DNA from: Nesterenkonia muleiensis
Lineage (GTDB): Bacteria > Actinomycetota > Actinomycetes > Actinomycetales > Micrococcaceae
Assembly (NCBI RefSeq): GCF_003600155.1
Contig: NZ_QWLD01000038.1
Coordinates: forward strand, 1-64,000
Length of the DNA: 64,000 bases
Direction: 5' to 3'
The position numbers were made by a program, and so were the translations under genes. The notes beneath the pieces are model-generated. The model did not search any database, was not told the origin of the DNA, and was given only the letters and a program-made list of their open reading frames with translations. Shown here in pieces: positions 1 through 64,000 of the stretch; positions within the stretch are counted from its first letter, which is position 1, and the number at the start of each line of letters is the position of its first letter.

Positions 1-273
1 GAGACCCCGGAACCTACTCAGGAACCCACCGAATCTCCGGACTCCACAGAGAGCCCCGACCCGACCACTGCTCCCACGGAGACGGAGCCCTCACCGGAGG
101 AGACGGAGGTTCCGCAGGACACTGAAGCTGCCACCGAAGAGGATGAGGCAGAGTCTGATTCCGATCTGGCGACCACTGGTGTTGACCGGGGCATGCTGGC
201 CCTTGGTGTGGTGGCCTTACTGGTCATCGGAATCGGTGCCGCCGGTATCGCCATCACCCGCCGCCGCTCCTGA
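1..273 (+). CDS. C-terminal end of a sortase-anchored surface protein (5' end outside window)
   Basis: Frame 1 is open from the window edge to TGA at 271-273, 90 residues. The first ~60 residues are a Pro/Thr/Glu/Ser-rich low-complexity stalk. They are followed by LATTG, a single hydrophobic segment of about 22 residues and a short tail RRRS: the layout of a sorting signal. LAXTG rather than LPXTG is the motif associated with class E sortases of high-GC Gram-positives. Inferred: the protein is secreted and linked to peptidoglycan by its C terminus. The N-terminal functional domain is not in the window, so its role is unknown. It converges on the ATP-grasp gene that ends at 296. Confidence 0.75.
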   Translation, partial: ETPEPTQEPTESPDSTESPDPTTAPTETEPSPEETEVPQDTEAATEEDEAESDSDLATTGVDRGMLALGVVALLVIGIGAAGIAITRRRS

Positions 274-295
274 TCCACATAGGACCAGAGAAGAA

Positions 296-1558
296 TCAGA
301 CCACTCCGCGGGCCTTGTAGTAGGCAGCCGCACGTGGGTCGGCCAGCAGCGGCCCATGCACCTGGAGCACATTCATGCCGGAGTTGATGTTGGCCTCCAG
401 GATCACCGGTCCGGACTCGGTGATCACAATGTCCCAGCCGATGTACTCCATGAACGCCAGACGGCGGGCGGCCTCCAACACCAGCTCTTTGGCCTCTTCC
501 CAGAACGGCACCTGGTGCCCCTGGATTCTGGCGCCGGAGTCGGGATGCTCGGCGAACCACTGAAGCTCGTCACCCTCAGGCAGCTGGGCGGCGGCGGACA
601 ATATTCCAGTCTCCAGCTCCACATTGGCCGACAGCCCGCCTTTGGTCCAGTTGTCGATATGCCCGGACCGTTCCGAGCCGATGCGCTGCGAGGCTCGGAT
701 GATGAAGGGGGAATGGTCGCCAGTGACATCCGGCATGGTCAGCAGCCGGATGGTATTGGTGGAGTGCGGGTTCAGCCCCGCCTGCTCGGGGTGCTGAACA
801 ATGGCGGCCTCGAACAGCACAGGGCGCGGGAAATCCCGCACCCAGTCGGCCATCTCTTCAATGCCGCTGGGCCTGCCGTCCATGCGGTAGCCATCCTCGG
901 TGACCTTCATGGAGCGCACACCATTGGCCTCTGCACCGTGCAGCGGTTTGACGAAGATGTGCCCGCGCTCCTCCAACGCCTCAGCCAGGAAATCCTCCAG
1001 CGGGATGCGGCGGCTCTGCGGGAAGGGGTGGACGTGGCCCCGGGTGTGCAGGCCCAGCAGGTCCACCACATCCGAGTCAAGCCCCAGGCTCTTGACCAGC
1101 AGGAAGAAGGAGAACTTATTGTTCAGCACCTCCTGCAGATGCGGACTGACCATACGTTTGGTGCGGAAATAGCGCTGGACGTCATTGATGTAGAGCGAGG
1201 GGTCGTTCCCCTCCTCCAACCCGTAGAGCGTGACTGATCGTGAGAGGAAGCCCTTGCGCCACCAGTCGGGTTTGCGGTTGGACCACTCGGTCTCCCAGCG
1301 AAACTCCTTGCGCAGGAAACGGCGGCCCGCACCGAACTGGCGCCGGCGGTAGCGGTAGGTCTTCGCCGCACGCGAGGGCACGCCTGCGGGATCTTTCAGG
1401 TTCTCCAGCGTGCGGGCTGCGGCACGCCTGGCGAAGCCGGGGGTGACGAAGCCCGCACTGTGCTTCCGGCTGGGTGAATCGCTGAGGTCGGGATCGTCGG
1501 GTTGCTCGGCGTCCTGGTACTCATCGGCGTCGTCGTGATTGCTGGGCGTTTCAGACAT
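296..1558 (-). CDS. Sugar-transfer-associated ATP-grasp enzyme (ATPgrasp_ST family)
   Basis: 420 residues. Residues 1-60 are acidic and probably disordered; the ATP-grasp fold occupies roughly 130-410. Visible nucleotide and metal residues are Lys204 (FVKPLHG), Arg271 (NTIRLL), Asp376 (GWDIVI), Glu388 and Asn390 (ILEANINSG), so the site looks intact. The family (PF14397-like) is predicted to act in cell-surface polysaccharide or glycoconjugate synthesis; its substrate is not known. The ATG lies 6 nt after TAGCAT (1565-1570), so the mRNA is probably leaderless. It is divergent from smc across 74 bp. It is the fourth ATP-grasp protein within 10 kb, the other three lying on the far side of smc. 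Confidence 0.8.
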   Translation of the reverse strand: MSETPSNHDDADEYQDAEQPDDPDLSDSPSRKHSAGFVTPGFARRAAARTLENLKDPAGVPSRAAKTYRYRRRQFGAGRRFLRKEFRWETEWSNRKPDWWRKGFLSRSVTLYGLEEGNDPSLYINDVQRYFRTKRMVSPHLQEVLNNKFSFFLLVKSLGLDSDVVDLLGLHTRGHVHPFPQSRRIPLEDFLAEALEERGHIFVKPLHGAEANGVRSMKVTEDGYRMDGRPSGIEEMADWVRDFPRPVLFEAAIVQHPEQAGLNPHSTNTIRLLTMPDVTGDHSPFIIRASQRIGSERSGHIDNWTKGGLSANVELETGILSAAAQLPEGDELQWFAEHPDSGARIQGHQVPFWEEAKELVLEAARRLAFMEYIGWDIVITESGPVILEANINSGMNVLQVHGPLLADPRAAAYYKARGVV

Positions 1559-1632
1559 GAGGCGATGCTACCGGTGATGGGGCAGAATGGTGGACATTGC
1601 CCGCTTGACCAGTGAACTGAGGTGGTGACCCC

Positions 1633-4600
1633 GTGCATCTGAAGACGCTGACCGTCCGCGGCTTCAAATCCTTTGCCGCGGCCACCACTTTCGAGTTCGA
1701 GCCCGGTGTCACCGCAGTGGTCGGCCCCAACGGATCGGGGAAGTCCAATGTGGTCGACGCCCTAGCCTGGGTGATGGGGGAGCAGGGGGCAAAATCCCTG
1801 CGTGGCGGGTCCATGGAGGATGTGATCTTCGCCGGAACCACCGAGCGGCAGCCGCTGGGCCGGGCCTCGGTGTCGCTGACCATCGACAATGCCGACGGCG
1901 CCCTGCCGATCGACTACACCGAGGTCACCATCTCCCGGACCATGTTCCGCTCCGGGGGCTCGGAGTACACCATCAACGGCACCACATGTCGGCTGCTGGA
2001 CATCCAGGAGCTGCTCTCTGACTCCGGCCTGGGCCGGGAGATGCATGTGATCGTGGGGCAGGGGCAGCTCGACCAAATCCTGCAGGCCACCCCTGAGCAG
2101 CGCCGAGGCTTCATCGAGGAAGCAGCAGGGGTGCTCAAGCACCGGCGCCGCCGGGAACGCTCGGTCCGCAAGCTGGAGTCCATGCAGACTAACCTGGAGC
2201 GGCTGGAGGACCTGATCGGTGAGATCTCCCGCCAGCTGGCGCCGCTGGGGCGCCAGGCGAAGGTGGCGCGGCAGGCTCAGCGGATCCAGCATGATGTCCG
2301 CGATGCCCTCTCCCGCCTGATCGCTGATGACCTCCTCAGCGCCGCCACCGCTCTGCACGCATCCTCCCAGGGGGAACAGGCCGACCACCACGCCGCCGCT
2401 GAGCTCAAGGACCGGCTGTCCCAGCAGGATGCCCGGATCGCGGAGCTGACGGCCCAGGCTGAGGCCCAGCGCGCCCGGGCAGACCAGCTGGCCGACGGGC
2501 ATCACCGTCTCTCCCACGTCCAGGAGCGGCTGCGCTCGGTGGCCTCCTTGGCGGAAGAGCGGGCGCGCAGCCTCCGCAGCGGCCCTGCCGCGGAGTTCTC
2601 CGCCGAAGGCGATCCGCAGCAGCTTCGCGCCCGGGCAGAACAGGTCAGCGCGGAGGCCGAGACCCAACAAGAGGCGGTGAAGACCGCGCAGGAGACTCTG
2701 CAGACGGTCAGTCAGGCCCGGGCTGAGGCAGAAGAGGCGCTGAAGGCCGAAGAGACCCGCATCACCGAACAGCTGCGCGCTGTGGCCGACCGGAAAGCCG
2801 GTGTGGCGACGCTCAACGGCAGGGTGGAGACCGCCCAGGGCCGCGCGGACGCAGCGCAGGCACGGCGGCGCCGCGCCGAGGGTCAGCGCGAAGCCGAGCA
2901 GATCACCCTGGAGGCATCGCAGGCTGAACTGACCGATCTGGAACAGCGCATCGGCAGCATGGAGACAGGGGACTCCGGGCTGGAGGAGGCCCACCGTTCA
3001 GCCCAGCAGGAGTATGAACAGCTCAAAGCTGCACATGACAGTCTCAGCGCAGAACAGCGGCGGCTGGAGATCACCGTCAGCGAATCCCGCGCACGAATCT
3101 CCGGGCTCGAAGCAGCGTTGGCGGCAGCCCAGGAGAATGTCAAGCTCAATGAGCCAGGTGCGGCCTTTCCGCTGGAACTCGTCCAGGCCGGCGGCGATGT
3201 GGCGAGTCACCTGGAGTCCGCACTTGAGGGCGTCGTCGTCGTCGATGACAAGACCTTCGGTCAGCGGCTGGTGGCACGGGGAGATGCCACAGCCGCCCTG
3301 GCTCTGGGGCAAGCAGTGATCCGTGCGGGCGAATGGGTAGAGACCGCGGGAGAGAACACCGTTCAGAAGCTGCAGAGCCAGATCCAGGAGCTCACCGAGA
3401 AGTCTGCCGAGGCAGACCGGCAGCTCGGGGGAATCATCGAGGACATTGAGCAGAGCCGGGCCGCCGTCTCATCCGCCGAGCTGATGGTCAATGACGCATC
3501 AGAGGCGCTGCAGGCCAGCACCTCGGCGATCAGAAGCGCAGAAGAGCAGCTGGGGCGGCTCAAGAAGGAGATCACTCGTTCTCAGGAGCGGATCACCGGT
3601 TTCGTCCGGGAGATGGAGGATGCTGAGACGGCTGCCCGGGATGCCGCCGAGCAGCTTTCCGAAGTGACCGCCAGGCTGGAGGCCGCTGAGAACGACGACC
3701 TGGTGGAGGAGCCCTCCACCGAGGAGCGTGACCGGCTTGCCGAAGCAGCCTCTGCCACACGGCGCGATGAAGTCGATGCTCGGCTGGCCTTACGGGCCGC
3801 TGAGGAGCAGCACAAGCAGCTCCTGGACCGGGCAGCCTCACTTCGACGCTCGGCGCAGACCGAGGAACACCGCCGTGAACAGGCGCAGCGCGCCGCCGCT
3901 GCACGCAGCCGGCGGGCAGATGCGGCCGAGGAGATCGGGTATCAAGCACAGACCGCCGTGGAAGGCATTAAGGACCAACTCGTCACCATCGATGCTGCTC
4001 AAGCAGCTGCTCGGGAGCAGCACGCGGTCTGGAGGTCCCAGGTCGCCGAGCTGACCGAGCGCCGGGCCGGCGAGTCCGACCAGCTCGAGGAGATCACCGC
4101 GCGTCTGCATCAAGCGGAACTGAGGAGAACTGAGCTCAGACTGGCGTTGGAGGCCGCGGAGTCACGGGCTGAAGAAGAACTCAGCCTGACCCCGGAATAC
4201 CTGATCGAGCACTATGGCCCGGACCAGCCGATCCCGGACCCTGAGGCCGATGAGGAGGACCAGCAGTCTGAGCGGCCCTACGTGAGGGCTGAGCAGGAAC
4301 AGCGCCTGGCGCGTGCCAGAAGAGACCTGAGAGCACTGGGCAAAGTGAATCCGCTGGCTCTGGAGGAACACGCTGCCCTGGAAGAGCGGCACGCCTATTT
4401 GCAGGGGCAGCTGACCGACCTGAAGACTTCGCGGCAGGATCTGCTGGACATCATCGCCGAGGTGGACGCCACCGTGCATCAGGTGTTCTCTGAGGCCTGG
4501 GAGGACACCAGGGTTCAGTTCGAACGGGTCTTCTCCCGGCTCTTCCCCGGCGGCGAGGGGCGGCTGGAGCTCACCAACCCCGAAGACATGCTCAACACCG

Positions 4601-4932
4601 GCATCGAAGTCCACGCCAGGCCCCCGGGCAAGCGGATCCGCAGGCTCTCGCTGCTCTCCGGGGGCGAGCGCTCGCTGACCGCGGTGGCCCTGCTGGTGGC
4701 GATCTTCAAGGCCAGGCCGAGTCCGTTCTACGTGATGGATGAGGTGGAGGCTGCGCTGGACGACACTAATCTGTCCCGGCTGTTGGTGATCTTCGAGGAA
4801 CTCCGGGAGAGCTCTCAGCTGATCGTCATCACCCACCAGAAGCGCACCATGGAGATCGCCGATGCTCTCTACGGTGTGTCCATGCGGCAGGATGGCTCGA
4901 CACGGGTGGTGTCCCAGCGGTTAAGGGACTGA
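1633..4932 (+). CDS. smc: Chromosome segregation ATPase SMC, with a shortened hinge
   Basis: 1099 residues from GTG. The N-terminal head has Walker A GPNGSGKS (31-38). The C-terminal head has the signature LSGGERS (about 1007) and Walker B with catalytic Glu in VMDEVEAALDD (about 1034). Two long Glu/Gln/Ala-rich coiled-coil arms lie between. SMC dimers entrap and compact DNA together with ScpA/ScpB, which are not in this window. Odd: actinobacterial SMCs are usually near 1190 residues. Here the hinge is only about 70 residues (506-573) and resembles the second half of the usual hinge (LEGVVVVDDKTFGQRLV onward); the first glycine-rich half is missing. The 3' end overlaps the convergent ATP-grasp gene by 12 bp. 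Confidence 0.95.
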   Translation: MHLKTLTVRGFKSFAAATTFEFEPGVTAVVGPNGSGKSNVVDALAWVMGEQGAKSLRGGSMEDVIFAGTTERQPLGRASVSLTIDNADGALPIDYTEVTISRTMFRSGGSEYTINGTTCRLLDIQELLSDSGLGREMHVIVGQGQLDQILQATPEQRRGFIEEAAGVLKHRRRRERSVRKLESMQTNLERLEDLIGEISRQLAPLGRQAKVARQAQRIQHDVRDALSRLIADDLLSAATALHASSQGEQADHHAAAELKDRLSQQDARIAELTAQAEAQRARADQLADGHHRLSHVQERLRSVASLAEERARSLRSGPAAEFSAEGDPQQLRARAEQVSAEAETQQEAVKTAQETLQTVSQARAEAEEALKAEETRITEQLRAVADRKAGVATLNGRVETAQGRADAAQARRRRAEGQREAEQITLEASQAELTDLEQRIGSMETGDSGLEEAHRSAQQEYEQLKAAHDSLSAEQRRLEITVSESRARISGLEAALAAAQENVKLNEPGAAFPLELVQAGGDVASHLESALEGVVVVDDKTFGQRLVARGDATAALALGQAVIRAGEWVETAGENTVQKLQSQIQELTEKSAEADRQLGGIIEDIEQSRAAVSSAELMVNDASEALQASTSAIRSAEEQLGRLKKEITRSQERITGFVREMEDAETAARDAAEQLSEVTARLEAAENDDLVEEPSTEERDRLAEAASATRRDEVDARLALRAAEEQHKQLLDRAASLRRSAQTEEHRREQAQRAAAARSRRADAAEEIGYQAQTAVEGIKDQLVTIDAAQAAAREQHAVWRSQVAELTERRAGESDQLEEITARLHQAELRRTELRLALEAAESRAEEELSLTPEYLIEHYGPDQPIPDPEADEEDQQSERPYVRAEQEQRLARARRDLRALGKVNPLALEEHAALEERHAYLQGQLTDLKTSRQDLLDIIAEVDATVHQVFSEAWEDTRVQFERVFSRLFPGGEGRLELTNPEDMLNTGIEVHARPPGKRIRRLSLLSGGERSLTAVALLVAIFKARPSPFYVMDEVEAALDDTNLSRLLVIFEELRESSQLIVITHQKRTMEIADALYGVSMRQDGSTRVVSQRLRD

Positions 4933-6750
4933 GAGTCCGGCGATCTCGGCGAGCATTCCTTCGACAGAGCCTGCCATAAGGGTGGGAAAGTCCCGCAGGT
5001 CAGGTTTGACTGAGACACCTTCGACGATGATCGACTGCTTAGCGGAGTCTCGTACCAGGAGATCTACGAACGCCCATGGGAGCGAGGGGATGCCATGCAC
5101 AGCATCGATAGCCGTTGAACTGATCCGGTGAGACAGTGTGGCGGAAACAGGCGTGCTACCTTCTTCGCCCAGGAGGGCAAGAGACTGTGTCCGGGATGCG
5201 CAGACTCTGAAACGACGGCCGGTCTGCGCACGCTGAGCGGTGAGGTTTTTGCCTTCTTCTCCCGGATATTCGATGCTGTCCGGGTCGAAGGGCCTCCGGG
5301 CGTACCACCCCGCCTGACGAGAGATGAGGAACAGATCGGTCTCTGCCCGTGCGTGGTAGGCCTTAATCTCCTCTAAGCTTTGAACTTTGACAGAGCGCGG
5401 AACAGTGAGGCCGGCATCGCGCAGAATCTGCTGTGCAATGTGGTGTCGGCGCAGGAGTGAACTCGCACTTGCATAGAAACGCTCATCCATCATCCCGTTG
5501 AACCATTTATCTGGCTCACCCTCCTTGTTGGCCACAATGAGACGGGTGGCCTTGTACTCGGTGGTCCAGCCCTGCGCCTGCAGATGCCGAACAAGAGCGT
5601 GGGTCCGAATGGTCAAAGCAGAAGCTTCATTGTCGGGTCCTCCCGGGAGGACCTTCTGCACCATGTTGGTCGGTGAGGCAACAGGGTGGAGCTCTGCCTG
5701 CTTCGCATCGTCAGCAGAGGCACGCTCAAGGAGCCGCTTCCATGCGGGACCACCCACATCCTTGGGCGTGCCGTAGACGGGATACGTGGAGTTGCTGATG
5801 GCCGCGTTGGTGTTCAGCTCGAGGAGGTACGGTTTCCCGGTTGCCTTCTCAACCAGAATGTCGGCCCCACCCCAGTCCATGGTGGGGATCGCCCGGATAG
5901 CGTCCCGCGCCACGGTCAGAACTGCCGGGTCAAGCAAGTCCAGGCACTCGCTGGCCTCTCCGCCGCTACTGATACCGCCGACGTTGCGAACTGTCATGCG
6001 TTTCCCTTCGGGCAGCACTGATCCGAGGGTAAGCCCCTGCCTGCCCAAGTGCTTCTCCGTGGCCTGATCGACAGGGATCATCAGCATGCAGTTGTTGGGG
6101 TTCCTTCTCCTGAGCTCATTCTTAGCCTCGATGAGTTCCAGGACTGTCGACTGTCCGTCGCCTGCTACATGGGGCAGGAGTCGTCGGATTGCTCCGAAGC
6201 ACTTGTCCGGGGTCGCGACGAGTCGAAACTCGATGCCTTCGATATACTCTTCGACAAGCACGCCACGGCCATCCCTATTAGCATGATGGAAGGCTTGGGT
6301 GATCTCCTCGGCCGTATGGGCGTTGACGGTGACGCCTTTGCCCTGCCCGCCGTATCGGGGCTTGACCACCACGGAGGCTCCGAACTGTTTCTGGAGGCGC
6401 ACCGCGTCTTCGGCAGACGCGACGAGCAGGCCTCGCGGGGTGGGCACGCCGGCGTCTTGGAGCAGCTGTTTCGTCAGGTACTTGTCCTTGACGATCAGTC
6501 CGCCGGTGACGGTGTCCGTGCACATGTGGCCACGGATGAGCACCTGCTGACCGTCCTTCTCAGCGATGGCGCTGTAGGTGCCGTACCAGCGGACAGTGGC
6601 GCCGTCTCGCTCAGCAGCGCGGGAGGTGACCAGAGTGCCGATATTCCGTCCCTGTTCGATCTGTTGGGCAACGACTGACTGTGAATCGTCGTCGTCGTAG
6701 AGATTCGGCTCATCGGTGACGATATCCGGAAAATGATCTGAGAAGCTCAT
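4921..6750 (-). CDS. Tandem ATP-grasp protein, cyanophycin-synthetase/GshF-like (active + degenerate modules)
   Basis: 609 residues from ATG 6750, preceded by GGCGGA at 5 nt; an in-frame GTG at 6780 lacks a ribosome site. The first ATP-grasp module (about 85-345) has Lys130 (VVVKPRYGGQGKG), Glu167/Glu168 (LVEEYI), Arg176, the GDGQST loop, Asp297 and Glu311/Asn313 (LLELNTN). It resembles the amino-acid ligase modules of cyanophycin synthetase and bifunctional glutathione synthase. Residues about 420-600 look like a second, decayed copy: the Lys position is lost (DLFLISRQAGW) and the final metal Asn is replaced (VEGVSVKPD). Last gene of a three-gene run, 18 bp after the previous stop if translation began at GTG 6780. 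Likely forms an amide bond on an unknown substrate; a polymer or peptide product is inference only. Confidence 0.72.
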   Translation of the reverse strand: MSFSDHFPDIVTDEPNLYDDDDSQSVVAQQIEQGRNIGTLVTSRAAERDGATVRWYGTYSAIAEKDGQQVLIRGHMCTDTVTGGLIVKDKYLTKQLLQDAGVPTPRGLLVASAEDAVRLQKQFGASVVVKPRYGGQGKGVTVNAHTAEEITQAFHHANRDGRGVLVEEYIEGIEFRLVATPDKCFGAIRRLLPHVAGDGQSTVLELIEAKNELRRRNPNNCMLMIPVDQATEKHLGRQGLTLGSVLPEGKRMTVRNVGGISSGGEASECLDLLDPAVLTVARDAIRAIPTMDWGGADILVEKATGKPYLLELNTNAAISNSTYPVYGTPKDVGGPAWKRLLERASADDAKQAELHPVASPTNMVQKVLPGGPDNEASALTIRTHALVRHLQAQGWTTEYKATRLIVANKEGEPDKWFNGMMDERFYASASSLLRRHHIAQQILRDAGLTVPRSVKVQSLEEIKAYHARAETDLFLISRQAGWYARRPFDPDSIEYPGEEGKNLTAQRAQTGRRFRVCASRTQSLALLGEEGSTPVSATLSHRISSTAIDAVHGIPSLPWAFVDLLVRDSAKQSIIVEGVSVKPDLRDFPTLMAGSVEGMLAEIAGLSVP

Positions 6751-6798
6751 AATAATCCGCCATTTGTTATTGTCGGGCACACAGGATGTGTGGGCTGC

Positions 6799-8712
6799 TC
6801 AAAATAGCTGAGAAACCTGGCGCTTGACTCTGCGCAGGAGGCCACGGAGGGTCGGCGTCTTCATCACCTGGAACTGCTCCATCAGAGGGTCTTCGACCGG
6901 CGTCATCACCACCGAGGTGATGACCGCCTTAGTGGTCCCCGTCGTGGCCAAGTAGCCGAGCGCGGAGACAGCGTCAGCCGGACCTGAGACTACTGCTTCG
7001 ACGCGCTTCCGGCTCGCGTTCTTCACATATCCGGTGAGGCCGAAGCGCCGGGCTCGCTTGCCGAACCATTTACGGTAGCCGACGCCGGTCACACGCCCCC
7101 GGATGTCGAATCGGAGTGTGAGTCTCTTACTCTGATGCTCCGGAAGCGTGATCTCCGAGGCAGCCGCAGTGGCCTCGAAGAATTTCTTGGCGACAGGCGC
7201 GGGGGTTCCCCACATGGGATACTGAGCGCTGCCGATGGCGGCGTGGGCGTTGAGTTCGATCACCGTGCATCTCTGTTCCCATACCGGCTTGCGGTGATCC
7301 TCGATCAGCATATCCAGGCCGCAGAAACCCAGCCCGGGCACGGCCTGAACAGCCTTGACTGCTAGCTCCTTGATGGAGGGGTGCATCTCATCGGCGATCT
7401 CAAAACTGTCGCCACCCTGCGAGAGATTCGCGGAGTTGGCCAGCAGAACGGTCTGGCCCGCCTCGGGTATGGAGGAGAACGTCAAGCCTGCTAGCTTGAG
7501 TTGATACTGCAGTGATTCGCTGAGTGTGATCGGGCGGGAGCTGAGATGTGGGTTCTCCTGGCGGGCACGGTTCTTGTACTCGATGAGGTCGGCCACTGTG
7601 TGCATTCCGTCGCCCGTGACAGAGGCTGCGGATCTGACCACAGAGGCGACGACCTCATCCCCGATGACGACGATGCGGTAGTCCTCGCCGGGAACATGTT
7701 CCTCGATGACGAAGTCATCATCGCCCAGCTGGCTCTGCTGGTAGAGAGTGAGCGCGTCTTCCAGCTCCTCCCGGTTCTGAATGTTCGCCACCACGCCAAT
7801 ACCGCGCAGGCCTGCGACCGGTTTGCAGACCACGGGGTAGCCGATGCGGTCCGCGTACTGCACGGCGAGGTCACGGTCTGCTGTGGAGAAGACACGGCCG
7901 TGGGGCACCGGCACATCAATGCGCTTGAGCAGGCGGCGCGTCGCCTCTTTGTAGCTGCAGATTGACAGCGCCACACCGCTGGCAAGGGGTGAACGGCCCC
8001 ATTTGAAACCAAGCTGCTTCTGACTGTTGAGATCAGTGACGACGAACGCGCCGTTGGGATAACGAGTGCTGGCCATGCCGTAACGCAGGGCCTCACGCTC
8101 CAGCAGGTGCCCCTTTGTGCCGTCCTTAGGCAGCGGTTCGATAAAAGGGGCGTCCTCGAAGACGTTGGCAGGTTCCCCTTGAAAGTGAGGGGCCGTTGGT
8201 TCGGGGGCGACGAAGTAACGGTTCACCTGCGGAAGCTTCGTCTCAAGCATCCTGCCCAGATCGTCCCTGGACGGTGCGTCATGGGCGCTGAACATCACGA
8301 ATGCTTCTTTGACGGCATCCCTGATGCGTTCGAAGGCTTCTCTGCCGGGGCTCTCCTGCAGCTCCGCGATCTCAGATGCTTCGGAGAGGGTCATCGCATC
8401 GATGAAAGCTTGTGCCTGACCGGCGTCGCCCAAGGGAACATCCTTGAACAGTAGGCCTTTAAGGAGCTTTTCACCGACTTCCCAGGCGGCAGCGGGCATA
8501 AGAAGATCCTCGCCACCGTCGATGAGTTCAGCCTGGCCGACGGTCGAGATCTCCTGGTCGGCGCGATGTCCCACGACTTGCGCATAGATCCTGCTAGGCC
8601 GTGCCATCTCTTCATCGCGTCGGAGTCGGATGAGGCGTACGAGGAAGATCGGGCCTGTCTGACCGGTGTCCTCGGTACGGAGGACGTTTCCGCGGGGTGT
8701 GACTTCAGGCAA
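6799..8712 (-). CDS. ATP-grasp ligase fused to a C-terminal acylphosphatase domain
   Basis: 637 residues from TTG 8712, with GAAGGG 8 nt upstream; ATG 8607 is an alternative start. Residues 1-240 match no family I recognise. The ATP-grasp module (about 250-512) has Lys297 (VVCKPVAGLRGIG), Glu337/Glu338, Arg346, TGDG (366-369), Asp467 and Glu486/Asn488 (VIELNAH), so it looks catalytic. Residues 531-605 form an acylphosphatase domain with both catalytic residues, Arg547 in GRVTGVGYRKW and Asn565 in GYVKNAS. ATP-grasp ligases work through acyl-phosphates and acylphosphatases hydrolyse them, so the fusion may edit or release an intermediate (inference). The start overlaps the preceding stop by 8 bp, indicating translational coupling. 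Confidence 0.78.
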   Translation of the reverse strand: MPEVTPRGNVLRTEDTGQTGPIFLVRLIRLRRDEEMARPSRIYAQVVGHRADQEISTVGQAELIDGGEDLLMPAAAWEVGEKLLKGLLFKDVPLGDAGQAQAFIDAMTLSEASEIAELQESPGREAFERIRDAVKEAFVMFSAHDAPSRDDLGRMLETKLPQVNRYFVAPEPTAPHFQGEPANVFEDAPFIEPLPKDGTKGHLLEREALRYGMASTRYPNGAFVVTDLNSQKQLGFKWGRSPLASGVALSICSYKEATRRLLKRIDVPVPHGRVFSTADRDLAVQYADRIGYPVVCKPVAGLRGIGVVANIQNREELEDALTLYQQSQLGDDDFVIEEHVPGEDYRIVVIGDEVVASVVRSAASVTGDGMHTVADLIEYKNRARQENPHLSSRPITLSESLQYQLKLAGLTFSSIPEAGQTVLLANSANLSQGGDSFEIADEMHPSIKELAVKAVQAVPGLGFCGLDMLIEDHRKPVWEQRCTVIELNAHAAIGSAQYPMWGTPAPVAKKFFEATAAASEITLPEHQSKRLTLRFDIRGRVTGVGYRKWFGKRARRFGLTGYVKNASRKRVEAVVSGPADAVSALGYLATTGTTKAVITSVVMTPVEDPLMEQFQVMKTPTLRGLLRRVKRQVSQLF

Positions 8713-9904
8713 CTGAGGATCCCTTCGAGTAGTTCACGGCAGCTGCTCTGTCATCAACGAGGCAGCCAGCCATCAGAAGTTCCACGAGCGCGGCAAGGAC
8801 TTCGGGGGTGCCGCTTGCCGTTCCCACAACGTCGCCTGAGACGGCGTCTGAGTGCTCGACACTGATGCGCGCCCCGTAGGACTCGGCGATGCTCGGGAGC
8901 TCCTTAGCTACTTGGTCTGCATGACGTAGGCCCTCTACCTCAATCCGGCGAAAGATCGTGCTCACAGCCGCTGGGAGATCAACCTGAGCCTCACCAGCCT
9001 GGAAATTCAGAAGCGCGTCACCGATGACATCGCCCAGCCCGGCGTCGGCAGAAGCGTAGGTTTCGATCCGAGGGCGTTCCGAGATGCCGGTGATCAGCAA
9101 AGGGAAGGATCCCTGCTGCGGGGACTCGGGGTTTTGTACAGCATCAACGGTGGCACAGGCGAGTCCAGGCACTGCAGCCGCCGTTTGGGTGAACAAAGCC
9201 ACATCCTCAGCGCTCAGCTCGTGCTTCACGCTGCGAACACCGGTGGAGTCGTCGGTATCCAACTCCACCGCAGCGACTAATTCATCGCCGATAACAAAGG
9301 CACGGACGGTTCGCCCAGGCATCTGCTTCTCCACCAGCATTCGGGAGCGTAAGGGAGCTACCTCGTTGCCTTCTTCGTCAAAGGTGAAGGTGAGGCGAGT
9401 GGTGGCGTAGCCGGCGGTGTGCGGATTGCTGCCCGGTGTCCTGTCCGCCTTATCGCGTCGGCGCAGTTCGTTGAACGCTGCGCGAAGCTGCTCACCAGAG
9501 GTGATATTGCCGATTGCGCGTACGGGGTTCTCGCCGACTCCTTCTCGCAGAATCACAGGGTAGCCAATCTTCTCCGCCCACTTCTCTGCCTCGGAGATGC
9601 TCTTCCAGGAGAAGGACGCCCCTGTGGGGGTGGGAAGCTTAGCCCTGTCCAGGAGCGCTCGCTTCAGCCTGTGGTCCTGGGCGAAGGTCACCGCTGACAG
9701 TCCTGATGCCTCGGGCACACCATGGGTGTAGGAGAGTTCGGAGGGCACAGCGCTGACAGTTCCGGCCAGAAGCACCTGGCGGGGCAGTGCGAGCGTATTC
9801 AGATCGCGTGCGAGAGCTGCGCGGTGGACCTGATAACCGTCGAGGAGCCGTGTTGGCAATGGGACCCCGCCCACCTCGGTGTGAGGCTCGTTCTCGCTGT
9901 TCAT
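8705..9904 (-). CDS. Degenerate ATP-grasp/acylphosphatase-like protein (probable pseudoenzyme)
   Basis: 399 residues; AAAGGGG lies 10 nt before the ATG. Residues about 70-300 follow the ATP-grasp order of the next gene, but key residues are changed: the ATP lysine is Arg120 (VILREGVGE), the glycine loop is broken, and the terminal Glu-x-Asn is replaced by LITGISERP. Glu192 (LVEKQM) and Arg201 are kept. Residues about 316-382 match the acylphosphatase fold in spacing (IEVEGLRHADQ ... SGDVVGTASGTPEVL), but the catalytic Arg and Asn positions are not conserved. Inferred: a non-catalytic paralogue of the fused enzyme downstream, perhaps a partner or substrate-binding subunit. First large gene of the cassette. 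Confidence 0.6.
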   Translation of the reverse strand: MNSENEPHTEVGGVPLPTRLLDGYQVHRAALARDLNTLALPRQVLLAGTVSAVPSELSYTHGVPEASGLSAVTFAQDHRLKRALLDRAKLPTPTGASFSWKSISEAEKWAEKIGYPVILREGVGENPVRAIGNITSGEQLRAAFNELRRRDKADRTPGSNPHTAGYATTRLTFTFDEEGNEVAPLRSRMLVEKQMPGRTVRAFVIGDELVAAVELDTDDSTGVRSVKHELSAEDVALFTQTAAAVPGLACATVDAVQNPESPQQGSFPLLITGISERPRIETYASADAGLGDVIGDALLNFQAGEAQVDLPAAVSTIFRRIEVEGLRHADQVAKELPSIAESYGARISVEHSDAVSGDVVGTASGTPEVLAALVELLMAGCLVDDRAAAVNYSKGSSVA

Positions 9905-9999
9905 CGCCGGTTGGCCCCTTTCGGTTCCTGTGCCCGACTCAATCCCTCACATGTTGTTGCTTTGGCCGTGGGGTCGAAGTCCGTGGGTGGCATATTCAT
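9901..9999 (-). CDS. Candidate small ORF (32 residues) heading the ATP-grasp cassette
   Basis: ATG AAT ATG at 9999-9991 opens a 32-codon frame whose TGA (9901-9903) overlaps the ATG of the degenerate ATP-grasp gene as ATGA. The peptide starts MNMPPTDFDPTAKATTC and ends QEPKGANRR; it has one Cys and no membrane segment. A TATACT hexamer lies 9 nt upstream, so the transcript could begin at or within a few bases of this ATG. It could be a leader that couples translation, a peptide substrate for the ligases, or chance. No homologue is known to me. Confidence 0.35.
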   Translation of the reverse strand: MNMPPTDFDPTAKATTCEGLSRAQEPKGANRR

Positions 10000-10008
10000 T
10001 GCCCCGAC

Positions 10009-10014
10009 AGTATA
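10009..10014 (-). promoter_or_regulatory. Candidate -10 element (TATACT) of the ATP-grasp cassette
   Basis: TATACT on the minus strand differs from TATAAT at one position and lies 9 nt before the small ORF and 104 nt before the first large cassette gene. I see no good -35 at 16-18 bp. The rest of 10015-10243 holds no gene I can support. Confidence 0.35.
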
Positions 10015-10243
10015 GGCGTAATTCTCTACTGCCCCCGCCACGACGTTTCTGGCACCGTGAAACTACCGCCGGAGATTCGTGGCCGACCTTCCGGCTGACA
10101 ATCACGGCTCTGCGGGGGCCTCCGGCGCTGACTGGCGTAATCATGATGATCGCGATATGTCCTAGGCGGGTCTTCCGGAGTGTTATGTCTGCGAGGAGCG
10201 TCTCTGGAAGGAAGCCCGTCCCACAGTAGACACGCACAAGGAA

Positions 10244-10281
10244 AGGGCCGGGACACAGCTGTGTGGCTGTGTCCCGGCCCT
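10244..10281 (-). terminator. Strong hairpin terminator after amt
   Basis: A perfect 15-bp stem (10244-10258 with 10267-10281, arms AGGGCCGGGACACAG and its complement) has an 8-nt loop. On the minus strand it is followed by CTTTCCTT. It lies 25 nt past the amt stop and separates amt from the ATP-grasp cassette in the same direction. Confidence 0.8.
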
Positions 10282-10305
10282 CGTGTCACTGAGAGGTTTG
10301 AAGTA

Positions 10306-11550
10306 TTACTTCGCGGTAGGAACCTCGGCGCCGTAGGCCGTGGTCTGGTGAGCTACGGAGTCGATGCCGCCCTCTTCGACCTCTTCCTCCACGCGGAAGC
10401 CGATGGTCTTGTGGATGGCCAGACCGATGATGTAAGTGGCCACGAAGGTGAACACCAGGGTCACCACGCAGGCTACGATCTGGGCCCAGAGCAGTTCGAA
10501 GCCGCCGCCGAGCAGCAGGCCGCCGGAGTGCTCGGGGAAGTCGACCTGGATCAGGGCCTCGCTGCCGAACAGGCCGATCGCGATAGTGCCCCACAGGCCG
10601 GCCACGAAGTGCAGGCCGACCACATCGAGGGTGTCGTCGTACTTGCCGTACTTGAAGTCCACGGCGAAGCAGCAGATGACACCGGAGATCAGGCCGAGGA
10701 TGATCGCACCCAGCGGGTTGACGTAGGCACAGGCCGGGGTGATGGCCACCAGGCCGGCCACAATGCCGGAGGCTGCACCCACCGGGGTCGGCTTCTTGCC
10801 GCGCGCCCACTCGGTGATCAGCCATGCCACCAGAGCAGCGGCCGGTGCCAGCATCGTGTTGATCCAGTTGATGCCCGCCTGAGCGGCGTCGCCGGCCTCG
10901 CCGACGTTGAAGCCGAACCAGCCGAACCACAGGATGGAAGCCCCCAGCAGCACGAACGGAACGTTATGCGGCTTGGTGGGGGCGAAGTTCGAGCGCGGGC
11001 CGATCACCAGCACCAGGGCCAGGGCCGCCAGGCCGGCGCACATGTGGACCACCAGGCCGCCGGCGAAGTCCACTGCCTCGCCCACTGCGGAACCGATGAA
11101 GCCATCAGTGAGCAGACCGCCGTCGCCCCAGACCCAGAAGGCCAGCGGGGCGTAGACCAGGGTCATCCAGATCGGCACGAAGATCATCCAGGCGGAGAAC
11201 TTGGCACGGTCAGCGATCGCACCGGAGATCAGCGCGGTGGTGATGATGGCAAAGGTCGCGCCGAAACCGACATCGAGCAGGCTCTCCTGCTCGGCGAAAG
11301 ACTCAAACAGGGCGAAATCAGCCGCCGGGTTGCCGAACAGACCGCCGGCAACGGCGTCAGCGCCGGAAATCGCGTTGCCCCACAGGGCCCAGGTCAGGGC
11401 CACCAGGCCCATCGCCGCAAAGCTCATCATCATCATGTTCACAGCAGATTTGGTCTGTGTCAGACCGCCGTAGAACAGTGCGAGTCCGGGTGTCATGAAC
11501 AGCACCAGCGCACCGGCCACGATCACCCATACAACATCAGGTATCTCCAT
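10306..11550 (-). CDS. amt: Ammonium transporter AmtB
   Basis: 414 residues with about 11 hydrophobic segments and the outward N terminus typical of the Amt/Rh family. The pore twin histidines are visible in GGLVVHMCAGLAAL and VVGLHFVAGLWGT, and the gate region in FVPIWMTLVYAPL. It imports ammonium at low external nitrogen. The C-terminal tail carries GIDSVAHQTTAYG, a variant of the usual conserved Amt tail. GGAGGG lies just before ATG. No glnK/glnD follows, unlike many actinobacteria. A GlnR-type box upstream (11624-11661) suggests nitrogen control. Confidence 0.95.
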   Translation of the reverse strand: MEIPDVVWVIVAGALVLFMTPGLALFYGGLTQTKSAVNMMMMSFAAMGLVALTWALWGNAISGADAVAGGLFGNPAADFALFESFAEQESLLDVGFGATFAIITTALISGAIADRAKFSAWMIFVPIWMTLVYAPLAFWVWGDGGLLTDGFIGSAVGEAVDFAGGLVVHMCAGLAALALVLVIGPRSNFAPTKPHNVPFVLLGASILWFGWFGFNVGEAGDAAQAGINWINTMLAPAAALVAWLITEWARGKKPTPVGAASGIVAGLVAITPACAYVNPLGAIILGLISGVICCFAVDFKYGKYDDTLDVVGLHFVAGLWGTIAIGLFGSEALIQVDFPEHSGGLLLGGGFELLWAQIVACVVTLVFTFVATYIIGLAIHKTIGFRVEEEVEEGGIDSVAHQTTAYGAEVPTAK

Positions 11551-11623
11551 GTGTCCCTCCAGGAAACATCACTCACCGATGACCATCACCGGTGCGAGCT
11601 GTACTCCATGGTCGCCTTGACGT

Positions 11624-11661
11624 GTTTCACCCTGAGTGCCCTTATGTTTCAGGACTGTTAA
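11624..11661 (-). promoter_or_regulatory. Candidate GlnR box upstream of amt
   Basis: On the minus strand: TTAAC, 6 nt, GAAAC, 17 nt, GAAAC. This fits the actinobacterial GlnR layout gTnAC-n6-GaAAC-n6-gTnAC-n6-GaAAC, with three of four half-sites recognisable; the third half-site reads GCACT. It lies 74-111 nt before the amt start, a usual distance for activation. Confidence 0.6.
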
Positions 11662-11696
11662 ATCTTTCCGGGGAAAAGGAATTTATCCCTCAATCA

Positions 11697-12887
11697 TCAC
11701 TCCTCTAGGAGCGCGTCAACAAAAGATTCCGTCTCAAACGGTGCCAGGTCATCAGGGCCTTCACCCAGGCCGATCAGCTTCACCGGCACACCTAGCTGCT
11801 TCTGGATCGCCACCACGATGCCGCCGCGTGCAGTCCCATCCAGCTTGGTCAGGACGATCCCGGTGACGTCCACCACCTCGGAGAAGACCTTTGCCTGGTT
11901 CAGCCCGTTCTGCCCGGTGGTGGCATCGAGCACCAGAAGCACCTCATCGACGTCGGACTTCTTTTCGATGACACGCTTGACCTTGCCCAGCTCGTCCATG
12001 AGGTTGGCCTTGTTCTGCAGCCTGCCGGCCGTGTCGACCATGACCACGTCGGACTCCAGCTCAGCGGCCTTGTCCACGGCTTCATAGGCCACCGATGCCG
12101 GGTCCGCGCCCTCCACGTCAGAGGAGACTGTCGGCACCCCGACCCGGGCGCCCCAGGTGGTCAGCTGCTCGGCAGCCGCAGCGCGGAAGGTGTCGGCCGC
12201 GCCCAGGACGACATCCTTGTCCTCGGCGACCATCACCCGCGCCAGTTTGCCCACCGTAGTGGTCTTGCCGACCCCGTTGACGCCCACCACCATGACCACC
12301 GCCGGCCGGCCGACGGCCTCCGAGGCGAGGCTGCGGTCGAATTCCGGGTCGACCAGCCGGATCAGCTCCTCGCGCAGCATCGCTTTGACCTGCTGAGGGT
12401 CCTTGGAGCCCTCCACCTTCACCCGTTCACGCAGGGTATCCACCAGGTCCGCGGTCGGATCGGCGCCGAGGTCGGCAGAGAGCAGAGTCTCCTCGATCTC
12501 ATCCCAGACGTCGTCGTCGATCTCATCAGCACTCAGCAGCGCCAATAGGGACTTGCTGAAGATGTTGTTGGACTTCACCAGCCGGGCGCGCAGTCTAACC
12601 AACCGGGTGCCCAGCGCCTCTGGAGTATCGAGCCCGGGCTCGACGGCGGTCTCTGGCACCTCAAGGTCGAGATCAGCGGGGGTGCCCTCTGGACGGTCGG
12701 CCACCAGAGTCGCTCCGTCGGGCTCCTCCGGGGCTCCGGGCGGCAGATCGTCAGGATCCCGGGCCTCGGGGAATCGAGAGCGCGTTGCTGAACGCGAAAG
12801 CGGGCGGCCCCTGACCAGGAACAGCCCGAGCAGGCCGACTAGGATGACGCCGAGGACAATGGATGTGATGAAGACTGAGGTTTCCAC
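11697..12887 (-). CDS. ftsY: Signal recognition particle receptor FtsY
   Basis: 396 residues from GTG. Residues about 5-27 form a hydrophobic anchor, followed by a Pro/Glu-rich acidic linker to about 110, then the NG GTPase domain. Motifs: G1 GVNGVGKTTTVGKLA, DTFRAAAAEQL, G3 DTAGRLQNKANLMDEL, G4 TKLDGTARGG. It docks Ffh-ribosome complexes at the membrane for co-translational insertion. ffh lies 1.4 kb away on the other strand. In related genomes ftsY usually lies near smc; here amt and the ATP-grasp cassette separate them. Confidence 0.96.
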   Translation of the reverse strand: METSVFITSIVLGVILVGLLGLFLVRGRPLSRSATRSRFPEARDPDDLPPGAPEEPDGATLVADRPEGTPADLDLEVPETAVEPGLDTPEALGTRLVRLRARLVKSNNIFSKSLLALLSADEIDDDVWDEIEETLLSADLGADPTADLVDTLRERVKVEGSKDPQQVKAMLREELIRLVDPEFDRSLASEAVGRPAVVMVVGVNGVGKTTTVGKLARVMVAEDKDVVLGAADTFRAAAAEQLTTWGARVGVPTVSSDVEGADPASVAYEAVDKAAELESDVVMVDTAGRLQNKANLMDELGKVKRVIEKKSDVDEVLLVLDATTGQNGLNQAKVFSEVVDVTGIVLTKLDGTARGGIVVAIQKQLGVPVKLIGLGEGPDDLAPFETESFVDALLEE

Positions 12888-12910
12888 GCCGACCAGTCTC
12901 CCACAGGCGG

Positions 12911-13579
12911 CTACCTCCTGAAGCGGCTCCGGAGGTTGTGTAGAGCGTTTCTGGCCTGCTGGGCCGCGGGGGAGACACGCTCACCGACCCGATGGATGAG
13001 GCTGGACTCGACCTCCTTGGCCAGGGCCTGGAACTTCTCATGCGCGGAGTCGGCAGACTCGGCCGCAGCGATGATCGCGGACTCCAGCTGTTCGATCCGG
13101 GCGTTCTGTGCAGCGATCCGGGCATCCCGCTCGGCCAACTGCATGGCCTGGGACTCTGCGGCCTCTTTCAGCGACTGTTCCAGCTCCGCCTGTTTGGCCT
13201 GTTGGTCCTGCAAGGAGGAGGAGACATCCTCTAGCAGGCCCAGTAGCTCATGCAGCTCAGCGGCCGAGGGGGCAGCTGAGACGGTTGCCTCTGCCTCGGT
13301 GACCCGGGACTCCAGGGCGGAATAGTCCACGGCACGAACCTGCTCCAGACGTTCATAGACGCTGTGCAGCTCTGCGACAAGGTCACGCTGATGCCCGAGC
13401 AGTGCGGAGACGACCTGCTGGGCGTTGGTCCCGATATCCTCCGGAGGGAGGATCTCCTCCTCGATACCAGCGCCGTCGGGTTCTTGCTCCGGGGTCGGAT
13501 CAGCAGCTTCGGGCTCCACATCGTCCTCTGAATCCGGCCGTGGAAGGTCTGCTGGCTGCGGCCCGGTGTGCTCTGTCAT
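12911..13579 (-). CDS. Coiled-coil hypothetical protein
   Basis: 222 residues. Residues 1-50 are acidic and Pro-rich; about 55-185 are Glu/Gln/Ala heptad-rich, probably one long coiled coil; the last 30 residues are basic (ARNALHNLRSRFRR). No catalytic motif, signal peptide or membrane segment is visible. It lies 23 bp upstream of ftsY in the same direction and may be co-transcribed with it. The basic tail could bind nucleic acid or lipid head groups, but this is a guess. Function unknown. Confidence 0.75.
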   Translation of the reverse strand: MTEHTGPQPADLPRPDSEDDVEPEAADPTPEQEPDGAGIEEEILPPEDIGTNAQQVVSALLGHQRDLVAELHSVYERLEQVRAVDYSALESRVTEAEATVSAAPSAAELHELLGLLEDVSSSLQDQQAKQAELEQSLKEAAESQAMQLAERDARIAAQNARIEQLESAIIAAAESADSAHEKFQALAKEVESSLIHRVGERVSPAAQQARNALHNLRSRFRR

Positions 13580-13637
13580 GCCTGTGTCTATCCCTCGTCG
13601 GCTCTGTGGTGCATGCTCTCAACTGACACGGCTGATC

Positions 13638-14171
13638 CTACTTGCGGCCGCGCAGAATGTCCTCGAAGCTGCGCCTGTGCCAGGCCCGCCTCTTCCTCTG
13701 CGGTGCAGGATCGGAGCTCTCAGCGGCGGAATCTGCGGGATCCGCCGCCGGAGGTGTGACCGAGGGCTGTTCGGCAGACGGCCGGGCAACCGGCTGCGCC
13801 GAGTGCAGGCGGGAGGCGACCTCCCGTTCGGTGATGGCCCGGGCCACATCTTCTGGCAGGGCAGCTGCACCGATGTGGGCCGACACCTGCAAGGTGCGCA
13901 TATCGCTGGGGCCGAGCGCCGGCAGCCCCGCCACCGGAAAGTCAAGCAGCTGCTCCACGAACTCGGCCCGCTGGCCGAAAGAAGCGCCCCGTGCCCGGTG
14001 GGCCGCGGAGACAGCGATCGGGCTCTGACGTGATCGAAGCAGGTCTGGAAGCTCAGGATGCCGGGAGAGAGCCCGGCCCGCTGTGCGGTGCACAGAGGCA
14101 GCCGCGCGCAGGTAGGCCAGATGAGTGTCCAGCGCGGACTTAATCACCTGGGCATCCTGCTTTTGGCTCAC
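13638..14171 (-). CDS. Hypothetical protein, basic C terminus
   Basis: 177 residues from GTG. Residues 1-115 look helical and Ala/Arg/His-rich; 120-155 are Pro/Ala/Ser-rich; the end is strongly basic (QRKRRAWHRRSFEDILRGRK). No family is recognised. The GTG lies 6 nt after TAGGGT (14178-14183), consistent with a leaderless transcript. It is divergent from ffh and 58 bp upstream of the coiled-coil gene in the same direction. Confidence 0.65.
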   Translation of the reverse strand: MSQKQDAQVIKSALDTHLAYLRAAASVHRTAGRALSRHPELPDLLRSRQSPIAVSAAHRARGASFGQRAEFVEQLLDFPVAGLPALGPSDMRTLQVSAHIGAAALPEDVARAITEREVASRLHSAQPVARPSAEQPSVTPPAADPADSAAESSDPAPQRKRRAWHRRSFEDILRGRK

Positions 14172-14277
14172 ATTGCTACCCTAGAGGTTTGAAAGATCGC
14201 CGTCCGGCTCCAGCTTCAAGTTGGGGCTGAACGGGGACGACGCCGCCACCATGAGTCTGTAAGGAAACGCACCCGAC

Positions 14278-15870
14278 GTGTTCAATTCGCTCTCCGATCG
14301 CCTGACAGCGACCTTCAAGAACCTCCGCGGCAAGGGCAAGCTGACCGAGGCCGATATCGACGGCACCGCCCGTGAGATCAGACGCGCCCTGCTGGATGCC
14401 GATGTGGCCGTGCCGGTGGTGCGCGAGTTCATCGCCCGGATCAAGGCCCGTGCGCTGGGTGCGGAGGTCTCGGAGGCGCTGAACCCCGGCCAGCAGGTGG
14501 TCAAGATCGTCAACGAGGAGCTGGTCGGCATCCTCGGTGGACAGACCCGTCAGCTTCAGTTCGCCAAACAGCCTCCCACCATCATCATGCTGGCCGGCCT
14601 CCAGGGTGCGGGTAAGACCACTTTGGCCGGCAAGCTGGCGTTCAACCTCAAGAACCAGGGGCACACCCCGATCCTGGTGGCCTGTGACCTGCAGCGGCCC
14701 AATGCGGTCAAGCAGCTCCAGGTCGGCGGTGAGCGTGCTTCGGTGCCGGTCTACGCCCCGCACCCCGGCGTCAGCTCAGAGGCCGAGGCACCCACCGGAG
14801 ACCCGGTGGCCGTGGCTCGTGACGGCGTCGCCCAGGCCAGGGAGAAGCTGCACGATGTGGTGATCATCGACACCGCCGGCCGGTTGGGCGTCGACGAGGA
14901 GCTGATGCGCCAGGCGGCTAACATCAAGGCCGCCGTGGGTGCGCACGAGACCCTGTTCGTGATTGACGCGATGATCGGTCAGGACGCGGTCAACACTGCC
15001 CAGGCGTTCAATGAGGGTGTGGACTTCACCGGCGTGGTGCTCACCAAGCTCGACGGTGATGCCCGTGGCGGCGCGGCCCTTTCTGTGGCGCGAGTCACCG
15101 GCAAGCCGGTGATGTATGCCTCCACTGGTGAGGGGCTGAAGGACTTCGAGGTCTTCCACCCCGACCGGATGGCCCGCCGCATCCTGGACATGGGGGATAT
15201 CCTCAGCCTCATCGAGCAGGCCGAGGCCAGCTGGGACAAGGCTGAGGCCGCCAAAATGGCTAAGAAGTTCGCCGACCAGGAGGACTTCACCCTGGAGGAC
15301 TTCCGGGCTCAGATGCAGCAGATCAAGAAGATGGGCTCGATGAAGAAGCTGCTGGGCATGATGCCCGGTGCCGCTGGTATGCGGCAGCAGCTGGAGCAGT
15401 TCGACGACTCCCAGCTGGACCGGGTCGAGGCGATCATCAACTCGATGACCCCGCATGAGCGCAACGCACCGAAGATCATCAACGGTTCGCGCCGGGCCCG
15501 CATCGCCGCAGGCTCCGGGGTGCACGTCTCTGAGGTCAATCAGCTCCTGGAGCGTTTCGGCCAGGCGGCCAAGATGATGAAGAAGATGGCGTCCGGCTCA
15601 GGTATGCCCGGGATGCCTGGAATGCCCGGTGGGGCGATGCCCGGGATGCCAGGTGCAGGCGCTGGTGGCGGAAAGAAGAAGCAGAAGAGCAAGGCAAAGA
15701 AGAAGAAGGGCGTCTCCGGCAACCCGGCCAAGGCAGCCCAGCAGGCCCGCGAGGCCGAGCAGCGCCGGGTGAGCCGTCAGATGGACGGGTCCAGCTTCGG
15801 CGCAGGCGCCGAGGACTTCAACGCTGAGGACCTGAGTCTTCCCAAAGGATTCGAGAAATATCTCAAGTAG
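14278..15870 (+). CDS. ffh: Signal recognition particle protein Ffh
   Basis: 530 residues from GTG, with AAGGAAA upstream. The N and G domains show [28 protein letters not shown] and [10 protein letters not shown]. The Met-rich M domain (about 320-440) contains the RNA/signal-binding segments [13 protein letters not shown] and [17 protein letters not shown]. The tail has repeated GMPGMPG blocks and a Lys-rich stretch, common in actinobacterial Ffh. With 4.5S RNA (not found in this window) it binds signal sequences and delivers them to FtsY. Divergent from the hypothetical gene at 14171. Confidence 0.97.
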
Positions 15871-15919
15871 CACCGCAACATGCGATTCTCCGCCAGATCT
15901 GGCAGAATGATCAGGTACT

Positions 15920-15948
15920 TTGCTCAGGTTCGGTGAGCACCCTCTACT
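15920..15948 (+). promoter_or_regulatory. Candidate promoter of the rpsP operon
   Basis: TTGCTC (15920-15925), 17 bp, TCTACT (15943-15948). Transcription from here would give a leader of about 100 nt before the rpsP GTG. A palindrome GCCAGATCTGGC lies just upstream of the promoter, about 20 nt after the ffh stop, and could help end ffh transcription. Confidence 0.4.
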
Positions 15949-16055
15949 CTCGCCGGCCCGAACAACGTTCTAGCGCACGGCAGACGCTGTTTGCATCACC
16001 CCACGCAGCAGGTGCCTCAGTGCGCGCCCCAAGACATACAGGAGAAACCACACAA

Positions 16056-16469
16056 GTGGCAGTCAAGATTCGTCTGAAGCGAATGGGCAAGAAGTTCGCC
16101 CCCCAGTACCGCGTTGTCGTCGCCGATTCCCGCGCCAAGCGTGACGGCAAGAACATCGAGGAGATCGGCAAGTACCACCCCACCGAGCACCCCTCATTCA
16201 TCGAGATCGAGTCCGAGCGGGCCCAGTACTGGCTCTCAGTGGGCGCCCAGCCCACCGATCAGGTCAAGCAGCTGCTGACCGTTACCGGCGACTGGCAGAA
16301 GTTCAAGGGCCTCGACGGTGCCGAGGGCACTCTGCAGACCAAAGCTCCCAAAGAGGAGTTTGTTGCCCCCTCCAAGGGTTCGGTGATCACCGAGAAGGCT
16401 GAGAAGCCCGCTGCTGAGGAGACCCCCGCAGAGACTGAGGCTCCTGCTGAGGAGAAGGCCGAGGCATGA
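16056..16469 (+). CDS. rpsP: 30S ribosomal protein S16
   Basis: 137 residues from GTG 16056, with AGGAGA 10 nt upstream. The frame is open further 5', but the family begins at [14 protein letters not shown]. The S16 core (residues 1-85) is followed by an Ala/Glu/Pro/Thr-rich tail of about 50 residues, as in other actinobacteria. It binds 16S rRNA early in 30S assembly. First gene of rpsP-khpA-rimM-trmD; the stop overlaps khpA as ATGA. Confidence 0.96.
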
Positions 16470-16723
16470 GCACCGACGCTGCGCTCACCGACGCACTGGA
16501 GCACCTGGTCCGCGGAATCGTCGACTCACCCGATGAGGTCGATGTCCGCCGCAAGGGCGGACGCCGCTACGACACTCTCCAGGTCCGGGTCGATCCCGAA
16601 GACCTGGGTCGGGTGATCGGCCGGGCGGGCCGAACGGCCAAGGCTCTGCGCACGGTGGTCGCAGCGTTGCCCGGCGGCACCGACGTCCGGGTCGACGTCG
16701 TCGACACTGACCGCCGCCGCTGA
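16466..16723 (+). CDS. khpA: KH-domain RNA-binding protein KhpA
   Basis: 85 residues. One KH domain with the nucleic-acid loop [18 protein letters not shown] (about 48-65). KhpA pairs with KhpB/Jag in Gram-positives and binds structured RNAs, affecting ribosome biogenesis and cell size. It overlaps rpsP by 4 bp (ATGA) and is followed 1 bp later by rimM, the standard actinobacterial order. Confidence 0.93.
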
Positions 16724-16724
16724 G

Positions 16725-17258
16725 GTGGAAGAAGGCTCTGAACGTCTGCGGGTTGCCCGCGTCGGCAAGCCCCACGGCATCCGTGGTGAGGTGACCGTCC
16801 AGCTCTTCACCGATCAGCCCGAGGACCGGCTCGCTCCAGGGTCGGTCCTCATCTGCGAGGCCGGCAAGGACACCGCCGACAGGACTACTTCCACACTGAC
16901 AGTCGCCACCCAGCGCTGGAACAAGAAGATCTGCCTTCTCGGGTTCGAAGAGATCCCCGACCGCAATGCCGCCGAGGCGTTGCGCGGCTCCGTGCTCCTG
17001 GCCGATGTGGCAAGCCATCACGACGAGGACGAGGGCTGGTACTCCCACGAGCTGGAGGGACTCAGTTGCCTGACTCCGGAAGGGGATCAGCTCGGCGTCG
17101 TCCTCGAACTGGTCACCGGGCCCGCCCAGGATCTGCTGCTGGTCAGAACTCAAGCAGGTGATGAGGTCATGGTGCCCTTCGTCGAGGAGATCGTTCCGGA
17201 GATCGACGCCGTGGCCGGCCAGATCACCCTCACTCCGCCCGAAGGTCTCTTCCCGTGA
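16725..17258 (+). CDS. rimM: Ribosome maturation factor RimM
   Basis: 177 residues from GTG 16725. The N-terminal RimM barrel begins RVARVGKPHGIRGEV; the PRC-like C-terminal domain carries YSHELEGLSCLTPEG and the conserved end VMVPFVEEIVPEID. It binds S19 in the 30S head and assists 16S rRNA processing. It starts 1 bp after the khpA stop. A 93-bp gap with inverted repeats separates it from trmD. Confidence 0.95.
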   Translation: MEEGSERLRVARVGKPHGIRGEVTVQLFTDQPEDRLAPGSVLICEAGKDTADRTTSTLTVATQRWNKKICLLGFEEIPDRNAAEALRGSVLLADVASHHDEDEGWYSHELEGLSCLTPEGDQLGVVLELVTGPAQDLLLVRTQAGDEVMVPFVEEIVPEIDAVAGQITLTPPEGLFP

Positions 17259-17273
17259 GCCCGGAGCCAGAAA

Positions 17274-17334
17274 TCGTAGGGCTTTCGAGTTGTCGTGGGG
17301 CTGTAGGCCTACGCAGATTCGATAACCCTACGAA
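17274..17334. repeat. Inverted repeat between rimM and trmD
   Basis: TCGTAGGG (17274-17281) pairs with CCCTACGA (17327-17334), and a perfect GTAGGCCTAC palindrome lies inside. The gap is AT-richer than its flanks. It could attenuate trmD relative to rimM or be a dispersed palindrome; a similarly built pair lies at 49371-49414. Confidence 0.45.
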
Positions 17335-17351
17335 AACTAGGGGCTACTGAT

Positions 17352-18059
17352 ATGCGTATCGACCTGATCTCGATCTTCCCCGAGTACTTCGACGTGCTGG
17401 ACCTCTCGTTGATCGGCCGTGCACAGCAGGATGGGGTGCTGCAGATCCACCGGCACAACCTGCGTGACCACACCGAGGACAAGCACCGCAGCGTGGACTC
17501 CCCGCCGGCCGGCGGCGGCGCGGGCATGGTCATGAAGCCAGAGCCCTGGGCCAGGGCCTTAGAAGTGGTCCTGGCGGACACGAACCCCGCGCTGCGACCC
17601 ACGCTGGTCATCCCCACGCCATCAGGCGAGCTTTTCACCCAGGACGCGGCCACACGGCTGGCCGAGCAGCCTCATCTGGTCTTCGCGCCGGGGAGGTTCG
17701 AGGGCATCGACGAACGGCTTACCGCCTGGGCCGCTGAGCACTTCGAGGTCCTCCGGCTGAGCATCGGCGACTATGTTCTCAACGGGGGAGAGGCGGCCTC
17801 AGTGGTCATAGTGGAGGCCGTCACCCGGCTCATCCCCGGAGTGATCGGCAATGAGGCCTCCCTACAGGAGGAGTCGCACAGCGAGGGCCTGCTGGAGTAC
17901 CCGGTCTACACCAAGCCTGCCCACTGGCGCGGACTGGACATCCCCGAGGTGGTCCTCTCCGGCAACCACGCCAAGACCGCACAGTGGCGTCGCGCCCAGG
18001 CCGAGGAACGGACTAAGAGTATCCGCCCCGACCTCTGGCAGCGGTATCAGTCTTCCTGA
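17352..18059 (+). CDS. trmD: tRNA (guanine-N1)-methyltransferase TrmD
   Basis: 235 residues. SPOUT-knot methyltransferase that makes m1G37 in tRNAs and so prevents +1 frameshifting. Visible: MRIDLISIFPEYF at the start, the PPAGGGAGMVMKPEP loop, GRFEGIDERL, and the SAM-binding knot SIGDYVLNGGEAASVVIVEA. The 3' end overlaps the convergent SseB-like gene by 13 bp. Confidence 0.97.
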   Translation: MRIDLISIFPEYFDVLDLSLIGRAQQDGVLQIHRHNLRDHTEDKHRSVDSPPAGGGAGMVMKPEPWARALEVVLADTNPALRPTLVIPTPSGELFTQDAATRLAEQPHLVFAPGRFEGIDERLTAWAAEHFEVLRLSIGDYVLNGGEAASVVIVEAVTRLIPGVIGNEASLQEESHSEGLLEYPVYTKPAHWRGLDIPEVVLSGNHAKTAQWRRAQAEERTKSIRPDLWQRYQSS

Positions 18060-18508
18060 TCAGCGCTCGTGTCCGGGTCAGTGCCGGCCTCGCCGAGCTT
18101 CTGCTCCACAAAACTGCGCATAGCGCCCATCTGCTCGGCGGGAATGAGGAACTGATGCTCGCTCATCGGGTCCAGCACCACACCCACCCCGTCAAGGGAC
18201 TGCACCAGGGAGATCCCGTTGGTCTGCACCACGTAGGGAGCCTGCTCCTGATGCTCGCCGGCGGCCTCTTCGGTGGTGAAGAGCACCGGCAGGGCATTTC
18301 CGTCGTTGTCCTGGACCATCAGCAGGTTCGCCCCCTGCTCGCCCTGAGGATCCGCTGAACTGGCCACGAACACCGGACTGTTGAGGAAAGAGTTGAGGAC
18401 TTTGGTCACGTCCTCCTGGACGAAGCCCTGCTCCGTCCGGTTGTCAGCGGCCTCGATCAAGGCTTGCTTCAGCTCAGGGACAGTATCAGTCGGTGTATCA
18501 GTCATCAT
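18047..18508 (-). CDS. SseB-family protein of unknown function
   Basis: 153 residues (a second ATG follows at once). It matches the SseB N-terminal-like domain pattern: alternating strands such as PVFVASSADPQGEQGANLLMVQ and a central DGNALPVLFTTEEAA. No catalytic residues or membrane segments. Such proteins are common beside housekeeping genes in actinobacteria and remain uncharacterised. It sits antisense between trmD and rplS and overlaps the trmD 3' end. Confidence 0.7.
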   Translation of the reverse strand: MMTDTPTDTVPELKQALIEAADNRTEQGFVQEDVTKVLNSFLNSPVFVASSADPQGEQGANLLMVQDNDGNALPVLFTTEEAAGEHQEQAPYVVQTNGISLVQSLDGVGVVLDPMSEHQFLIPAEQMGAMRSFVEQKLGEAGTDPDTSADQED

Positions 18509-18579
18509 CAGTCACTCTCAGGTCTCAACTCGTGGTGTACGTCAACAGGCGGCAGCTGCCGCTGATGTCCACGCTACGG

Positions 18580-18610
18580 GAGTTCAGCCCAGCACGCGAG
18601 GTGTGGCATA
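18580..18610 (+). promoter_or_regulatory. Candidate rplS promoter
   Basis: TTCAGC, 18 bp, then CATAAT preceded by TGTGG (extended -10). Transcription would begin near 18617, giving a leader of about 190 nt before rplS. The -35 is weak. Confidence 0.45.
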
Positions 18611-18616
18611 ATAGAG

Positions 18617-18800
18617 GGCTGTGCCTACTGGGCGCCGACTCTGCCGCAGGGGATAGGTGCCGGACAGATGGGCCCCACCGGAGCGACCATTCCTCGTCCG
18701 GTGGACTTCACGCCTTATATGACCAGCGCCGTGCGCCTGATGCGCCGCGGTCCGGGTCCCTGACATCAGGGCGCTGACCTGCGGCAGTGCTCTGGAGGAG
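18617..18800 (+). promoter_or_regulatory. Structured 5' leader of rplS (possible L19 autoregulation)
   Basis: CTGCCGCAGG (18641-18650) pairs perfectly with CCTGCGGCAG (18778-18787), which ends 5 nt before the GGAGGA ribosome site. Inside are CCACCGGA/TCCGGTGG (18675-18682 with 18697-18704), CAGCGCC/GGCGCTG (18724-18730 with 18770-18776) and the competing hairpin CCCTGA-CA-TCAGGG (18758-18771). This is a multi-stem junction closed next to the start site, the form expected of a ribosomal-protein leader. Confidence 0.55.
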
Positions 18801-18805
18801 AACCA

Positions 18806-19201
18806 ATGCAGAAGCTTGATTTTGTCGACGCAGCCAGCCTGCGCAGCGATATCCCGGATTTCGCCCCGGGCGATACCGTCAACGTCCATGTGAACATCGT
18901 GGAGGGCAAGACCACCCGTGTCCAGGTGTTCAAGGGCTATGTGCTCGGCCGCCAGGGCTCCGGCATCGGCGAGACATTCACCGTGCGCAAGGTGTCCTTC
19001 GGCGTCGGCGTGGAGCGCACCTTCCCGGTGCACACCCCGGTGATTGAGAAGATCGAGGTCGTCGCCCGCGGCGATGTGCGCCGCGCAAAGCTGTACTACA
19101 TGCGGGATCGCCACGGCAAGGCCGCCCGTATCCGTGAGAAGCGCGAGTCCCAGGTGGCACGTGCTCAGGGTCAGGACGTTGAGGAAACCGTCGAGGCCTG
19201 A
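18806..19201 (+). CDS. rplS: 50S ribosomal protein L19
   Basis: 131 residues. Begins [19 protein letters not shown] and carries the L19 core ([51 protein letters not shown]). It lies at the 30S-50S interface. The ribosome site GGAGGA is 8 nt before the ATG. It follows trmD as usual in bacteria, but with an antisense gene and a structured leader between. Confidence 0.97.
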
Positions 19202-19376
19202 TTCCTCACTACTACGACGCCGCCCGAACGCACCACGTGCCCCAGAGTTTCAAGGTGACCGAGCACGGCTCGGTGTCCCGGGGAGGTGTTGTTCCGGTCG
19301 CGCATACATATGGTGCCGCCTTTCGGTCGCGTGCGGAGGCCGCGGCCGTCATGCCTAAAGTTCCGATGGCGGGCGT

Positions 19377-20012
19377 ATGAAGCGGTGGCTGCTGGCGGGG
19401 GGCGTCGTGGTGGTGCTGGGAGTGCTGGTGAGCACTCTGGTGCGTCTCTTCGCGGTGGACATCTACGCGGTGGACCAGAACTCCATGGATCCGACCCTGC
19501 GCGACGGGGAACGCATTGTGGTGGCCAAGGACTACCCGGGAAGCGACGGTGTGCAGCGAGGTGACATCGTCGTCTTCGACGGCGAAGGGTCTTTCAGCCC
19601 GTATCAGGGCGGCCCCAGCCTCTCCAGAAGCGTCGAGACCTTGGGCCAGTGGCTCGGGCTGGGCACCGCACCGGATGTCTATGTCAAGCGAGTCATCGGC
19701 GCTGATGGTGACCTGGTGGTCTGCTGCGATGAGACCGGACGGCTCAGCGTCAACGGTGAACCCGATGAGGAGCCGTACCTGGCCGCGCCGCCCAGCGCGG
19801 AGAATCCAGCCTCTGAACTCGGCTTCGAAGCGTTAGTGCCCGAGGGCCGGATCTGGGTGATGGGGGACAACCGGGACGACTCCGTGGACTCCCGGGATCT
19901 GCTCGGTGCCCCCGGCGGCGGTATGATCAGCCAGGACCGCATCATCGGTCAGGCCACCTCCGTCCTCTGGCCTTGGGCGGAGCGGCGCGAACTTCAAGGA
20001 GGCAGGCAGTGA
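19377..20012 (+). CDS. lepB: Signal peptidase I (first of two)
   Basis: 211 residues. An N-terminal membrane anchor (about 5-25) is followed by box B with catalytic Ser (QNSMDPTLRDGERI), box D with the general-base Lys (VYVKRVIGADGD) and box E (WVMGDNRDDSVDSR). It removes signal peptides from exported proteins on the outer face of the membrane. Two Cys in VVCCDETG recur in the second copy. The stop overlaps the next signal peptidase gene as GTGA. The start has no clear Shine-Dalgarno, so an upstream start cannot be excluded. Confidence 0.92.
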   Translation: MKRWLLAGGVVVVLGVLVSTLVRLFAVDIYAVDQNSMDPTLRDGERIVVAKDYPGSDGVQRGDIVVFDGEGSFSPYQGGPSLSRSVETLGQWLGLGTAPDVYVKRVIGADGDLVVCCDETGRLSVNGEPDEEPYLAAPPSAENPASELGFEALVPEGRIWVMGDNRDDSVDSRDLLGAPGGGMISQDRIIGQATSVLWPWAERRELQGGRQ

Positions 20013-20728
20013 ACGCTGCACAGGATCAGGCAGCCGCCTCCGACCCGGAGCAGGCCCCGAAGCGGAAGCGGCACTGGGCGGTGTCCTTCCTCATCGAGCT
20101 GATCGTGATCGTCGGGCTGGCGATCGTGATCTCCTTCATCATCAAGACCTTCTTCCTGCGGGCCTTCTACATCCCCTCAGAGTCGATGCAGCCCACCCTG
20201 GAGGTCAACGATCGGATAGTGGTCAATCTGCTGGCACCAGGTGTGATGGACGTCCAACGCGGCGATGTGGTGGTCTTCGAGGACACCCGCAACTGGTGGG
20301 GAGGCCCCACCCCGGAGACCAACGCAGTGCAGGAAGCCCTGATCTTCATCGGCCTGGCGCCGGACACCTCCAGCCACTACGTGGTCAAACGCGTGGTCGG
20401 CCTCGGCGGTGACCAGGTGGAGTGCTGCGACGAGTCAGGACTCATCACGGTCAACGGCCAACCAGTTGAAGAGCCCTATCTCTACCCAGGAAATGAGCCC
20501 TCCACGGCCGGTTTCGAGGTGACTGTGCCCGAAGACCACGTCTGGCTGCTGGGAGACCACCGCTCTGCCTCCGCCGACTCCCGGTCCCACGTGGACGAAC
20601 CTGACCAGGGTGCAGTGCCGGAGGAGGACATCATCGGCCGGACCCTGAGCATCGTCTGGCCGATAGACCGGTGGGGCGGGGGAGGAACAGACCGGGAGCC
20701 CTTCGAGCAGGTGCCCGACTCCGAATGA
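20009..20728 (+). CDS. lepB: Signal peptidase I (second of two)
   Basis: 239 residues from GTG 20009, with AAGGAGG 7 nt upstream. A cytoplasmic Lys/Arg-rich N terminus precedes a membrane anchor (about 28-50). Box B SESMQPTLEVNDRIVV, Lys in YVVKRVVGLGGD, and WLLGDHRSASADSRSH. The paralogue of the gene before, sharing VECCDESG. Tandem copies are frequent in actinobacteria and may split substrates. The stop overlaps rnhB (ATGA). Confidence 0.94.
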   Translation: MNAAQDQAAASDPEQAPKRKRHWAVSFLIELIVIVGLAIVISFIIKTFFLRAFYIPSESMQPTLEVNDRIVVNLLAPGVMDVQRGDVVVFEDTRNWWGGPTPETNAVQEALIFIGLAPDTSSHYVVKRVVGLGGDQVECCDESGLITVNGQPVEEPYLYPGNEPSTAGFEVTVPEDHVWLLGDHRSASADSRSHVDEPDQGAVPEEDIIGRTLSIVWPIDRWGGGGTDREPFEQVPDSE

Positions 20729-21423
20729 GCCCAGCTGCCAACGCCACCCTGCTGCCTGAATTGGCGCTGGCGGCTGAAACCGGCGCCCGGCGTATCGCTG
20801 GTATCGACGAGGTAGGCCGGGGCGCTTTGGCCGGTCCGGTGACAGTGGGCGTCGTCGTCATCGATCTGACCATGCTCGGTGATGAGGAGCTTTCCCCCAC
20901 CACCGGCGTATGGCCGCCGCTGGAGGGTGTGCGGGACTCCAAGCTGCTCTCCGCGCAGGCGCGCAGGAGGTGGCAGCCTGCCATCTGCGAACAGGTCAGG
21001 GCTTTCAGCGTCCAGCACTCGCCTGCCGAGCAGATCGATGCTGTGGGGATTACCGCGGCCATGGGGGCGGCCGGGAGGTCCGGGCTGGAGGCGGTCCAGG
21101 GGCAGTTGGCAGCGGCTGGGAGCCCCGGGGTAGACCTTGTGCTGCTGGACGGTGTGCACGACTGGCTGCGGGCGGGCATTCCGGTGCGGACCATGGCCAA
21201 GGCGGACACCATGGCGCTCAGTGTGGCCTGCGCCTCAGTGCTGGCGAAGGTGGAGCGCGACTCGCTGATGATCCAGCTGGCCGGCGAGCATCCGGAATTC
21301 GGCTGGGACTCCAACAAAGGATACGGCTCCGCGGCCCACCGGGAGGCGATCCGTTCCTCCGGACCCAGCCCGTATCACCGCAGGTCCTGGAATCTGGGGT
21401 CGGAGCCACTGCCCGGTCTCTGA
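20725..21423 (+). CDS. rnhB: Ribonuclease HII
   Basis: 232 residues from ATG 20725, overlapping the lepB stop. Motif GIDEVGRGALAGPVTVG supplies the first Asp-Glu metal ligands; the further acidic positions are in GVRDSKLLS and VLLDGVHDW. A Ser/Gly-rich C terminus carries NKGYGSAAHREAI. It nicks RNA in RNA-DNA hybrids and misincorporated ribonucleotides. Directly after its stop lies a copy of the 3'-hairpin repeat. Confidence 0.95.
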   Translation: MSPAANATLLPELALAAETGARRIAGIDEVGRGALAGPVTVGVVVIDLTMLGDEELSPTTGVWPPLEGVRDSKLLSAQARRRWQPAICEQVRAFSVQHSPAEQIDAVGITAAMGAAGRSGLEAVQGQLAAAGSPGVDLVLLDGVHDWLRAGIPVRTMAKADTMALSVACASVLAKVERDSLMIQLAGEHPEFGWDSNKGYGSAAHREAIRSSGPSPYHRRSWNLGSEPLPGL

Positions 21424-21515
21424 GCTGGTCCCGCTGGCGGGCAGAGCCAGCTCAGCTCTCGGCCAGCTGACGCTGGCCTTCGCGCCTGAAGTGGTCCCGC
21501 TGGCGGGCAGGCGGA
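21424..21515 (+). repeat. 3'-hairpin repeat after rnhB (one full, one partial unit)
   Basis: Read from the stop: GGTCCCGCTGGCGGGC, stem GCTGGC/GCCAGC, spacer GCTCTCGGC, hairpin GGCCAGC-TGAC-GCTGGCC, then CTTCGCGCCTGAAG at 21477-21490. A partial second unit (TGGTCCCGCTGGCGGGC) starts at 21491. Confidence 0.75.
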
Positions 21516-21938
21516 CCCCTGATCTCTGGGACTCATACGAACGCGGAGTGCTTGTGTGGGCCAGGTCAGGGACCCGCTCAGTCCCCGACGTGGCCCGCAC
21601 AAACGCCAGCGCGTTTCTACGGGTCCCTGACGTCGCGGCTCCCCTCGGCCAACTGGCGCTCGCCTTCACAGCTAAAGCAGTCCCGCTGTTTTCCCGCTGA
21701 GGTTCGGTGGCCCTTTGCGATGACAGGTTGTGACGACAGTTCCGGCAGGAAGCGGGTCAAAGCGCGGTCGTAGGAGGCTGCCGAGCGGCGGGTCTTGGTC
21801 TGGCCGGTGGGGTTTTCCCCATCCTCGGCAAGAACCCCTGCAACACGCCGGGCTCTCCACAGGATACTCATTCTCCTGACGCAACCGCGCCTGCTGGGCC
21901 CATGCTGGTGCTCATCACGGACAGCGGAGAGGAGCACC
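21516..21938. other. Intergenic stretch without a supported gene
   Basis: It holds inverted repeats (GTCAGGGACCCG near 21569 with CGGGTCCCTGAC near 21619; GTGTGGGCC with GGCCCGCAC; AACGC/GCGTT) and a third partial hairpin unit at 21641-21690. The minus strand is open across 21617-22114, but the codons do not resemble a known family and I do not call a gene. Confidence 0.5.
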
Positions 21939-22310
21939 ATGCGGGCCAAGGACCGGACCGGGCTGCTGGGCGAGGAAAAGGCTGCCGAGCATCTTGTGCA
22001 GCAGGGCCACCGCATACTGGAGCGGCGCTGGCGGACCAGGGCAGGTGAGTTGGATCTGATCACGGTGGACGGGCGTGAGCTGGTGGCGGTGGAGGTCAAG
22101 ACCCGCCGCGGCATCGGCTACGGTCATCCTTTCGAAGCGATCACCGAGCAGAAGCTGCTGCGTCTGCGACGGCTGCTCAATGAATATGCCGCGGAGCACC
22201 GTATGCGGCTCACCAGGCGGCGGATCGACGCGGTGGCGGTGATTCTGCAGCGCAATCATCGCAGTACAGAGCCTGAAGCAGTGCTGGAACACCTCAAGGA
22301 CCTGTCATGA
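21939..22310 (+). CDS. UPF0102 family protein (YraN)
   Basis: 123 residues from ATG 21939, after GGAGAGGAGC. A restriction-endonuclease-like fold with Glu/Asp/Lys motif positions in RAGELDLITVDGRELVAVEVKTR split around the strand LVAVEVK. The family is conserved and usually sits beside comM and dprA, as here; a nuclease role in DNA uptake or repair is suspected, not shown. ATGA overlap with comM. Confidence 0.9.
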   Translation: MRAKDRTGLLGEEKAAEHLVQQGHRILERRWRTRAGELDLITVDGRELVAVEVKTRRGIGYGHPFEAITEQKLLRLRRLLNEYAAEHRMRLTRRRIDAVAVILQRNHRSTEPEAVLEHLKDLS

Positions 22311-23866
22311 GTATGGGCAGGGCACGCTCAGTGGTGCTGATCGGAATGGAGGGCCGGATGATTGAGGTCGAGGCCGACATTGGCCAGACTCTGCCGGCCT
22401 TTGTCCTGCTCGGACTGCCCGATGCGGCGCTGCGTGAAAGCCAGGACCGCGTGCGGTCAGCGGCGAAGAACGCCGGGGTCGAGCTTCCGCGGCGCAGACT
22501 GACCGTCAACCTCTTTCCCGCCTCCCTGCCCAAGTCCGGCTCCGGTCTCGATCTGGCAATCCTGATGAGTGCCTGGGCAGCGGATGGACAGGTGGAGGGC
22601 ACCTCCGAGGTGGTCTTTCTCGCTGAGCTGGGACTTGACGGCAGACTCCGGCCGGTCAAAGGGGTGCTGCCGGCGGTGGCCGCAGCAGCCGAAGCCGGGG
22701 TGGGCACCGTAGTCGTGTCCTCACTGAATGCCGCCGAGGCCGCGCTGGTGCCCGGGGTTCAGGTGCTGGCGGCCGACCACGTACTGCAGGTGGCGGCCCA
22801 CTTCCGGACTGCCAAAGCCGGCGAAGCGCCCATCAGCCATGTTCAGGGGCTTCAGCGCCTCACCGGAGGCCTGGCGCATCACGACGACGCCCCCGACCCG
22901 CCAGAGAGCAGAGACTTGGCTGAGGTGCGTGGCCAGCTCCACGCGCGGTTCACCCTGGAGGTGGCTGCTGCAGGCGGACACCACATGATGCTCATCGGTG
23001 CCCCGGGAGCGGGGAAGACCATGCTGGCCGAACGGCTGCCCTCGATACTGCCCCTGCTGGATGAGCAGGAGGCCATGGCTGCCACAGCCATCTCCTCGAT
23101 CAGTTCCGGCGCCACCAGCGTAACGCGCCTGCAGCGCCGCCGTCCTTTTGAGTCCCCGCATCACAGCGCCACAGCCGCATCGATCCTCGGCGGAGGCAGC
23201 AGAGTCCCTGCTCCCGGGGCAGTCACCCGGGCGCATCTGGGCGTGCTCTTTCTGGACGAGGCCCCTGAGTTCCAACGCAACGTGCTCGACTCTCTGCGTC
23301 AGCCGCTGGAAACTGCCACCATCACTCTGCACCGCTCAGCCGGGCACGTCACCTATCCGGCTGACTTCCAGCTGGTGCTGGCTGCAAACCCCTGCCCGTG
23401 CGGTATGAACGTGAAGGACGGCTCCCAGTGCAGCTGCTCGGTCGCACAGCGGCGAAACTACCTCAGCAGACTCTCTGGACCGCTGCTGGACCGCATCGAC
23501 CTACAGATCCAGGTGGAGCGCCCACACTCAGCTGAGCTGGCACCGGCCGAGACGGGTGAAGGCTCCGCGACAGTAGCCCAGCGGGTGCAACAGGCCCGGG
23601 CTCAGCAGGCCGATCGACTGGCCCCCTACGGACTGCGCCTGAACTCTCAGGTCCCGCTGCATCTGCTTGCCAACGAGCTTCGGCTTCCCAGATCCTGCCT
23701 GAGAGCCCTGGACACGGCGCTGGACCGTGCTCAGCTCTCCTTGCGGGGCTATGTCAGGGTGCTGCGCCTGGCATGGACTCTGTCAGACATCTTCCACAAA
23801 GACCATCCGGATGAGGACGAGATTGATGCGGCGATGCAGCTGCGCCTGGTCGGGACGAGCAGATAG
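22307..23866 (+). CDS. comM: ComM/YifB family Mg-chelatase-like AAA ATPase
   Basis: 519 residues. The N-terminal ChlI domain (about 1-165) begins with MSMGRARSVVLIGMEGRMI. The AAA+ core has Walker A GAPGAGKTML and Walker B VLFLDEAPEF, and a Cys-rich insert (NPCPCGMNVKDGSQCSC). The C-terminal chelatase domain follows. In naturally competent bacteria ComM is a branch-migration helicase that extends homology during transformation. Here it lies between yraN and dprA, the conserved actinobacterial order. Confidence 0.94.
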   Translation: MSMGRARSVVLIGMEGRMIEVEADIGQTLPAFVLLGLPDAALRESQDRVRSAAKNAGVELPRRRLTVNLFPASLPKSGSGLDLAILMSAWAADGQVEGTSEVVFLAELGLDGRLRPVKGVLPAVAAAAEAGVGTVVVSSLNAAEAALVPGVQVLAADHVLQVAAHFRTAKAGEAPISHVQGLQRLTGGLAHHDDAPDPPESRDLAEVRGQLHARFTLEVAAAGGHHMMLIGAPGAGKTMLAERLPSILPLLDEQEAMAATAISSISSGATSVTRLQRRRPFESPHHSATAASILGGGSRVPAPGAVTRAHLGVLFLDEAPEFQRNVLDSLRQPLETATITLHRSAGHVTYPADFQLVLAANPCPCGMNVKDGSQCSCSVAQRRNYLSRLSGPLLDRIDLQIQVERPHSAELAPAETGEGSATVAQRVQQARAQQADRLAPYGLRLNSQVPLHLLANELRLPRSCLRALDTALDRAQLSLRGYVRVLRLAWTLSDIFHKDHPDEDEIDAAMQLRLVGTSR

Positions 23867-23879
23867 GGAGTGAGCTGAT

Positions 23880-25157
23880 ATGGCCGGAGGACAAGTCTGG
23901 GCGCAGAAGGATATCCGCGAGTCTCGGGCGGCTCTGTGCCGTCTGATTGAGCCGGGGGATCTGCTCGGGACGGTGACCATCCGTTCGCTGGGCGTTCAGC
24001 AGGCAGAGCACCTGATCCGCTCCGGACAACGGGCCACACACGCCCAGCAGCAGACCGTGGGCGAGGCGGCAGAGGCCGCCGGGCTGGGTCCCCGGCAGCG
24101 AAACCTGGCTGATGCCCTCGACCGGTGGAGGACTCGTCTGTCCCAGCTGGGCGGACCCATGATGCTCGACGCCCTGTACCGCAGAGGTGGCGGAGTCATC
24201 GTGCCCGAGGACCAGGTCTGGCCGGAGCCGTTGCATGATCTCGGTGCCGCTGAGCCGATTGCCGTGTGGTTCCGCGTGGCGGCGCAGGACAAGGAGCCCT
24301 ATGAAGAAGCCGCACTCCGTCTGCCGCGTCCAGGCCGCAGCATCGCACTGGTCGGTTCCCGGGAGATGACGGACTACGGCGGCAGAGCTGCTTGGGAGAC
24401 GGCGAGCGAACTGGCCGCACACGGCGTCTGTGTGGTCTCCGGGGGCGCATACGGGGTCGACGCCGCCGCCCACCGTGGTGCCCTCGCATCAGGGCAGGAA
24501 GCGGAGGCGTCGACGCTGGCCATCCTGGCAGGTGGGGTAGACCGACTCTACCCCGCCGGGAACGAACGTCTTCTGAAGCAGGTGATGGAAGCCGGAATGA
24601 TCCTGAGCGAAATGGCACCAGGATCGGCTCCCACTCGGCACCGGTTCCTGCAGCGCAATAGGATCATCGCGGCGCTGAGCGCAGCCACCGTGGTGGTGGA
24701 GGCTCGGGCGCGCTCCGGGGCGCTCGCCACCGCCCATCATGCTTTGGAGATCGGCCGGCCCGTTGGAGCGGTGCCAGGGAGCATCTACTCTGCCAGCTCC
24801 ACCGGCTGTCATCAGCTGCTGCGGCAGACCCCGGCACAGCTGGTCACCGACGCTGCTGAGGTGATGCAGCTGGTCGCCGATGAGGTGGCGGACACGGTGC
24901 GCCAGGAGATCGATCACCCGATGCTGCCTGGTCCTGCTCAGGCCGAGAATCCGAGGTTAGAAGTTGACGGACTCAGCGATCTGGAGCGCAGGATCTATGA
25001 CGCACTTCCGGTCCGTAGGTTCACCCCAGTGGGCAAGCTCTCCGAAGTTGCAGGGCTGCCCGTCCCGCAGGTCCTCAGCGGCCTCACCCGGCTTCACCGA
25101 AGGCACCTTGCCAGGGCTGACGGCGGCAGCTGGGCGCGGGCCTCCACCAAAGCATAG
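23880..25157 (+). CDS. dprA: DNA-processing protein DprA
   Basis: 425 residues, longer than the usual ~370, with a Q/A-rich N-terminal extension. The Rossmann core begins near 155 with GSREMTDYGGRAAWETAS and contains VVSGGAYGVDAAAHRGAL and VVVEARARSGALATA. A C-terminal winged-helix-like domain (DLERRIYDALPVRRF onward) ends the protein. DprA binds incoming ssDNA and loads RecA. GGGAG lies upstream of the ATG. Confidence 0.93.
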   Translation: MAGGQVWAQKDIRESRAALCRLIEPGDLLGTVTIRSLGVQQAEHLIRSGQRATHAQQQTVGEAAEAAGLGPRQRNLADALDRWRTRLSQLGGPMMLDALYRRGGGVIVPEDQVWPEPLHDLGAAEPIAVWFRVAAQDKEPYEEAALRLPRPGRSIALVGSREMTDYGGRAAWETASELAAHGVCVVSGGAYGVDAAAHRGALASGQEAEASTLAILAGGVDRLYPAGNERLLKQVMEAGMILSEMAPGSAPTRHRFLQRNRIIAALSAATVVVEARARSGALATAHHALEIGRPVGAVPGSIYSASSTGCHQLLRQTPAQLVTDAAEVMQLVADEVADTVRQEIDHPMLPGPAQAENPRLEVDGLSDLERRIYDALPVRRFTPVGKLSEVAGLPVPQVLSGLTRLHRRHLARADGGSWARASTKA

Positions 25158-25180
25158 CCAGCCGGGCCTAGACTGCCGGT

Positions 25181-26110
25181 ATGGCAGAGATAGGCGGTGA
25201 CCCCTTGATCGAGCAGTTCGCTGCTCATCTGCGTGATGAGCGGCGGCTATCCGGTCACACGGTGCGCGGATACACCAGTGATCTCTCTCAGCTCAGCGAG
25301 CACTGCGGGGGACTGCAGAACCTCCGGCTGACGGTCCTGCGCACCTGGTTGGCCGACGTGCACTCAGCCGGGCTGTCCCGCAACACGCTGAACCGCAAGA
25401 CAGCCTCGGTCCGCGCCTTCACCGCCTGGGCCTACCAGCGCGGTCACCTGAAGGAAGACCCCGCAGTGCGTCTCAGATCTGCGCCACGGGGTACTCACCT
25501 GCCTGATGTGCTGCAGGCTGGACATGTCGAGGAGCTCACCGACTCTGTTCGAGCCATGCGCGAAGCCTACGCGCGGATACAGGACCAAGACCCGGTGGGG
25601 TGGGCGGTGGCCGTCCGGGATGAGGCGATGATCGAGCTGCTCTATGCCACAGGCATCCGCGTCTCTGAGCTGGTCGGCCTGAACCTCGACGCGGTGGTCA
25701 CAGAGCGCAGAATGCTCCGAGTGCTCGGCAAGGGCCGAAAGGAACGGATGGTTCCGTTCGGCAATCCTGCGCGGCGCGCCCTAGAGAGATGGGTCCAGCA
25801 GTCCCGGGCTGCGCTGGTAGGTCCCACCAGCGGCGTCGCCCTGTTCCTGGGCCAACGCGGGTCACGCATCGATGTTCGCGTGGTGCGCAGAGTGGTCGAT
25901 GAGGCTCTGTCAGCACTCGGCACCACCTCGGCCAGGGGCCCGCATGCGCTCAGACACACCGCAGCCACACATCTGCTCGACGGCGGCGCAGACCTGCGAG
26001 CCGTTCAAGAGATGCTGGGACATTCCTCCCTGTCCACTACGCAGGTCTATACGCATATCTCTGTGGACCGCCTGACCAAGGCCTATGCCCAGGCCCATCC
26101 CCGCGCGTGA
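25181..26110 (+). CDS. xerC: Tyrosine recombinase XerC
   Basis: 309 residues. An N-terminal SAM-like core-binding domain (about 1-95) precedes the catalytic domain with Arg (YATGIRVSELVGL), Lys (VLGKGRKERMVPFG), HxxR (HALRHTAATHLLDGG), His (LGHSSLSTTQ) and Tyr (VYTHI). With XerD it resolves chromosome dimers at dif. The ATG lies exactly 6 nt after TAGACT (25169-25174), so the transcript is probably leaderless. Location next to dprA argues for the housekeeping enzyme, not a phage integrase. Confidence 0.93.
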   Translation: MAEIGGDPLIEQFAAHLRDERRLSGHTVRGYTSDLSQLSEHCGGLQNLRLTVLRTWLADVHSAGLSRNTLNRKTASVRAFTAWAYQRGHLKEDPAVRLRSAPRGTHLPDVLQAGHVEELTDSVRAMREAYARIQDQDPVGWAVAVRDEAMIELLYATGIRVSELVGLNLDAVVTERRMLRVLGKGRKERMVPFGNPARRALERWVQQSRAALVGPTSGVALFLGQRGSRIDVRVVRRVVDEALSALGTTSARGPHALRHTAATHLLDGGADLRAVQEMLGHSSLSTTQVYTHISVDRLTKAYAQAHPRA

Positions 26111-26217
26111 GCGCATATCCTCCACCGTCTGTTAAGATTGTCGTGAACTCCATCCACGGATGTGCAGGTCCCGGTCGTAGGGGAAGACGTACCGAGACGC
26201 ACAAGTGGAGGATGGAA

Positions 26218-26721
26218 ATGTCTGAATACGTGGCCAGGGGTGTCCTGCACATCCACTCGGCACCCAGCGCGCTCTGCCCCCATGCCGAATGGGCAGTGGC
26301 GTCCGTTGTTGATGCCCGGGTTGATTTCACCTGGACAGAGCAGCCTGCTGCGCCCGGAACCCACCGTACAGAGCTGAGCTGGCAAGGTGCCCAGGGTCTC
26401 GGTGCCAAGCTCGCCTCCGCGCTGCGTTCATTGGGGCATCTGCGCTTTGAGGTCACTGAGGGGCCCACGCCGGGCTGTGACGGCTCCCGGTGGTCGCACA
26501 CCCCTGACCTTGGCATCTTCCACGCGACTGTCGACACTGCCGGGAACATTATGGTGTCTGAAGACCGCATCCGCTATGCCTACGAGCTCGGGGCCGGGGA
26601 TCCCACCGTGATGTACCAGGAGCTTTCGCTGGCGCTCGGCGAAGCCTGGGACGAAGAACTGGAACCGTTCCGCCATGCTGCCGAAGGAGCTCCGGTCCGC
26701 TGGCTTTCCCACGTCGGTTGA
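26218..26721 (+). CDS. DUF3145 family protein
   Basis: 167 residues from ATG 26218, where GGAGG lies 6 nt upstream; ATG 26212 is an alternative. Begins MSEYVARGVLHIHSAPSALC. Trp/His-rich with two short domains and no membrane segment. The family is restricted to actinobacteria and has no known function. TAAGAT near 26130 could be its -10 element. It converges on fabF; the 90-bp gap is filled by a hairpin repeat. Confidence 0.85.
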   Translation: MSEYVARGVLHIHSAPSALCPHAEWAVASVVDARVDFTWTEQPAAPGTHRTELSWQGAQGLGAKLASALRSLGHLRFEVTEGPTPGCDGSRWSHTPDLGIFHATVDTAGNIMVSEDRIRYAYELGAGDPTVMYQELSLALGEAWDEELEPFRHAAEGAPVRWLSHVG

Positions 26722-26811
26722 TTTTCCGCCGCCGGGACTGCCTCAGGTAGGAGTGAAGGCCAGCGCCAACTCGCCGAGAGCGTGGCGGGGTTTCCCCGCC
26801 CGCGGGATGGA
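26722..26811 (-). repeat. 3'-hairpin repeat after fabF
   Basis: Read from the fabF stop: ATCCCGCGGGCGGGG, stem GGCGGGG-AAA-CCCCGCC, spacer CGCTCTCGGC, then GGCGCTGGCCTTCACTCC and CCTGAGG. A further GTCCCGGCGG follows. The same order and orientation relative to the upstream gene as the other copies. Confidence 0.7.
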
Positions 26812-28056
26812 CTACACAGTCCTGAACGCGGCCACCGCATTGTGACCGCCGAAGCCGAAGCTGGAGCAGATTCCGATCTGCTCACCTGGGTCCAGATCGC
26901 GTGCGCTGCCAGCGACCACATCGAGCGGGATCTCCGGATCCTGATTGTCCAGATTGATGGTCACCGGGGCTTTTCGCTCGGCCAGCGCCTTGACCGTCAG
27001 CACGGACTCGACCGCTCCAGCGGCGCCCAAGAGGTGACCGGTCTGTGATTTGGTGGCAGAGACGCACACCTCGTCGAGATGGTTGCCGAAGACGGCCTTC
27101 ATGGCGGTGTACTCCGGCACATCGCCCAGCGGGGTGGAGGTGGCGTGCGCGTTGACATGGGTCACATCCTGCACAGAGGCTGACGCTGAGGCCAGTGCCC
27201 GGCGCAGGGCGCGGGTCGCGCCGAGTCCGTCCGGGTCAGGCGCAGTGATGTGGTGGGCATCGGAGGTGACCGCGCCGCCGGCCAGTTCGGCGTAGATGGT
27301 GGCACCGCGGGCCCTGGCGTGCTCTTCGGTCTCGATGACCAGCGCACCAGCACCTTCGCCCATGACGAAACCGTCGCGGTCCACGTCATAGGGGCGGGAG
27401 GCCGCACCCGGGTCGTCATTGCGGCGGGAGAGCGCCTGCATATTGGCGAAGGCAGCCAGCGGCAGTGGGTGGATGGCGGCTTCGGTGCCGCCGGCCATCA
27501 CCACGTCCACATCACCGGTGCTAAGCATGTCCAGGGCCATGATCAGAGCCTCCACACCTGAGGCACAGGCCGATACTGCTGTGCGCGCCCCGGCTTTGGC
27601 TCCCAGCTCCAAGCTGATCGCTCCGGAAGCGCCGTTGGGCATCAGCATCGGGACAGTCATCGGCAACACCCTGCGGGGGCCCTTTTCGCGCAGGGTGTCC
27701 CAGGAGTCCAGCAGAGTCCAGACCCCACCGATACCCGTGGCGAAGCTGACACCGACCCGCTCCCCATCGAGCTCCGCACCCTGGAGACCTGCATCGGCCC
27801 AGGCTTCTCGGGCGGCGACCATGCCGAGCTGGGTCGAGCGGTCCATCCGCCGGGTCTCCGGACGAGCGAGCACCTCGGCAGGCTCCACGGCGACCTCTGC
27901 GGCGAAGGTCACCGGCAGCTGATACTTCTCCACCCAGTCCTGCTGAAGGGTCTTGGCGCCGGCGGTCCCGGCCAAGGCGGCGTCCCAGGTGCTCGGCACA
28001 TCACCCCCGAGAGGAGTGGTGGCACCGAGTCCGGTGATGACTAGACGGCGTGACAT
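26812..28056 (-). CDS. fabF: 3-oxoacyl-ACP synthase II (FabF)
   Basis: 414 residues, a thiolase-fold condensing enzyme. Active-site Cys in VSACASGVEALIMAL, His in NAHATSTPLGD and His in TKSQTGHLLGAAGAVE. It elongates acyl-ACP with malonyl-ACP. Last gene of fabD-fabH-acpP-fabF, 52 bp after acpP. Confidence 0.96.
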   Translation of the reverse strand: MSRRLVITGLGATTPLGGDVPSTWDAALAGTAGAKTLQQDWVEKYQLPVTFAAEVAVEPAEVLARPETRRMDRSTQLGMVAAREAWADAGLQGAELDGERVGVSFATGIGGVWTLLDSWDTLREKGPRRVLPMTVPMLMPNGASGAISLELGAKAGARTAVSACASGVEALIMALDMLSTGDVDVVMAGGTEAAIHPLPLAAFANMQALSRRNDDPGAASRPYDVDRDGFVMGEGAGALVIETEEHARARGATIYAELAGGAVTSDAHHITAPDPDGLGATRALRRALASASASVQDVTHVNAHATSTPLGDVPEYTAMKAVFGNHLDEVCVSATKSQTGHLLGAAGAVESVLTVKALAERKAPVTINLDNQDPEIPLDVVAGSARDLDPGEQIGICSSFGFGGHNAVAAFRTV

Positions 28057-28108
28057 GGGATTACCTCGTAAAGGTCGCGGGCAGCGGGTCGGTCAGCGGG
28101 CTGGAAAC

Positions 28109-28354
28109 TTAGCCCTGGGCGTTGGCGATGTACTCGACGGCGTCGCCCACGGTGGTCAGATTCTTGACCTCCTCATCGGGGATCTTGACGTCGAACTTCT
28201 CCTCAGCGTTGACCACAATGGTCATCATGGAGATGGAGTCGATGTCCAGGTCCTCGGTGAAGGACTTCTCCAGCTGGACCTCTTCGGTCTCCAAGCCGGT
28301 CTCCTCCTCCACGATCTCAGCGAGTCCGGCGAGGATTGCATTCTTGTCAGCCAC
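28109..28354 (-). CDS. acpP: Acyl carrier protein
   Basis: 81 residues, strongly acidic. The phosphopantetheine Ser lies in DLDIDSISMM; DSIS replaces the commoner DSL. Carries growing acyl chains between the FabH and FabF genes on either side. 57 bp separate it from fabH. Confidence 0.96.
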   Translation of the reverse strand: MADKNAILAGLAEIVEEETGLETEEVQLEKSFTEDLDIDSISMMTIVVNAEEKFDVKIPDEEVKNLTTVGDAVEYIANAQG

Positions 28355-28411
28355 TGTGGGCTCCTCTCATATGTTGCGGATTGTGTGGTGCAAAATCGTG
28401 CATGTCTAAAC

Positions 28412-29476
28412 TTACGGGATTCGGATGACTTGGGCCCCGTAGACCAGCCCCGCGCCGAACCCGATCTGCAGCGCCAAGCCTCCGGAGATCTCCGGGTTCT
28501 CCGCGCGCAGCCGGTGCAGCGCCAGCGGGATGGAGGCCGCCGAAGTGTTGCCGGCATCAACGATGTCCCGTCCCACCAGGACATGGTGAGGAAGCTTCAG
28601 CTGTTTGGCGAGTTCGTCGATGATCCGGATATTGGCCTGATGCGGAACGAAAGCCGTCAGGTCCGAAGCGGCGATACCTGCTTCCTCCAGAGCCTGCTTG
28701 GCCACTTTGGCCATCTCCCAGACCGCCCAGCGGAACACGGTCTGCCCGTCCTGGCGCAGGGTGGGCCAGAATTTCTGCTCACGGTCCAGCAGCGTTGCCG
28801 CATCGCCTGTGGTTTGAGCGTCGAACAGCGCATCGCGCAGCCGCAGCAGGGAGTTGTCCATGGAGACCGCCGTCCACTTCTCACCGTTGGAGCCGATCAC
28901 TGAGGCGGAGATTCCCGGACTGTCGGAGGGTCCGACGACCACTGCGCCCGCGCCGTCACCGAGTAGGAAGCTGATGGAACGCTCATAGTTGTCGATGAAG
29001 TCTGAGAGCTTCTCCACGCCGACTACCAGGACATGCTCGGCGTGGCCGGAGCGGACCAGCGCGTCGGCCTGGGCGATGCCGTAGCAGTACCCTGCGCAGG
29101 CTGCGGAGATGTCGTAGGCAGCTGCCGGTGTGGCACCGATCCGGTCCGCCAGCTCCGCCGCGGCCGAAGGCGTCTGGTAGGGGTGGGTCACCGTGGAGAC
29201 CAGTACGGTGTCCACCTGAGAGCCCTCGATTCCGGCGTCCTCCAGGGCTTCGGCAGCGGCTTTCTCGGCCATATCTACCACCGAGACCTCCGCCGGCGCC
29301 CGGTGTCGGGTGACAATGCCGGTGCGCTGGCGGATCCACTCATCGGAAGAATCGATCCATTGGCAGATCTGTTCGTTGTCGATCAGAAGCTCAGGGCGGT
29401 GGATGCCCAGGCCGAGCACTGCGGTGGCGTCGACGGGTGTGGTCGGTGTCAGAGTGATGGTCGCTGGTGTGGTCAC
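28412..29476 (-). CDS. fabH: 3-oxoacyl-ACP synthase III (FabH)
   Basis: 354 residues from GTG. Active-site Cys in SAACAGYCYGIAQ, His in AFVPHQANIRIID and Asn in DAGNTSAASIPLAL. It starts fatty-acid synthesis by condensing a short acyl-CoA with malonyl-ACP. In Gram-positives that make branched chains it accepts branched primers, which is likely but unproven here. 43 bp after fabD. Confidence 0.96.
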   Translation of the reverse strand: MTTPATITLTPTTPVDATAVLGLGIHRPELLIDNEQICQWIDSSDEWIRQRTGIVTRHRAPAEVSVVDMAEKAAAEALEDAGIEGSQVDTVLVSTVTHPYQTPSAAAELADRIGATPAAAYDISAACAGYCYGIAQADALVRSGHAEHVLVVGVEKLSDFIDNYERSISFLLGDGAGAVVVGPSDSPGISASVIGSNGEKWTAVSMDNSLLRLRDALFDAQTTGDAATLLDREQKFWPTLRQDGQTVFRWAVWEMAKVAKQALEEAGIAASDLTAFVPHQANIRIIDELAKQLKLPHHVLVGRDIVDAGNTSAASIPLALHRLRAENPEISGGLALQIGFGAGLVYGAQVIRIP

Positions 29477-29519
29477 TGTGCGTCTCTTCGGCTCGGAGGT
29501 GTTCAGGCGGTCGTGGTCG

Positions 29520-30455
29520 TCAAGCGCTGTGTTCGGCGATGAAGTCTGCGGCGGCGCTGAGATCGGCAGGTGATTTCACCGCGAGGGTCTTGGTGCCTTT
29601 CAACCCGCGTTTGGCAAGTCCGCTCAGCGTGCCCCCGGGCAGCAGTTCCAGGACCCCGGTCACCCCGGCGGTGCGCATCGCTTCCATGCACTGATCCCAG
29701 CGAACTGGGCGGGTGACCTGGTCGACGATCCGGCTGAGCACCTCTGGGCCGGCATGGACCTGTGCCCCATCCCGGTTGGAGAGCAGGGCCGCAGAGGTGT
29801 CAGCGGCTCGCACCGACTCGGAGGCAGCCGCGAGCACCTCTTGGGCAGGCGCCATGTATTCGGTGTGGAAAGCCCCCGCGACTTTCAGCGGGATGACCCG
29901 TGTCCTGGTTGGAGGATTCTCTGCCAGCTGATCGATGCTGGCTTGGGCGCCGGCGGCCACGATCTGCCCGCCCCCGTTGACATTGGCCGGGGTCAGCCCG
30001 GAAGCTTCGATGCTGGCGAGCACCTCATCCTCCACACCGCCGAGCACGGCGGCCATCCCAGAGGGAGCGGCGGCCGCGGCCTCGGCCATCGCACGGGCAC
30101 GTACCGCGATCAGCTCCAGAGCCTGACGGGGACTCAGCGCCCCGGCCAGTGTGGCCGCGGGGATCTCGCCCACCGAGTGGCCGGAGACCAGCACTTTGTC
30201 GCCCATATCGGCCAGGCGCTGCGGTGTCAGGCCCAATGACTGCGCTGACAGCAGCGAGGCTGCGACAATCAGCGGCTGAGCCACGGCAGTGTCGCGGATG
30301 GTGTCTTCGTCGGAGGCGGTGCCGTGCGCGGTGAGGTCTGTGCCTGCATACTCTGAGAACTCCACCAGGAGGTCGGCGGCTTCCTGGTCTTCAAGCCACT
30401 CAGTCAGCAGGCCGGGGGTCTGGGAGCCCTGTCCCGGGCATACGATCGCTAGCAC
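29520..30455 (-). CDS. fabD: Malonyl-CoA:ACP transacylase (FabD)
   Basis: 311 residues from GTG 30455, with AAGGTGGAGG just upstream; the frame is open further, but the family starts at LAIVCPGQGSQ. Active-site Ser in GHSVGEIPAATLAG, Arg in AVRARAMAEA, and His in VAGAFHTEYMAP. It loads malonyl onto ACP. First gene of the operon, directly downstream of its likely regulator. Confidence 0.95.
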   Translation of the reverse strand: MLAIVCPGQGSQTPGLLTEWLEDQEAADLLVEFSEYAGTDLTAHGTASDEDTIRDTAVAQPLIVAASLLSAQSLGLTPQRLADMGDKVLVSGHSVGEIPAATLAGALSPRQALELIAVRARAMAEAAAAAPSGMAAVLGGVEDEVLASIEASGLTPANVNGGGQIVAAGAQASIDQLAENPPTRTRVIPLKVAGAFHTEYMAPAQEVLAAASESVRAADTSAALLSNRDGAQVHAGPEVLSRIVDQVTRPVRWDQCMEAMRTAGVTGVLELLPGGTLSGLAKRGLKGTKTLAVKSPADLSAAADFIAEHSA

Positions 30456-30482
30456 AGCCTCCACCTTTCCATTACCCGGGTG

Positions 30483-30498
30483 TGAACATCCCTGTTCA
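30483..30498. promoter_or_regulatory. Candidate regulator-binding palindrome at the fabD promoter
   Basis: TGAACA-TCCC-TGTTCA is a perfect 6-bp inverted repeat, 28 nt before the fabD start. GTGAAC half-sites recur at 30482-30487 and 30518-30523. A TATATA near 30527-30532 could be the -10. In Streptomyces coelicolor the PucR-like FasR activates the fab operon from its promoter, so this is a plausible operator for the adjacent regulator. Confidence 0.4.
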
Positions 30499-30534
30499 GG
30501 GAGACCATGTCCGCGGAGTGAACTTGTATATACC

Positions 30535-31710
30535 CTACAACCGGCCCAGGGAGAGCGCAGTCTGGAGCACATAGGCGTCCCGTGGTTCCATCGGATCCCA
30601 GCCGGTGACTTCAGTGACGCGCTTGAGCCGGTAGCGCACTGTATTGGTGTGGACGAACAGTTCACGGGCGGTGGCCTCCAGTGAGTGCCCGGCGTTGACA
30701 TAGCTGTCCACCGTTTCCAGCAGCCCGTGACCGGCAGCATCCAGCGGAGTGTAGATTCTGGTGGTCAGTGAGTCTTTCGCATGAGGGTCGCCGGCCAGGG
30801 CGCGTTCAGGCAGCAGCTCCTCGGCGGCTGCCGGTCTGGGGGCCCGGCTCCAGGCCGGCACGGCGGAGTACCCGGCGAAGGCCGACTGTGCACTCCGGGA
30901 GGCTCCGGAGATGGGGCCCTCGTGCTCGGAGTAGACCACCGGGCCTTCACCGAAGTGCGGGAGCACGCGGTTCAGCCCCTCATCCAGGCTGGTGACCCCT
31001 CCCAGCAGAAGGATCAGTCGGTCGCCCTGTACCCCGACCACGGCATCGGTGGCGAAGCGCACGCACTGCCGGCGCAGATGGGACAGGAACACGGCGTCGC
31101 TCTGATCAGGTGCGGCACCGACCACCACGACGACGCCGGCGCCGGACTGCCAGCCCACGGCGGCAGCTCGGGAGGCGACCTGCTCCACCGGCTCCGCCCT
31201 GAGCACCGCGTCCACCAGCAGTGCTTCGAGACGGGAGTCCCAGGCGCCTCTGGATTCGGCGGCGCGAGCGTAGACGTCTGCGATGGCGAAGGCCACTTCG
31301 CGAGAGTAGCGCAGCACCGCTTCCAGCATGGGCGGCTGATCCTGCTCAGGCATCAGGCCTGGCAGCCTGGACTCCACAGCCTCCACAATGGTGCGGATCA
31401 GCTGCAGGGCGCGCTGCAGGCTGATGGTGCGCATCAGGTCTGTGGGGGCGGGTCCCAGCAGCTCATTGACCAGTGGGAGTGAGCGGGCTGCAGGGTCCTG
31501 CAGCCAGTTGGCCAGACCCGCTATCCCTCGCTGGGCGATCAGCCGCAGCGAGGCCCGCTCCTCGGTGGAGAGTTGGCTGTACCAGCTCAGCCGGGACTCC
31601 AAGTGCTGCCCCACCTCAGTGGTCAGCAGTCCAATATTGCTGCGCAGCACCTCCAGGGCCTCCTCGGAGACCCGAACCGTCTCAGGAAGCCGTCCTGTGT
31701 CAACACTCAT
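30535..31710 (-). CDS. PucR/CdaR-type regulator of fatty-acid synthesis (FasR-like)
   Basis: 391 residues. The C-terminal helix-turn-helix of the PucR family (HTH_30) reads LEATARELFVHTNTVRYRLKR (split at about 345-365). The N-terminal 200 residues form the usual helical sensory region; a GGDEF-like degenerate middle domain follows. The position between aceE and fabD is conserved in actinobacteria; the Streptomyces coelicolor homologue FasR activates the fab operon. Ligand unknown. A few bases separate its stop from the fabD promoter. Confidence 0.88.
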   Translation of the reverse strand: MSVDTGRLPETVRVSEEALEVLRSNIGLLTTEVGQHLESRLSWYSQLSTEERASLRLIAQRGIAGLANWLQDPAARSLPLVNELLGPAPTDLMRTISLQRALQLIRTIVEAVESRLPGLMPEQDQPPMLEAVLRYSREVAFAIADVYARAAESRGAWDSRLEALLVDAVLRAEPVEQVASRAAAVGWQSGAGVVVVVGAAPDQSDAVFLSHLRRQCVRFATDAVVGVQGDRLILLLGGVTSLDEGLNRVLPHFGEGPVVYSEHEGPISGASRSAQSAFAGYSAVPAWSRAPRPAAAEELLPERALAGDPHAKDSLTTRIYTPLDAAGHGLLETVDSYVNAGHSLEATARELFVHTNTVRYRLKRVTEVTGWDPMEPRDAYVLQTALSLGRL

Positions 31711-31759
31711 ATCGACTGAGCTTACGTTGTCGAATCTCTACAAACTACCGATTGCCCTC

Positions 31760-31826
31760 TGTGGACGGGAGGCCCGCGGAAACACGGCCGAGCGCGTGGC
31801 GGAGTTTCCCCGTCCGCGGGACCGGC
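31760..31826 (-). repeat. 3'-hairpin repeat after aceE
   Basis: Read from the aceE stop: GGTCCCGCGGACGGGG, loop AAA, CTCCGCC (one mismatch and one wobble), CGCGCTCGGCC, then a diverged second part. The weakest full-position copy. Confidence 0.6.
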
Positions 31827-34553
<2,727 letters not shown>

Positions 34554-34725
34554 AATGGGCACCTTTCTGAGGTTGTCGTACCTGCCCCGCTGATGTGCAG
34601 GGCTGTTCGAGGTCTTGGCCTGGCCCGTGCAGGTGGCGGGCAGACCCGGTGTTGTGGGCAACTCTACCGGTTTCATAATGTGTCGTACTTACCGCTGAGC
34701 GCGAATTCCGCGTAACGTGGACTCC

Positions 34726-35163
34726 GTGGGACAGAATTACGATGCCGCCACGAACGTTGTAGACCAGAAGAGTCTGCTGGACGAACTCGGCTTGCAGCCC
34801 GATTCGCTGGTGCAGGAGATCGGTGCTGACAGCGACGTTGACCATGCCTTGCGCGATGCGCTGGACGATCTTCTCGACGAGCCGCTCATTGACGAGGACG
34901 AGCAGGAGGTCGTCGACGCGGTGCTGCTGTGGTTCCGCGATGGGGACGATGATCTCACCGATGCCTTAGTGGATGCCCTGACCACGTTGGATGAGGACGG
35001 GGTGGTCTGGCTGATGACTCCGCGCTCCGGCAGGCCCGGCTACGTTCCTCCGGTGGAGATCCAGGTCTCGGCCACTGATGCAGGACTGCACGGCACCTCC
35101 TCCGCAGGGGTGAGTGCGGACTGGTCGGCCAACCGCCTGGTCCACCGCAAGTCCTGGTCATAG
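34726..35163 (+). CDS. DUF3052 family protein
   Basis: 145 residues from GTG 34726, 7 nt after TAACGT (34713-34718), which suggests a leaderless start; GTG 34717 is the other choice. Very acidic (DALDDLLDEPLIDEDEQE) with the conserved GRPGYVPPVEIQ near 105. Actinobacterial family of unknown role, kept beside aceE and an AhpE-type peroxiredoxin in mycobacteria as well. No catalytic residues seen. Confidence 0.85.
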   Translation: MGQNYDAATNVVDQKSLLDELGLQPDSLVQEIGADSDVDHALRDALDDLLDEPLIDEDEQEVVDAVLLWFRDGDDDLTDALVDALTTLDEDGVVWLMTPRSGRPGYVPPVEIQVSATDAGLHGTSSAGVSADWSANRLVHRKSWS

Positions 35164-35174
35164 GCTGGCACCCG

Positions 35175-35645
35175 GTGGACACCGCACGACGGCGCCCCGT
35201 GCCCGGGCAGCCCGCGCCCTGGTTTGTGCTGCGCAACCAACACGGTGAATCCGTTGAGCTGGCAGCACTGGCAGGGGCACCGGCGGTGGTGATGTTCTTC
35301 CCTTTGGCCTTCAGCCGGGTCTGCGGCGCCGAGCTGTCGGAGATCATGGGGCGCTGGGCGGAATTCGCCGAACTCCGTGCCAGGCTGCTGGCGGTCTCCT
35401 GCGACTCAGTGCACACTCTGAGGGCCTTCGCCGACGAGCTGGGCGGTGTGCCCTTCGACCTGCTGAGCGACTTCTGGCCCCATGGCGCGGTCTCTGATGA
35501 CTATGGCGCTTTTGACCAGCGGCAGGGATTCCCGGCCCGGGAGACCTTTGTGCTCGATGCTGAGCTCACGGTGCGGCACAGGGTCTCCGCCGCCCACGAC
35601 CACGCCCGGGACCTGGACCAGGTGCTCGGCGCGCTGAGGATGTAG
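35175..35645 (+). CDS. AhpE-type 1-Cys peroxiredoxin
   Basis: 156 residues from GTG. Thioredoxin fold with the peroxidatic Cys in FFPLAFSRVCGAEL, where the usual Thr three before Cys is Ser, and the supporting Arg in FPARETFVLDAE. It reduces hydroperoxides. The position after DUF3052 is conserved in actinobacteria. It starts 11 bp after that gene. Confidence 0.88.
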   Translation: MDTARRRPVPGQPAPWFVLRNQHGESVELAALAGAPAVVMFFPLAFSRVCGAELSEIMGRWAEFAELRARLLAVSCDSVHTLRAFADELGGVPFDLLSDFWPHGAVSDDYGAFDQRQGFPARETFVLDAELTVRHRVSAAHDHARDLDQVLGALRM

Positions 35646-35648
35646 AAC

Positions 35649-36668
35649 GTGCCACCCAGATCAGGCCGACGCGGTCCAGCGGGCCGAACAGCCTCAGCAG
35701 GAACCGACTTCCGGGCCGTTGAGCCTGCCCCGCTGATCCTCCTGAAGGGCTCCGAGGACTACGTCGCCGCCCGGGCCCTGGACCGTGTCAAAGCGGGGCT
35801 GAAGGCTCAGCACGCTGCCCTGGAGTACACCCGCCTCGATGTCTCGGCAGCCACTGCCGGAGAACTCGCCACCCTAGCTTCGCCCTCGCTCTTCGGCGAG
35901 CCCCGGCTGATCCTGGCCGAGGATCTCGCGGAGATGAACGAGACCTTTCTGGAAGATGCGCTGCGCTTCCTGGAGGAACCGGCAGACCCGGAGGTCACCC
36001 TGGTCCTGCGGCACAGCGGTGGCAACCGCGGTAAGAAGCTGCTCGACGCGGTGAGTTCCCAAGGCGTCGTCGTCGACTGCTCCCCTGTGAAGAGCGACGG
36101 CGACAAGCTCGACTTCGTGCGTCAGGAGTTCCGGGACCAGGCTCGCAGCATCCACCCCGAAGCGGCGAGGGCTCTGGTGGCCGCCGCCGGCTCAACCCTC
36201 TCCGACCTCGGCAGCGCGGCGAGTCAGCTGATGCGTGATGTGCCCACGGATATCACCGCTGAGCATGTGGAGAAGTACTTCGGGGGCAGGGTGGAGGCCT
36301 CGGCCTTCAAAGTTGCCGATGCGGCCTTCGCCGGGCGGGGAGAGGCCGCGCTGCGCCTGTACCGCCATGCCGTGGCCACCGGAGTCTCGCCGGTGGCTGT
36401 GACCGCAGCACTGGCGATGAAGGCCAGGCAGGTCGCCGCCCTGGTGGACCACCGCGGAGCGCAGGGGGAGTTGGCCAAGACTCTGAAGATGGCGCCGTGG
36501 CAGCTCAAGCAGGCCTCTGAGACCGCGCGGCGGTGGTCCCCGCGCGCGGCCGCCGATGCGGTCGAGGCGGTGGCTCAAGCCGATGCTGAGGTCAAAGGCG
36601 TCTCACGGACTCCCGAATACGCCGTGGAGAAGGCCATCGGGGCAATCTCTGGTAAGATTCATGGCTAG
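35649..36668 (+). CDS. holA: DNA polymerase III subunit delta
   Basis: 339 residues from GTG 35649. Divergent AAA+ clamp-loader fold: PLILLKGSEDYVAARAL at the start, FGEPRLILAEDL, and a helical C-terminal collar domain with ALAMKARQVAALV. It opens the beta clamp. Three bp after the peroxiredoxin stop. A TAAGAT hexamer (36653-36658) within its 3' end may be the rpsT promoter. Confidence 0.92.
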   Translation: MPPRSGRRGPAGRTASAGTDFRAVEPAPLILLKGSEDYVAARALDRVKAGLKAQHAALEYTRLDVSAATAGELATLASPSLFGEPRLILAEDLAEMNETFLEDALRFLEEPADPEVTLVLRHSGGNRGKKLLDAVSSQGVVVDCSPVKSDGDKLDFVRQEFRDQARSIHPEAARALVAAAGSTLSDLGSAASQLMRDVPTDITAEHVEKYFGGRVEASAFKVADAAFAGRGEAALRLYRHAVATGVSPVAVTAALAMKARQVAALVDHRGAQGELAKTLKMAPWQLKQASETARRWSPRAAADAVEAVAQADAEVKGVSRTPEYAVEKAIGAISGKIHG

Positions 36669-36873
36669 TGTCTAGGGTCCGGTTCAGGGTCCTGCGCTGC
36701 CTGACGACGGCAATCAGCACGCTGAGCTCATGGGCCCCTCTACCTGAAGAGTCCAGCGTGAATCGCCAAGGTGCCCCACACCACTGAAAACTTCCGCCGT
36801 CGTGACGTCCGCCGTGCGGTGGATACAGGCAGTGCTCGTCATGACAAACACAAGAAGCTAAGGAAACACACCT
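36666..36873 (+). promoter_or_regulatory. Long leader of rpsT
   Basis: About 205 nt lie between holA and rpsT. ACGACGGC (36704-36711) pairs with GCCGTCGT (36796-36803). No gene is visible. A candidate for S20 leader regulation, weaker than the rplS case. Confidence 0.35.
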
Positions 36874-37134
36874 GTGGCAAATATCAAGTCCCAGAAGAAG
36901 CGCATCCTCACCAACGAGAAGGCCCGCCTGCGGAACCAGGCGGTGAAGTCCGAGCTGAAGACTGCCATCAAGAAGGTCCGCAAGGCCGCAGCCTCCGGCG
37001 ACAGGGACGCCGCTGCGGCCGCCCAGCGGGAAGCTTCCCGCAAGCTCGACAAGGCCGTCTCCAAAGGCGTGATCCACAAGAACCAGGCTGCCAACCGCAA
37101 GTCCGGCCTCGCTCACATGGTGCAGAGCGTCTGA
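36874..37134 (+). CDS. rpsT: 30S ribosomal protein S20
   Basis: 86 residues from GTG, with AAGGAAAC upstream. Lys/Arg/Ala-rich helical bundle: [20 protein letters not shown] and the end [15 protein letters not shown]. Binds 16S rRNA. Monocistronic, with a long leader and its own terminator. Confidence 0.97.
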
Positions 37135-37150
37135 CTTCTCATCCTGCAGC

Positions 37151-37185
37151 GGGGCCTCGCACGTCACTGTGTCGTGCGGGGCCCT
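37151..37185 (+). terminator. Terminator after rpsT
   Basis: Arms GGGGCCTCGCACG (37151-37163) and CGTGCGGGGCCCT (37173-37185) form a 13-bp stem with two wobble pairs and a 9-nt loop, 16 nt past the stop. Only a short CGCTCT follows. Confidence 0.7.
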
Positions 37186-37225
37186 CGCTCTAGAATGACC
37201 CCTATGCGAAGGACGGATTGAACAC

Positions 37226-39085
37226 GTGAGTCCGAAGGCCAGCAGTGCACTGGTGCCCGCTCAGACTGCCCCCGGCGCGATCCGCAACTTCTGCATCATC
37301 GCCCATATCGACCACGGCAAGTCGACCTTGGCCGACCGGATGCTGCAGCTGACCGGCGTGGTGCAGCCGCGTGACATGAAGGCCCAGTACCTGGACCGGA
37401 TGGACATCGAGCGCGAACGAGGGATCACCATCAAGTCCCAGGCGGTGCGGATGCCCTGGGAGTATGCCGGTGAGACCTTGGCCTTCCACATGATCGACAC
37501 CCCCGGCCATGTGGATTTCAGCTATGAGGTGTCCCGGTCCCTGGCCGCCTGTGAGGGTGCGGTGCTGCTGGTGGACGCCGCTCAGGGCATCGAGGCCCAG
37601 ACCCTGGCCAACCTCTACCTGGCTATCGAGCATGACCTGGCGATCATCCCGGTGCTGAACAAGATCGATCTGCCTGCGGCCCAGCCGGACAAATACGCCG
37701 AGGAGATCGCCCATCTGATCGGGTGCGAACCAGACGATGTGCTGCGGGTCTCGGGAAAGACCGGCGAAGGTGTGGAGGCGCTGCTGGACCGGATCGTCGA
37801 GGAGGTCCCTGCGCCCGAGGGCGAGGCCGCGGCGCCGGCCCGGGCGATGATTTTCGACTCGGTCTACGACACCTACCGCGGAGTGGTGACGTTCGTCCGG
37901 GTGGTCGACGGCCAGCTCAGCCACCGGGAGAAGATCCAGATGATGTCCACCGGGGTGACTCATGAGCTGCTGGAGATCGGGGTCTCCAGCCCCGAGCCGG
38001 AGGCGGCCAAGGGACTCGGCGTCGGGGAGGTCGGCTACCTGATTACCGGGGTCAAGGACGTCCGGCAGTCGAAGGTGGGCGACACGGTCACTTCGGCGAA
38101 TAAGCCCGCCTCAGCGATCGTGGGCGGCTATGAGGAGCCCAAGCCCATGGTGTTCTCCGGGCTGTTCCCCATCGACGGCTCGGACTTCCCGGTGCTGCGT
38201 GAGGCGTTGGAGAAGCTGCAGCTCAACGACGCCGCCCTGAACTTCGAGCCGGAGACCTCCACCGCTCTCGGCTTCGGGTTCCGCGTGGGTTTCCTGGGAC
38301 TGCTGCACCTGGAGATCACCCGCGAGCGGCTGGAGCAGGAGTACAACCTGGATCTGATCTCCACCGCCCCGAACGTGGTCTATCAGGTCACCGATGAGTC
38401 GGGCGAGGAACATCAGGTGACCAACCCCTCAGAGTTCCCCGAAGGGAAGATCTCCGAGATCCGGGAGCCTGTGGTGGATGCGACCATCATTGTGCCCGCT
38501 GAGTACATCGGCGCGGTCATGGAGCTCTGCCAGGGCCGCCGCGGGTCCATGGAGGGGATGGACTACCTCTCTGAGGAGCGGGTGGAGATCCGCTACCGTC
38601 TGCCGCTGGCCGAGATCGTCTTCGACTTCTTCGACCAGCTGAAGTCCCGCACCAAGGGATATGCCTCGCTGAACTGGCAGGCCTCGGGGGACCAGGAGGC
38701 AGACCTGGTGAAGGTGGACATCCTGCTCCAGGGCGACAAGGTGGATGCCTTCAGTGCGATCACCCACCGTGATCATTCCTACGCCTACGGGGTGAAGATG
38801 GCCTCCAAGCTCAGGGAGCTCATCCCGCGCCAGCAGTTCGAGGTGCCCATCCAGGCGGCCATCGGGTCGCGCATCATCGCCCGCGAGAACATCCGTGCCA
38901 TCCGCAAGGATGTGCTCTCCAAATGCTACGGCGGCGATATCAGCCGTAAGCGCAAGCTGCTGGAGAAGCAGAAGGAGGGCAAGAAGCGGATGAAGATGGT
39001 CGGCACCGTCGAGGTGCCCCAGGAGGCGTTCATCGCCGCGCTGAGCTCCGATGAGGGCAACGCCAAGGAGAAGGCGAAGAAGTGA
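37226..39085 (+). CDS. lepA: Elongation factor 4 (LepA)
   Basis: 619 residues from GTG. GTPase domain with [28 protein letters not shown] and [13 protein letters not shown], then EF-G-like domains and the LepA-specific C-terminal domain ([19 protein letters not shown]). A translation GTPase acting on stalled ribosomes or in initiation-phase assembly. TAGAAT (37191-37196) is followed 7 nt later by an ATG opening a 5-codon frame (37204-37221), which ends 4 nt before the lepA start and may couple translation. Confidence 0.97.
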
Positions 39086-39116
39086 GTCCGATCATCGGGT
39101 CCCCGGTCATACTCCT

Positions 39117-39156
39117 GTTGGCGTATCCCACCTCCATGGGTGTGGGATACGCCAAC
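39117..39156. terminator. Perfect 15-bp hairpin between lepA and hemW
   Basis: GTTGGCGTATCCCAC (39117-39131) and its complement (39142-39156) close a 10-nt loop 31 nt past the lepA stop. No T-run follows on either strand, so it may be a U-less terminator or an mRNA-stabilising stem. Confidence 0.6.
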
Positions 39157-39187
39157 ACGGTAGGGAGAAACGGCGTCATGGAGGACC

Positions 39188-40477
39188 ATGCCCTCTGCAC
39201 TGCCCCTTGGTGACCCGGTTCCGGCTGACGGGACTTTCCCTGAGCGGGTGCTCACCGCTCTGCCGGGCCGTGCCGAGAAGCCTCTGGGACTTTATGTCCA
39301 CATCCCGTTCTGCTCGGTGCGCTGCGGCTACTGCGACTTCAACACGTACACCGCTGCCGATCTGGGTCCCGGCGCCTCCCGGCAGTCCTATCCGGACACG
39401 CTGATCGCTGAGCTGGAGTTCGCCCGCAGAGCGCTCGACGCCGCCGGCGCACCAGAGCGTGCCCTGTCGACCATCTTCTTCGGCGGCGGCACCCCCACGC
39501 TGCTGCCGGCTGAGGACCTCGCCCGGATCCTGGCCCGGGCGATTGACCTGTTCGGCCTCAGGGACGGCGCTGAGGTCACCACCGAGGCCAACCCGGACAC
39601 GGTCACTGCGCAGACTGCCCACGTCCTGGCGGAGGCCGGCTTCACCCGGCTGAGCCTGGGTATGCAGTCGGTGGTCCCACAGGTGCTCAGCACACTTGAC
39701 CGCACTCATCAGCCGGAGAATGTCCCTACCGCGCACCGTGCGGCCAGGGACGCTGGCTTGGAGACCTCCCTTGACCTGATCTACGGCACTCCCGGAGAGT
39801 CCCTTCAGGATTGGCGCAGCACTCTGGAGGCCGCGGTGGCGCTGGAACCTGATCACATCAGCGCCTACTCGCTGATTGTCGAAGAGGGCACAGCGATGGC
39901 GGCGAAGATCCGCCGCGGTGAACTTCCCGATATCGACTCCGATGACCACGCGGATAAATACCTGCTGGCTGATGAGCTGCTCGCCGGCGCCGGGTATCAG
40001 TGGTATGAGGTCTCGAACTTCTCGCGCAGTCAGGGCACCCGCTCCCAGCACAATCTGAACTACTGGCTGGACTCTGACTGGTGGGGCGCCGGTCCCGGCG
40101 CCCACTCACATCTGGCCGGTATGCGCTGGTGGAATGTCAAGCACCCTGCCGCCTACGCCCAACGGCTGCACCAGGGGCTCTCACCTGGACACGGACGGGA
40201 GCTGCTGGAGGCCGAAGCCACTGTTCTGGAGCACCTGATGCTGCGGCTGCGGATCGCCGAGGGCCTGGACATCGCCGAATTCAACGCTCTGCCCGGGCTG
40301 ACGGCGGGCGGAGGCGCCCCTGTTTCGCGGGATCAGCTGAGCCGGCTTGCTGCGGAAGGACTCATTGACCCTGATGCGGCGGACCCTTCGGTCGCCTACT
40401 CTGAAGGTCGTGCAGTGCTGACCCTGAGCGGACGGCTGTTGGCTGATGCTGTCACTCGGCGCTTCATCGGGCTTTGA
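39188..40477 (+). CDS. hemW: Radical SAM heme chaperone HemW
   Basis: 429 residues. The radical-SAM cluster motif is CSVRCGYCDFNTY, preceded by GLYVHIPF, with the fourth Cys-type position filled as in HemW rather than coproporphyrinogen oxidase. Further motifs: FGGGTPTLL, RLSLGMQSV and DLIYGTPGES. HemW binds heme and SAM and is thought to deliver heme to respiratory enzymes. Its place after lepA is conserved in actinobacteria. The stop lies at the first satD operator. Confidence 0.92.
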   Translation: MPSALPLGDPVPADGTFPERVLTALPGRAEKPLGLYVHIPFCSVRCGYCDFNTYTAADLGPGASRQSYPDTLIAELEFARRALDAAGAPERALSTIFFGGGTPTLLPAEDLARILARAIDLFGLRDGAEVTTEANPDTVTAQTAHVLAEAGFTRLSLGMQSVVPQVLSTLDRTHQPENVPTAHRAARDAGLETSLDLIYGTPGESLQDWRSTLEAAVALEPDHISAYSLIVEEGTAMAAKIRRGELPDIDSDDHADKYLLADELLAGAGYQWYEVSNFSRSQGTRSQHNLNYWLDSDWWGAGPGAHSHLAGMRWWNVKHPAAYAQRLHQGLSPGHGRELLEAEATVLEHLMLRLRIAEGLDIAEFNALPGLTAGGGAPVSRDQLSRLAAEGLIDPDAADPSVAYSEGRAVLTLSGRLLADAVTRRFIGL

Positions 40478-40523
40478 TAACCTCAAAGGGTTATATTTTC
40501 AGATTATAACCTGATATGGTTAT
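40477..40523 (+). promoter_or_regulatory. Tandem operator palindromes at satD
   Basis: Two identical palindromes ATAACC-N6-GGTTAT lie at 40477-40494 and 40506-40523, 29 bp apart centre to centre, in unusually AT-rich DNA. The second overlaps TATGGT (40515-40520), the likely -10, which is 6 nt before the satD ATG. Binding there would block the promoter. Confidence 0.7.
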
Positions 40524-40526
40524 CTC

Positions 40527-41150
40527 ATGGATCAAGATGCTCCGGTCGCTCTCATTGCTGATGTCATCGGGTCCAGACAGCAGGCTGATCGCGCTGAACT
40601 TCAGCGCGGGGTCGAGGCCGCACTGGACCGGATAGCAGAGGCCGTCCCGCCCACAGCGCCCTTCCGCGCCACAGTGGGCGATGAATTTCAGGCGGTCTAC
40701 GCCACCCGCAATGAGGCGTTGCGGGCCACACTGTTCGCCGGGCTGCTTCCCCAGCACGGGGATCTGCTGCGCTTCGGCCTGGGGGAGGGGGAGGTTGGTC
40801 CGGTGCCCAGTGCCACATCCCCAGATATTCAGGACGGCCCTGGATGGTGGCATGCGCGTGAGGCGATCGAGAAGGTTGAGGACCAGCAGAGCCGCTTCCC
40901 CTTCCTGCGCAGCTGGTACGTCAGTGCAGCGCCCCGGCAGGACACCCCGGTCAACGCCTACCTGCTGACCAGAGATCAGCTGATGGCAGGGCTCAGTGTC
41001 CGTGCCCGGGACTATGCTCGTGGTGTGGCCCAGGGGGACAGCCAAAAGACAGTGGCTGCCGAATACGGAGTCTCCCAGCCGGCAGTCTCCAAACTTCTGC
41101 GGGACTCCGGTGCCCATGCCGTCGTCGAAGGGTTCAGGATGTTCTCCTGA
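40527..41150 (+). CDS. SatD-family protein with C-terminal helix-turn-helix
   Basis: 207 residues. The SatD-like core (VALIADVIGSRQQADR, FRATVGDEFQAVY) is followed by a helix-turn-helix near 170-200 (SQKTVAAEYGVSQPAVSKLL). SatD is linked to acid tolerance in streptococci, but its biochemistry is unclear. The HTH and the twin palindromes just upstream suggest it represses its own promoter. The start appears leaderless. It is followed 24 bp later by a membrane gene, as in other SatD pairs. Confidence 0.78.
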   Translation: MDQDAPVALIADVIGSRQQADRAELQRGVEAALDRIAEAVPPTAPFRATVGDEFQAVYATRNEALRATLFAGLLPQHGDLLRFGLGEGEVGPVPSATSPDIQDGPGWWHAREAIEKVEDQQSRFPFLRSWYVSAAPRQDTPVNAYLLTRDQLMAGLSVRARDYARGVAQGDSQKTVAAEYGVSQPAVSKLLRDSGAHAVVEGFRMFS

Positions 41151-41174
41151 GCCACAGCGGAAGGAGGACCAGCA

Positions 41175-41924
41175 ATGCTGCTGCTCGCTGCGATCCTGAC
41201 CATCGTCGGAGCCGGAGACGCCCTCCGGGTGCTGCTGCGGGGGCGGGTCCCCACAGCGGCCGGAGTGGCGGGACTCGCCTCGCTTGCGCTCATCGTGCTG
41301 TGGGGGGCGTTCCTGATGTCTGGCTCGCCCTGGTGGCTGACTGCTCTGTGCCTGCTGCCGGTGCTGATCTGGTTCCTCTCGGTGCCGGTGGCCGAAGACG
41401 CTCCGGGTCGGTCAATCCGTACAGCCGGTCCCAGAGTTCTTGGATTCCTGCTGCTAGCTGCGGTGCTGACGGTGCTGGGCGAAGAGCTCGCCGAGCCCAC
41501 AGATCGTCTCAGCTTCCCCGAGCGTTGGCCCTTCAGTCCGGAGTTCGCCGTTCTGGCCGTCGGCATCGGCCTGTTTCACGGTGTCAGCGCCAACGCCCTG
41601 GTGCGTCTGGCCCTGCGTGCTGAGGGGCGAGGCAGCAGGCAGCGGACGGGGCGCAATGGCCAGGATGCGCTGCTGGTCGAGAGGCCCCAGCTCAAAGGTG
41701 GACGCTGGATCGGTCCGTTGGAGCGGATCGCGCTGACCGGACTGCTGGTGGCCGGAGCATACCCGGTGGCTGCGGGGCTGATCGCGGCCAAAGGCATCGT
41801 GAGGTTCCCTGAGATGCAGGAGGATAGGGCAGAGGGCAACAAAGCTGAATACTTCCTGGTGGGTAGCTTCGTCAGCTGGACCATGGCGATCCTCTGCGCA
41901 GGACTCCTCTGGACAGCGCTCTGA
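41175..41924 (+). CDS. Membrane protein, DUF3307-like C terminus
   Basis: 249 residues with about six hydrophobic segments. The C-terminal part GGRWIGPLERIALTGLLVAG, AAKGIVRFPEM and KAEYFLVGSFVSW resembles the DUF3307 proteins that accompany SatD. Likely expressed with satD (24-bp gap; AGGAGG-like AAGGAGG before the start). Function unknown; sensing or transport at the membrane is a guess. Confidence 0.75.
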   Translation: MLLLAAILTIVGAGDALRVLLRGRVPTAAGVAGLASLALIVLWGAFLMSGSPWWLTALCLLPVLIWFLSVPVAEDAPGRSIRTAGPRVLGFLLLAAVLTVLGEELAEPTDRLSFPERWPFSPEFAVLAVGIGLFHGVSANALVRLALRAEGRGSRQRTGRNGQDALLVERPQLKGGRWIGPLERIALTGLLVAGAYPVAAGLIAAKGIVRFPEMQEDRAEGNKAEYFLVGSFVSWTMAILCAGLLWTAL

Positions 41925-41988
41925 GCATGCGACTGGGCCGGCGGGTGAAGCGGTGAGTGTACGGGAAATAGATGGCGGACCTAGATAG

Positions 41989-42000
41989 TTAAAATTTTGA
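41989..42000. promoter_or_regulatory. AT-rich pseudo-palindrome upstream of the VOC gene
   Basis: TTAAAATTTTGA is symmetric except at one pair and stands out in GC-rich DNA 60 nt before the VOC start. It resembles MarR-type operators. TAAAAT within it could also serve as a -10. Confidence 0.35.
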
Positions 42001-42059
42001 AGAGCGGCAATTGTCTCCGCAGATAACTGCCCACAGACATCACCCAGGAGGTTCCCCCG

Positions 42060-43001
42060 ATGAGCGACCGGACCACATTGCCCACCCACACCCTCGACCC
42101 TGAGCGCACTCTCTCGGCCGCGACCGGAATGGACGCCGTCACCCTGAGGGTCGGGGACCTGGATCTGATGAGCTCCTACTACAGCGACGCCCTGGCTCTG
42201 GAGCCGGTGGAGGAACGCGCGCAGGGCCAAGAAGTTCACCGGGTCCTGGGCAGGGGGGACACCCCGATGATCCGGTTGACGTCCACCCCGGGCCTCCCAG
42301 CGATCAACCCGGGGGAAGCTGGCCTGTTCCATACCGCGTTCCTGTTCGACGACGCCGCGAGCCTGGCAGCCACCGTCTACCGCGCCGCACAGGATGACCG
42401 CAGCCGGTTCGCCGGCTCCGCCGACCATTTGGTCAGCGAGGCCTTCTACTTCACCGACCCCGAGGGAAACGGCATAGAGCTCTACACAGATCGCGACCGC
42501 TCACAATGGAGCTACGCCGCAGACGGAGAACTGCAGATGGCCACCGAGTACCTCGACCCCCAGGCATACCTGCGCCGCCACCTCACCGAGAGCACCGTCG
42601 AGGCAGGCCCTGCCCTGCCGGGAAAGGTGGGCCACGTGCACCTTCAGGTCGGCAATATTGACCAAGCCCGTGAGTTCTACGTCGACATCCTTGGATTCGA
42701 AACCACTGTGCGCAGCTACCCCGGTGCGCTCTTTGCCTCTGCCGGGGGCTATCACCACCATGTGGCGATGAACACCTGGAACAGCGCCGGTGCCGGGCCA
42801 CGGGCCGCCCGCCTGGGGCTCGGCAACGTGGCCATCACCGTACCCGGGGTAGACGACCTCGAGGGTCTGCGGCAGCGACTCCGCAGGGGAGACATCAGCT
42901 TCGCCGACAACACCACCTCGATCACGGCAAAGGATCCGTGGGGCTCTCAGGTCACCGTCAGCACACCTGGAGCGTCAGCCTCCGATCTTCTCCAGCGTTG
43001 A
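42060..43001 (+). CDS. VOC-family protein (glyoxalase/extradiol dioxygenase-like)
   Basis: 313 residues in two vicinal-oxygen-chelate halves (about 20-150 and 185-305), like CatE-type ring-cleavage dioxygenases. Metal-ligand candidates: His in GLFHTAF and Glu in GNGIELYTD (first half); His in VGHVHLQVGN and in GYHHHVAMNTW (second half). The Glu expected at the end of the second half is not evident (WGSQVTVST). Substrate cannot be predicted. AGGAGG precedes the ATG. Confidence 0.85.
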   Translation: MSDRTTLPTHTLDPERTLSAATGMDAVTLRVGDLDLMSSYYSDALALEPVEERAQGQEVHRVLGRGDTPMIRLTSTPGLPAINPGEAGLFHTAFLFDDAASLAATVYRAAQDDRSRFAGSADHLVSEAFYFTDPEGNGIELYTDRDRSQWSYAADGELQMATEYLDPQAYLRRHLTESTVEAGPALPGKVGHVHLQVGNIDQAREFYVDILGFETTVRSYPGALFASAGGYHHHVAMNTWNSAGAGPRAARLGLGNVAITVPGVDDLEGLRQRLRRGDISFADNTTSITAKDPWGSQVTVSTPGASASDLLQR

Positions 43002-43105
43002 CCGCTGGGCGTTCACCCCACGTCCGGGAAACATCACTACGGTGGTGAGGTACCGCCGCGGCGAGTGCGGCGTTGTCGGAATAGGGCAGAACGGGAAAGC
43101 GAGAG

Positions 43106-43924
43106 ATGACCATGGCCACTCACACAGTCGATCTGCATATCGATGACACCGGCGGTTCCGGCCGCCCCGTGGTGCTGATCCACGGCTGGCCCCTCTCAGC
43201 GGAATCATGGGCTGAACAGACAGAGGTGCTCAGCGCGGCCGGCTACCGGGTGATCGCCTATGACCGCCGCGGTTTCGGCCGCTCGGAAAAGCCGGTGGGC
43301 GGTTTCGACTACGACACGCTGGCAGACGACCTGCACCGTGTCCTCAGCTCCCTGGACCTGCAGGAGGTGACACTGGTGGGCTTCTCCATGGGAGGCGGCG
43401 AGGTCGCCCGATACGTCACGCGCCACGGCACCGGGCTCCTGCATTCGGTGGTCTTCGCCGCTGCAGTTCCCCCGTACCTGCTCAAGAGCGAGGACAACCC
43501 CGAGGGTCCGCTGGACAGCGAAACGTTCCAGGGCCTCCGCGACGGCCTCGCGCAGGACCGGGAGAGCTTCTTCGAAGAGTTCACCACAGGGTTCTTCTCC
43601 GCCGGTGATCAGCTTAAGGTCAGCGAGGACCATCGGCAGCAGGCACTGCGACTGGCACACCAGTCCGACCAGACCGCAGCGTTGGGATGTATGGATGCGT
43701 GGGGCACCACCGACTTCAGGGCCGACCTGGAGAACATCACCGTGCCCGCCCTGGTGATCCACGGCGACAGTGACGCCACCGTCCCGGTGGAGGGCTCCGG
43801 GCAGCGCACACACCAGATCCTTGGGGACTCCGAGCTGGTGGTGATCGAGGGGGCGCCCCACGGGCTCAATGTCAGCCACGCCTCAGAGTTCAACGCCGCG
43901 CTGCTGGCTTTCCTGGCGCGCTGA
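43106..43924 (+). CDS. Alpha/beta hydrolase (chloroperoxidase/esterase type)
   Basis: 272 residues. Oxyanion motif [12 protein letters not shown], nucleophile Ser in VGFSMGGGE, Asp in [10 protein letters not shown] and His in [10 protein letters not shown] complete the triad. This subgroup is often annotated non-heme chloroperoxidase; the true activity is probably an esterase. The inverted repeat CTGAGGG/CCCTCAG just after the stop could be a terminator. Confidence 0.9.
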
Positions 43925-43997
43925 GGGCCGTAGTGGGTGCGCCCTTGGGTGCATGCTCCTGGCGTCGCACCCTCAGGGAACCGTAAAGTGGTCAACT

Positions 43998-44759
43998 GTG
44001 GCGAGCACAATCGATCTCAACAGCGATGTGGGGGAGTCCTGGGGCACCTGGCGGCTCTCCGATGAGCAGATGCTGGATGTGGTCTCCAGTGCGAACATCG
44101 CCTGCGGATCCCACGCGGGAGATCCGCTGACCATCCGCAGAACCGCTGCCACCGCGGCGTCGAGCGGGGTCGCCATCGGTGCCCACATCGGCTACCGTGA
44201 TCTGGCCGGCTTCGGCCGCCGGTTCATCGACTACGATCTCGATGAGCTCGCCGCAGAAGTGCTGTTCCAGCTCGGCGCGCTGGAGGCCATGGCCGCCGCC
44301 GCAGGATCGCGGATCAGCTATGTCAAGCCCCATGGGGCGATGTACAACGCCATCACCACCCACAAGGACCAGGCCAAGGCGGTTGTCGACACCATCGCCG
44401 AGTACAACGCCCAGCTGCCGATCCTGCTGCTGCCCGGCGGATACGCCTTGGAGTACGTCCGGGCCCAGGGCCTGCGCGGGGTCTCGGAAGCCTTCGCGGA
44501 CCGCGCTTACAATCCCGATGGCACCTTGATGTCCCGCCGCGAACCCGGAGCCCTGCTGCATGATCCCTCAGAAGTGGTAGAGAACATGCTGCGCCTGACC
44601 CAGGACGGTGTGCTCATGGCCCACGACGGCACCCGCATCGAGACGGAGGCCGAGAGCATCTGTACCCACGGCGACAGTCCCGGGGCGGTGGCCATGGCCC
44701 GGGCAGTGCGGGAAGCCCTTACCGATGCCGGCGTCGACATCCGAAGCTTCGCGGCCTGA
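43998..44759 (+). CDS. pxpA: 5-oxoprolinase subunit A (PxpA, LamB/YcsF family)
   Basis: 253 residues from GTG 43998, 8 nt after TAAAGT (43984-43989), probably leaderless. Family motifs: [51 protein letters not shown] and [13 protein letters not shown]. PxpA hydrolyses 5-oxoproline with ATP together with PxpB and PxpC. Those two subunits are not adjacent here, which is unusual. Converges on the DUF4870 gene with no gap. Confidence 0.93.
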
Positions 44760-45161
44760 TCAGCGGATCAGGCGGAGATTGACCGGATAGCGGTAGGGCC
44801 GGCCCTTATTGCACTCAGCTCCGCCGATGACGCCGGAGACCGCCATATAGGCCCAGACCACCACACCGCCGATGCCGGCGATAGCGGCGATCGAAGGGAT
44901 GAACGCCAGACCGTAGAACACCAGCATGATCACTGTCAGCGGCCAGGTGAAGTTCAGCGCTTCCTTGGACTCCTGGGCGGTGAAGGGCCCACGTTCGCGG
45001 AACAGCAGATGAATGATCAGTGAGGGGACGCACCCGGCGACAGCGCCGAAGTGCGAGATCATCGCCCAGCGAGTGTCCTCCTCACGGGTCAGCATAGAAG
45101 CTGAAGGGGCGGGGCGGGTGCCGCCGGAGGAGGTCCTCGGCTTGCCGTTCTGCGTGGTCAC
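44760..45161 (-). CDS. DUF4870 membrane protein
   Basis: 133 residues from GTG. A soluble N terminus of about 25 residues, then three to four hydrophobic segments. DUF4870 pattern: REEDTRWAMISHFGAVAG, ESKEALNFTW and the end GRPYRYPVNLRLIR. Tic20-like fold predicted for the family; role unknown. It abuts pxpA tail to tail. Confidence 0.85.
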   Translation of the reverse strand: MTTQNGKPRTSSGGTRPAPSASMLTREEDTRWAMISHFGAVAGCVPSLIIHLLFRERGPFTAQESKEALNFTWPLTVIMLVFYGLAFIPSIAAIAGIGGVVVWAYMAVSGVIGGAECNKGRPYRYPVNLRLIR

Positions 45162-45287
45162 TGACGTTCTCGTGTCCTATCTAGTGGGTCTGGCGGTTTC
45201 TCGACGGCTCAGTCGTACGTTAATTCTATGTTGCCGACCTTGATGCCAGCTGACACAGCCAGGGCGTGTTCGATCACCATCAAGGTG

Positions 45288-45400
45288 CGAACCGAGCGGG
45301 CTCTGCCCGCCGGCGGGACCAGCGGGGCTCTTCAGGCGTGATGGCGCGCGTCAGCGTGCCGAGAGCCGAGCGGGCTCCGCCCGCCGGCGGGACCAGCACG
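45288..45400 (-). repeat. 3'-hairpin repeat after the DUF3097 gene (two tandem units)
   Basis: Read from the stop: GGTCCCGCCGGCGGGC, stem GCGGGC-GGA-GCCCGC, spacer GGCTCTCGGC, GCGCGCCATCACGCCTGAAG, then a second GGTCCCGCCGGCGGGC unit. Closely matches the rnhB copy over about 70 bp. The rest of the 45162-45287 gap shows nothing. Confidence 0.75.
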
Positions 45401-46270
45401 TCACGTCACGAAATCAATCAGCTCTTCGACCCGGCCCAGCAGGCTCGGCTCGAGGTCCGCATAGCTGCGCACCCGTCCTAAGATCTGCTTCCAGCCCTGC
45501 GCGATGTCCCGCTGGTCGGCATGCGGCCAGCCCAGTGCCCGCAGTGTGCCGACCTTGATATCAGTGCCGCGGGGCACCTGCGGCCATGCTCGCAGGCCCA
45601 GGCGTTCTGGCTTCACAGCCTGCCACACATCCACATAGGGGTGGCCCAGCACCAGCACATTACCGGCGGCCCCGGTGAGGTCCATGGTCTCTGCGGCGAT
45701 CCGCGACTCCTTGGACCCGGTGACCAGATGATCCAGCAGCACCCCGAGCCGCCGCTGCGGTCCCGGCTGGAAGTCGTGGACCGCAGCCGCCAAGTCATCG
45801 GCGCCGTGCAGCGGTTCGACCACGATTCCCTCACCGCGCAGATCATCGCCCCAGACCTTCTCCACCAGTTCGGCATCATGGGTGCCTTCCACCCATATCC
45901 GAGAAGCACGAGCAGTACGTGCCCGCCGCGGCTGATCCGCGGCGAAAGACCCTGAGGCGGTGCGCCTGGGCCCGGCGCGCTCGGGGGCGGTGACCGGGAC
46001 GACCAGCTCCACCGGCTGCCCGTCGACCAGAAACCCGAAGCCCAGCGGGAAGGAGCGCTCCTTGCCGTCATAGTCGCGCAGCCGCACCAGCCGGATCCCG
46101 CCGGAGGCCTCAACGCCGACGATGACACCCACCCAGCCGGAGGCCCGCTCCTCCACCTCGGTGCCGATCGCGGCAGGCACCTGGGGCAGCGAGCGGTGCT
46201 GCTGGCGTCGTCGTTCTGTGAGGTCTTGGCCGCCCCAAGAGCTCCAGTCGGTGGGGAAGTATGCGCTCAT
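45401..46270 (-). CDS. DUF3097 family protein
   Basis: 289 residues from ATG 46270 (MSAYFPTDW); the frame is open 10 codons further. Conserved patches: RIWVEGTHDAELVEKVWGDDL, VEPLHGADDL, VLLDHLVTGSKE and LVLGHPYVDVWQAVKPE. The RIWVEGxxDAELVEK stretch is Toprim-like in appearance (inference). Actinobacteria-specific, function unknown. Divergent from hrcA, with TAGGCT 10 nt upstream of the start. Confidence 0.85.
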   Translation of the reverse strand: MSAYFPTDWSSWGGQDLTERRRQQHRSLPQVPAAIGTEVEERASGWVGVIVGVEASGGIRLVRLRDYDGKERSFPLGFGFLVDGQPVELVVPVTAPERAGPRRTASGSFAADQPRRARTARASRIWVEGTHDAELVEKVWGDDLRGEGIVVEPLHGADDLAAAVHDFQPGPQRRLGVLLDHLVTGSKESRIAAETMDLTGAAGNVLVLGHPYVDVWQAVKPERLGLRAWPQVPRGTDIKVGTLRALGWPHADQRDIAQGWKQILGRVRSYADLEPSLLGRVEELIDFVT

Positions 46271-46300
46271 AGCGGTTGAGAGCCTAACATTTCGATACAA

Positions 46301-46327
46301 TTAGCAGTCGAGTTTCGAGAGTGCTAA
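46301..46327 (+). promoter_or_regulatory. CIRCE operator of hrcA
   Basis: TTAGCAGTC-N9-GAGTGCTAA: one mismatch (G for C in the left arm) from the canonical CIRCE TTAGCACTC-N9-GAGTGCTAA, 9 nt before the hrcA start. HrcA binds CIRCE, so the operon is probably autorepressed and heat-inducible. Confidence 0.9.
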
Positions 46328-46336
46328 GGAGGTGCC

Positions 46337-47371
46337 GTGTCCGATACCAGTACCAGGCGGTTGCAAGTGCTGCGCGCCATCGTGGAGGACTATGTCCAGA
46401 CCCGCGAGCCGGTCGGGTCCAAAGCGCTGGTCGAACGGCACAATCTTGAGGTCTCCCCGGCCACTATTCGCAATGACATGGCCCAGCTGGAGGAGGAGGG
46501 GCTGATCGCCGCTCCGCACACTTCCGCCGGACGCATCCCCACCGACCGCGGTTACCGGCTGTTCGTGGACCGGATCAGTGCGGTCCGCCCGCTGTCGAAG
46601 GCCGAGCGCCGCGCCATGGATATTCTGGCAGAGACCGCCGATGACCATGAGGCCATGCTGGAGCAGACGGTGCGGCTGCTGGCCATGCTGACCAATCAGG
46701 TCGCCGTCATCCAGCACCCGCAGCAGACCTCCGCCAGAATCCGGCACATCGACGTGGTGCCGATGACCCCGCAGAAGGCACTGGTGATCGTCATCCTCTC
46801 CACCGGCAAGGTCGAGCAGCGGATGCTCACCCTGGCTGAGCCGGTGGACGAAGAGGACCTGCACCGGTTGGGGACCAAGCTCTCCGAGCATCTGCACAGC
46901 AGGTCTGCCTCCGCCCTGCCGATCCCCGTGGATGCGCTGATCTCAGCGGTCGAACCGACCCTGCGGCCTACCATGGCCGTCATCGCCAATGCGGTGGCCA
47001 CCGTCCTGGAGGCTGGGCGTGTGGATCGCATCATCATGGCCGGTACTGCTAACCTCGCCAGGTCGGGCGGTGACCTGGGACCGTCGATCGGGCCGATCCT
47101 CGAAGCGCTTGAGGAGCAGGTGGTGCTGCTGAGACTGCTGCATGAGATGCAGCAGGACCGGCGGGGGCTCTCGGTGCGGATCGGCCAGGAGACCTCCCAC
47201 GAGTCGCTGCAGGAGACCTCTGTGGTGGCCGCCGAGTACGCCCCGGTGACCTCCGGCGGTGACGGCGCCAAGCTCGGTGTGGTCGGCCCGACCCGCATGG
47301 ACTACGGCTCCACCATGTCTGCTGTGCGCGCCATGGCACGTTATCTGTCCCGCATACTGTCCGAAGGATGA
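46337..47371 (+). CDS. hrcA: Heat-inducible transcription repressor HrcA
   Basis: 344 residues from GTG with AAGGAGG upstream. An N-terminal winged helix (RRLQVLRAIVEDYVQTREPV, VSPATIRNDMAQLEEEGLI, HTSAGRIPTDRGYR) precedes a GAF-like domain. Represses chaperone genes through CIRCE, present immediately upstream. 12 bp before dnaJ. Confidence 0.96.
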   Translation: MSDTSTRRLQVLRAIVEDYVQTREPVGSKALVERHNLEVSPATIRNDMAQLEEEGLIAAPHTSAGRIPTDRGYRLFVDRISAVRPLSKAERRAMDILAETADDHEAMLEQTVRLLAMLTNQVAVIQHPQQTSARIRHIDVVPMTPQKALVIVILSTGKVEQRMLTLAEPVDEEDLHRLGTKLSEHLHSRSASALPIPVDALISAVEPTLRPTMAVIANAVATVLEAGRVDRIIMAGTANLARSGGDLGPSIGPILEALEEQVVLLRLLHEMQQDRRGLSVRIGQETSHESLQETSVVAAEYAPVTSGGDGAKLGVVGPTRMDYGSTMSAVRAMARYLSRILSEG

Positions 47372-47383
47372 GAACCCCACCAG

Positions 47384-48508
47384 ATGGCAACTGACTATTA
47401 CGAGGCACTGGGTGTAGACCGCAGCGCATCAACGGAGGAGATCAAGAAGGCCTACCGCAAGAAGGCCCGAAGACTCCACCCGGATGTGAACGAGGCAGCG
47501 GACGCCGAGGAGCAGTTCAAGCAGCTCGGCCGCGCCTATGAGGTGCTCGCTGATCCCCAGAAGCGGCAGAACTACGACGCCACCGGAGACCCGGATGGGC
47601 GGCCCGCCGGCTTCGGCGGCGCAGGCGGAGGCAGCTTCGGAGGGTTTAGCGACATCTTCGAGACCTTCTTCGGCGGGGGAGGGGCCGGTGGGCCGGCCTC
47701 ACGCACCCGCCGCGGCCAGGACTCACTGATCCGGGTGCGGATCGACCTGCGCGATGCCGTCTTCGGCATCACCAAAGAGGTGGAGGTCGAAACAGCGGTG
47801 ACCTGTTCTGACTGTGAGGGGACCTGCATGCGGCCCGGCAGCAGGCCGACCACATGCCCGGACTGCCACGGTGCGGGACAGACCCAGCGGCCCATGCGGT
47901 CCATCCTGGGCACTGTCATCCAGACCCAGACCTGTGCACGCTGCGCGGGCTTCGGAAACATCATCGAGGATCCCTGCCAGGAGTGCGACGGACAGGGCCG
48001 GGTCCGCGAACGCAAGACGCTGAAGGTCAAGATTCCTGCCGGGGTGGACCGCGGAAACCGCATCCATCTGGCCGGGCAGGGCGAAGCCGGTATCGCCGGG
48101 GGGCCGGCCGGTGATCTGTTCATCGAAGTCGACATTCGCCCGCACAGTGTGTTCACCCGGCGGGGCAATGACCTCCACGCCACCATCACCGTTCCCATGA
48201 CTGCAGCGGCGCTGGGTACCACGGTGACTCTGGAGTCCTTCGACGGCCAGGAGAAGATCGAGGTCAAGCCCGGGACCCAGTCCGGTGAGGTCATCACCCT
48301 GCGCGGCAAGGGGGTGGCGCATCTGCGCGGCATGGGCCGCGGTGACCTCAAGGCCCATCTCAAGGTGGAGACCCCCACCAGGCTCACGGACAAGCAGAAG
48401 GAGCTGCTGCGCCTGCTGGCCGAGGAGCGCGGCGAAGCGCCGAACGAATCCAGCACGGAGCATAAGGGCGTTTTCGCCAAGCTCCGAGAGGCTTGGGAAT
48501 CAGTGTGA
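47384..48508 (+). CDS. dnaJ: Chaperone DnaJ
   Basis: 374 residues. J domain with HPD in [12 protein letters not shown], a Gly/Phe-rich linker (about 70-105), then four Cys-x-x-Cys zinc motifs (CSDC, CPDC, CARC, CQEC) and the C-terminal substrate domains. Co-chaperone of DnaK, encoded elsewhere. This is the hrcA-linked second DnaJ type of actinobacteria. GTGA overlap with rsmE. Confidence 0.96.
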
Positions 48509-49350
48509 CCGCACCGCTGTTCCACCTTGCTCCGGGAGCACTCGACGACGCCGCCCCAGGCCAGGAGATGCAGCTGGACGGCGCTGAAGGGCACCACGCG
48601 GCCACGGTGCTGCGGCTGGGGGCCGGGGAGGAGATCCAGCTCTCCGATACCAGGCGCAGGCGGGTCGGCGGTGTGGTGCGTACTGCCGAGCCCGGTCAGC
48701 TCAGCATTGAGGTGCACTGGGCGGAGGACGAGCCCGAGGCCCTGCCCCGACTGGTGCTGGTGCAGGCTCTGGCCAAGGACAAACGTGACCTGCAGGCTGT
48801 GGAGTCGGTCACAGAGCTGGGGGTCGACCAGATCATTCCCTGGAACGCTGAGAGGTCGGTGGCCAGGTGGAAACCCGGGCGCGAGGCCAAGAAGCACGCC
48901 GAGTGGGTTAACACGGCGCGCACTGCAGCCAAACAGACCCGACGCACTGCCATCCCCGAGGTCCGCCCGCTGCACACCACAGTGCAGTACTGCCAGGAGG
49001 TTCTGGCGGCGAATGAGGGCCTCACCAGCTTCGGCCAGCATCCGCCGCGCATCGCTGTCCTGGTGCTGCACGAGCGGGGGCAGCGCAGCCTGCGTGATGT
49101 GCTGTGCTGGGACCTGGGGCTGATGGACAGCGACCACCAGTGGTCTGCTGAGCAGGAGGTCCAGGAGCTGCACATTATGGTCGGGCCCGAAGGCGGCATC
49201 AGTGACCAGGAGATTGATCAGCTGGCTCAGGCCGGGGCCAAGCCGGCCCTGCTGGGCAAGAACGTGCTGCGCTCATCCACCGCCGGCCCGGCGGCCATCG
49301 CGGCCATCCAGCTGCTGCGCGGAGACTGGGGAGCGCTCAGCTCAGGCTGA
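48505..49350 (+). CDS. rsmE: 16S rRNA m3U1498 methyltransferase RsmE
   Basis: 281 residues from GTG 48505, overlapping the dnaJ stop. An N-terminal PUA-like domain (about 1-75), then the SPOUT knot: [37 protein letters not shown] split, [14 protein letters not shown] and [16 protein letters not shown]. Uses SAM. The order dnaJ-rsmE-phoH is conserved in actinobacteria. Confidence 0.94.
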
Positions 49351-49370
49351 TCCCGCCGAACCTCATGGGG

Positions 49371-49414
49371 CTGTTGGGTTTTCACGACCCTATAGCTGCC
49401 TGATACCCCAACAG
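49371..49414. repeat. Inverted repeat between rsmE and phoH
   Basis: CTGTTGGG (49371-49378) pairs with CCCAACAG (49407-49414); the loop is 28 nt and holds ACCCTATAGCTGCC. Possible terminator of rsmE or dispersed palindrome; compare 17274-17334. A TATCCT near 49471 may be the phoH -10. Confidence 0.45.
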
Positions 49415-49498
49415 GTGCATGAAAAGGCGTGCGGGCAAGGGGTCCGTGCCAATCTCCGCAGAAGCAACGTATCCTAGTACCACCGATTACCCGAGCAA

Positions 49499-50497
49499 GT
49501 GAGGCATCTGATTACCGAGACTGTTACTCCGACCTTTGTTGAGCGCGAAGTCCACTTCGCCGACGCCGAGACCATGTTCCGCACCCTCGGCGTCCAGGAC
49601 ATGGCGCTGCGTATCCTCGCCGGGCTCTACCCGGAGGCCTCCATCGGGCTGCGGGAGAAGCTGGTCACCGTCTCAGGTGCGGCCGAGGACGCCAATCAGA
49701 TCGTGGAGATTCTGACTCAGCTGAAGACCCTGGCGGCCTCGGGCACTACCGCCACAGAGGACGTCGTCGCGCAGATCGCCACCATGGTCCGTGCTCAGGA
49801 CGCGCCTACCAGCGCACGGATGGTAGCCACCAACATCCTCTCCCACCGCGGACGCTCCATCCGGCCCAAGACAGCCAACCAGCAGGCCTACGTGGACACC
49901 ATCGATGAGTCCACCGTCATCTTCGGCATCGGCCCGGCTGGCACCGGCAAGACCTACCTGGCAATGGCCAAGGCGGTTCAGGCTCTGCAGGCCAAAGAGA
50001 TCAACCGGATCATTCTCACCCGCCCCGCGGTGGAGGCCGGTGAGAAGCTGGGCTACCTGCCCGGTTCGCTCCACGAGAAGATCGACCCCTACCTGCGGCC
50101 GCTCTACGACGCCCTGCATGACATGATCGAACCCGAATCGATCCCGCAGCTGATGGCCGCCGGCACCATTGAGGTGGCCCCACTGGCCTATATGCGCGGC
50201 CGGACGCTGAACGACTCGTTCATCATCCTGGACGAGGCGCAGAACACCACCGCCGAGCAGATGAAGATGTTCCTGACCCGGCTGGGCTTCAACTCTAAAA
50301 TCGTGGTCACCGGAGACATCACCCAGGTGGATCTGCCGCGGGGGACTGACTCCGGGCTGCGCACTGTGCTGGAGATCCTGGAAGGCGTCGAGGACATCTC
50401 CATCTCCCGCTTCGGCTCCGAAGATGTGGTTCGTCACGAGCTCGTCGGCCGGATCGTGGACGCCTACGAGAGGCACCAGAGCAGGAAGCGGCGATGA
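49499..50497 (+). CDS. phoH: PhoH-like ATPase
   Basis: 332 residues from GTG; no Shine-Dalgarno is evident. P-loop [16 protein letters not shown], Walker [12 protein letters not shown], and GKIVVTGD-type sensor [14 protein letters not shown]. Belongs to the PhoH/YbeZ class that works with YbeY in rRNA and RNA quality control; ybeY follows with an ATGA-type overlap. Confidence 0.95.
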
Positions 50498-50985
50498 CCC
50501 TCACCCTCGACGAGGCCTCAGCCAGTCCGCTCATCACCGCCGAGCACCTCGCAGAGCTGACCGACCTGGTGGCCTCCCTCTACGCCGGATTGCATCTGGG
50601 CTCTGAGGTGGAGCTTGTGGTGACCCTGGTCGATGAGTCCGAGATGGAACGCCTGCACCGGGAATGGATGGACCTGCCCGGGCCCACCGATGTGCTCAGC
50701 TTCCCCATGGACGAGCTGAGCCCCGGCACCGCAGCGGCCCCCACAGACCAAGGGACGCTGGGCGACGTCGTCCTCTGCCCGGCAGTGGCGGCTGCCCAGG
50801 CGAAGGCCGCGGGGCATCGGCTGCTCGATGAGCTGTTCCTGCTCACCACCCACGGACTGCTTCACCTGCTGGGTTACGACCATCACGACGACGCCGGCCG
50901 TGCAGAGATGTTCGGCCTGCAGTCCCAGCTGCTCTCGGCCTATTTGGGCAGGCCGGCACCGGTGCCTACGGAGACTGAGGCATGA
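50494..50985 (+). CDS. ybeY: rRNA maturation endoribonuclease YbeY
   Basis: 163 residues. Zinc-binding motif HGLLHLLGYDHHDD supplies the three His; the conserved Arg-type region is MERLHREWMDLPGPTDVLSF. Processes 16S rRNA 3' end and degrades defective 70S. Overlaps phoH and the next gene by 4 bp each. Confidence 0.95.
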   Translation: MTLTLDEASASPLITAEHLAELTDLVASLYAGLHLGSEVELVVTLVDESEMERLHREWMDLPGPTDVLSFPMDELSPGTAAAPTDQGTLGDVVLCPAVAAAQAKAAGHRLLDELFLLTTHGLLHLLGYDHHDDAGRAEMFGLQSQLLSAYLGRPAPVPTETEA

Positions 50986-52358
50986 CCACCGCATTGCTGA
51001 TCAGCGCCGGCGCGGCGGCTGGGCTCCTGGCCTTTCTGCTGGCCACCGCTGAGGCGGCATTCCTCCGGCTGACCCGCAAGGAGGCCGAGGAGATCGCCGC
51101 CAGGCACGGTTCCCAAGCAGTGGAGCGCATCCTGCGGCAACCGGTCCCGCATACTCTGGCGCTGCAGATCTGGCGCTGGGTGCTGACCACTGTGTCCATC
51201 GTGCTGATCACTGTCTCCGCTATCGGCCTCACCGGAGACGTGGAGCTCGGCGCCCTGACAGCTGCCGCGGCGCTGACTGTGATCGGCGTGCTCTCGGCGG
51301 CAGTCTCACCGCGGAAAATCGGCCGTGCGCATCATCTGCCGATCGCCTCGGCCACCGCTCGTATGGTGCGCGGCCTGCGGATCTCGCTGGGACCGGTGCC
51401 TGCGGGGCTTTCGGCGGTGGGCGGGAGGATCCTCCCGGGCACCGCCGGGGACCAAGGGTTCTTCGACGATGACGAGCTTCTGGAGTACATCGCACGTGCC
51501 AACGAGTCCGATGTGATCGAGGACTCCGAGGCCGAGCTGATCGAATCGGTGCTGGATATGTCAACCACCCGGGTGCGCGCCGTGATGGTCCCACGCACCG
51601 ATATGGTCACCGTCGAAGCCGATTCCGATCTCGACGGTGCGATGACGCTTTTCCTGAACTCGGGACATTCCCGGATGCCGGTGACCCGTGGATCGGCCGA
51701 TGAGATCACCGGTATGGTGTATTTGAAGGACATTGCCTACCTGGAGCATATGCTGCGGATAGGGCGCGTGCCCGCTGAGTTCACCGGGCGGACCTCTTCG
51801 GCTATCCGGGTGGAGGAGCTGCAGCGCGACGTTCGCTATGTGCCCGAGTCTAAGACCGTCGGCGAGTTCCTCTCCGAACTGCAGCGGGAGTCCACCCATG
51901 TGGCCATCGTGATCGACGAGTACGGCGGCACCGCGGGTCTGGTGACCATGGAGGATCTCATCGAGGAGCTGGTCGGGGAGATCGTCGATGAGTACGACCG
52001 TGAGGACGCTGAGATCGAAGAACTCGACGACGGCCGCTTGAGGCTCTCTGCCAGAATGAACGTGGGCGACTTCGCCGAGTTGTTCGGACTCGACCTCGAT
52101 GATGAGGAGGAGGTCGACACGGTGGGGGGTCTGCTGGCCAAGATGCTGGGCCGGGTGCCGATCGCCGGCTCCGAGGTGGAGATCGACGGTGTCGTGCTCC
52201 ATGCTGACCGGCTCGGCGGACGCCGCAACCGGGTCTCCCACGTCTTGGCCTGGGAGTCGGAGGAGCGGCGGGGTGCTCGCGGCGGCGTCGGCACCGAGGA
52301 CGAGGACGAGGCGACCCGTGAGCTCAATGAGTTCGAGCCCGCCGATGCTCGCAGATAG
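50982..52358 (+). CDS. CorC/HlyC-type CNNM and CBS-domain membrane protein
   Basis: 458 residues. An N-terminal CNNM domain with three to four membrane segments (about 1-130), a CBS pair (about 195-320, with [14 protein letters not shown] and [15 protein letters not shown]), and a CorC_HlyC domain (about 335-425). The family exports Mg2+ or affects its homeostasis. The C-terminal tail is acidic. Conserved between ybeY and era. Confidence 0.92.
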
Positions 52359-52439
52359 GCGGTCTGTTGTTGGCCCCTGGGGCCGATCTCATGCCCGAAC
52401 AGCGAAGAGCGCACCTGTGATCCTGTGTAGGCTCGGGCC

Positions 52440-53438
52440 ATGATCCAGCATCTCCCAGACCTGCCGCAGTTCCCCGACCATGACGAGAACTACCGGGCAG
52501 GATTCACCTCTTTTGTGGGACGCCCCAACGCCGGCAAGTCCACCCTGACCAATGCGCTGGTGGGGGAGAAGGTGGCGATCACCAGTTCCAAGCCGCAGAC
52601 CACACGGCACACGATACGTGGAATCGTGCACCGGGAACAGACTCAGGACTCTCCCGGTGCCCAGCTGGTGCTGGTGGACACTCCCGGTCTGCACCGGCCC
52701 AGGACGCTGCTGGGCTCCCGGCTCAACGATCTGGTGATCGACACCCTCAGTGAGGTCGATGTGGTGGGGCTCTGCCTACCGGCCGATGAGAAGATCGGAC
52801 CCGGTGATAAGTTCATCGCCGGACAGCTGACCAAACTGCCGCACAAGCCGGTGGTCGCTCTGGTCACCAAGACCGACAAGATTTCCCGGGCCGATCTGGC
52901 CCAGCAGCTGATCGCGGTCGACCAGCTGGGCCAGAATCACCTGGCAGGTGAGGGACAGCAGGCCGAGGGGTTCGCCGCGATCATCCCGGTCTCGGCGGTC
53001 TCCGGTGAACAGGTCGACGTCGTCGCCGACGAGCTCATCGCCATGATGCCTGCGTCTCCACCGCTGTATCCCACCGGAGAGCTGACCGATGAGCCCGAGC
53101 AGGTCATGGTCGCGGAGCTGATCCGTGAGGCAGCGCTGGAGGATGTGCGCGACGAGCTTCCGCATTCGATCGCGGTGACGGTGGAGGAGATGCTCCCGCG
53201 TGAGGGCCGCGCCGAGGACAAACCCCTGTTGGATGTCCACGCGACCATCCATGTGGAGCGCGATTCGCAGAAGGCAATCATCATCGGCCGCGGCGGTTCA
53301 CGGCTCAAACAGATCGGCAGCGCCTCCCGCACCGGTATCAAGAAGCTGCTGGGCACCCCGGTCTATCTGGACCTGCACGTCAAAGTCACCAAGGAATGGC
53401 AGCGCGATCCCAAGAAGCTCAACCGGCTCGGCTTCTGA
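52440..53438 (+). CDS. era: GTPase Era
   Basis: 332 residues. G1 [15 protein letters not shown]2/G3 TTRHTIRG and [10 protein letters not shown]4 TKTDK, and a C-terminal KH domain with [12 protein letters not shown]. Binds the 16S 3' end during 30S maturation. ATG lies 6 nt after TAGGCT (52428-52433), consistent with a leaderless mRNA, so era has its own promoter although it follows corC. Confidence 0.96.
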
Positions 53439-53515
53439 GTTTGTCCCGTGGCCGCGCACATGTGGCGGCCACTCTCGTCCGGCTTGCGCCGGGCTTCACG
53501 CCTGAAGCCGCGGAG
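53439..53515 (+). repeat. 3'-hairpin repeat after era
   Basis: From the stop: GTCCC, stem GTGGCCGC/GCGGCCAC (8 bp), spacer ACTCTCG, stem CCGGC-TTGC-GCCGG, and GGCTTCA-CGCC-TGAAGCC. Stems I and II differ in sequence from other copies but still pair. Confidence 0.75.
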
Positions 53516-53577
53516 CGCGAGCAGCCCGATCATATCCAGCTTCGCCGCACAGGTCCCGGCGGCGTCGTGATCTGTGC

Positions 53578-53583
53578 TAGGTT
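53578..53583 (+). promoter_or_regulatory. -10 element of the leuL-leuA transcript
   Basis: TAGGTT, followed 7 nt later by the GTG of the leader peptide: the leaderless spacing seen repeatedly in this window. Confidence 0.55.
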
Positions 53584-53589
53584 CGGTGA

Positions 53590-55518
<1,929 letters not shown>

Positions 55519-55590
55519 TTCCGCGGCCGGGCGCATGTCCCGGCCGCTCTCGGCGGGCAAGGCCTTGCCCGACATCACGCCTACAGTCGT
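55519..55590 (+). repeat. 3'-hairpin repeat after leuA
   Basis: From the stop: stem GCGGCCGGG/CCCGGCCGC (9 bp), spacer GCTCTCGG, stem CGGGCAAGG/CCTTGCCCG, then ACATCACGCCTACAG, where hairpin III is weakened. Stems I and II pair perfectly with sequences unlike the other copies. Confidence 0.72.
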
Positions 55591-55665
55591 CGCTGCGCTC
55601 CTCACCCGGCAGCGCTCCGCCTGAGCCTCACGGTGCCCACCCACCTCTGGGAGTAGCCTTGGTCC

Positions 55666-56412
55666 ATGGCCGGATCCACTTTCTCCTCCCGCAGCTACCG
55701 TGACATCGGGATTGTGCTGCGCACCCAGAAGCTGGGCGAGGCAGACCGGATCATCACCGTGCTCACCGCCTTCCACGGGCTGGTGCGGGCCGTGGCCAAG
55801 GGTGTGCGCCGGACCAGCTCGAAGTTCGGCGCCACCCTGGAGCCCTTCATGGTGGCCGATATGCAGTTCGTCCACGGCCGCAGCCTGGACATCATCACCC
55901 AGGCCCAGGGGCGCAGCGCCTACGGGACCATGATCGCCGCCGACTACGAGAAGTACACCGCGGCCTCCGCCATGGCAGAGACCGCTGAGCGGCTCACCGA
56001 CACCGGGGACACCGCCGACCGCAGCAGCTTCGACCTGCTGCACGGGGCGTGCTCAGCGCTGGCCAGGGGGGTGCACGCTCCGGACCTGGTGCTGGGCTCT
56101 TATCTGCTGCGGGCCATGAGCTCAGCGGGCTGGGCGGTGACCTGGTCGGTATGTGTCAGCTGCGGTGAGCCGGGTCCGCACACCGGGTTCCACGCCTCCG
56201 CCGGGGGGCCGGTCTGCCCCGACTGCAGGCCCCCCGGCACCCGGAGCCTCCCGTCCGGCACCGCAGAGTTCCTGCACGCCCTGCAGCACGGTCAGTGGGA
56301 GTCCACCGACGCCGCCGCCGACATCCGCCACGAGGCACTGGCGGTGATCACCGACTACGCCCAGCACCACTTGGAACGCAGACTCACCTCTCTGCGGGCC
56401 TACGCACACTGA
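55666..56412 (+). CDS. recO: DNA repair protein RecO
   Basis: 248 residues. N-terminal OB fold ([20 protein letters not shown]) and a helical C-terminal domain with a zinc site from Cys pairs CVSCGEPG and CPDCR. Loads RecA on SSB-coated DNA. ATG lies about 6 nt after TAGCCT, suggesting leaderless translation. uppS follows at once. Confidence 0.94.
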
Positions 56413-56440
56413 AGCTGTCACCACTGGCACAATGAGCACC

Positions 56441-57238
56441 GTGACCTCCCGTGCATCCGAGTACCAGGACCCCTGGCCGCACCCCGAGGGTGCCACCGCA
56501 CCCGAGCTTCCGGCCGAGTTCGTCCCCCGGCATGTGGCTGTGGTGATGGACGGCAATGGGCGCTGGGCCAATCAGCGTGGCCTGCCGCGCACCGAGGGTC
56601 ACCGCGCAGGTGAGCGCAGTCTGATGGAAGTCATGGCCGGGGCGATAGAGGCCGGCGTCGAACATGTCAGCGTCTACGGGTTCTCCACGGAGAACTGGAA
56701 GCGCTCCCCAGAGGAGGTGCGGTTCATCATGAGCTATTCGCGCAATGTGCTCCGCCGCCAGCGCGATGTGCTCCACTCCTGGGGGGTGCGGATCCGTTGG
56801 AACGGCCGGACGCCGAGGCTCTGGCGCTCAGTCATCAAGGAGCTGCAGGCTGCCGAGGCACTGACCAGGCACAATACCCGGGCCACGCTGACCATGTGCG
56901 TCAACTACGGGGGCCGCGCTGAGATCGCCGACGCGGTACGCAGGATCGCGGAGAAGGCCGCACACGGAGACATCGATCCCCGGCGCATCCGCGAGTCCAC
57001 GATCGGAGCACACCTGCAGCAGCCCGATGTGCCGGATGTCGATCTCTTCCTGCGCTCCTCAGGAGAGCAGCGGCTGAGCAACTTTCTGCTCTGGCAGTCC
57101 GCCTACGCGGAGTTCGTCTTTATGGACACCCTCTGGCCCGACGTCGACCGGACCACCCTGTGGGAGGCTATCGAGATCTACGCTAAGCGTGACCGCCGGT
57201 TCGGCGGAGCAGTGGACTCGGTCAGCGGCTCACCATAG
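56441..57238 (+). CDS. uppS: Isoprenyl (undecaprenyl) diphosphate synthase
   Basis: 265 residues from GTG 56441, 7 nt after CACAAT; ATG 56432 is the other choice. Cis-prenyltransferase motifs: [16 protein letters not shown] with catalytic Asp, [24 protein letters not shown], and near the end [18 protein letters not shown]. Makes the lipid carrier for cell-wall precursors. The last 61 bp overlap the convergent hydrolase gene. Confidence 0.94.
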
Positions 57239-58227
57239 GCGCGTAGCCACCGCATGGCCTCCTCGAACGCGGCAGTGCGCACCGCCTCCGCGGAGGCAAA
57301 GACGTCATGCATCGCCCCGGCCACCCGAACCACCGTCACACGTCGGCTGAGCTTGACGGCACGGCGGGCCAGCAGCTCCACATCCAGCACGCTGTCGGCC
57401 TCCTGATGCTCCGGGGTCCACTGAGCGCGGTAGACGGTTTTGGTCGACAGCAGCACCAGCACGGGTACGTCGAGGTCCAGCCCCTGGTAGACCTGCCGGT
57501 GCCCGGCGAAGACAGCTTTGAGCCAGCCTATGGTCATACCGAAGGATTTCGACGGGCGCCACAGCGGGTGCAGCGTCCATTCCCCATGCGCCTCTGCGGA
57601 GAGCGACTGCCAATATGTTTCCAGGCGGGGCACCTTCAGCTCCGCGGTCGGCTTCACCAGGGTCAGCGGGGTGACGATCCCCTCGGCCGCGGTACGAGCG
57701 GGGAGATCACCGGGAAGTTCAAGCCATGGCGAGTTCAGCACCAGCGCAGAAGTGCGCCCCGGGTGACGTTCGGCCCACAGGGCGGCGACCAGCCCTCCGG
57801 TGGAATGCGCGTTGATCACCGGTGCAGGGGAGTTCGGATTCTCTGCTGCGATCACCGCGCAGGCGGCATTGATCTCGGCGTCGTAATGTGCCAGATCCTC
57901 GATATGCCCCGGTGTCTGGTGCTCGCGAAGGCTCCGGCCGTACTTGCGCAGATCCAATGCGTAGAACCGATGGCCGCGGGCGACCCACTGCTGAGCCATC
58001 GGCAGGTTGTAGAAGTAGTCTGACCAGCCGTGGATCTGCAGCACCGGGGCTGCTCCGGCTGTTTCGGGCTGACGGTCATAGCGCACCAGGGTGGCGGAGA
58101 CCGGGCCCTCGAAGTCGTCCTCCAGGGGCAGGTGCCTCCGCGAGCAGCCCGCCAAGTGGTCGTCCGCCCACACATCAGGTGCTGAGTCCTCCAGCAGCTG
58201 AGCAGTGAATTCTGCTGATGCCGTCAT
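57178..58227 (-). CDS. Alpha/beta hydrolase (serine aminopeptidase S33-like)
   Basis: 349 residues. Ser in [13 protein letters not shown] (HSTGG nucleophile elbow), an oxyanion stretch [12 protein letters not shown], and His in GAMHDVFAS. Lysophospholipase-like. The ATG lies 6 nt after TAGACT (58234-58239, minus), so probably leaderless; this -10 is only 2 bp from the pyrD -10 on the other strand. Substrate unknown. Confidence 0.88.
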
Positions 58228-58233
58228 GGCCCC

Positions 58234-58247
58234 AGTCTAGATAGGAT
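58234..58247. promoter_or_regulatory. Back-to-back -10 elements of pyrD and the hydrolase gene
   Basis: TAGACT on minus (58234-58239) and TAGGAT on plus (58242-58247) are separated by 2 bp; each is 6-7 nt from its start codon. The whole divergent intergenic region is 27 bp. Confidence 0.6.
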
Positions 58248-58254
58248 CGACCCT

Positions 58255-59355
58255 ATGCCTGCACCCATCTACCAGCTCGCCTTCCGCGCAATCTTCTCCC
58301 GCCTGGATCCAGAGAGGGCGCACCACCTGGCGGTCGCTGGCCTGCGGGCCGCTTACTGCTGCGGAGGCGGCCTGCTTCTGGAGAAGCTCACCCGGCCAGA
58401 GGCGGGGCACAGCACTCAGGCACTGGGCCTGAACTTTCCTTCACCGTTCGGACTGGCAGCGGGCTTCGACAAAGACGCTGCTGCGATTCTTCCGCTGGCC
58501 AGCCTGGGCTTCGGACACATTGAGATCGGCACAGTGACCGCCCGGGCCCAGCCCGGCAACCAGAAGCCCAGACTCTTCCGGCTGGCGGCGGATGCGGCAC
58601 TGATCAACCGGATGGGATTCAACAACCGGGGTGCGGCCGAAGTGCGTCAGCGGCTTGAGCGTACTCGCCGCAGGATCGACAAGCTCCGCGCGGCCGGGCG
58701 CCACGCCCCGGTGATCGGAGTCAACATCGGCAAGACCAAGGTCGTCCCGCTGGAGGGCGCGGTGGACGACTACCTGACCAGCACTGCCGTTCTGGCGCCG
58801 GTGGCTGACTACCTGGTGGTCAACGTCTCATCGCCGAACACCCCCGGGCTCCGTCAGCTTCAAGAGATCGGCTCCCTGCGGCCGCTGCTGCGCGCGGTCA
58901 AGGACGAGGCCGACGCCGCAGCCGGCAGGCATGTGCCGCTGCTGGTCAAAATCGCCCCCGACCTCGCCGATGAGGACATCGACGCGGTGGCTGACCTGGT
59001 GACCGAACTGCGCCTGGATGGGGTGATCGCCACCAACACGACGATTTCCCGGGATGCGCTTGAGACACCCGCGGCCGAGGTGGGGGCCGCAGGCGGGGGA
59101 GGGCTCAGCGGGCCGGTGCTGGCCGAACGCTCCAAGGAGGTTCTGGTGCGGCTTCGTGCACGGCTTCCTGAGGGCGTCGTCGTCATCTCCGTGGGCGGTG
59201 TGGTGAGTGCTGAGGATGTGGCGCAGCGGCTGCAGCTGGGCGCCTCACTGGTCCAGGCCTACACCGGTTTCATCTATCAGGGCCCCTTCTGGGTCCGCCG
59301 CATCAACAAAGGACTTGAGGCTCGAGCGAAGCGACAGAGCCGACTTCAGACGTGA
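58255..59355 (+). CDS. pyrD: Dihydroorotate dehydrogenase (quinone), class 2
   Basis: 366 residues. An N-terminal helical extension (about 1-45) for membrane quinone access marks class 2. FMN barrel motifs: GLAAGFDKDAAAI, NRMGFNNRGA, VNIGKTK, and NVSSPNTPGLRQLQ with the catalytic Ser; GGVVSAEDV near the end. Oxidises dihydroorotate in pyrimidine synthesis. The last codons overlap the start of the downstream hairpin repeat. Confidence 0.96.
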   Translation: MPAPIYQLAFRAIFSRLDPERAHHLAVAGLRAAYCCGGGLLLEKLTRPEAGHSTQALGLNFPSPFGLAAGFDKDAAAILPLASLGFGHIEIGTVTARAQPGNQKPRLFRLAADAALINRMGFNNRGAAEVRQRLERTRRRIDKLRAAGRHAPVIGVNIGKTKVVPLEGAVDDYLTSTAVLAPVADYLVVNVSSPNTPGLRQLQEIGSLRPLLRAVKDEADAAAGRHVPLLVKIAPDLADEDIDAVADLVTELRLDGVIATNTTISRDALETPAAEVGAAGGGGLSGPVLAERSKEVLVRLRARLPEGVVVISVGGVVSAEDVAQRLQLGASLVQAYTGFIYQGPFWVRRINKGLEARAKRQSRLQT

Positions 59356-59409
59356 AGGCCTCGGCAACGCGGCCGAGACACGAGCGGGGTTTCCCCGCCG
59401 CCGGGACGA
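59340..59409 (-). repeat. 3'-hairpin repeat between pyrD and the DUF3043 gene
   Basis: Read from the DUF3043 stop: GTCCCGGCGGCGGGG, loop AAA, CCCCGC, spacer TGTCTCGGC, stem CTCGGC/GCCGAG, and CTTCA-CGTC-TGAAG. Hairpin III overlaps the end of pyrD. Confidence 0.75.
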
Positions 59410-60030
59410 CTAACCCGGGTACTCCCCGCGGCTGACCAGCGGCTTGGGCAGCCGCAGTCTGCGCATCTGCAGGGCACGCATGGAGGCGTAGAACCGCACG
59501 CCCTTCTCCACGTTCCCCAGGCCGAACTTGGCTTCCAAGCCCTTCCGGGCCTGGCGGGCGACCCAGAACAGCTCGGTCAAGACGGCAAACATCAGGATGA
59601 ACAGCAGATAGGAGATCAGAGCGCGAGTCTCCTCAGTCATCAGGAAGGAGATGAACAGGAACAGCAGCACCAGGATGAGCATCCACTCTCCGATGCCGGT
59701 GCGGGCATCGATGTAGTCGCGGACCCAGCGTTTCTGCGGTCCGCGGTCCCGGACCGGAAGATACTTCTCCTCGCCGGTCTCCATGGCCTGGCGAACCTTC
59801 GCTCGCTGCTCCTGAAGAGCCTTTCGCTGAGCGGCGCGGGCAGCCTTGCGGTCATTGTGGACCAAGGGCCGGCGGCGTGCAGCCTCCTGATCCTTCCGCC
59901 GAGGCGTGGGCACGCCCTTCTTCTCCGGGAGCCTCTTTTGCAGGACAGCGGCGGCCTCCGCCTCGGAGGCTTCCCGGGCAGCGGCGGCCTCTGCCGCCTC
60001 ATTCTGATTCTTCTTCCTAAAACCAAGCAC
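59410..60030 (-). CDS. DUF3043 membrane protein
   Basis: 206 residues from GTG, 6 nt after TACACT (60037-60042), probably leaderless. A charged, Ala/Glu/Lys/Arg-rich N-terminal half (about 1-115) with KKGVPTPRRKDQEAARRR is followed by two hydrophobic segments (about 115-160) and a basic tail. Actinobacteria-specific family, function unknown. Divergent from the erpA-type gene. Confidence 0.85.
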   Translation of the reverse strand: MLGFRKKNQNEAAEAAAAREASEAEAAAVLQKRLPEKKGVPTPRRKDQEAARRRPLVHNDRKAARAAQRKALQEQRAKVRQAMETGEEKYLPVRDRGPQKRWVRDYIDARTGIGEWMLILVLLFLFISFLMTEETRALISYLLFILMFAVLTELFWVARQARKGLEAKFGLGNVEKGVRFYASMRALQMRRLRLPKPLVSRGEYPG

Positions 60031-60142
60031 CGAACCAGTGTACTGGTGACCCAGTCCACACGGGAATGATGGAGGCCCGGGCGTCGTTGATACTCTTCAG
60101 GACGTAGGAACTGCCCGCCGACCTAGACATCAAGGGGAGATC

Positions 60143-60538
60143 ATGAGCACTGCCACTGAGGCGACTACTGAAGCCACCGAGATCCGCGGCTCGGAGGTGG
60201 AGGGCTTCACAACGCACAGCGTAGAGCTCTCTGAACCTGCCAGCCAGAAGGTCACCTCATTGCTGGAACAGGAAGGCCGCACTGATCTGCGACTGCGGGT
60301 CGCCGTGCAGCCGGGCGGCTGCAGCGGACTGATTTATCAGCTCTACTTCGATGAGCGAGTGCTCGACGGTGACGCGCTCCGCGAATTCAACGGCGTAGAG
60401 GTCGTGGTCGACAAGATGAGCGTCCCTTATTTGGAGGGTGCCAAGATCGACTTCGAGGACTCCATCTCCAAACAGGGATTCACCATCGACAATCCGAACG
60501 CCGGCGGTTCCTGCGCCTGCGGCGACTCCTTCCACTGA
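60143..60538 (+). CDS. erpA: Iron-sulfur cluster insertion protein (ErpA/HesB type)
   Basis: 131 residues; AAGGGGAG precedes the ATG. A-type carrier with three cluster Cys: PGGCSGLIYQLYF and the C-terminal CACGDSF. A 25-residue Thr/Glu-rich N-terminal extension precedes the domain. Transfers Fe-S clusters to apo-enzymes. Position next to ctaC is typical of actinobacteria. Confidence 0.93.
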   Translation: MSTATEATTEATEIRGSEVEGFTTHSVELSEPASQKVTSLLEQEGRTDLRLRVAVQPGGCSGLIYQLYFDERVLDGDALREFNGVEVVVDKMSVPYLEGAKIDFEDSISKQGFTIDNPNAGGSCACGDSFH

Positions 60539-60590
60539 GTGGGTGGCGCGCTTTCGGCGGGCAGCCCTCAATGGCTTCGCAGGACCCGGA
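60539..60590 (+). repeat. Degenerate 3'-hairpin repeat after the erpA-type gene
   Basis: GCGCGCTTTCGGCGGGCAG followed by CTTCGCAGGACCC resembles the leuA copy (GCTCTCGGCGGGCAAGG), but the stems are mostly lost. Confidence 0.35.
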
Positions 60591-60690
60591 GCAAGTTTGC
60601 GGTCTTCACTGACCTCAATCGGGCGACCGACGGCGGGGGAGCCGCTCTTCTCTTGGCCGCGTCACCGCCGCTGAGGCCTGCTCAGCCGCC

Positions 60691-60835
60691 TTGTCACAAC
60701 CTTCTCTACGTAATGTAGAAGTCATATTCGCGCCCGCGTCCCGCTGAGGGGCGCGGGTTTCTGCGTCTGTGGCCCGGTGACAGGAGTGTCTTGCTCACGC
60801 ACTTTCTCTACGAGTCGTAGTAGTCTTATGCTCAG
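60691..60835 (+). promoter_or_regulatory. Tandem palindromic operator/promoter region of ctaC
   Basis: Two related blocks, TTCTCTACG-N4-GTAG-A/T-AGTC-A/T-TAT: palindromes CTACGTAATGTAG (60706-60718) and CTACGAGTCGTAG (60808-60820), about 100 bp apart. Each sits at the same place relative to possible -10 hexamers (TATTCG; TATGCT) and TTGTCA/TTGCTC upstream. The layout suggests two promoters under one regulator, perhaps of the BlaI/CopY type that reads TAC/GTA palindromes (inference). Confidence 0.5.
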
Positions 60836-60934
60836 CGTAAAGACGTCGCTGATCACCGCGTGCACTGCGTTGGTCAAGACCCAAGTGATAGTGCGCGAGC
60901 CACTCGCTCACAAGTGAAAGAGGAAGGGCCGTCT

Positions 60935-61828
60935 GTGAGTTCTTCGCAGAAACGAACCGGCAGCTTCAGCCGCACGGCTAAGTCGCTGGCCCTGGCCGGT
61001 GTAGCACTGTTGGTGCTCACCGCCTGTGCAGAGGATCACCCCGCACGACGGGGCTGGTTGCCCGGAGACCGTGACACCACGTCCAACACCGCTGAACTGA
61101 CGGATCTGTGGGTCAACTCCTGGATCGCTGCCCTGGTTGTGGGAGTGGTGACCTGGGGGCTGATGCTCTGGTGCATCGTCGCCTACCGCCGCAGGAAGGG
61201 CGAGACGGGCTACCCCCGGCAGCTGGCCTACAACATCCCGCTGGAGATCATGTACACCATGATCCCACTGGTGATGGTTGCTGTGTTCTTCTTCTACACC
61301 GATCAGGTGCAGCGCTCAGTCGATGAACCCCACGACAACCCTGATCTGACCATCGAGGTCTACGGCAAGCAGTGGGCCTGGGACTGGAACTACACCTACA
61401 CCGCTGACGACGGCACCGAGTACGAGGTCCATGACACCGGCGTTCAGGCTCACCTCACCGGAGAGGAAGGTGTGCGGGATACTCTGCCCACCATCTACCT
61501 CCCGGTGGACCACGAGATCACCTTCGAGCTGAAGTCTCGCGACGTCATCCACTCCTTCTGGGTCCCGGCCTTCCTGCAGAAGCGCGATATGGTGCCCGGC
61601 CGCACCACTTATATCTACCTGACCCCGCAGGAGACCGGCGTCTTCGATGGCAAATGCGCTGAGCTCTGCGGCGAGTACCACTCCGAAATGCTGTTCAACG
61701 TGGCTGTCGTAGAGGATGATGAGTTCATCGAGTATCTTGAGGGCCTTGATGAGGGACATCTGGGTGATGAGTACAACCGCAACCCGAATCTCCATGACTC
61801 CGCAGAGCTGACCGGAGGGAACGGCTGA
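60935..61828 (+). CDS. ctaC: Cytochrome c oxidase subunit II
   Basis: 297 residues from GTG 60935, with AGGAAGG upstream. Lipoprotein signal with lipobox LVLTACAED, two membrane helices (about 60-85 and 105-130), then the CuA cupredoxin domain: His in [11 protein letters not shown] and [12 protein letters not shown]. Accepts electrons from cytochrome c/bcc. Stop overlaps ctaD. Confidence 0.96.
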
Positions 61829-63555
61829 TGATGACGACGATGGAATACTCTTCGGACGATTCCCGCCAGGTGTCCCGGTCGGTACCGGTCTCCAAGGGCA
61901 GGATCGTGGTCAGCTGGCTGACCACCACCGACCACAAGACCATCGGGTACATGTACCTGATCACCTCATTCCTGTTCTTCTGCCTCGGCGGGGTCATGGC
62001 ACTGATCATCCGGGCGGAGCTGTTCGAGCCGGGCATGCAGTTCCTGCAGACCAAGGAGCAATACAACCAGCTGTTCACCATGCACGGCACGGTGATGCTG
62101 CTGATGTTCGCCACCCCGCTGTTCGCCGGATTCGCCAATGTCATCATGCCCCTGCAGATCGGCGCGCCGGATGTGGCGTTCCCGCGCTTGAACGCACTGG
62201 CCTTCTGGCTCTTCCTGTTCGGCTCACTGGTGGCAATGGCCGGGTTCCTGACCCCGCAGGGGGCGGCCTCCTTCGGCTGGTTCGCCTACGCGCCGCTGTC
62301 TGATGCCACCTATTCCCCGGGAGTGGGCGGTGACCTATGGGTCTTCGGCCTAGCACTGACCGGCTTCGGCACCATCGCCGGGGGTGTCAACTTCATCACC
62401 ACCATCATCTGCATGCGCGCACCAGGCATGACCATGTGGAGGATGCCGATCTTCACCTGGAACACCCTGATCACCTCCATCCTGGTGCTGATGGCCTTCC
62501 CGCCGTTGGCTGCGGCGCTGTTCGGATTGGGCCTGGACCGGCGCTTCGGCGGCCACATATTCGACCCGGAGTCCGGTGGGGCCATCCTGTGGCAGCACCT
62601 CTTCTGGTTCTTCGGCCACCCAGAGGTGTACATCATCGCCCTGCCGTTCTTCGGCATCATCTCTGAGATCCTCCCGGTCTTCAGCCGCAAGCCGATCTTC
62701 GGGTACAAAGGCCTGGTCTACGCGACCATCGCTATCGCTGCCCTGTCGGTCACGGTCTGGGCCCATCACATGTACGTCACCGGCGCGGTGATGCTGCCGT
62801 TCTTCGCCCTGATGACCATGCTCATCGCCGTACCCACAGGTGTGAAGTTCTTCAACTGGATAGGCACCATGTGGCGTGGCTCCATCACGTTCGAAACCCC
62901 CATGCTGTGGAGCCTCGGCTTCCTGGTCACCTTCCTCTTCGGCGGACTGACCGGCATTATCCTGGCCTCCCCGCCCCTTGATTTCCATCTCTCCGACACC
63001 TACTTCGTGGTGGCGCACTTCCACTACGTCATCTTCGGCACGGTGGTCTTCGCCATGTTCGCCGGCTTCCACTTCTGGTGGCCCAAGTGGACCGGCAAGA
63101 TGCTCAACGAGCGTCTGGGCAAGATCAGCTTCTGGATGCTGTTCATCGGCTTCCACGGCACATTCATGATCCAGCACTGGCTGGGCGTGATGGGTATGCC
63201 GAGGCGCTATGCCGACTACATGGTTGAAGACGGGTTCACGGCGATGAACCAGTTCTCCACCGTGTTCTCCATGCTGCTGGGCGCCTCGCTCATCCCGTTC
63301 TTCTGGAATGTGTGGATCACCCACCGCAGGGGCAAGAAGGTGCTCGTGGACGATCCGTGGGGCTTCGGAGGTTCCCTGGAATGGGCTACCAGCTGCCCCC
63401 CTCCGCGGCACAACTTCCACTCGCTGCCGCGCATCCGCTCGGAGCGCCCGGCACTGGATCTGCATCACCCGGAGCTGTCGGAGCGGCATAGCCTGCAGAC
63501 TCCGGCAGGCAAAGTGTTCGGCCCAGCTGACCAGAAAGACAAGGCAGGTATCTGA
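61828..63555 (+). CDS. ctaD: Cytochrome c oxidase subunit I
   Basis: 575 residues, 12 predicted membrane helices. Heme and CuB ligands: [10 protein letters not shown] (heme a), [13 protein letters not shown] with the cross-linked His-Tyr, [10 protein letters not shown] (CuB), and [11 protein letters not shown] (hemes a and a3). The proton-pumping core of the aa3 oxidase. ATG/GTGA-type overlaps with ctaC and ctaF show a tight operon. Confidence 0.97.
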
Positions 63556-63956
63556 TGCGCACCAATATCGTCCTCTTCGGCGGCATCGGCCTGTTCGCGT
63601 TGGTGGTCGCCTTCATTTACGGATTCGTGACCGGTTTCGACGAGCTGGCGGGCTTCCCGCTGCTGCTGCTGACAGCCGGGCTGGGCTTCATGCTCTGGTG
63701 GTACCTCCGCTCCACCGATAAGCACCACGAAACCTTGGACGGGGACAATCCAGAGGGGGAGATCTCCGATATGGCCGGCAACTACGGGGATTTCTACCCG
63801 TGGAGCTGGTGGCCGCTGGGACTGGGGTTCAGCCTGGCGTTCTTGTTCTTCGGCGTTGCCATCGACTGGTGGGTACTCTTCGTGGGGCTGCTGCCCACGC
63901 TGTTCTTCGTCACCGGCTGGGTGATGGAGGGCAATCGCAAGACCTACGCCCACTAG
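63555..63956 (+). CDS. ctaF: Cytochrome c oxidase subunit IV (actinobacterial)
   Basis: 133 residues with four hydrophobic segments. Begins [16 protein letters not shown]; carries the acidic GDNPEGEISDMAGNYGDFYP typical of CtaF and ends GNRKTYAH. Actinobacteria-specific subunit of the bcc-aa3 supercomplex. Starts within the ctaD stop. Confidence 0.93.
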   Translation: MRTNIVLFGGIGLFALVVAFIYGFVTGFDELAGFPLLLLTAGLGFMLWWYLRSTDKHHETLDGDNPEGEISDMAGNYGDFYPWSWWPLGLGFSLAFLFFGVAIDWWVLFVGLLPTLFFVTGWVMEGNRKTYAH

Positions 63957-63957
63957 A

Positions 63958-64000
63958 ATGACTGTCCGCCCCATCGTCATTCACGGCGAGCCCGTGCTCC
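63958..64000 (+). CDS. def: Peptide deformylase, first 14 codons (3' end outside window)
   Basis: ATG 63958 starts MTVRPIVIHGEPVL, the common N terminus of actinobacterial peptide deformylases, 1 bp after the ctaF stop. The catalytic motifs lie beyond the window, so the call rests on this short stretch. Confidence 0.6.
   Translation, partial: MTVRPIVIHGEPVL

Follow-up and report, generated by a model that had tools for sequence, protein, structure and literature searches.

The 64,000-nt stretch of Nesterenkonia muleiensis DNA analysed here (the window) carries three adjacent minus-strand genes between smc and amt, and it raises the question of what these genes make together. A first-pass annotation had taken them for a three-gene cassette of ATP-grasp and acylphosphatase domains with an amide-linked product. 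Read along the minus strand, genes C (8705-9904, 399 aa), B (6799-8712, 637 aa) and A (4921-6780, 619 aa, with an alternative ATG start at 6750) form intact frames, all three free of internal stops. C and B overlap by 8 nt, and B starts with a TTG codon 7 nt after AAGGGA. B and A are separated by 18 nt, or by 48 nt if A begins at the ATG; the presumed coupling by overlaps holds for C/B, but not for B/A. The core gene smc (1633..4932, plus strand) abuts the cassette, is convergent with A and overlaps it by 12 nt with its 3' end; it is regarded as context outside the system.

The cassette is poorer in GC (60.8%) than smc (66.5%) and the rest of the window (65.2%), and lies below every one of 119 same-length sliding windows within the 64 kb. 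The dip noticed in the first-pass annotation is real, while its figures of 60% versus 70% are not. A strong hairpin at 10245..10280 (minus strand) had been thought to bound the cassette. It is situated upstream of C and 3' of amt, is likely the terminator of the latter (10225-10305, -44.9 kcal/mol, z -7.6), and was rejected as the cassette end. The 3' end of A shows no outstanding hairpin (folding z -0.35), and a sigma-70 scan and a simple terminator scan returned matches at chance level only. In some relatives, the site between smc and amt is empty.

Domain search and residue alignments bore out the domain calls made initially for all three genes: a dead-looking C, an ATP-grasp plus acylphosphatase in B, and a live and a decayed half in A. 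In B, an ATP-grasp (residues 231-513; 7174..8022, minus strand) is fused to an acylphosphatase domain (residues 530-615; 6868..7125, minus strand). Residues K297, E337, D467, E486 and N488 of the former, comprising the ATP lysine and the acidic and Asn metal ligands expected of an active enzyme, are invariant in 47 sequences; the domain is live-looking and predicted to be functional. The latter matches PF00708 over residues 535-614 with 54 bits (cut-off 22.5) and retains G539 in 47/47, R547 in 43/47 and N565 in 39/47 sequences, where R547 and N565 are presumably the catalytic Arg and Asn of acylphosphatases. The N-terminal region of B (residues 19-162; 8227..8658, minus strand) matches the capping domain of the enolase superfamily (probability 92, E 5.3e-7) and is likely the remnant of such a cap, the barrel of which is gone.

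Gene A shows the same expected ligands in its first half (residues 95-353; 5722..6498, minus strand), where K140, D307, E321 and N323 are invariant in 14 aligned sequences. Judged by its residues, this half is live-looking and predicted to be functional, and the alignment suggests that the second ATP-grasp half (about residues 380-619; 4924..5643, minus strand) is dead.

Newly recognised here, gene C is a paralogue of B in degenerate form, and this holds for B as a whole, both ATP-grasp and acylphosphatase fold. Its ATP-grasp region (residues 64-300; 9005..9715, minus strand) reaches 19.4 bits, slightly under the cut-off of 19.8, and aligns to B in a profile comparison with probability 99.9 and E 8.8e-31. 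The C-terminal domain (residues 316-394; 8723..8959, minus strand) adopts a beta-alpha-beta-beta-alpha-beta arrangement in the structure model (pLDDT 89.9), a degenerate acylphosphatase fold, and matches the acylphosphatase of B with probability 94 and E 1.2e-7. An unrelated ATP-grasp is rejected by both the profile comparison and the model. The glycine loop GLRGIG of B reads GENPVR in C, the metal-ligand Asn is replaced by Ser, and R547 and N565 are aligned with Ala and His. C lacks both the glycine-rich loop and the metal-binding Asn of an active ATP-grasp and is predicted to be an inactive pseudo-ATP-grasp plus pseudo-acylphosphatase. Of the 81 C sequences, 76 have lost G304 and 80 have lost G306, and all 81 carry S, A or G in place of N488, whereas the position of the ATP lysine holds K in 65 and R in 15, E337 is kept in 81 and D467 in 78. 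Since most C proteins keep these three positions, C may still bind nucleotide. It exemplifies a conserved partner protein built from degenerate copies of two catalytic domains. The initial assignment of A and B to one family stands, but was too narrow, as C belongs to it too.

Linkage was assessed in 42 tabulated loci, one per genome, comprising the window, 35 of 76 named loci (L038-L073 minus L068, which shares a contig with L066) and six other related genomes. Forty further loci (L074-L113) were excluded; their identity is 28-37% and in nearly every case extends over the ATP-grasp only. No B was found by threshold in L050 (broken frames) and L064 (contig end), which leaves 40 B-bearing loci. 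In 36 of these, C adjoins B on the same strand, and therefore the two genes pass the linkage test, the unlinking elsewhere that would have spoken against a system being absent for B-C. The four loci without a separate C neighbour are L069, L071, L072 and L051, the last of which encodes a C-B fusion (residues 7-381 correspond to C, 482-1050 to B). A-type proteins that span a live and a dead half occur in only 9 of the 42 genomes, so that the set varies and the three-gene cassette is the version present here. The B-C part of the supposed three-gene unit thus persists, but the three genes alone do not constitute the unit.

A set of three genes only was also rejected on co-occurrence. Among 58 related genomes, B, C, an asparagine-synthetase-like gene (c3) and a 170-aa protein (c9) are found in the identical 13; G026 was left out of the count for C, because it matched (E 9.5e-12) only through a B-like ATP-grasp that is part of a frame of 860 aa. 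These 13 genomes plus G026 contain the class of the gene ST (296..1558, minus strand, 420 aa), which lies on the far side of smc from the cassette and matches PF14397, the "sugar-transfer associated ATP-grasp" family, with 123.2 bits (cut-off 31.4). This count of 14 covers strong matches only (E 6e-34 or better); PF14397 exceeds its cut-off in 20 of the 58 genomes, and the weaker matches in G012, G018, G019, G021, G022 and G032 were set aside. A further gene, c2, occurs in the 13 genomes plus G026 and G027, again counted as a strong class (E 2e-108 or better, 15 genomes) with weaker relatives in 15 more. Its label as glycosyltransferase-like is weak: of four members scanned, two had no Pfam match and two were sub-threshold. 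At least five gains or losses are required by an amt tree that covers 29 genomes, and an independent-pairs test of B versus ST, with five pairs only, gave a median p of 0.0625. In the own genome, c9, c3, c2 and another ATP-grasp are contiguous on a different contig from the window (C29:9306-13887), and more genes follow as far as a pair of ABC transporter genes at 26.5 kb.

The surroundings of B in other bacteria point to the cell surface. Near B in the 40 loci we counted ST in 32, enolase-superfamily genes in 30, CapA in 20, glycosyltransferase classes in 17, the Asn class in 14, racemases in 12, ABC classes in 8 and UDP-sugar dehydrogenase in 7; these are raw counts within about 10 kb on each side of loci chosen by the B query, without a random-gene control. 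Genes were called by a simple codon-position picker, and clusters were named after one or few Pfam-scanned members. The ABC genes at L055 look like an importer. In relatives, CapA is fused to A-type and B-type ligases, Halomonas encodes an ATP-grasp-CapA-Mur ligase fusion, and in Gracilibacillus a separate CapA gene and an ABC-2 permease gene lie close to distant relatives. Enolase-superfamily domains are neighbours and in some cases fused to the same ligases, and polysaccharide genes for capsule and cell wall as well as Asp/Glu racemases are found close by. Part of this context is generic: ABC and glycosyltransferase classes are also present near smc in genomes without B, and TupA occurs in 27 of the 58 genomes independently of B, so that the glycan context as such is not cassette-specific.

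The same neighbourhoods bear on a secreted small peptide, antibiotic- or siderophore-like and built by successive ATP-grasp ligations, as the product. Linked ATP-grasp ligases often yield peptide secondary metabolites, according to a passage of PMC4431377, the distribution is patchy, and an MFS gene (c6) adjoins the cassette in some relatives. However, the MFS class of c6 also flanks amt in genomes without B, and the recurrent neighbours are polysaccharide genes. We regard this explanation as distinctly improbable.

The own genome is poorer in such clues. A genome-wide search gave no match for CapA (PF09587), and a search without positive control gave none for an enolase-superfamily domain; thus, two indications of surface location and D-residues are absent here. 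Together with the reduction of the epimerase part of B to its cap, the low GC of the cassette, the stops that interrupt B in genome G017 and the near relative G029, where the slot still holds a racemase but neither B nor C, this would fit A, B and C as leftovers of a larger CapA/epimerase system whose ancestral product is no longer made here. Intact frames of all three genes, the catalytic residues kept in A and B, best homologues with 71-81% identity and the continued presence of ST, c3, c9 and c2 argue against decay, which we consider very unlikely.

Instead, we favour an amide-ligase module, formed by A, B, C and ST with the co-occurring asparagine-synthetase-like and glycosyltransferase-like genes, that adds amino acids or a peptide (or a polyamide) to a cell-surface glycopolymer, with a probability of roughly 0.6. 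This reading draws on gene content, catalytic residues kept or lost, adjacency, fusions, co-occurrence and capsule-type neighbourhoods. Because the relatives are located among capsule and cell-wall genes, attachment of amino acids to a surface polymer is the probable role of the set. The amide-forming ligase system proposed at first sight gains support. From these data we infer a B-C complex, an editing role, a surface location and all that is said of substrates and product. B and A would each use ATP to turn a carboxylate into an acyl phosphate, which would then be joined to an amine. C would be the partner of B, serving as a scaffold or holding the acceptor, and the dead half of A may act likewise for A. 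By hydrolysing acyl phosphates, the acylphosphatase of B could clear wrong or stalled intermediates or end the chain, an editing or termination role that is directly testable given its fusion to a presumed acyl-phosphate-making enzyme. The attached peptide would be short and in some species possibly contain D-residues, which enolase-superfamily epimerases (separate or fused) and Asp/Glu racemases would supply there; CapA, glycosyltransferases and ABC exporters of other species would bring the product outside the cell.

More tentatively, the set could represent an undescribed class of amide polymerases of halophiles and alkaliphiles, in which a live B is obligately paired with its dead copy C and, with CapA- and epimerase-linked ATP-grasps, builds an acidic polyamide (with D-residues in some species) on a surface uronan, with editing or chain termination by the acylphosphatase. 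We hold this wider view to be possible, if doubtful. A review (PMC3815933) names as an open question which enzymes alkaliphiles that lack pgs or cap operons use to make acidic walls bearing peptides, and the set provides co-inherited candidates for such walls in Nesterenkonia, Phytoactinopolyspora, Haloechinothrix, Ruania and Halomonas.

An open-access literature search found no described system of this composition, in line with the first-pass annotation, and no paper with the phrase of the PF14397 family name. The ligase and epimerase used for penicillin in a passage of PMC13338154 are unrelated to the cassette. Single components have known counterparts. The gene at 296-1558 is a member of ATPgrasp_ST, a family named after its genomic context, and the acylphosphatase domain of B, with Arg and Asn kept, differs from the free enzyme by its fusion to a ligase expected to make acyl phosphates.

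Among characterised enzymes, cyanophycin synthetases CphA1/CphA2, GshF and NAGGN synthetase are the closest relatives, the first making an intracellular storage polymer and the others soluble peptides. The kinship to cyanophycin synthetase and GshF modules suspected initially is supported by the NCBIfam models to which A and B come closest, albeit far below the cut-offs. PRK14016 is the nearest ATP-grasp profile (B 217, A 201 bits) and 7ta5 and 7wae are the best folds, but both proteins miss the TIGR02068 equivalog cut-off of 850 bits (185 for A, 204 for B), none of the three proteins matches the Mur_ligase domain, and the cassette differs by the acylphosphatase in B, a degenerate partner gene and polysaccharide neighbours in relatives. 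GshF and NAGGN synthetase provide the next-best ATP-grasp profiles, with scores of A and B far under the cut-offs; the matches cover just the ATP-grasp portion of the models, and A, B and C contain neither the glutamate-cysteine ligase domain of GshF nor the GNAT acetyltransferase domain of NAGGN synthetase (TIGR03103). B was therefore rejected as any of the three enzymes, its scores being too low and domains missing. An intracellular product of A and B that serves under salt or pH stress, either an osmolyte in the form of a soluble peptide or a storage polymer, similar to N-acetylglutaminylglutamine amide or cyanophycin, with the surface linkage incidental, would suit these top profiles and folds. 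It would also suit the observation that, of the 35 named loci tabulated, 18 belong to organisms whose names refer to salt, alkali or soda (judged from the names). The missing GNAT and Mur domains, the CapA and Mur-ligase fusions, and the linkage to ST and polysaccharide genes in several families speak against it, and we deem it unlikely.

The addition of amino acids to a surface polymer, our preferred reading, has its counterparts elsewhere. CapA is common to PgsBCA/CapBCA and to relatives, in which it is fused to ligases of the A and B types, but the ligase of the cassette is an ATP-grasp instead of a Mur-type enzyme and the own genome has no CapA. PgsB/CapB (TIGR04012) exceeds its cut-off in 1 of 58 genomes and in 0 of 30 in the genus, and classical PgsB was rejected as maker of the product. 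Under the more tentative view of an undescribed polymerase class, the set would constitute a poly-glutamate-like wall route independent of CapB/PgsB and cyanophycin synthetase. It would then be the kind of ATP-grasp system proposed for B. halodurans: according to PMC3815933, this species makes poly-gamma-L-glutamate although it has neither pgs nor cap operons, and an unidentified ATP-grasp synthetase is suggested. Teichuronopeptide, an acidic peptide-uronan wall polymer of alkaliphilic Bacillus according to a passage of PMC8153356, is assigned a polyglutamate synthetase that PMC3815933, in the part cited, calls unidentified and possibly an ATP-grasp. The polymer itself consists of polyglutamate and polyglucuronate. 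A, B and C themselves have no TupA-family match, and TupA is distributed independently of B. TupA-family genes are nevertheless found beside C in N. haasae (a member of cluster c25) and, outside the cassette of the window, in the own genome (PF14305, C29:19544-19897, 45.3 bits, cut-off 25; a partial match to model positions 127-239). Teichuronopeptide would be the closest known kind of product to the one proposed here, and our best reading is a product of this type that would be made by other enzymes.

The cassette between smc and amt consists of three intact minus-strand open reading frames, gene C (8705-9904, 399 aa), gene B (6799-8712, 637 aa, TTG start) and gene A (4921-6780, 619 aa, GTG start). 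In A, a downstream ATG at 6750 is consistent with the 609 aa of the database copy P0173. The frames of C and B share 8 nt, AAGGGA precedes the TTG of B at a spacing of 7 nt, B and A are separated by 18 nt, and the 3' ends of A and smc overlap by 12 nt. With a GC content of 60.8%, versus 65.2% for the remaining window, the cassette lies below all 119 equal-length sliding windows within the 64 kb. A strong hairpin (10245-10280) is positioned 3' of amt. A and B match ATP-grasp models in Pfam, B additionally matches the acylphosphatase model PF00708 (54 bits), and C yields a sub-threshold ATP-grasp match only. The NCBIfam models nearest to A and B are cyanophycin synthetase, followed by NAGGN synthetase and GshF, all far under cut-off.

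Alignments separate live-looking from degenerate active sites. K297, E337, D467, E486 and N488 are invariant in B (n = 47), as are K140, D307, E321 and N323 in A (n = 14); no comparable loop or metal motif was found in the second half of A in the same alignment. The Arg and Asn of the B acylphosphatase (R547 and N565), which we take to be its catalytic residues, are retained in 43/47 and 39/47 sequences, respectively. When 81 C sequences are aligned with 15 B sequences and numbered as in B, G304 is retained in 5/81 and G306 in 1/81, while N488 is replaced by S, A or G in all 81. E337 (81/81), R346 (80/81) and D467 (78/81) are preserved, the ATP lysine K297 is retained in 65 sequences and is Arg in 15, and E486 is retained in 47. 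The window's C carries Arg at the K297 position and Gly at the E486 position. From these residues, we read C as a protein likely to have retained the ATP-grasp fold without catalysis, with residual nucleotide binding possible. In total, the three genes hold two live-looking and two degenerate ATP-grasps and one intact acylphosphatase.

C is a degenerate copy of B. In profile comparisons, its front matches the B ATP-grasp (probability 99.9, E 8.8e-31) and its end the B acylphosphatase (probability 94, E 1.2e-7), and its AlphaFold2 model (pLDDT 89.9) has a C-terminal beta-alpha-beta-beta-alpha-beta domain. At the positions of R547 and N565 of B, the profile alignment shows Ala and His in the window's C, and for two Halomonas C proteins a direct match to the acylphosphatase profile persists (E about 2e-4). 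By fold, CphA is nearest to both C and B (Foldseek). The N-terminus of the window's B resembles the capping part of an enolase-superfamily protein that would have lost its barrel (profile probability 92, E 5.3e-7; B model pLDDT 88). In an alignment of enolase-type domains from relatives (n = 51), 14 retain all five presumed catalytic positions, or 11 once the duplicate loci L130, L068 and L122 are removed. They belong to CapA-linked proteins, to second copies of B and to similar proteins; among the same 51, the five positions are intact neither in B preceding C nor in the free-standing Halomonas and Sulfitobacter domains.

Scanning genome contigs with B as query yielded 76 loci, and neighbours were counted on fetched DNA of the 40 genomes with B among 42 tabulated. 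C adjoins B on the same strand in 36/40 B loci. The remaining four are a C-B fusion (L051), a Trueperaceae MAG (L069) and two distant Gracilibacillus copies of B (L071, L072). The Gracilibacillus loci, a Bacillota version without C, carry glycosyltransferases, a CapA and several ATP-grasps, of which some match acylphosphatase weakly; in L072 an ABC-2 permease and an ATPase are present as well. Linked near B are ATPgrasp_ST (32/40), enolase-superfamily (30/40), CapA (20/40), glycosyltransferase classes (17/40), Asn-synthetase-like genes (14/40), Asp/Glu racemase (12/40), ABC classes (8/40, the one in L055 resembling an importer) and UDP-sugar dehydrogenase (7/40). Class names were taken from Pfam-scanned members, which exceed cut-off for Asn synthase, racemase, UDP-sugar dehydrogenase, CapA and ABC; in the glycosyltransferase-like class c2, two of four scanned members match sub-threshold and two are unmatched. 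The order Asn - GT - ST - racemase - B - C recurs in the actinobacteria Haloechinothrix, Ruania and Phytoactinopolyspora. A-type proteins that span both halves were seen in 9/42 tabulated genomes. A region of about 60 kb in another searched genome (L114-L116, G003:C1:415000-474999) contains numerous ATP-grasp genes and two pairs of B with C, together with genes that our cluster labels mark as UDP-sugar dehydrogenases and glycosyltransferases.

Functions linked in the neighbourhoods are also joined by gene fusion: B-CapA (P0044), CapA-ATP-grasp-dead half (P0183), enolase-CapA-ATP-grasp (L056) and, in Halomonas stenophila, ATP-grasp-CapA-Mur ligase in one protein (L058, 12604-16260). The latter contains the parts of cyanophycin synthetase with the capsule protein CapA inserted. 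By our reading of record titles, 18/35 named loci bear salt-, alkali- or soda-type names, 'CSSed' presumably denoting soda-lake sediment; those without include Leucobacter, Glutamicibacter and two MAGs taken as bird gut.

Among 58 searched genomes, 30 of them Nesterenkonia in GTDB's sense, B (E 2e-117 or better), C (3e-32 or better), c3 (Asn-synthetase-like) and c9 occur in an identical set of 13 (G000, G001, G003, G004, G005, G006, G007, G009, G010, G015, G017, G024, G028). The strong ST class comprises these and G026, an 82%-complete assembly with a distant B-like frame only, and the strong c2 class additionally G027. On the amt tree (29/30 genus genomes) the B label requires 7 changes, at least 5 of which supported branches make unavoidable; across 5 independent pairs, ST accompanied B 4.7 times on average and never opposed it (median p 0.0625). 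On this small test, the set seems to be gained or lost together. c9 (L144, G000:C29, 9306-9815) encodes 169 aa, follows the presence pattern of B and C across the 58 genomes and has no Pfam match. In Nesterenkonia pannonica (G017; L050, L126), several stops and frame changes break B, C and their neighbours, either by decay or by sequencing error (assembly 62% complete).

The B-less genomes G002, G020, G023, G013 and G014 show smc, then an MFS gene and amt, with two small ORFs between these genes in G023. The near relative G029, with an amt 96% identical to the window's, has the order smc, 162-aa gene, racemase, amt, and its racemase shares 75.5% identity with the cassette racemase of N. haasae. 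This Asp/Glu racemase and the 162-aa gene (L183, G029:C2:30000-49999, 6536-7255) occupy the smc-amt interval where B and C are absent, and are possibly a cassette remnant. Presence and absence at a common slot, together with the low GC content, suggest acquisition or differential loss of the cassette. Elsewhere in the own genome, c9, c3, c2 and an ATP-grasp cluster at C29:9306-13887; beyond them lie more genes and an ABC transporter pair, which extends to 26.5 kb. As the window begins at base 1 of C36, just past ST, C29 may join C36 at the window start. An ABC transporter operon, which we read as ATPase, two permeases, substrate-binding protein and GntR-like regulator, lies between smc and ST in G004 (L127) and beside c9 in G000 (L144).

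B-C pairing is near-constant, and genes for polysaccharides, D-amino acids and CapA are repeatedly linked. We propose that the ATP-grasps would couple amino acids via acyl phosphates, that C may shape B or hold the acceptor, that the acylphosphatase of B might end or edit the reaction, and that the product would leave the cell on a glycan. In the open-access literature searched, which excludes most subscription papers, we found no ligase described that combines an ATP-grasp with an acylphosphatase and is paired with a degenerate partner; the available parts of PMC2824669 and PMC11915815 name no such system. Among the 120 listed of 311 B homologues, database names are generic ('acylphosphatase', 'ATP-grasp domain-containing protein', 'enolase C-terminal domain-like protein', 'D-alanine-D-alanine ligase-like ATP-grasp enzyme/acylphosphatase'), and one carries poly-gamma-glutamate capsule. 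TupA-family genes occur in 27/58 genomes independently of B; the own genome has a single partial match, and in N. haasae a TupA-family gene lies beside C. PgsB over cut-off was found in none of the 30 genus genomes, and CapA is absent from the own genome.

Linked ATP-grasps working in series are an established idea (PMC4431377). We read the cassette as a probable variant of the ATP-grasp peptide-ligase module of surface polymers. Among known products, teichuronopeptide comes nearest; it is described in PMC8153356 as polyglucuronic acid with poly-gamma-L-glutamate in the B. halodurans wall and credited there with a role in pH homeostasis. According to a review (PMC3815933), isomerisation activity is absent from both ligase types, so that D-residues would need a racemase or epimerase. 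The same review states that pgs and cap are both absent from the B. halodurans genome and proposes an unidentified synthetase bearing an ATP-grasp domain.
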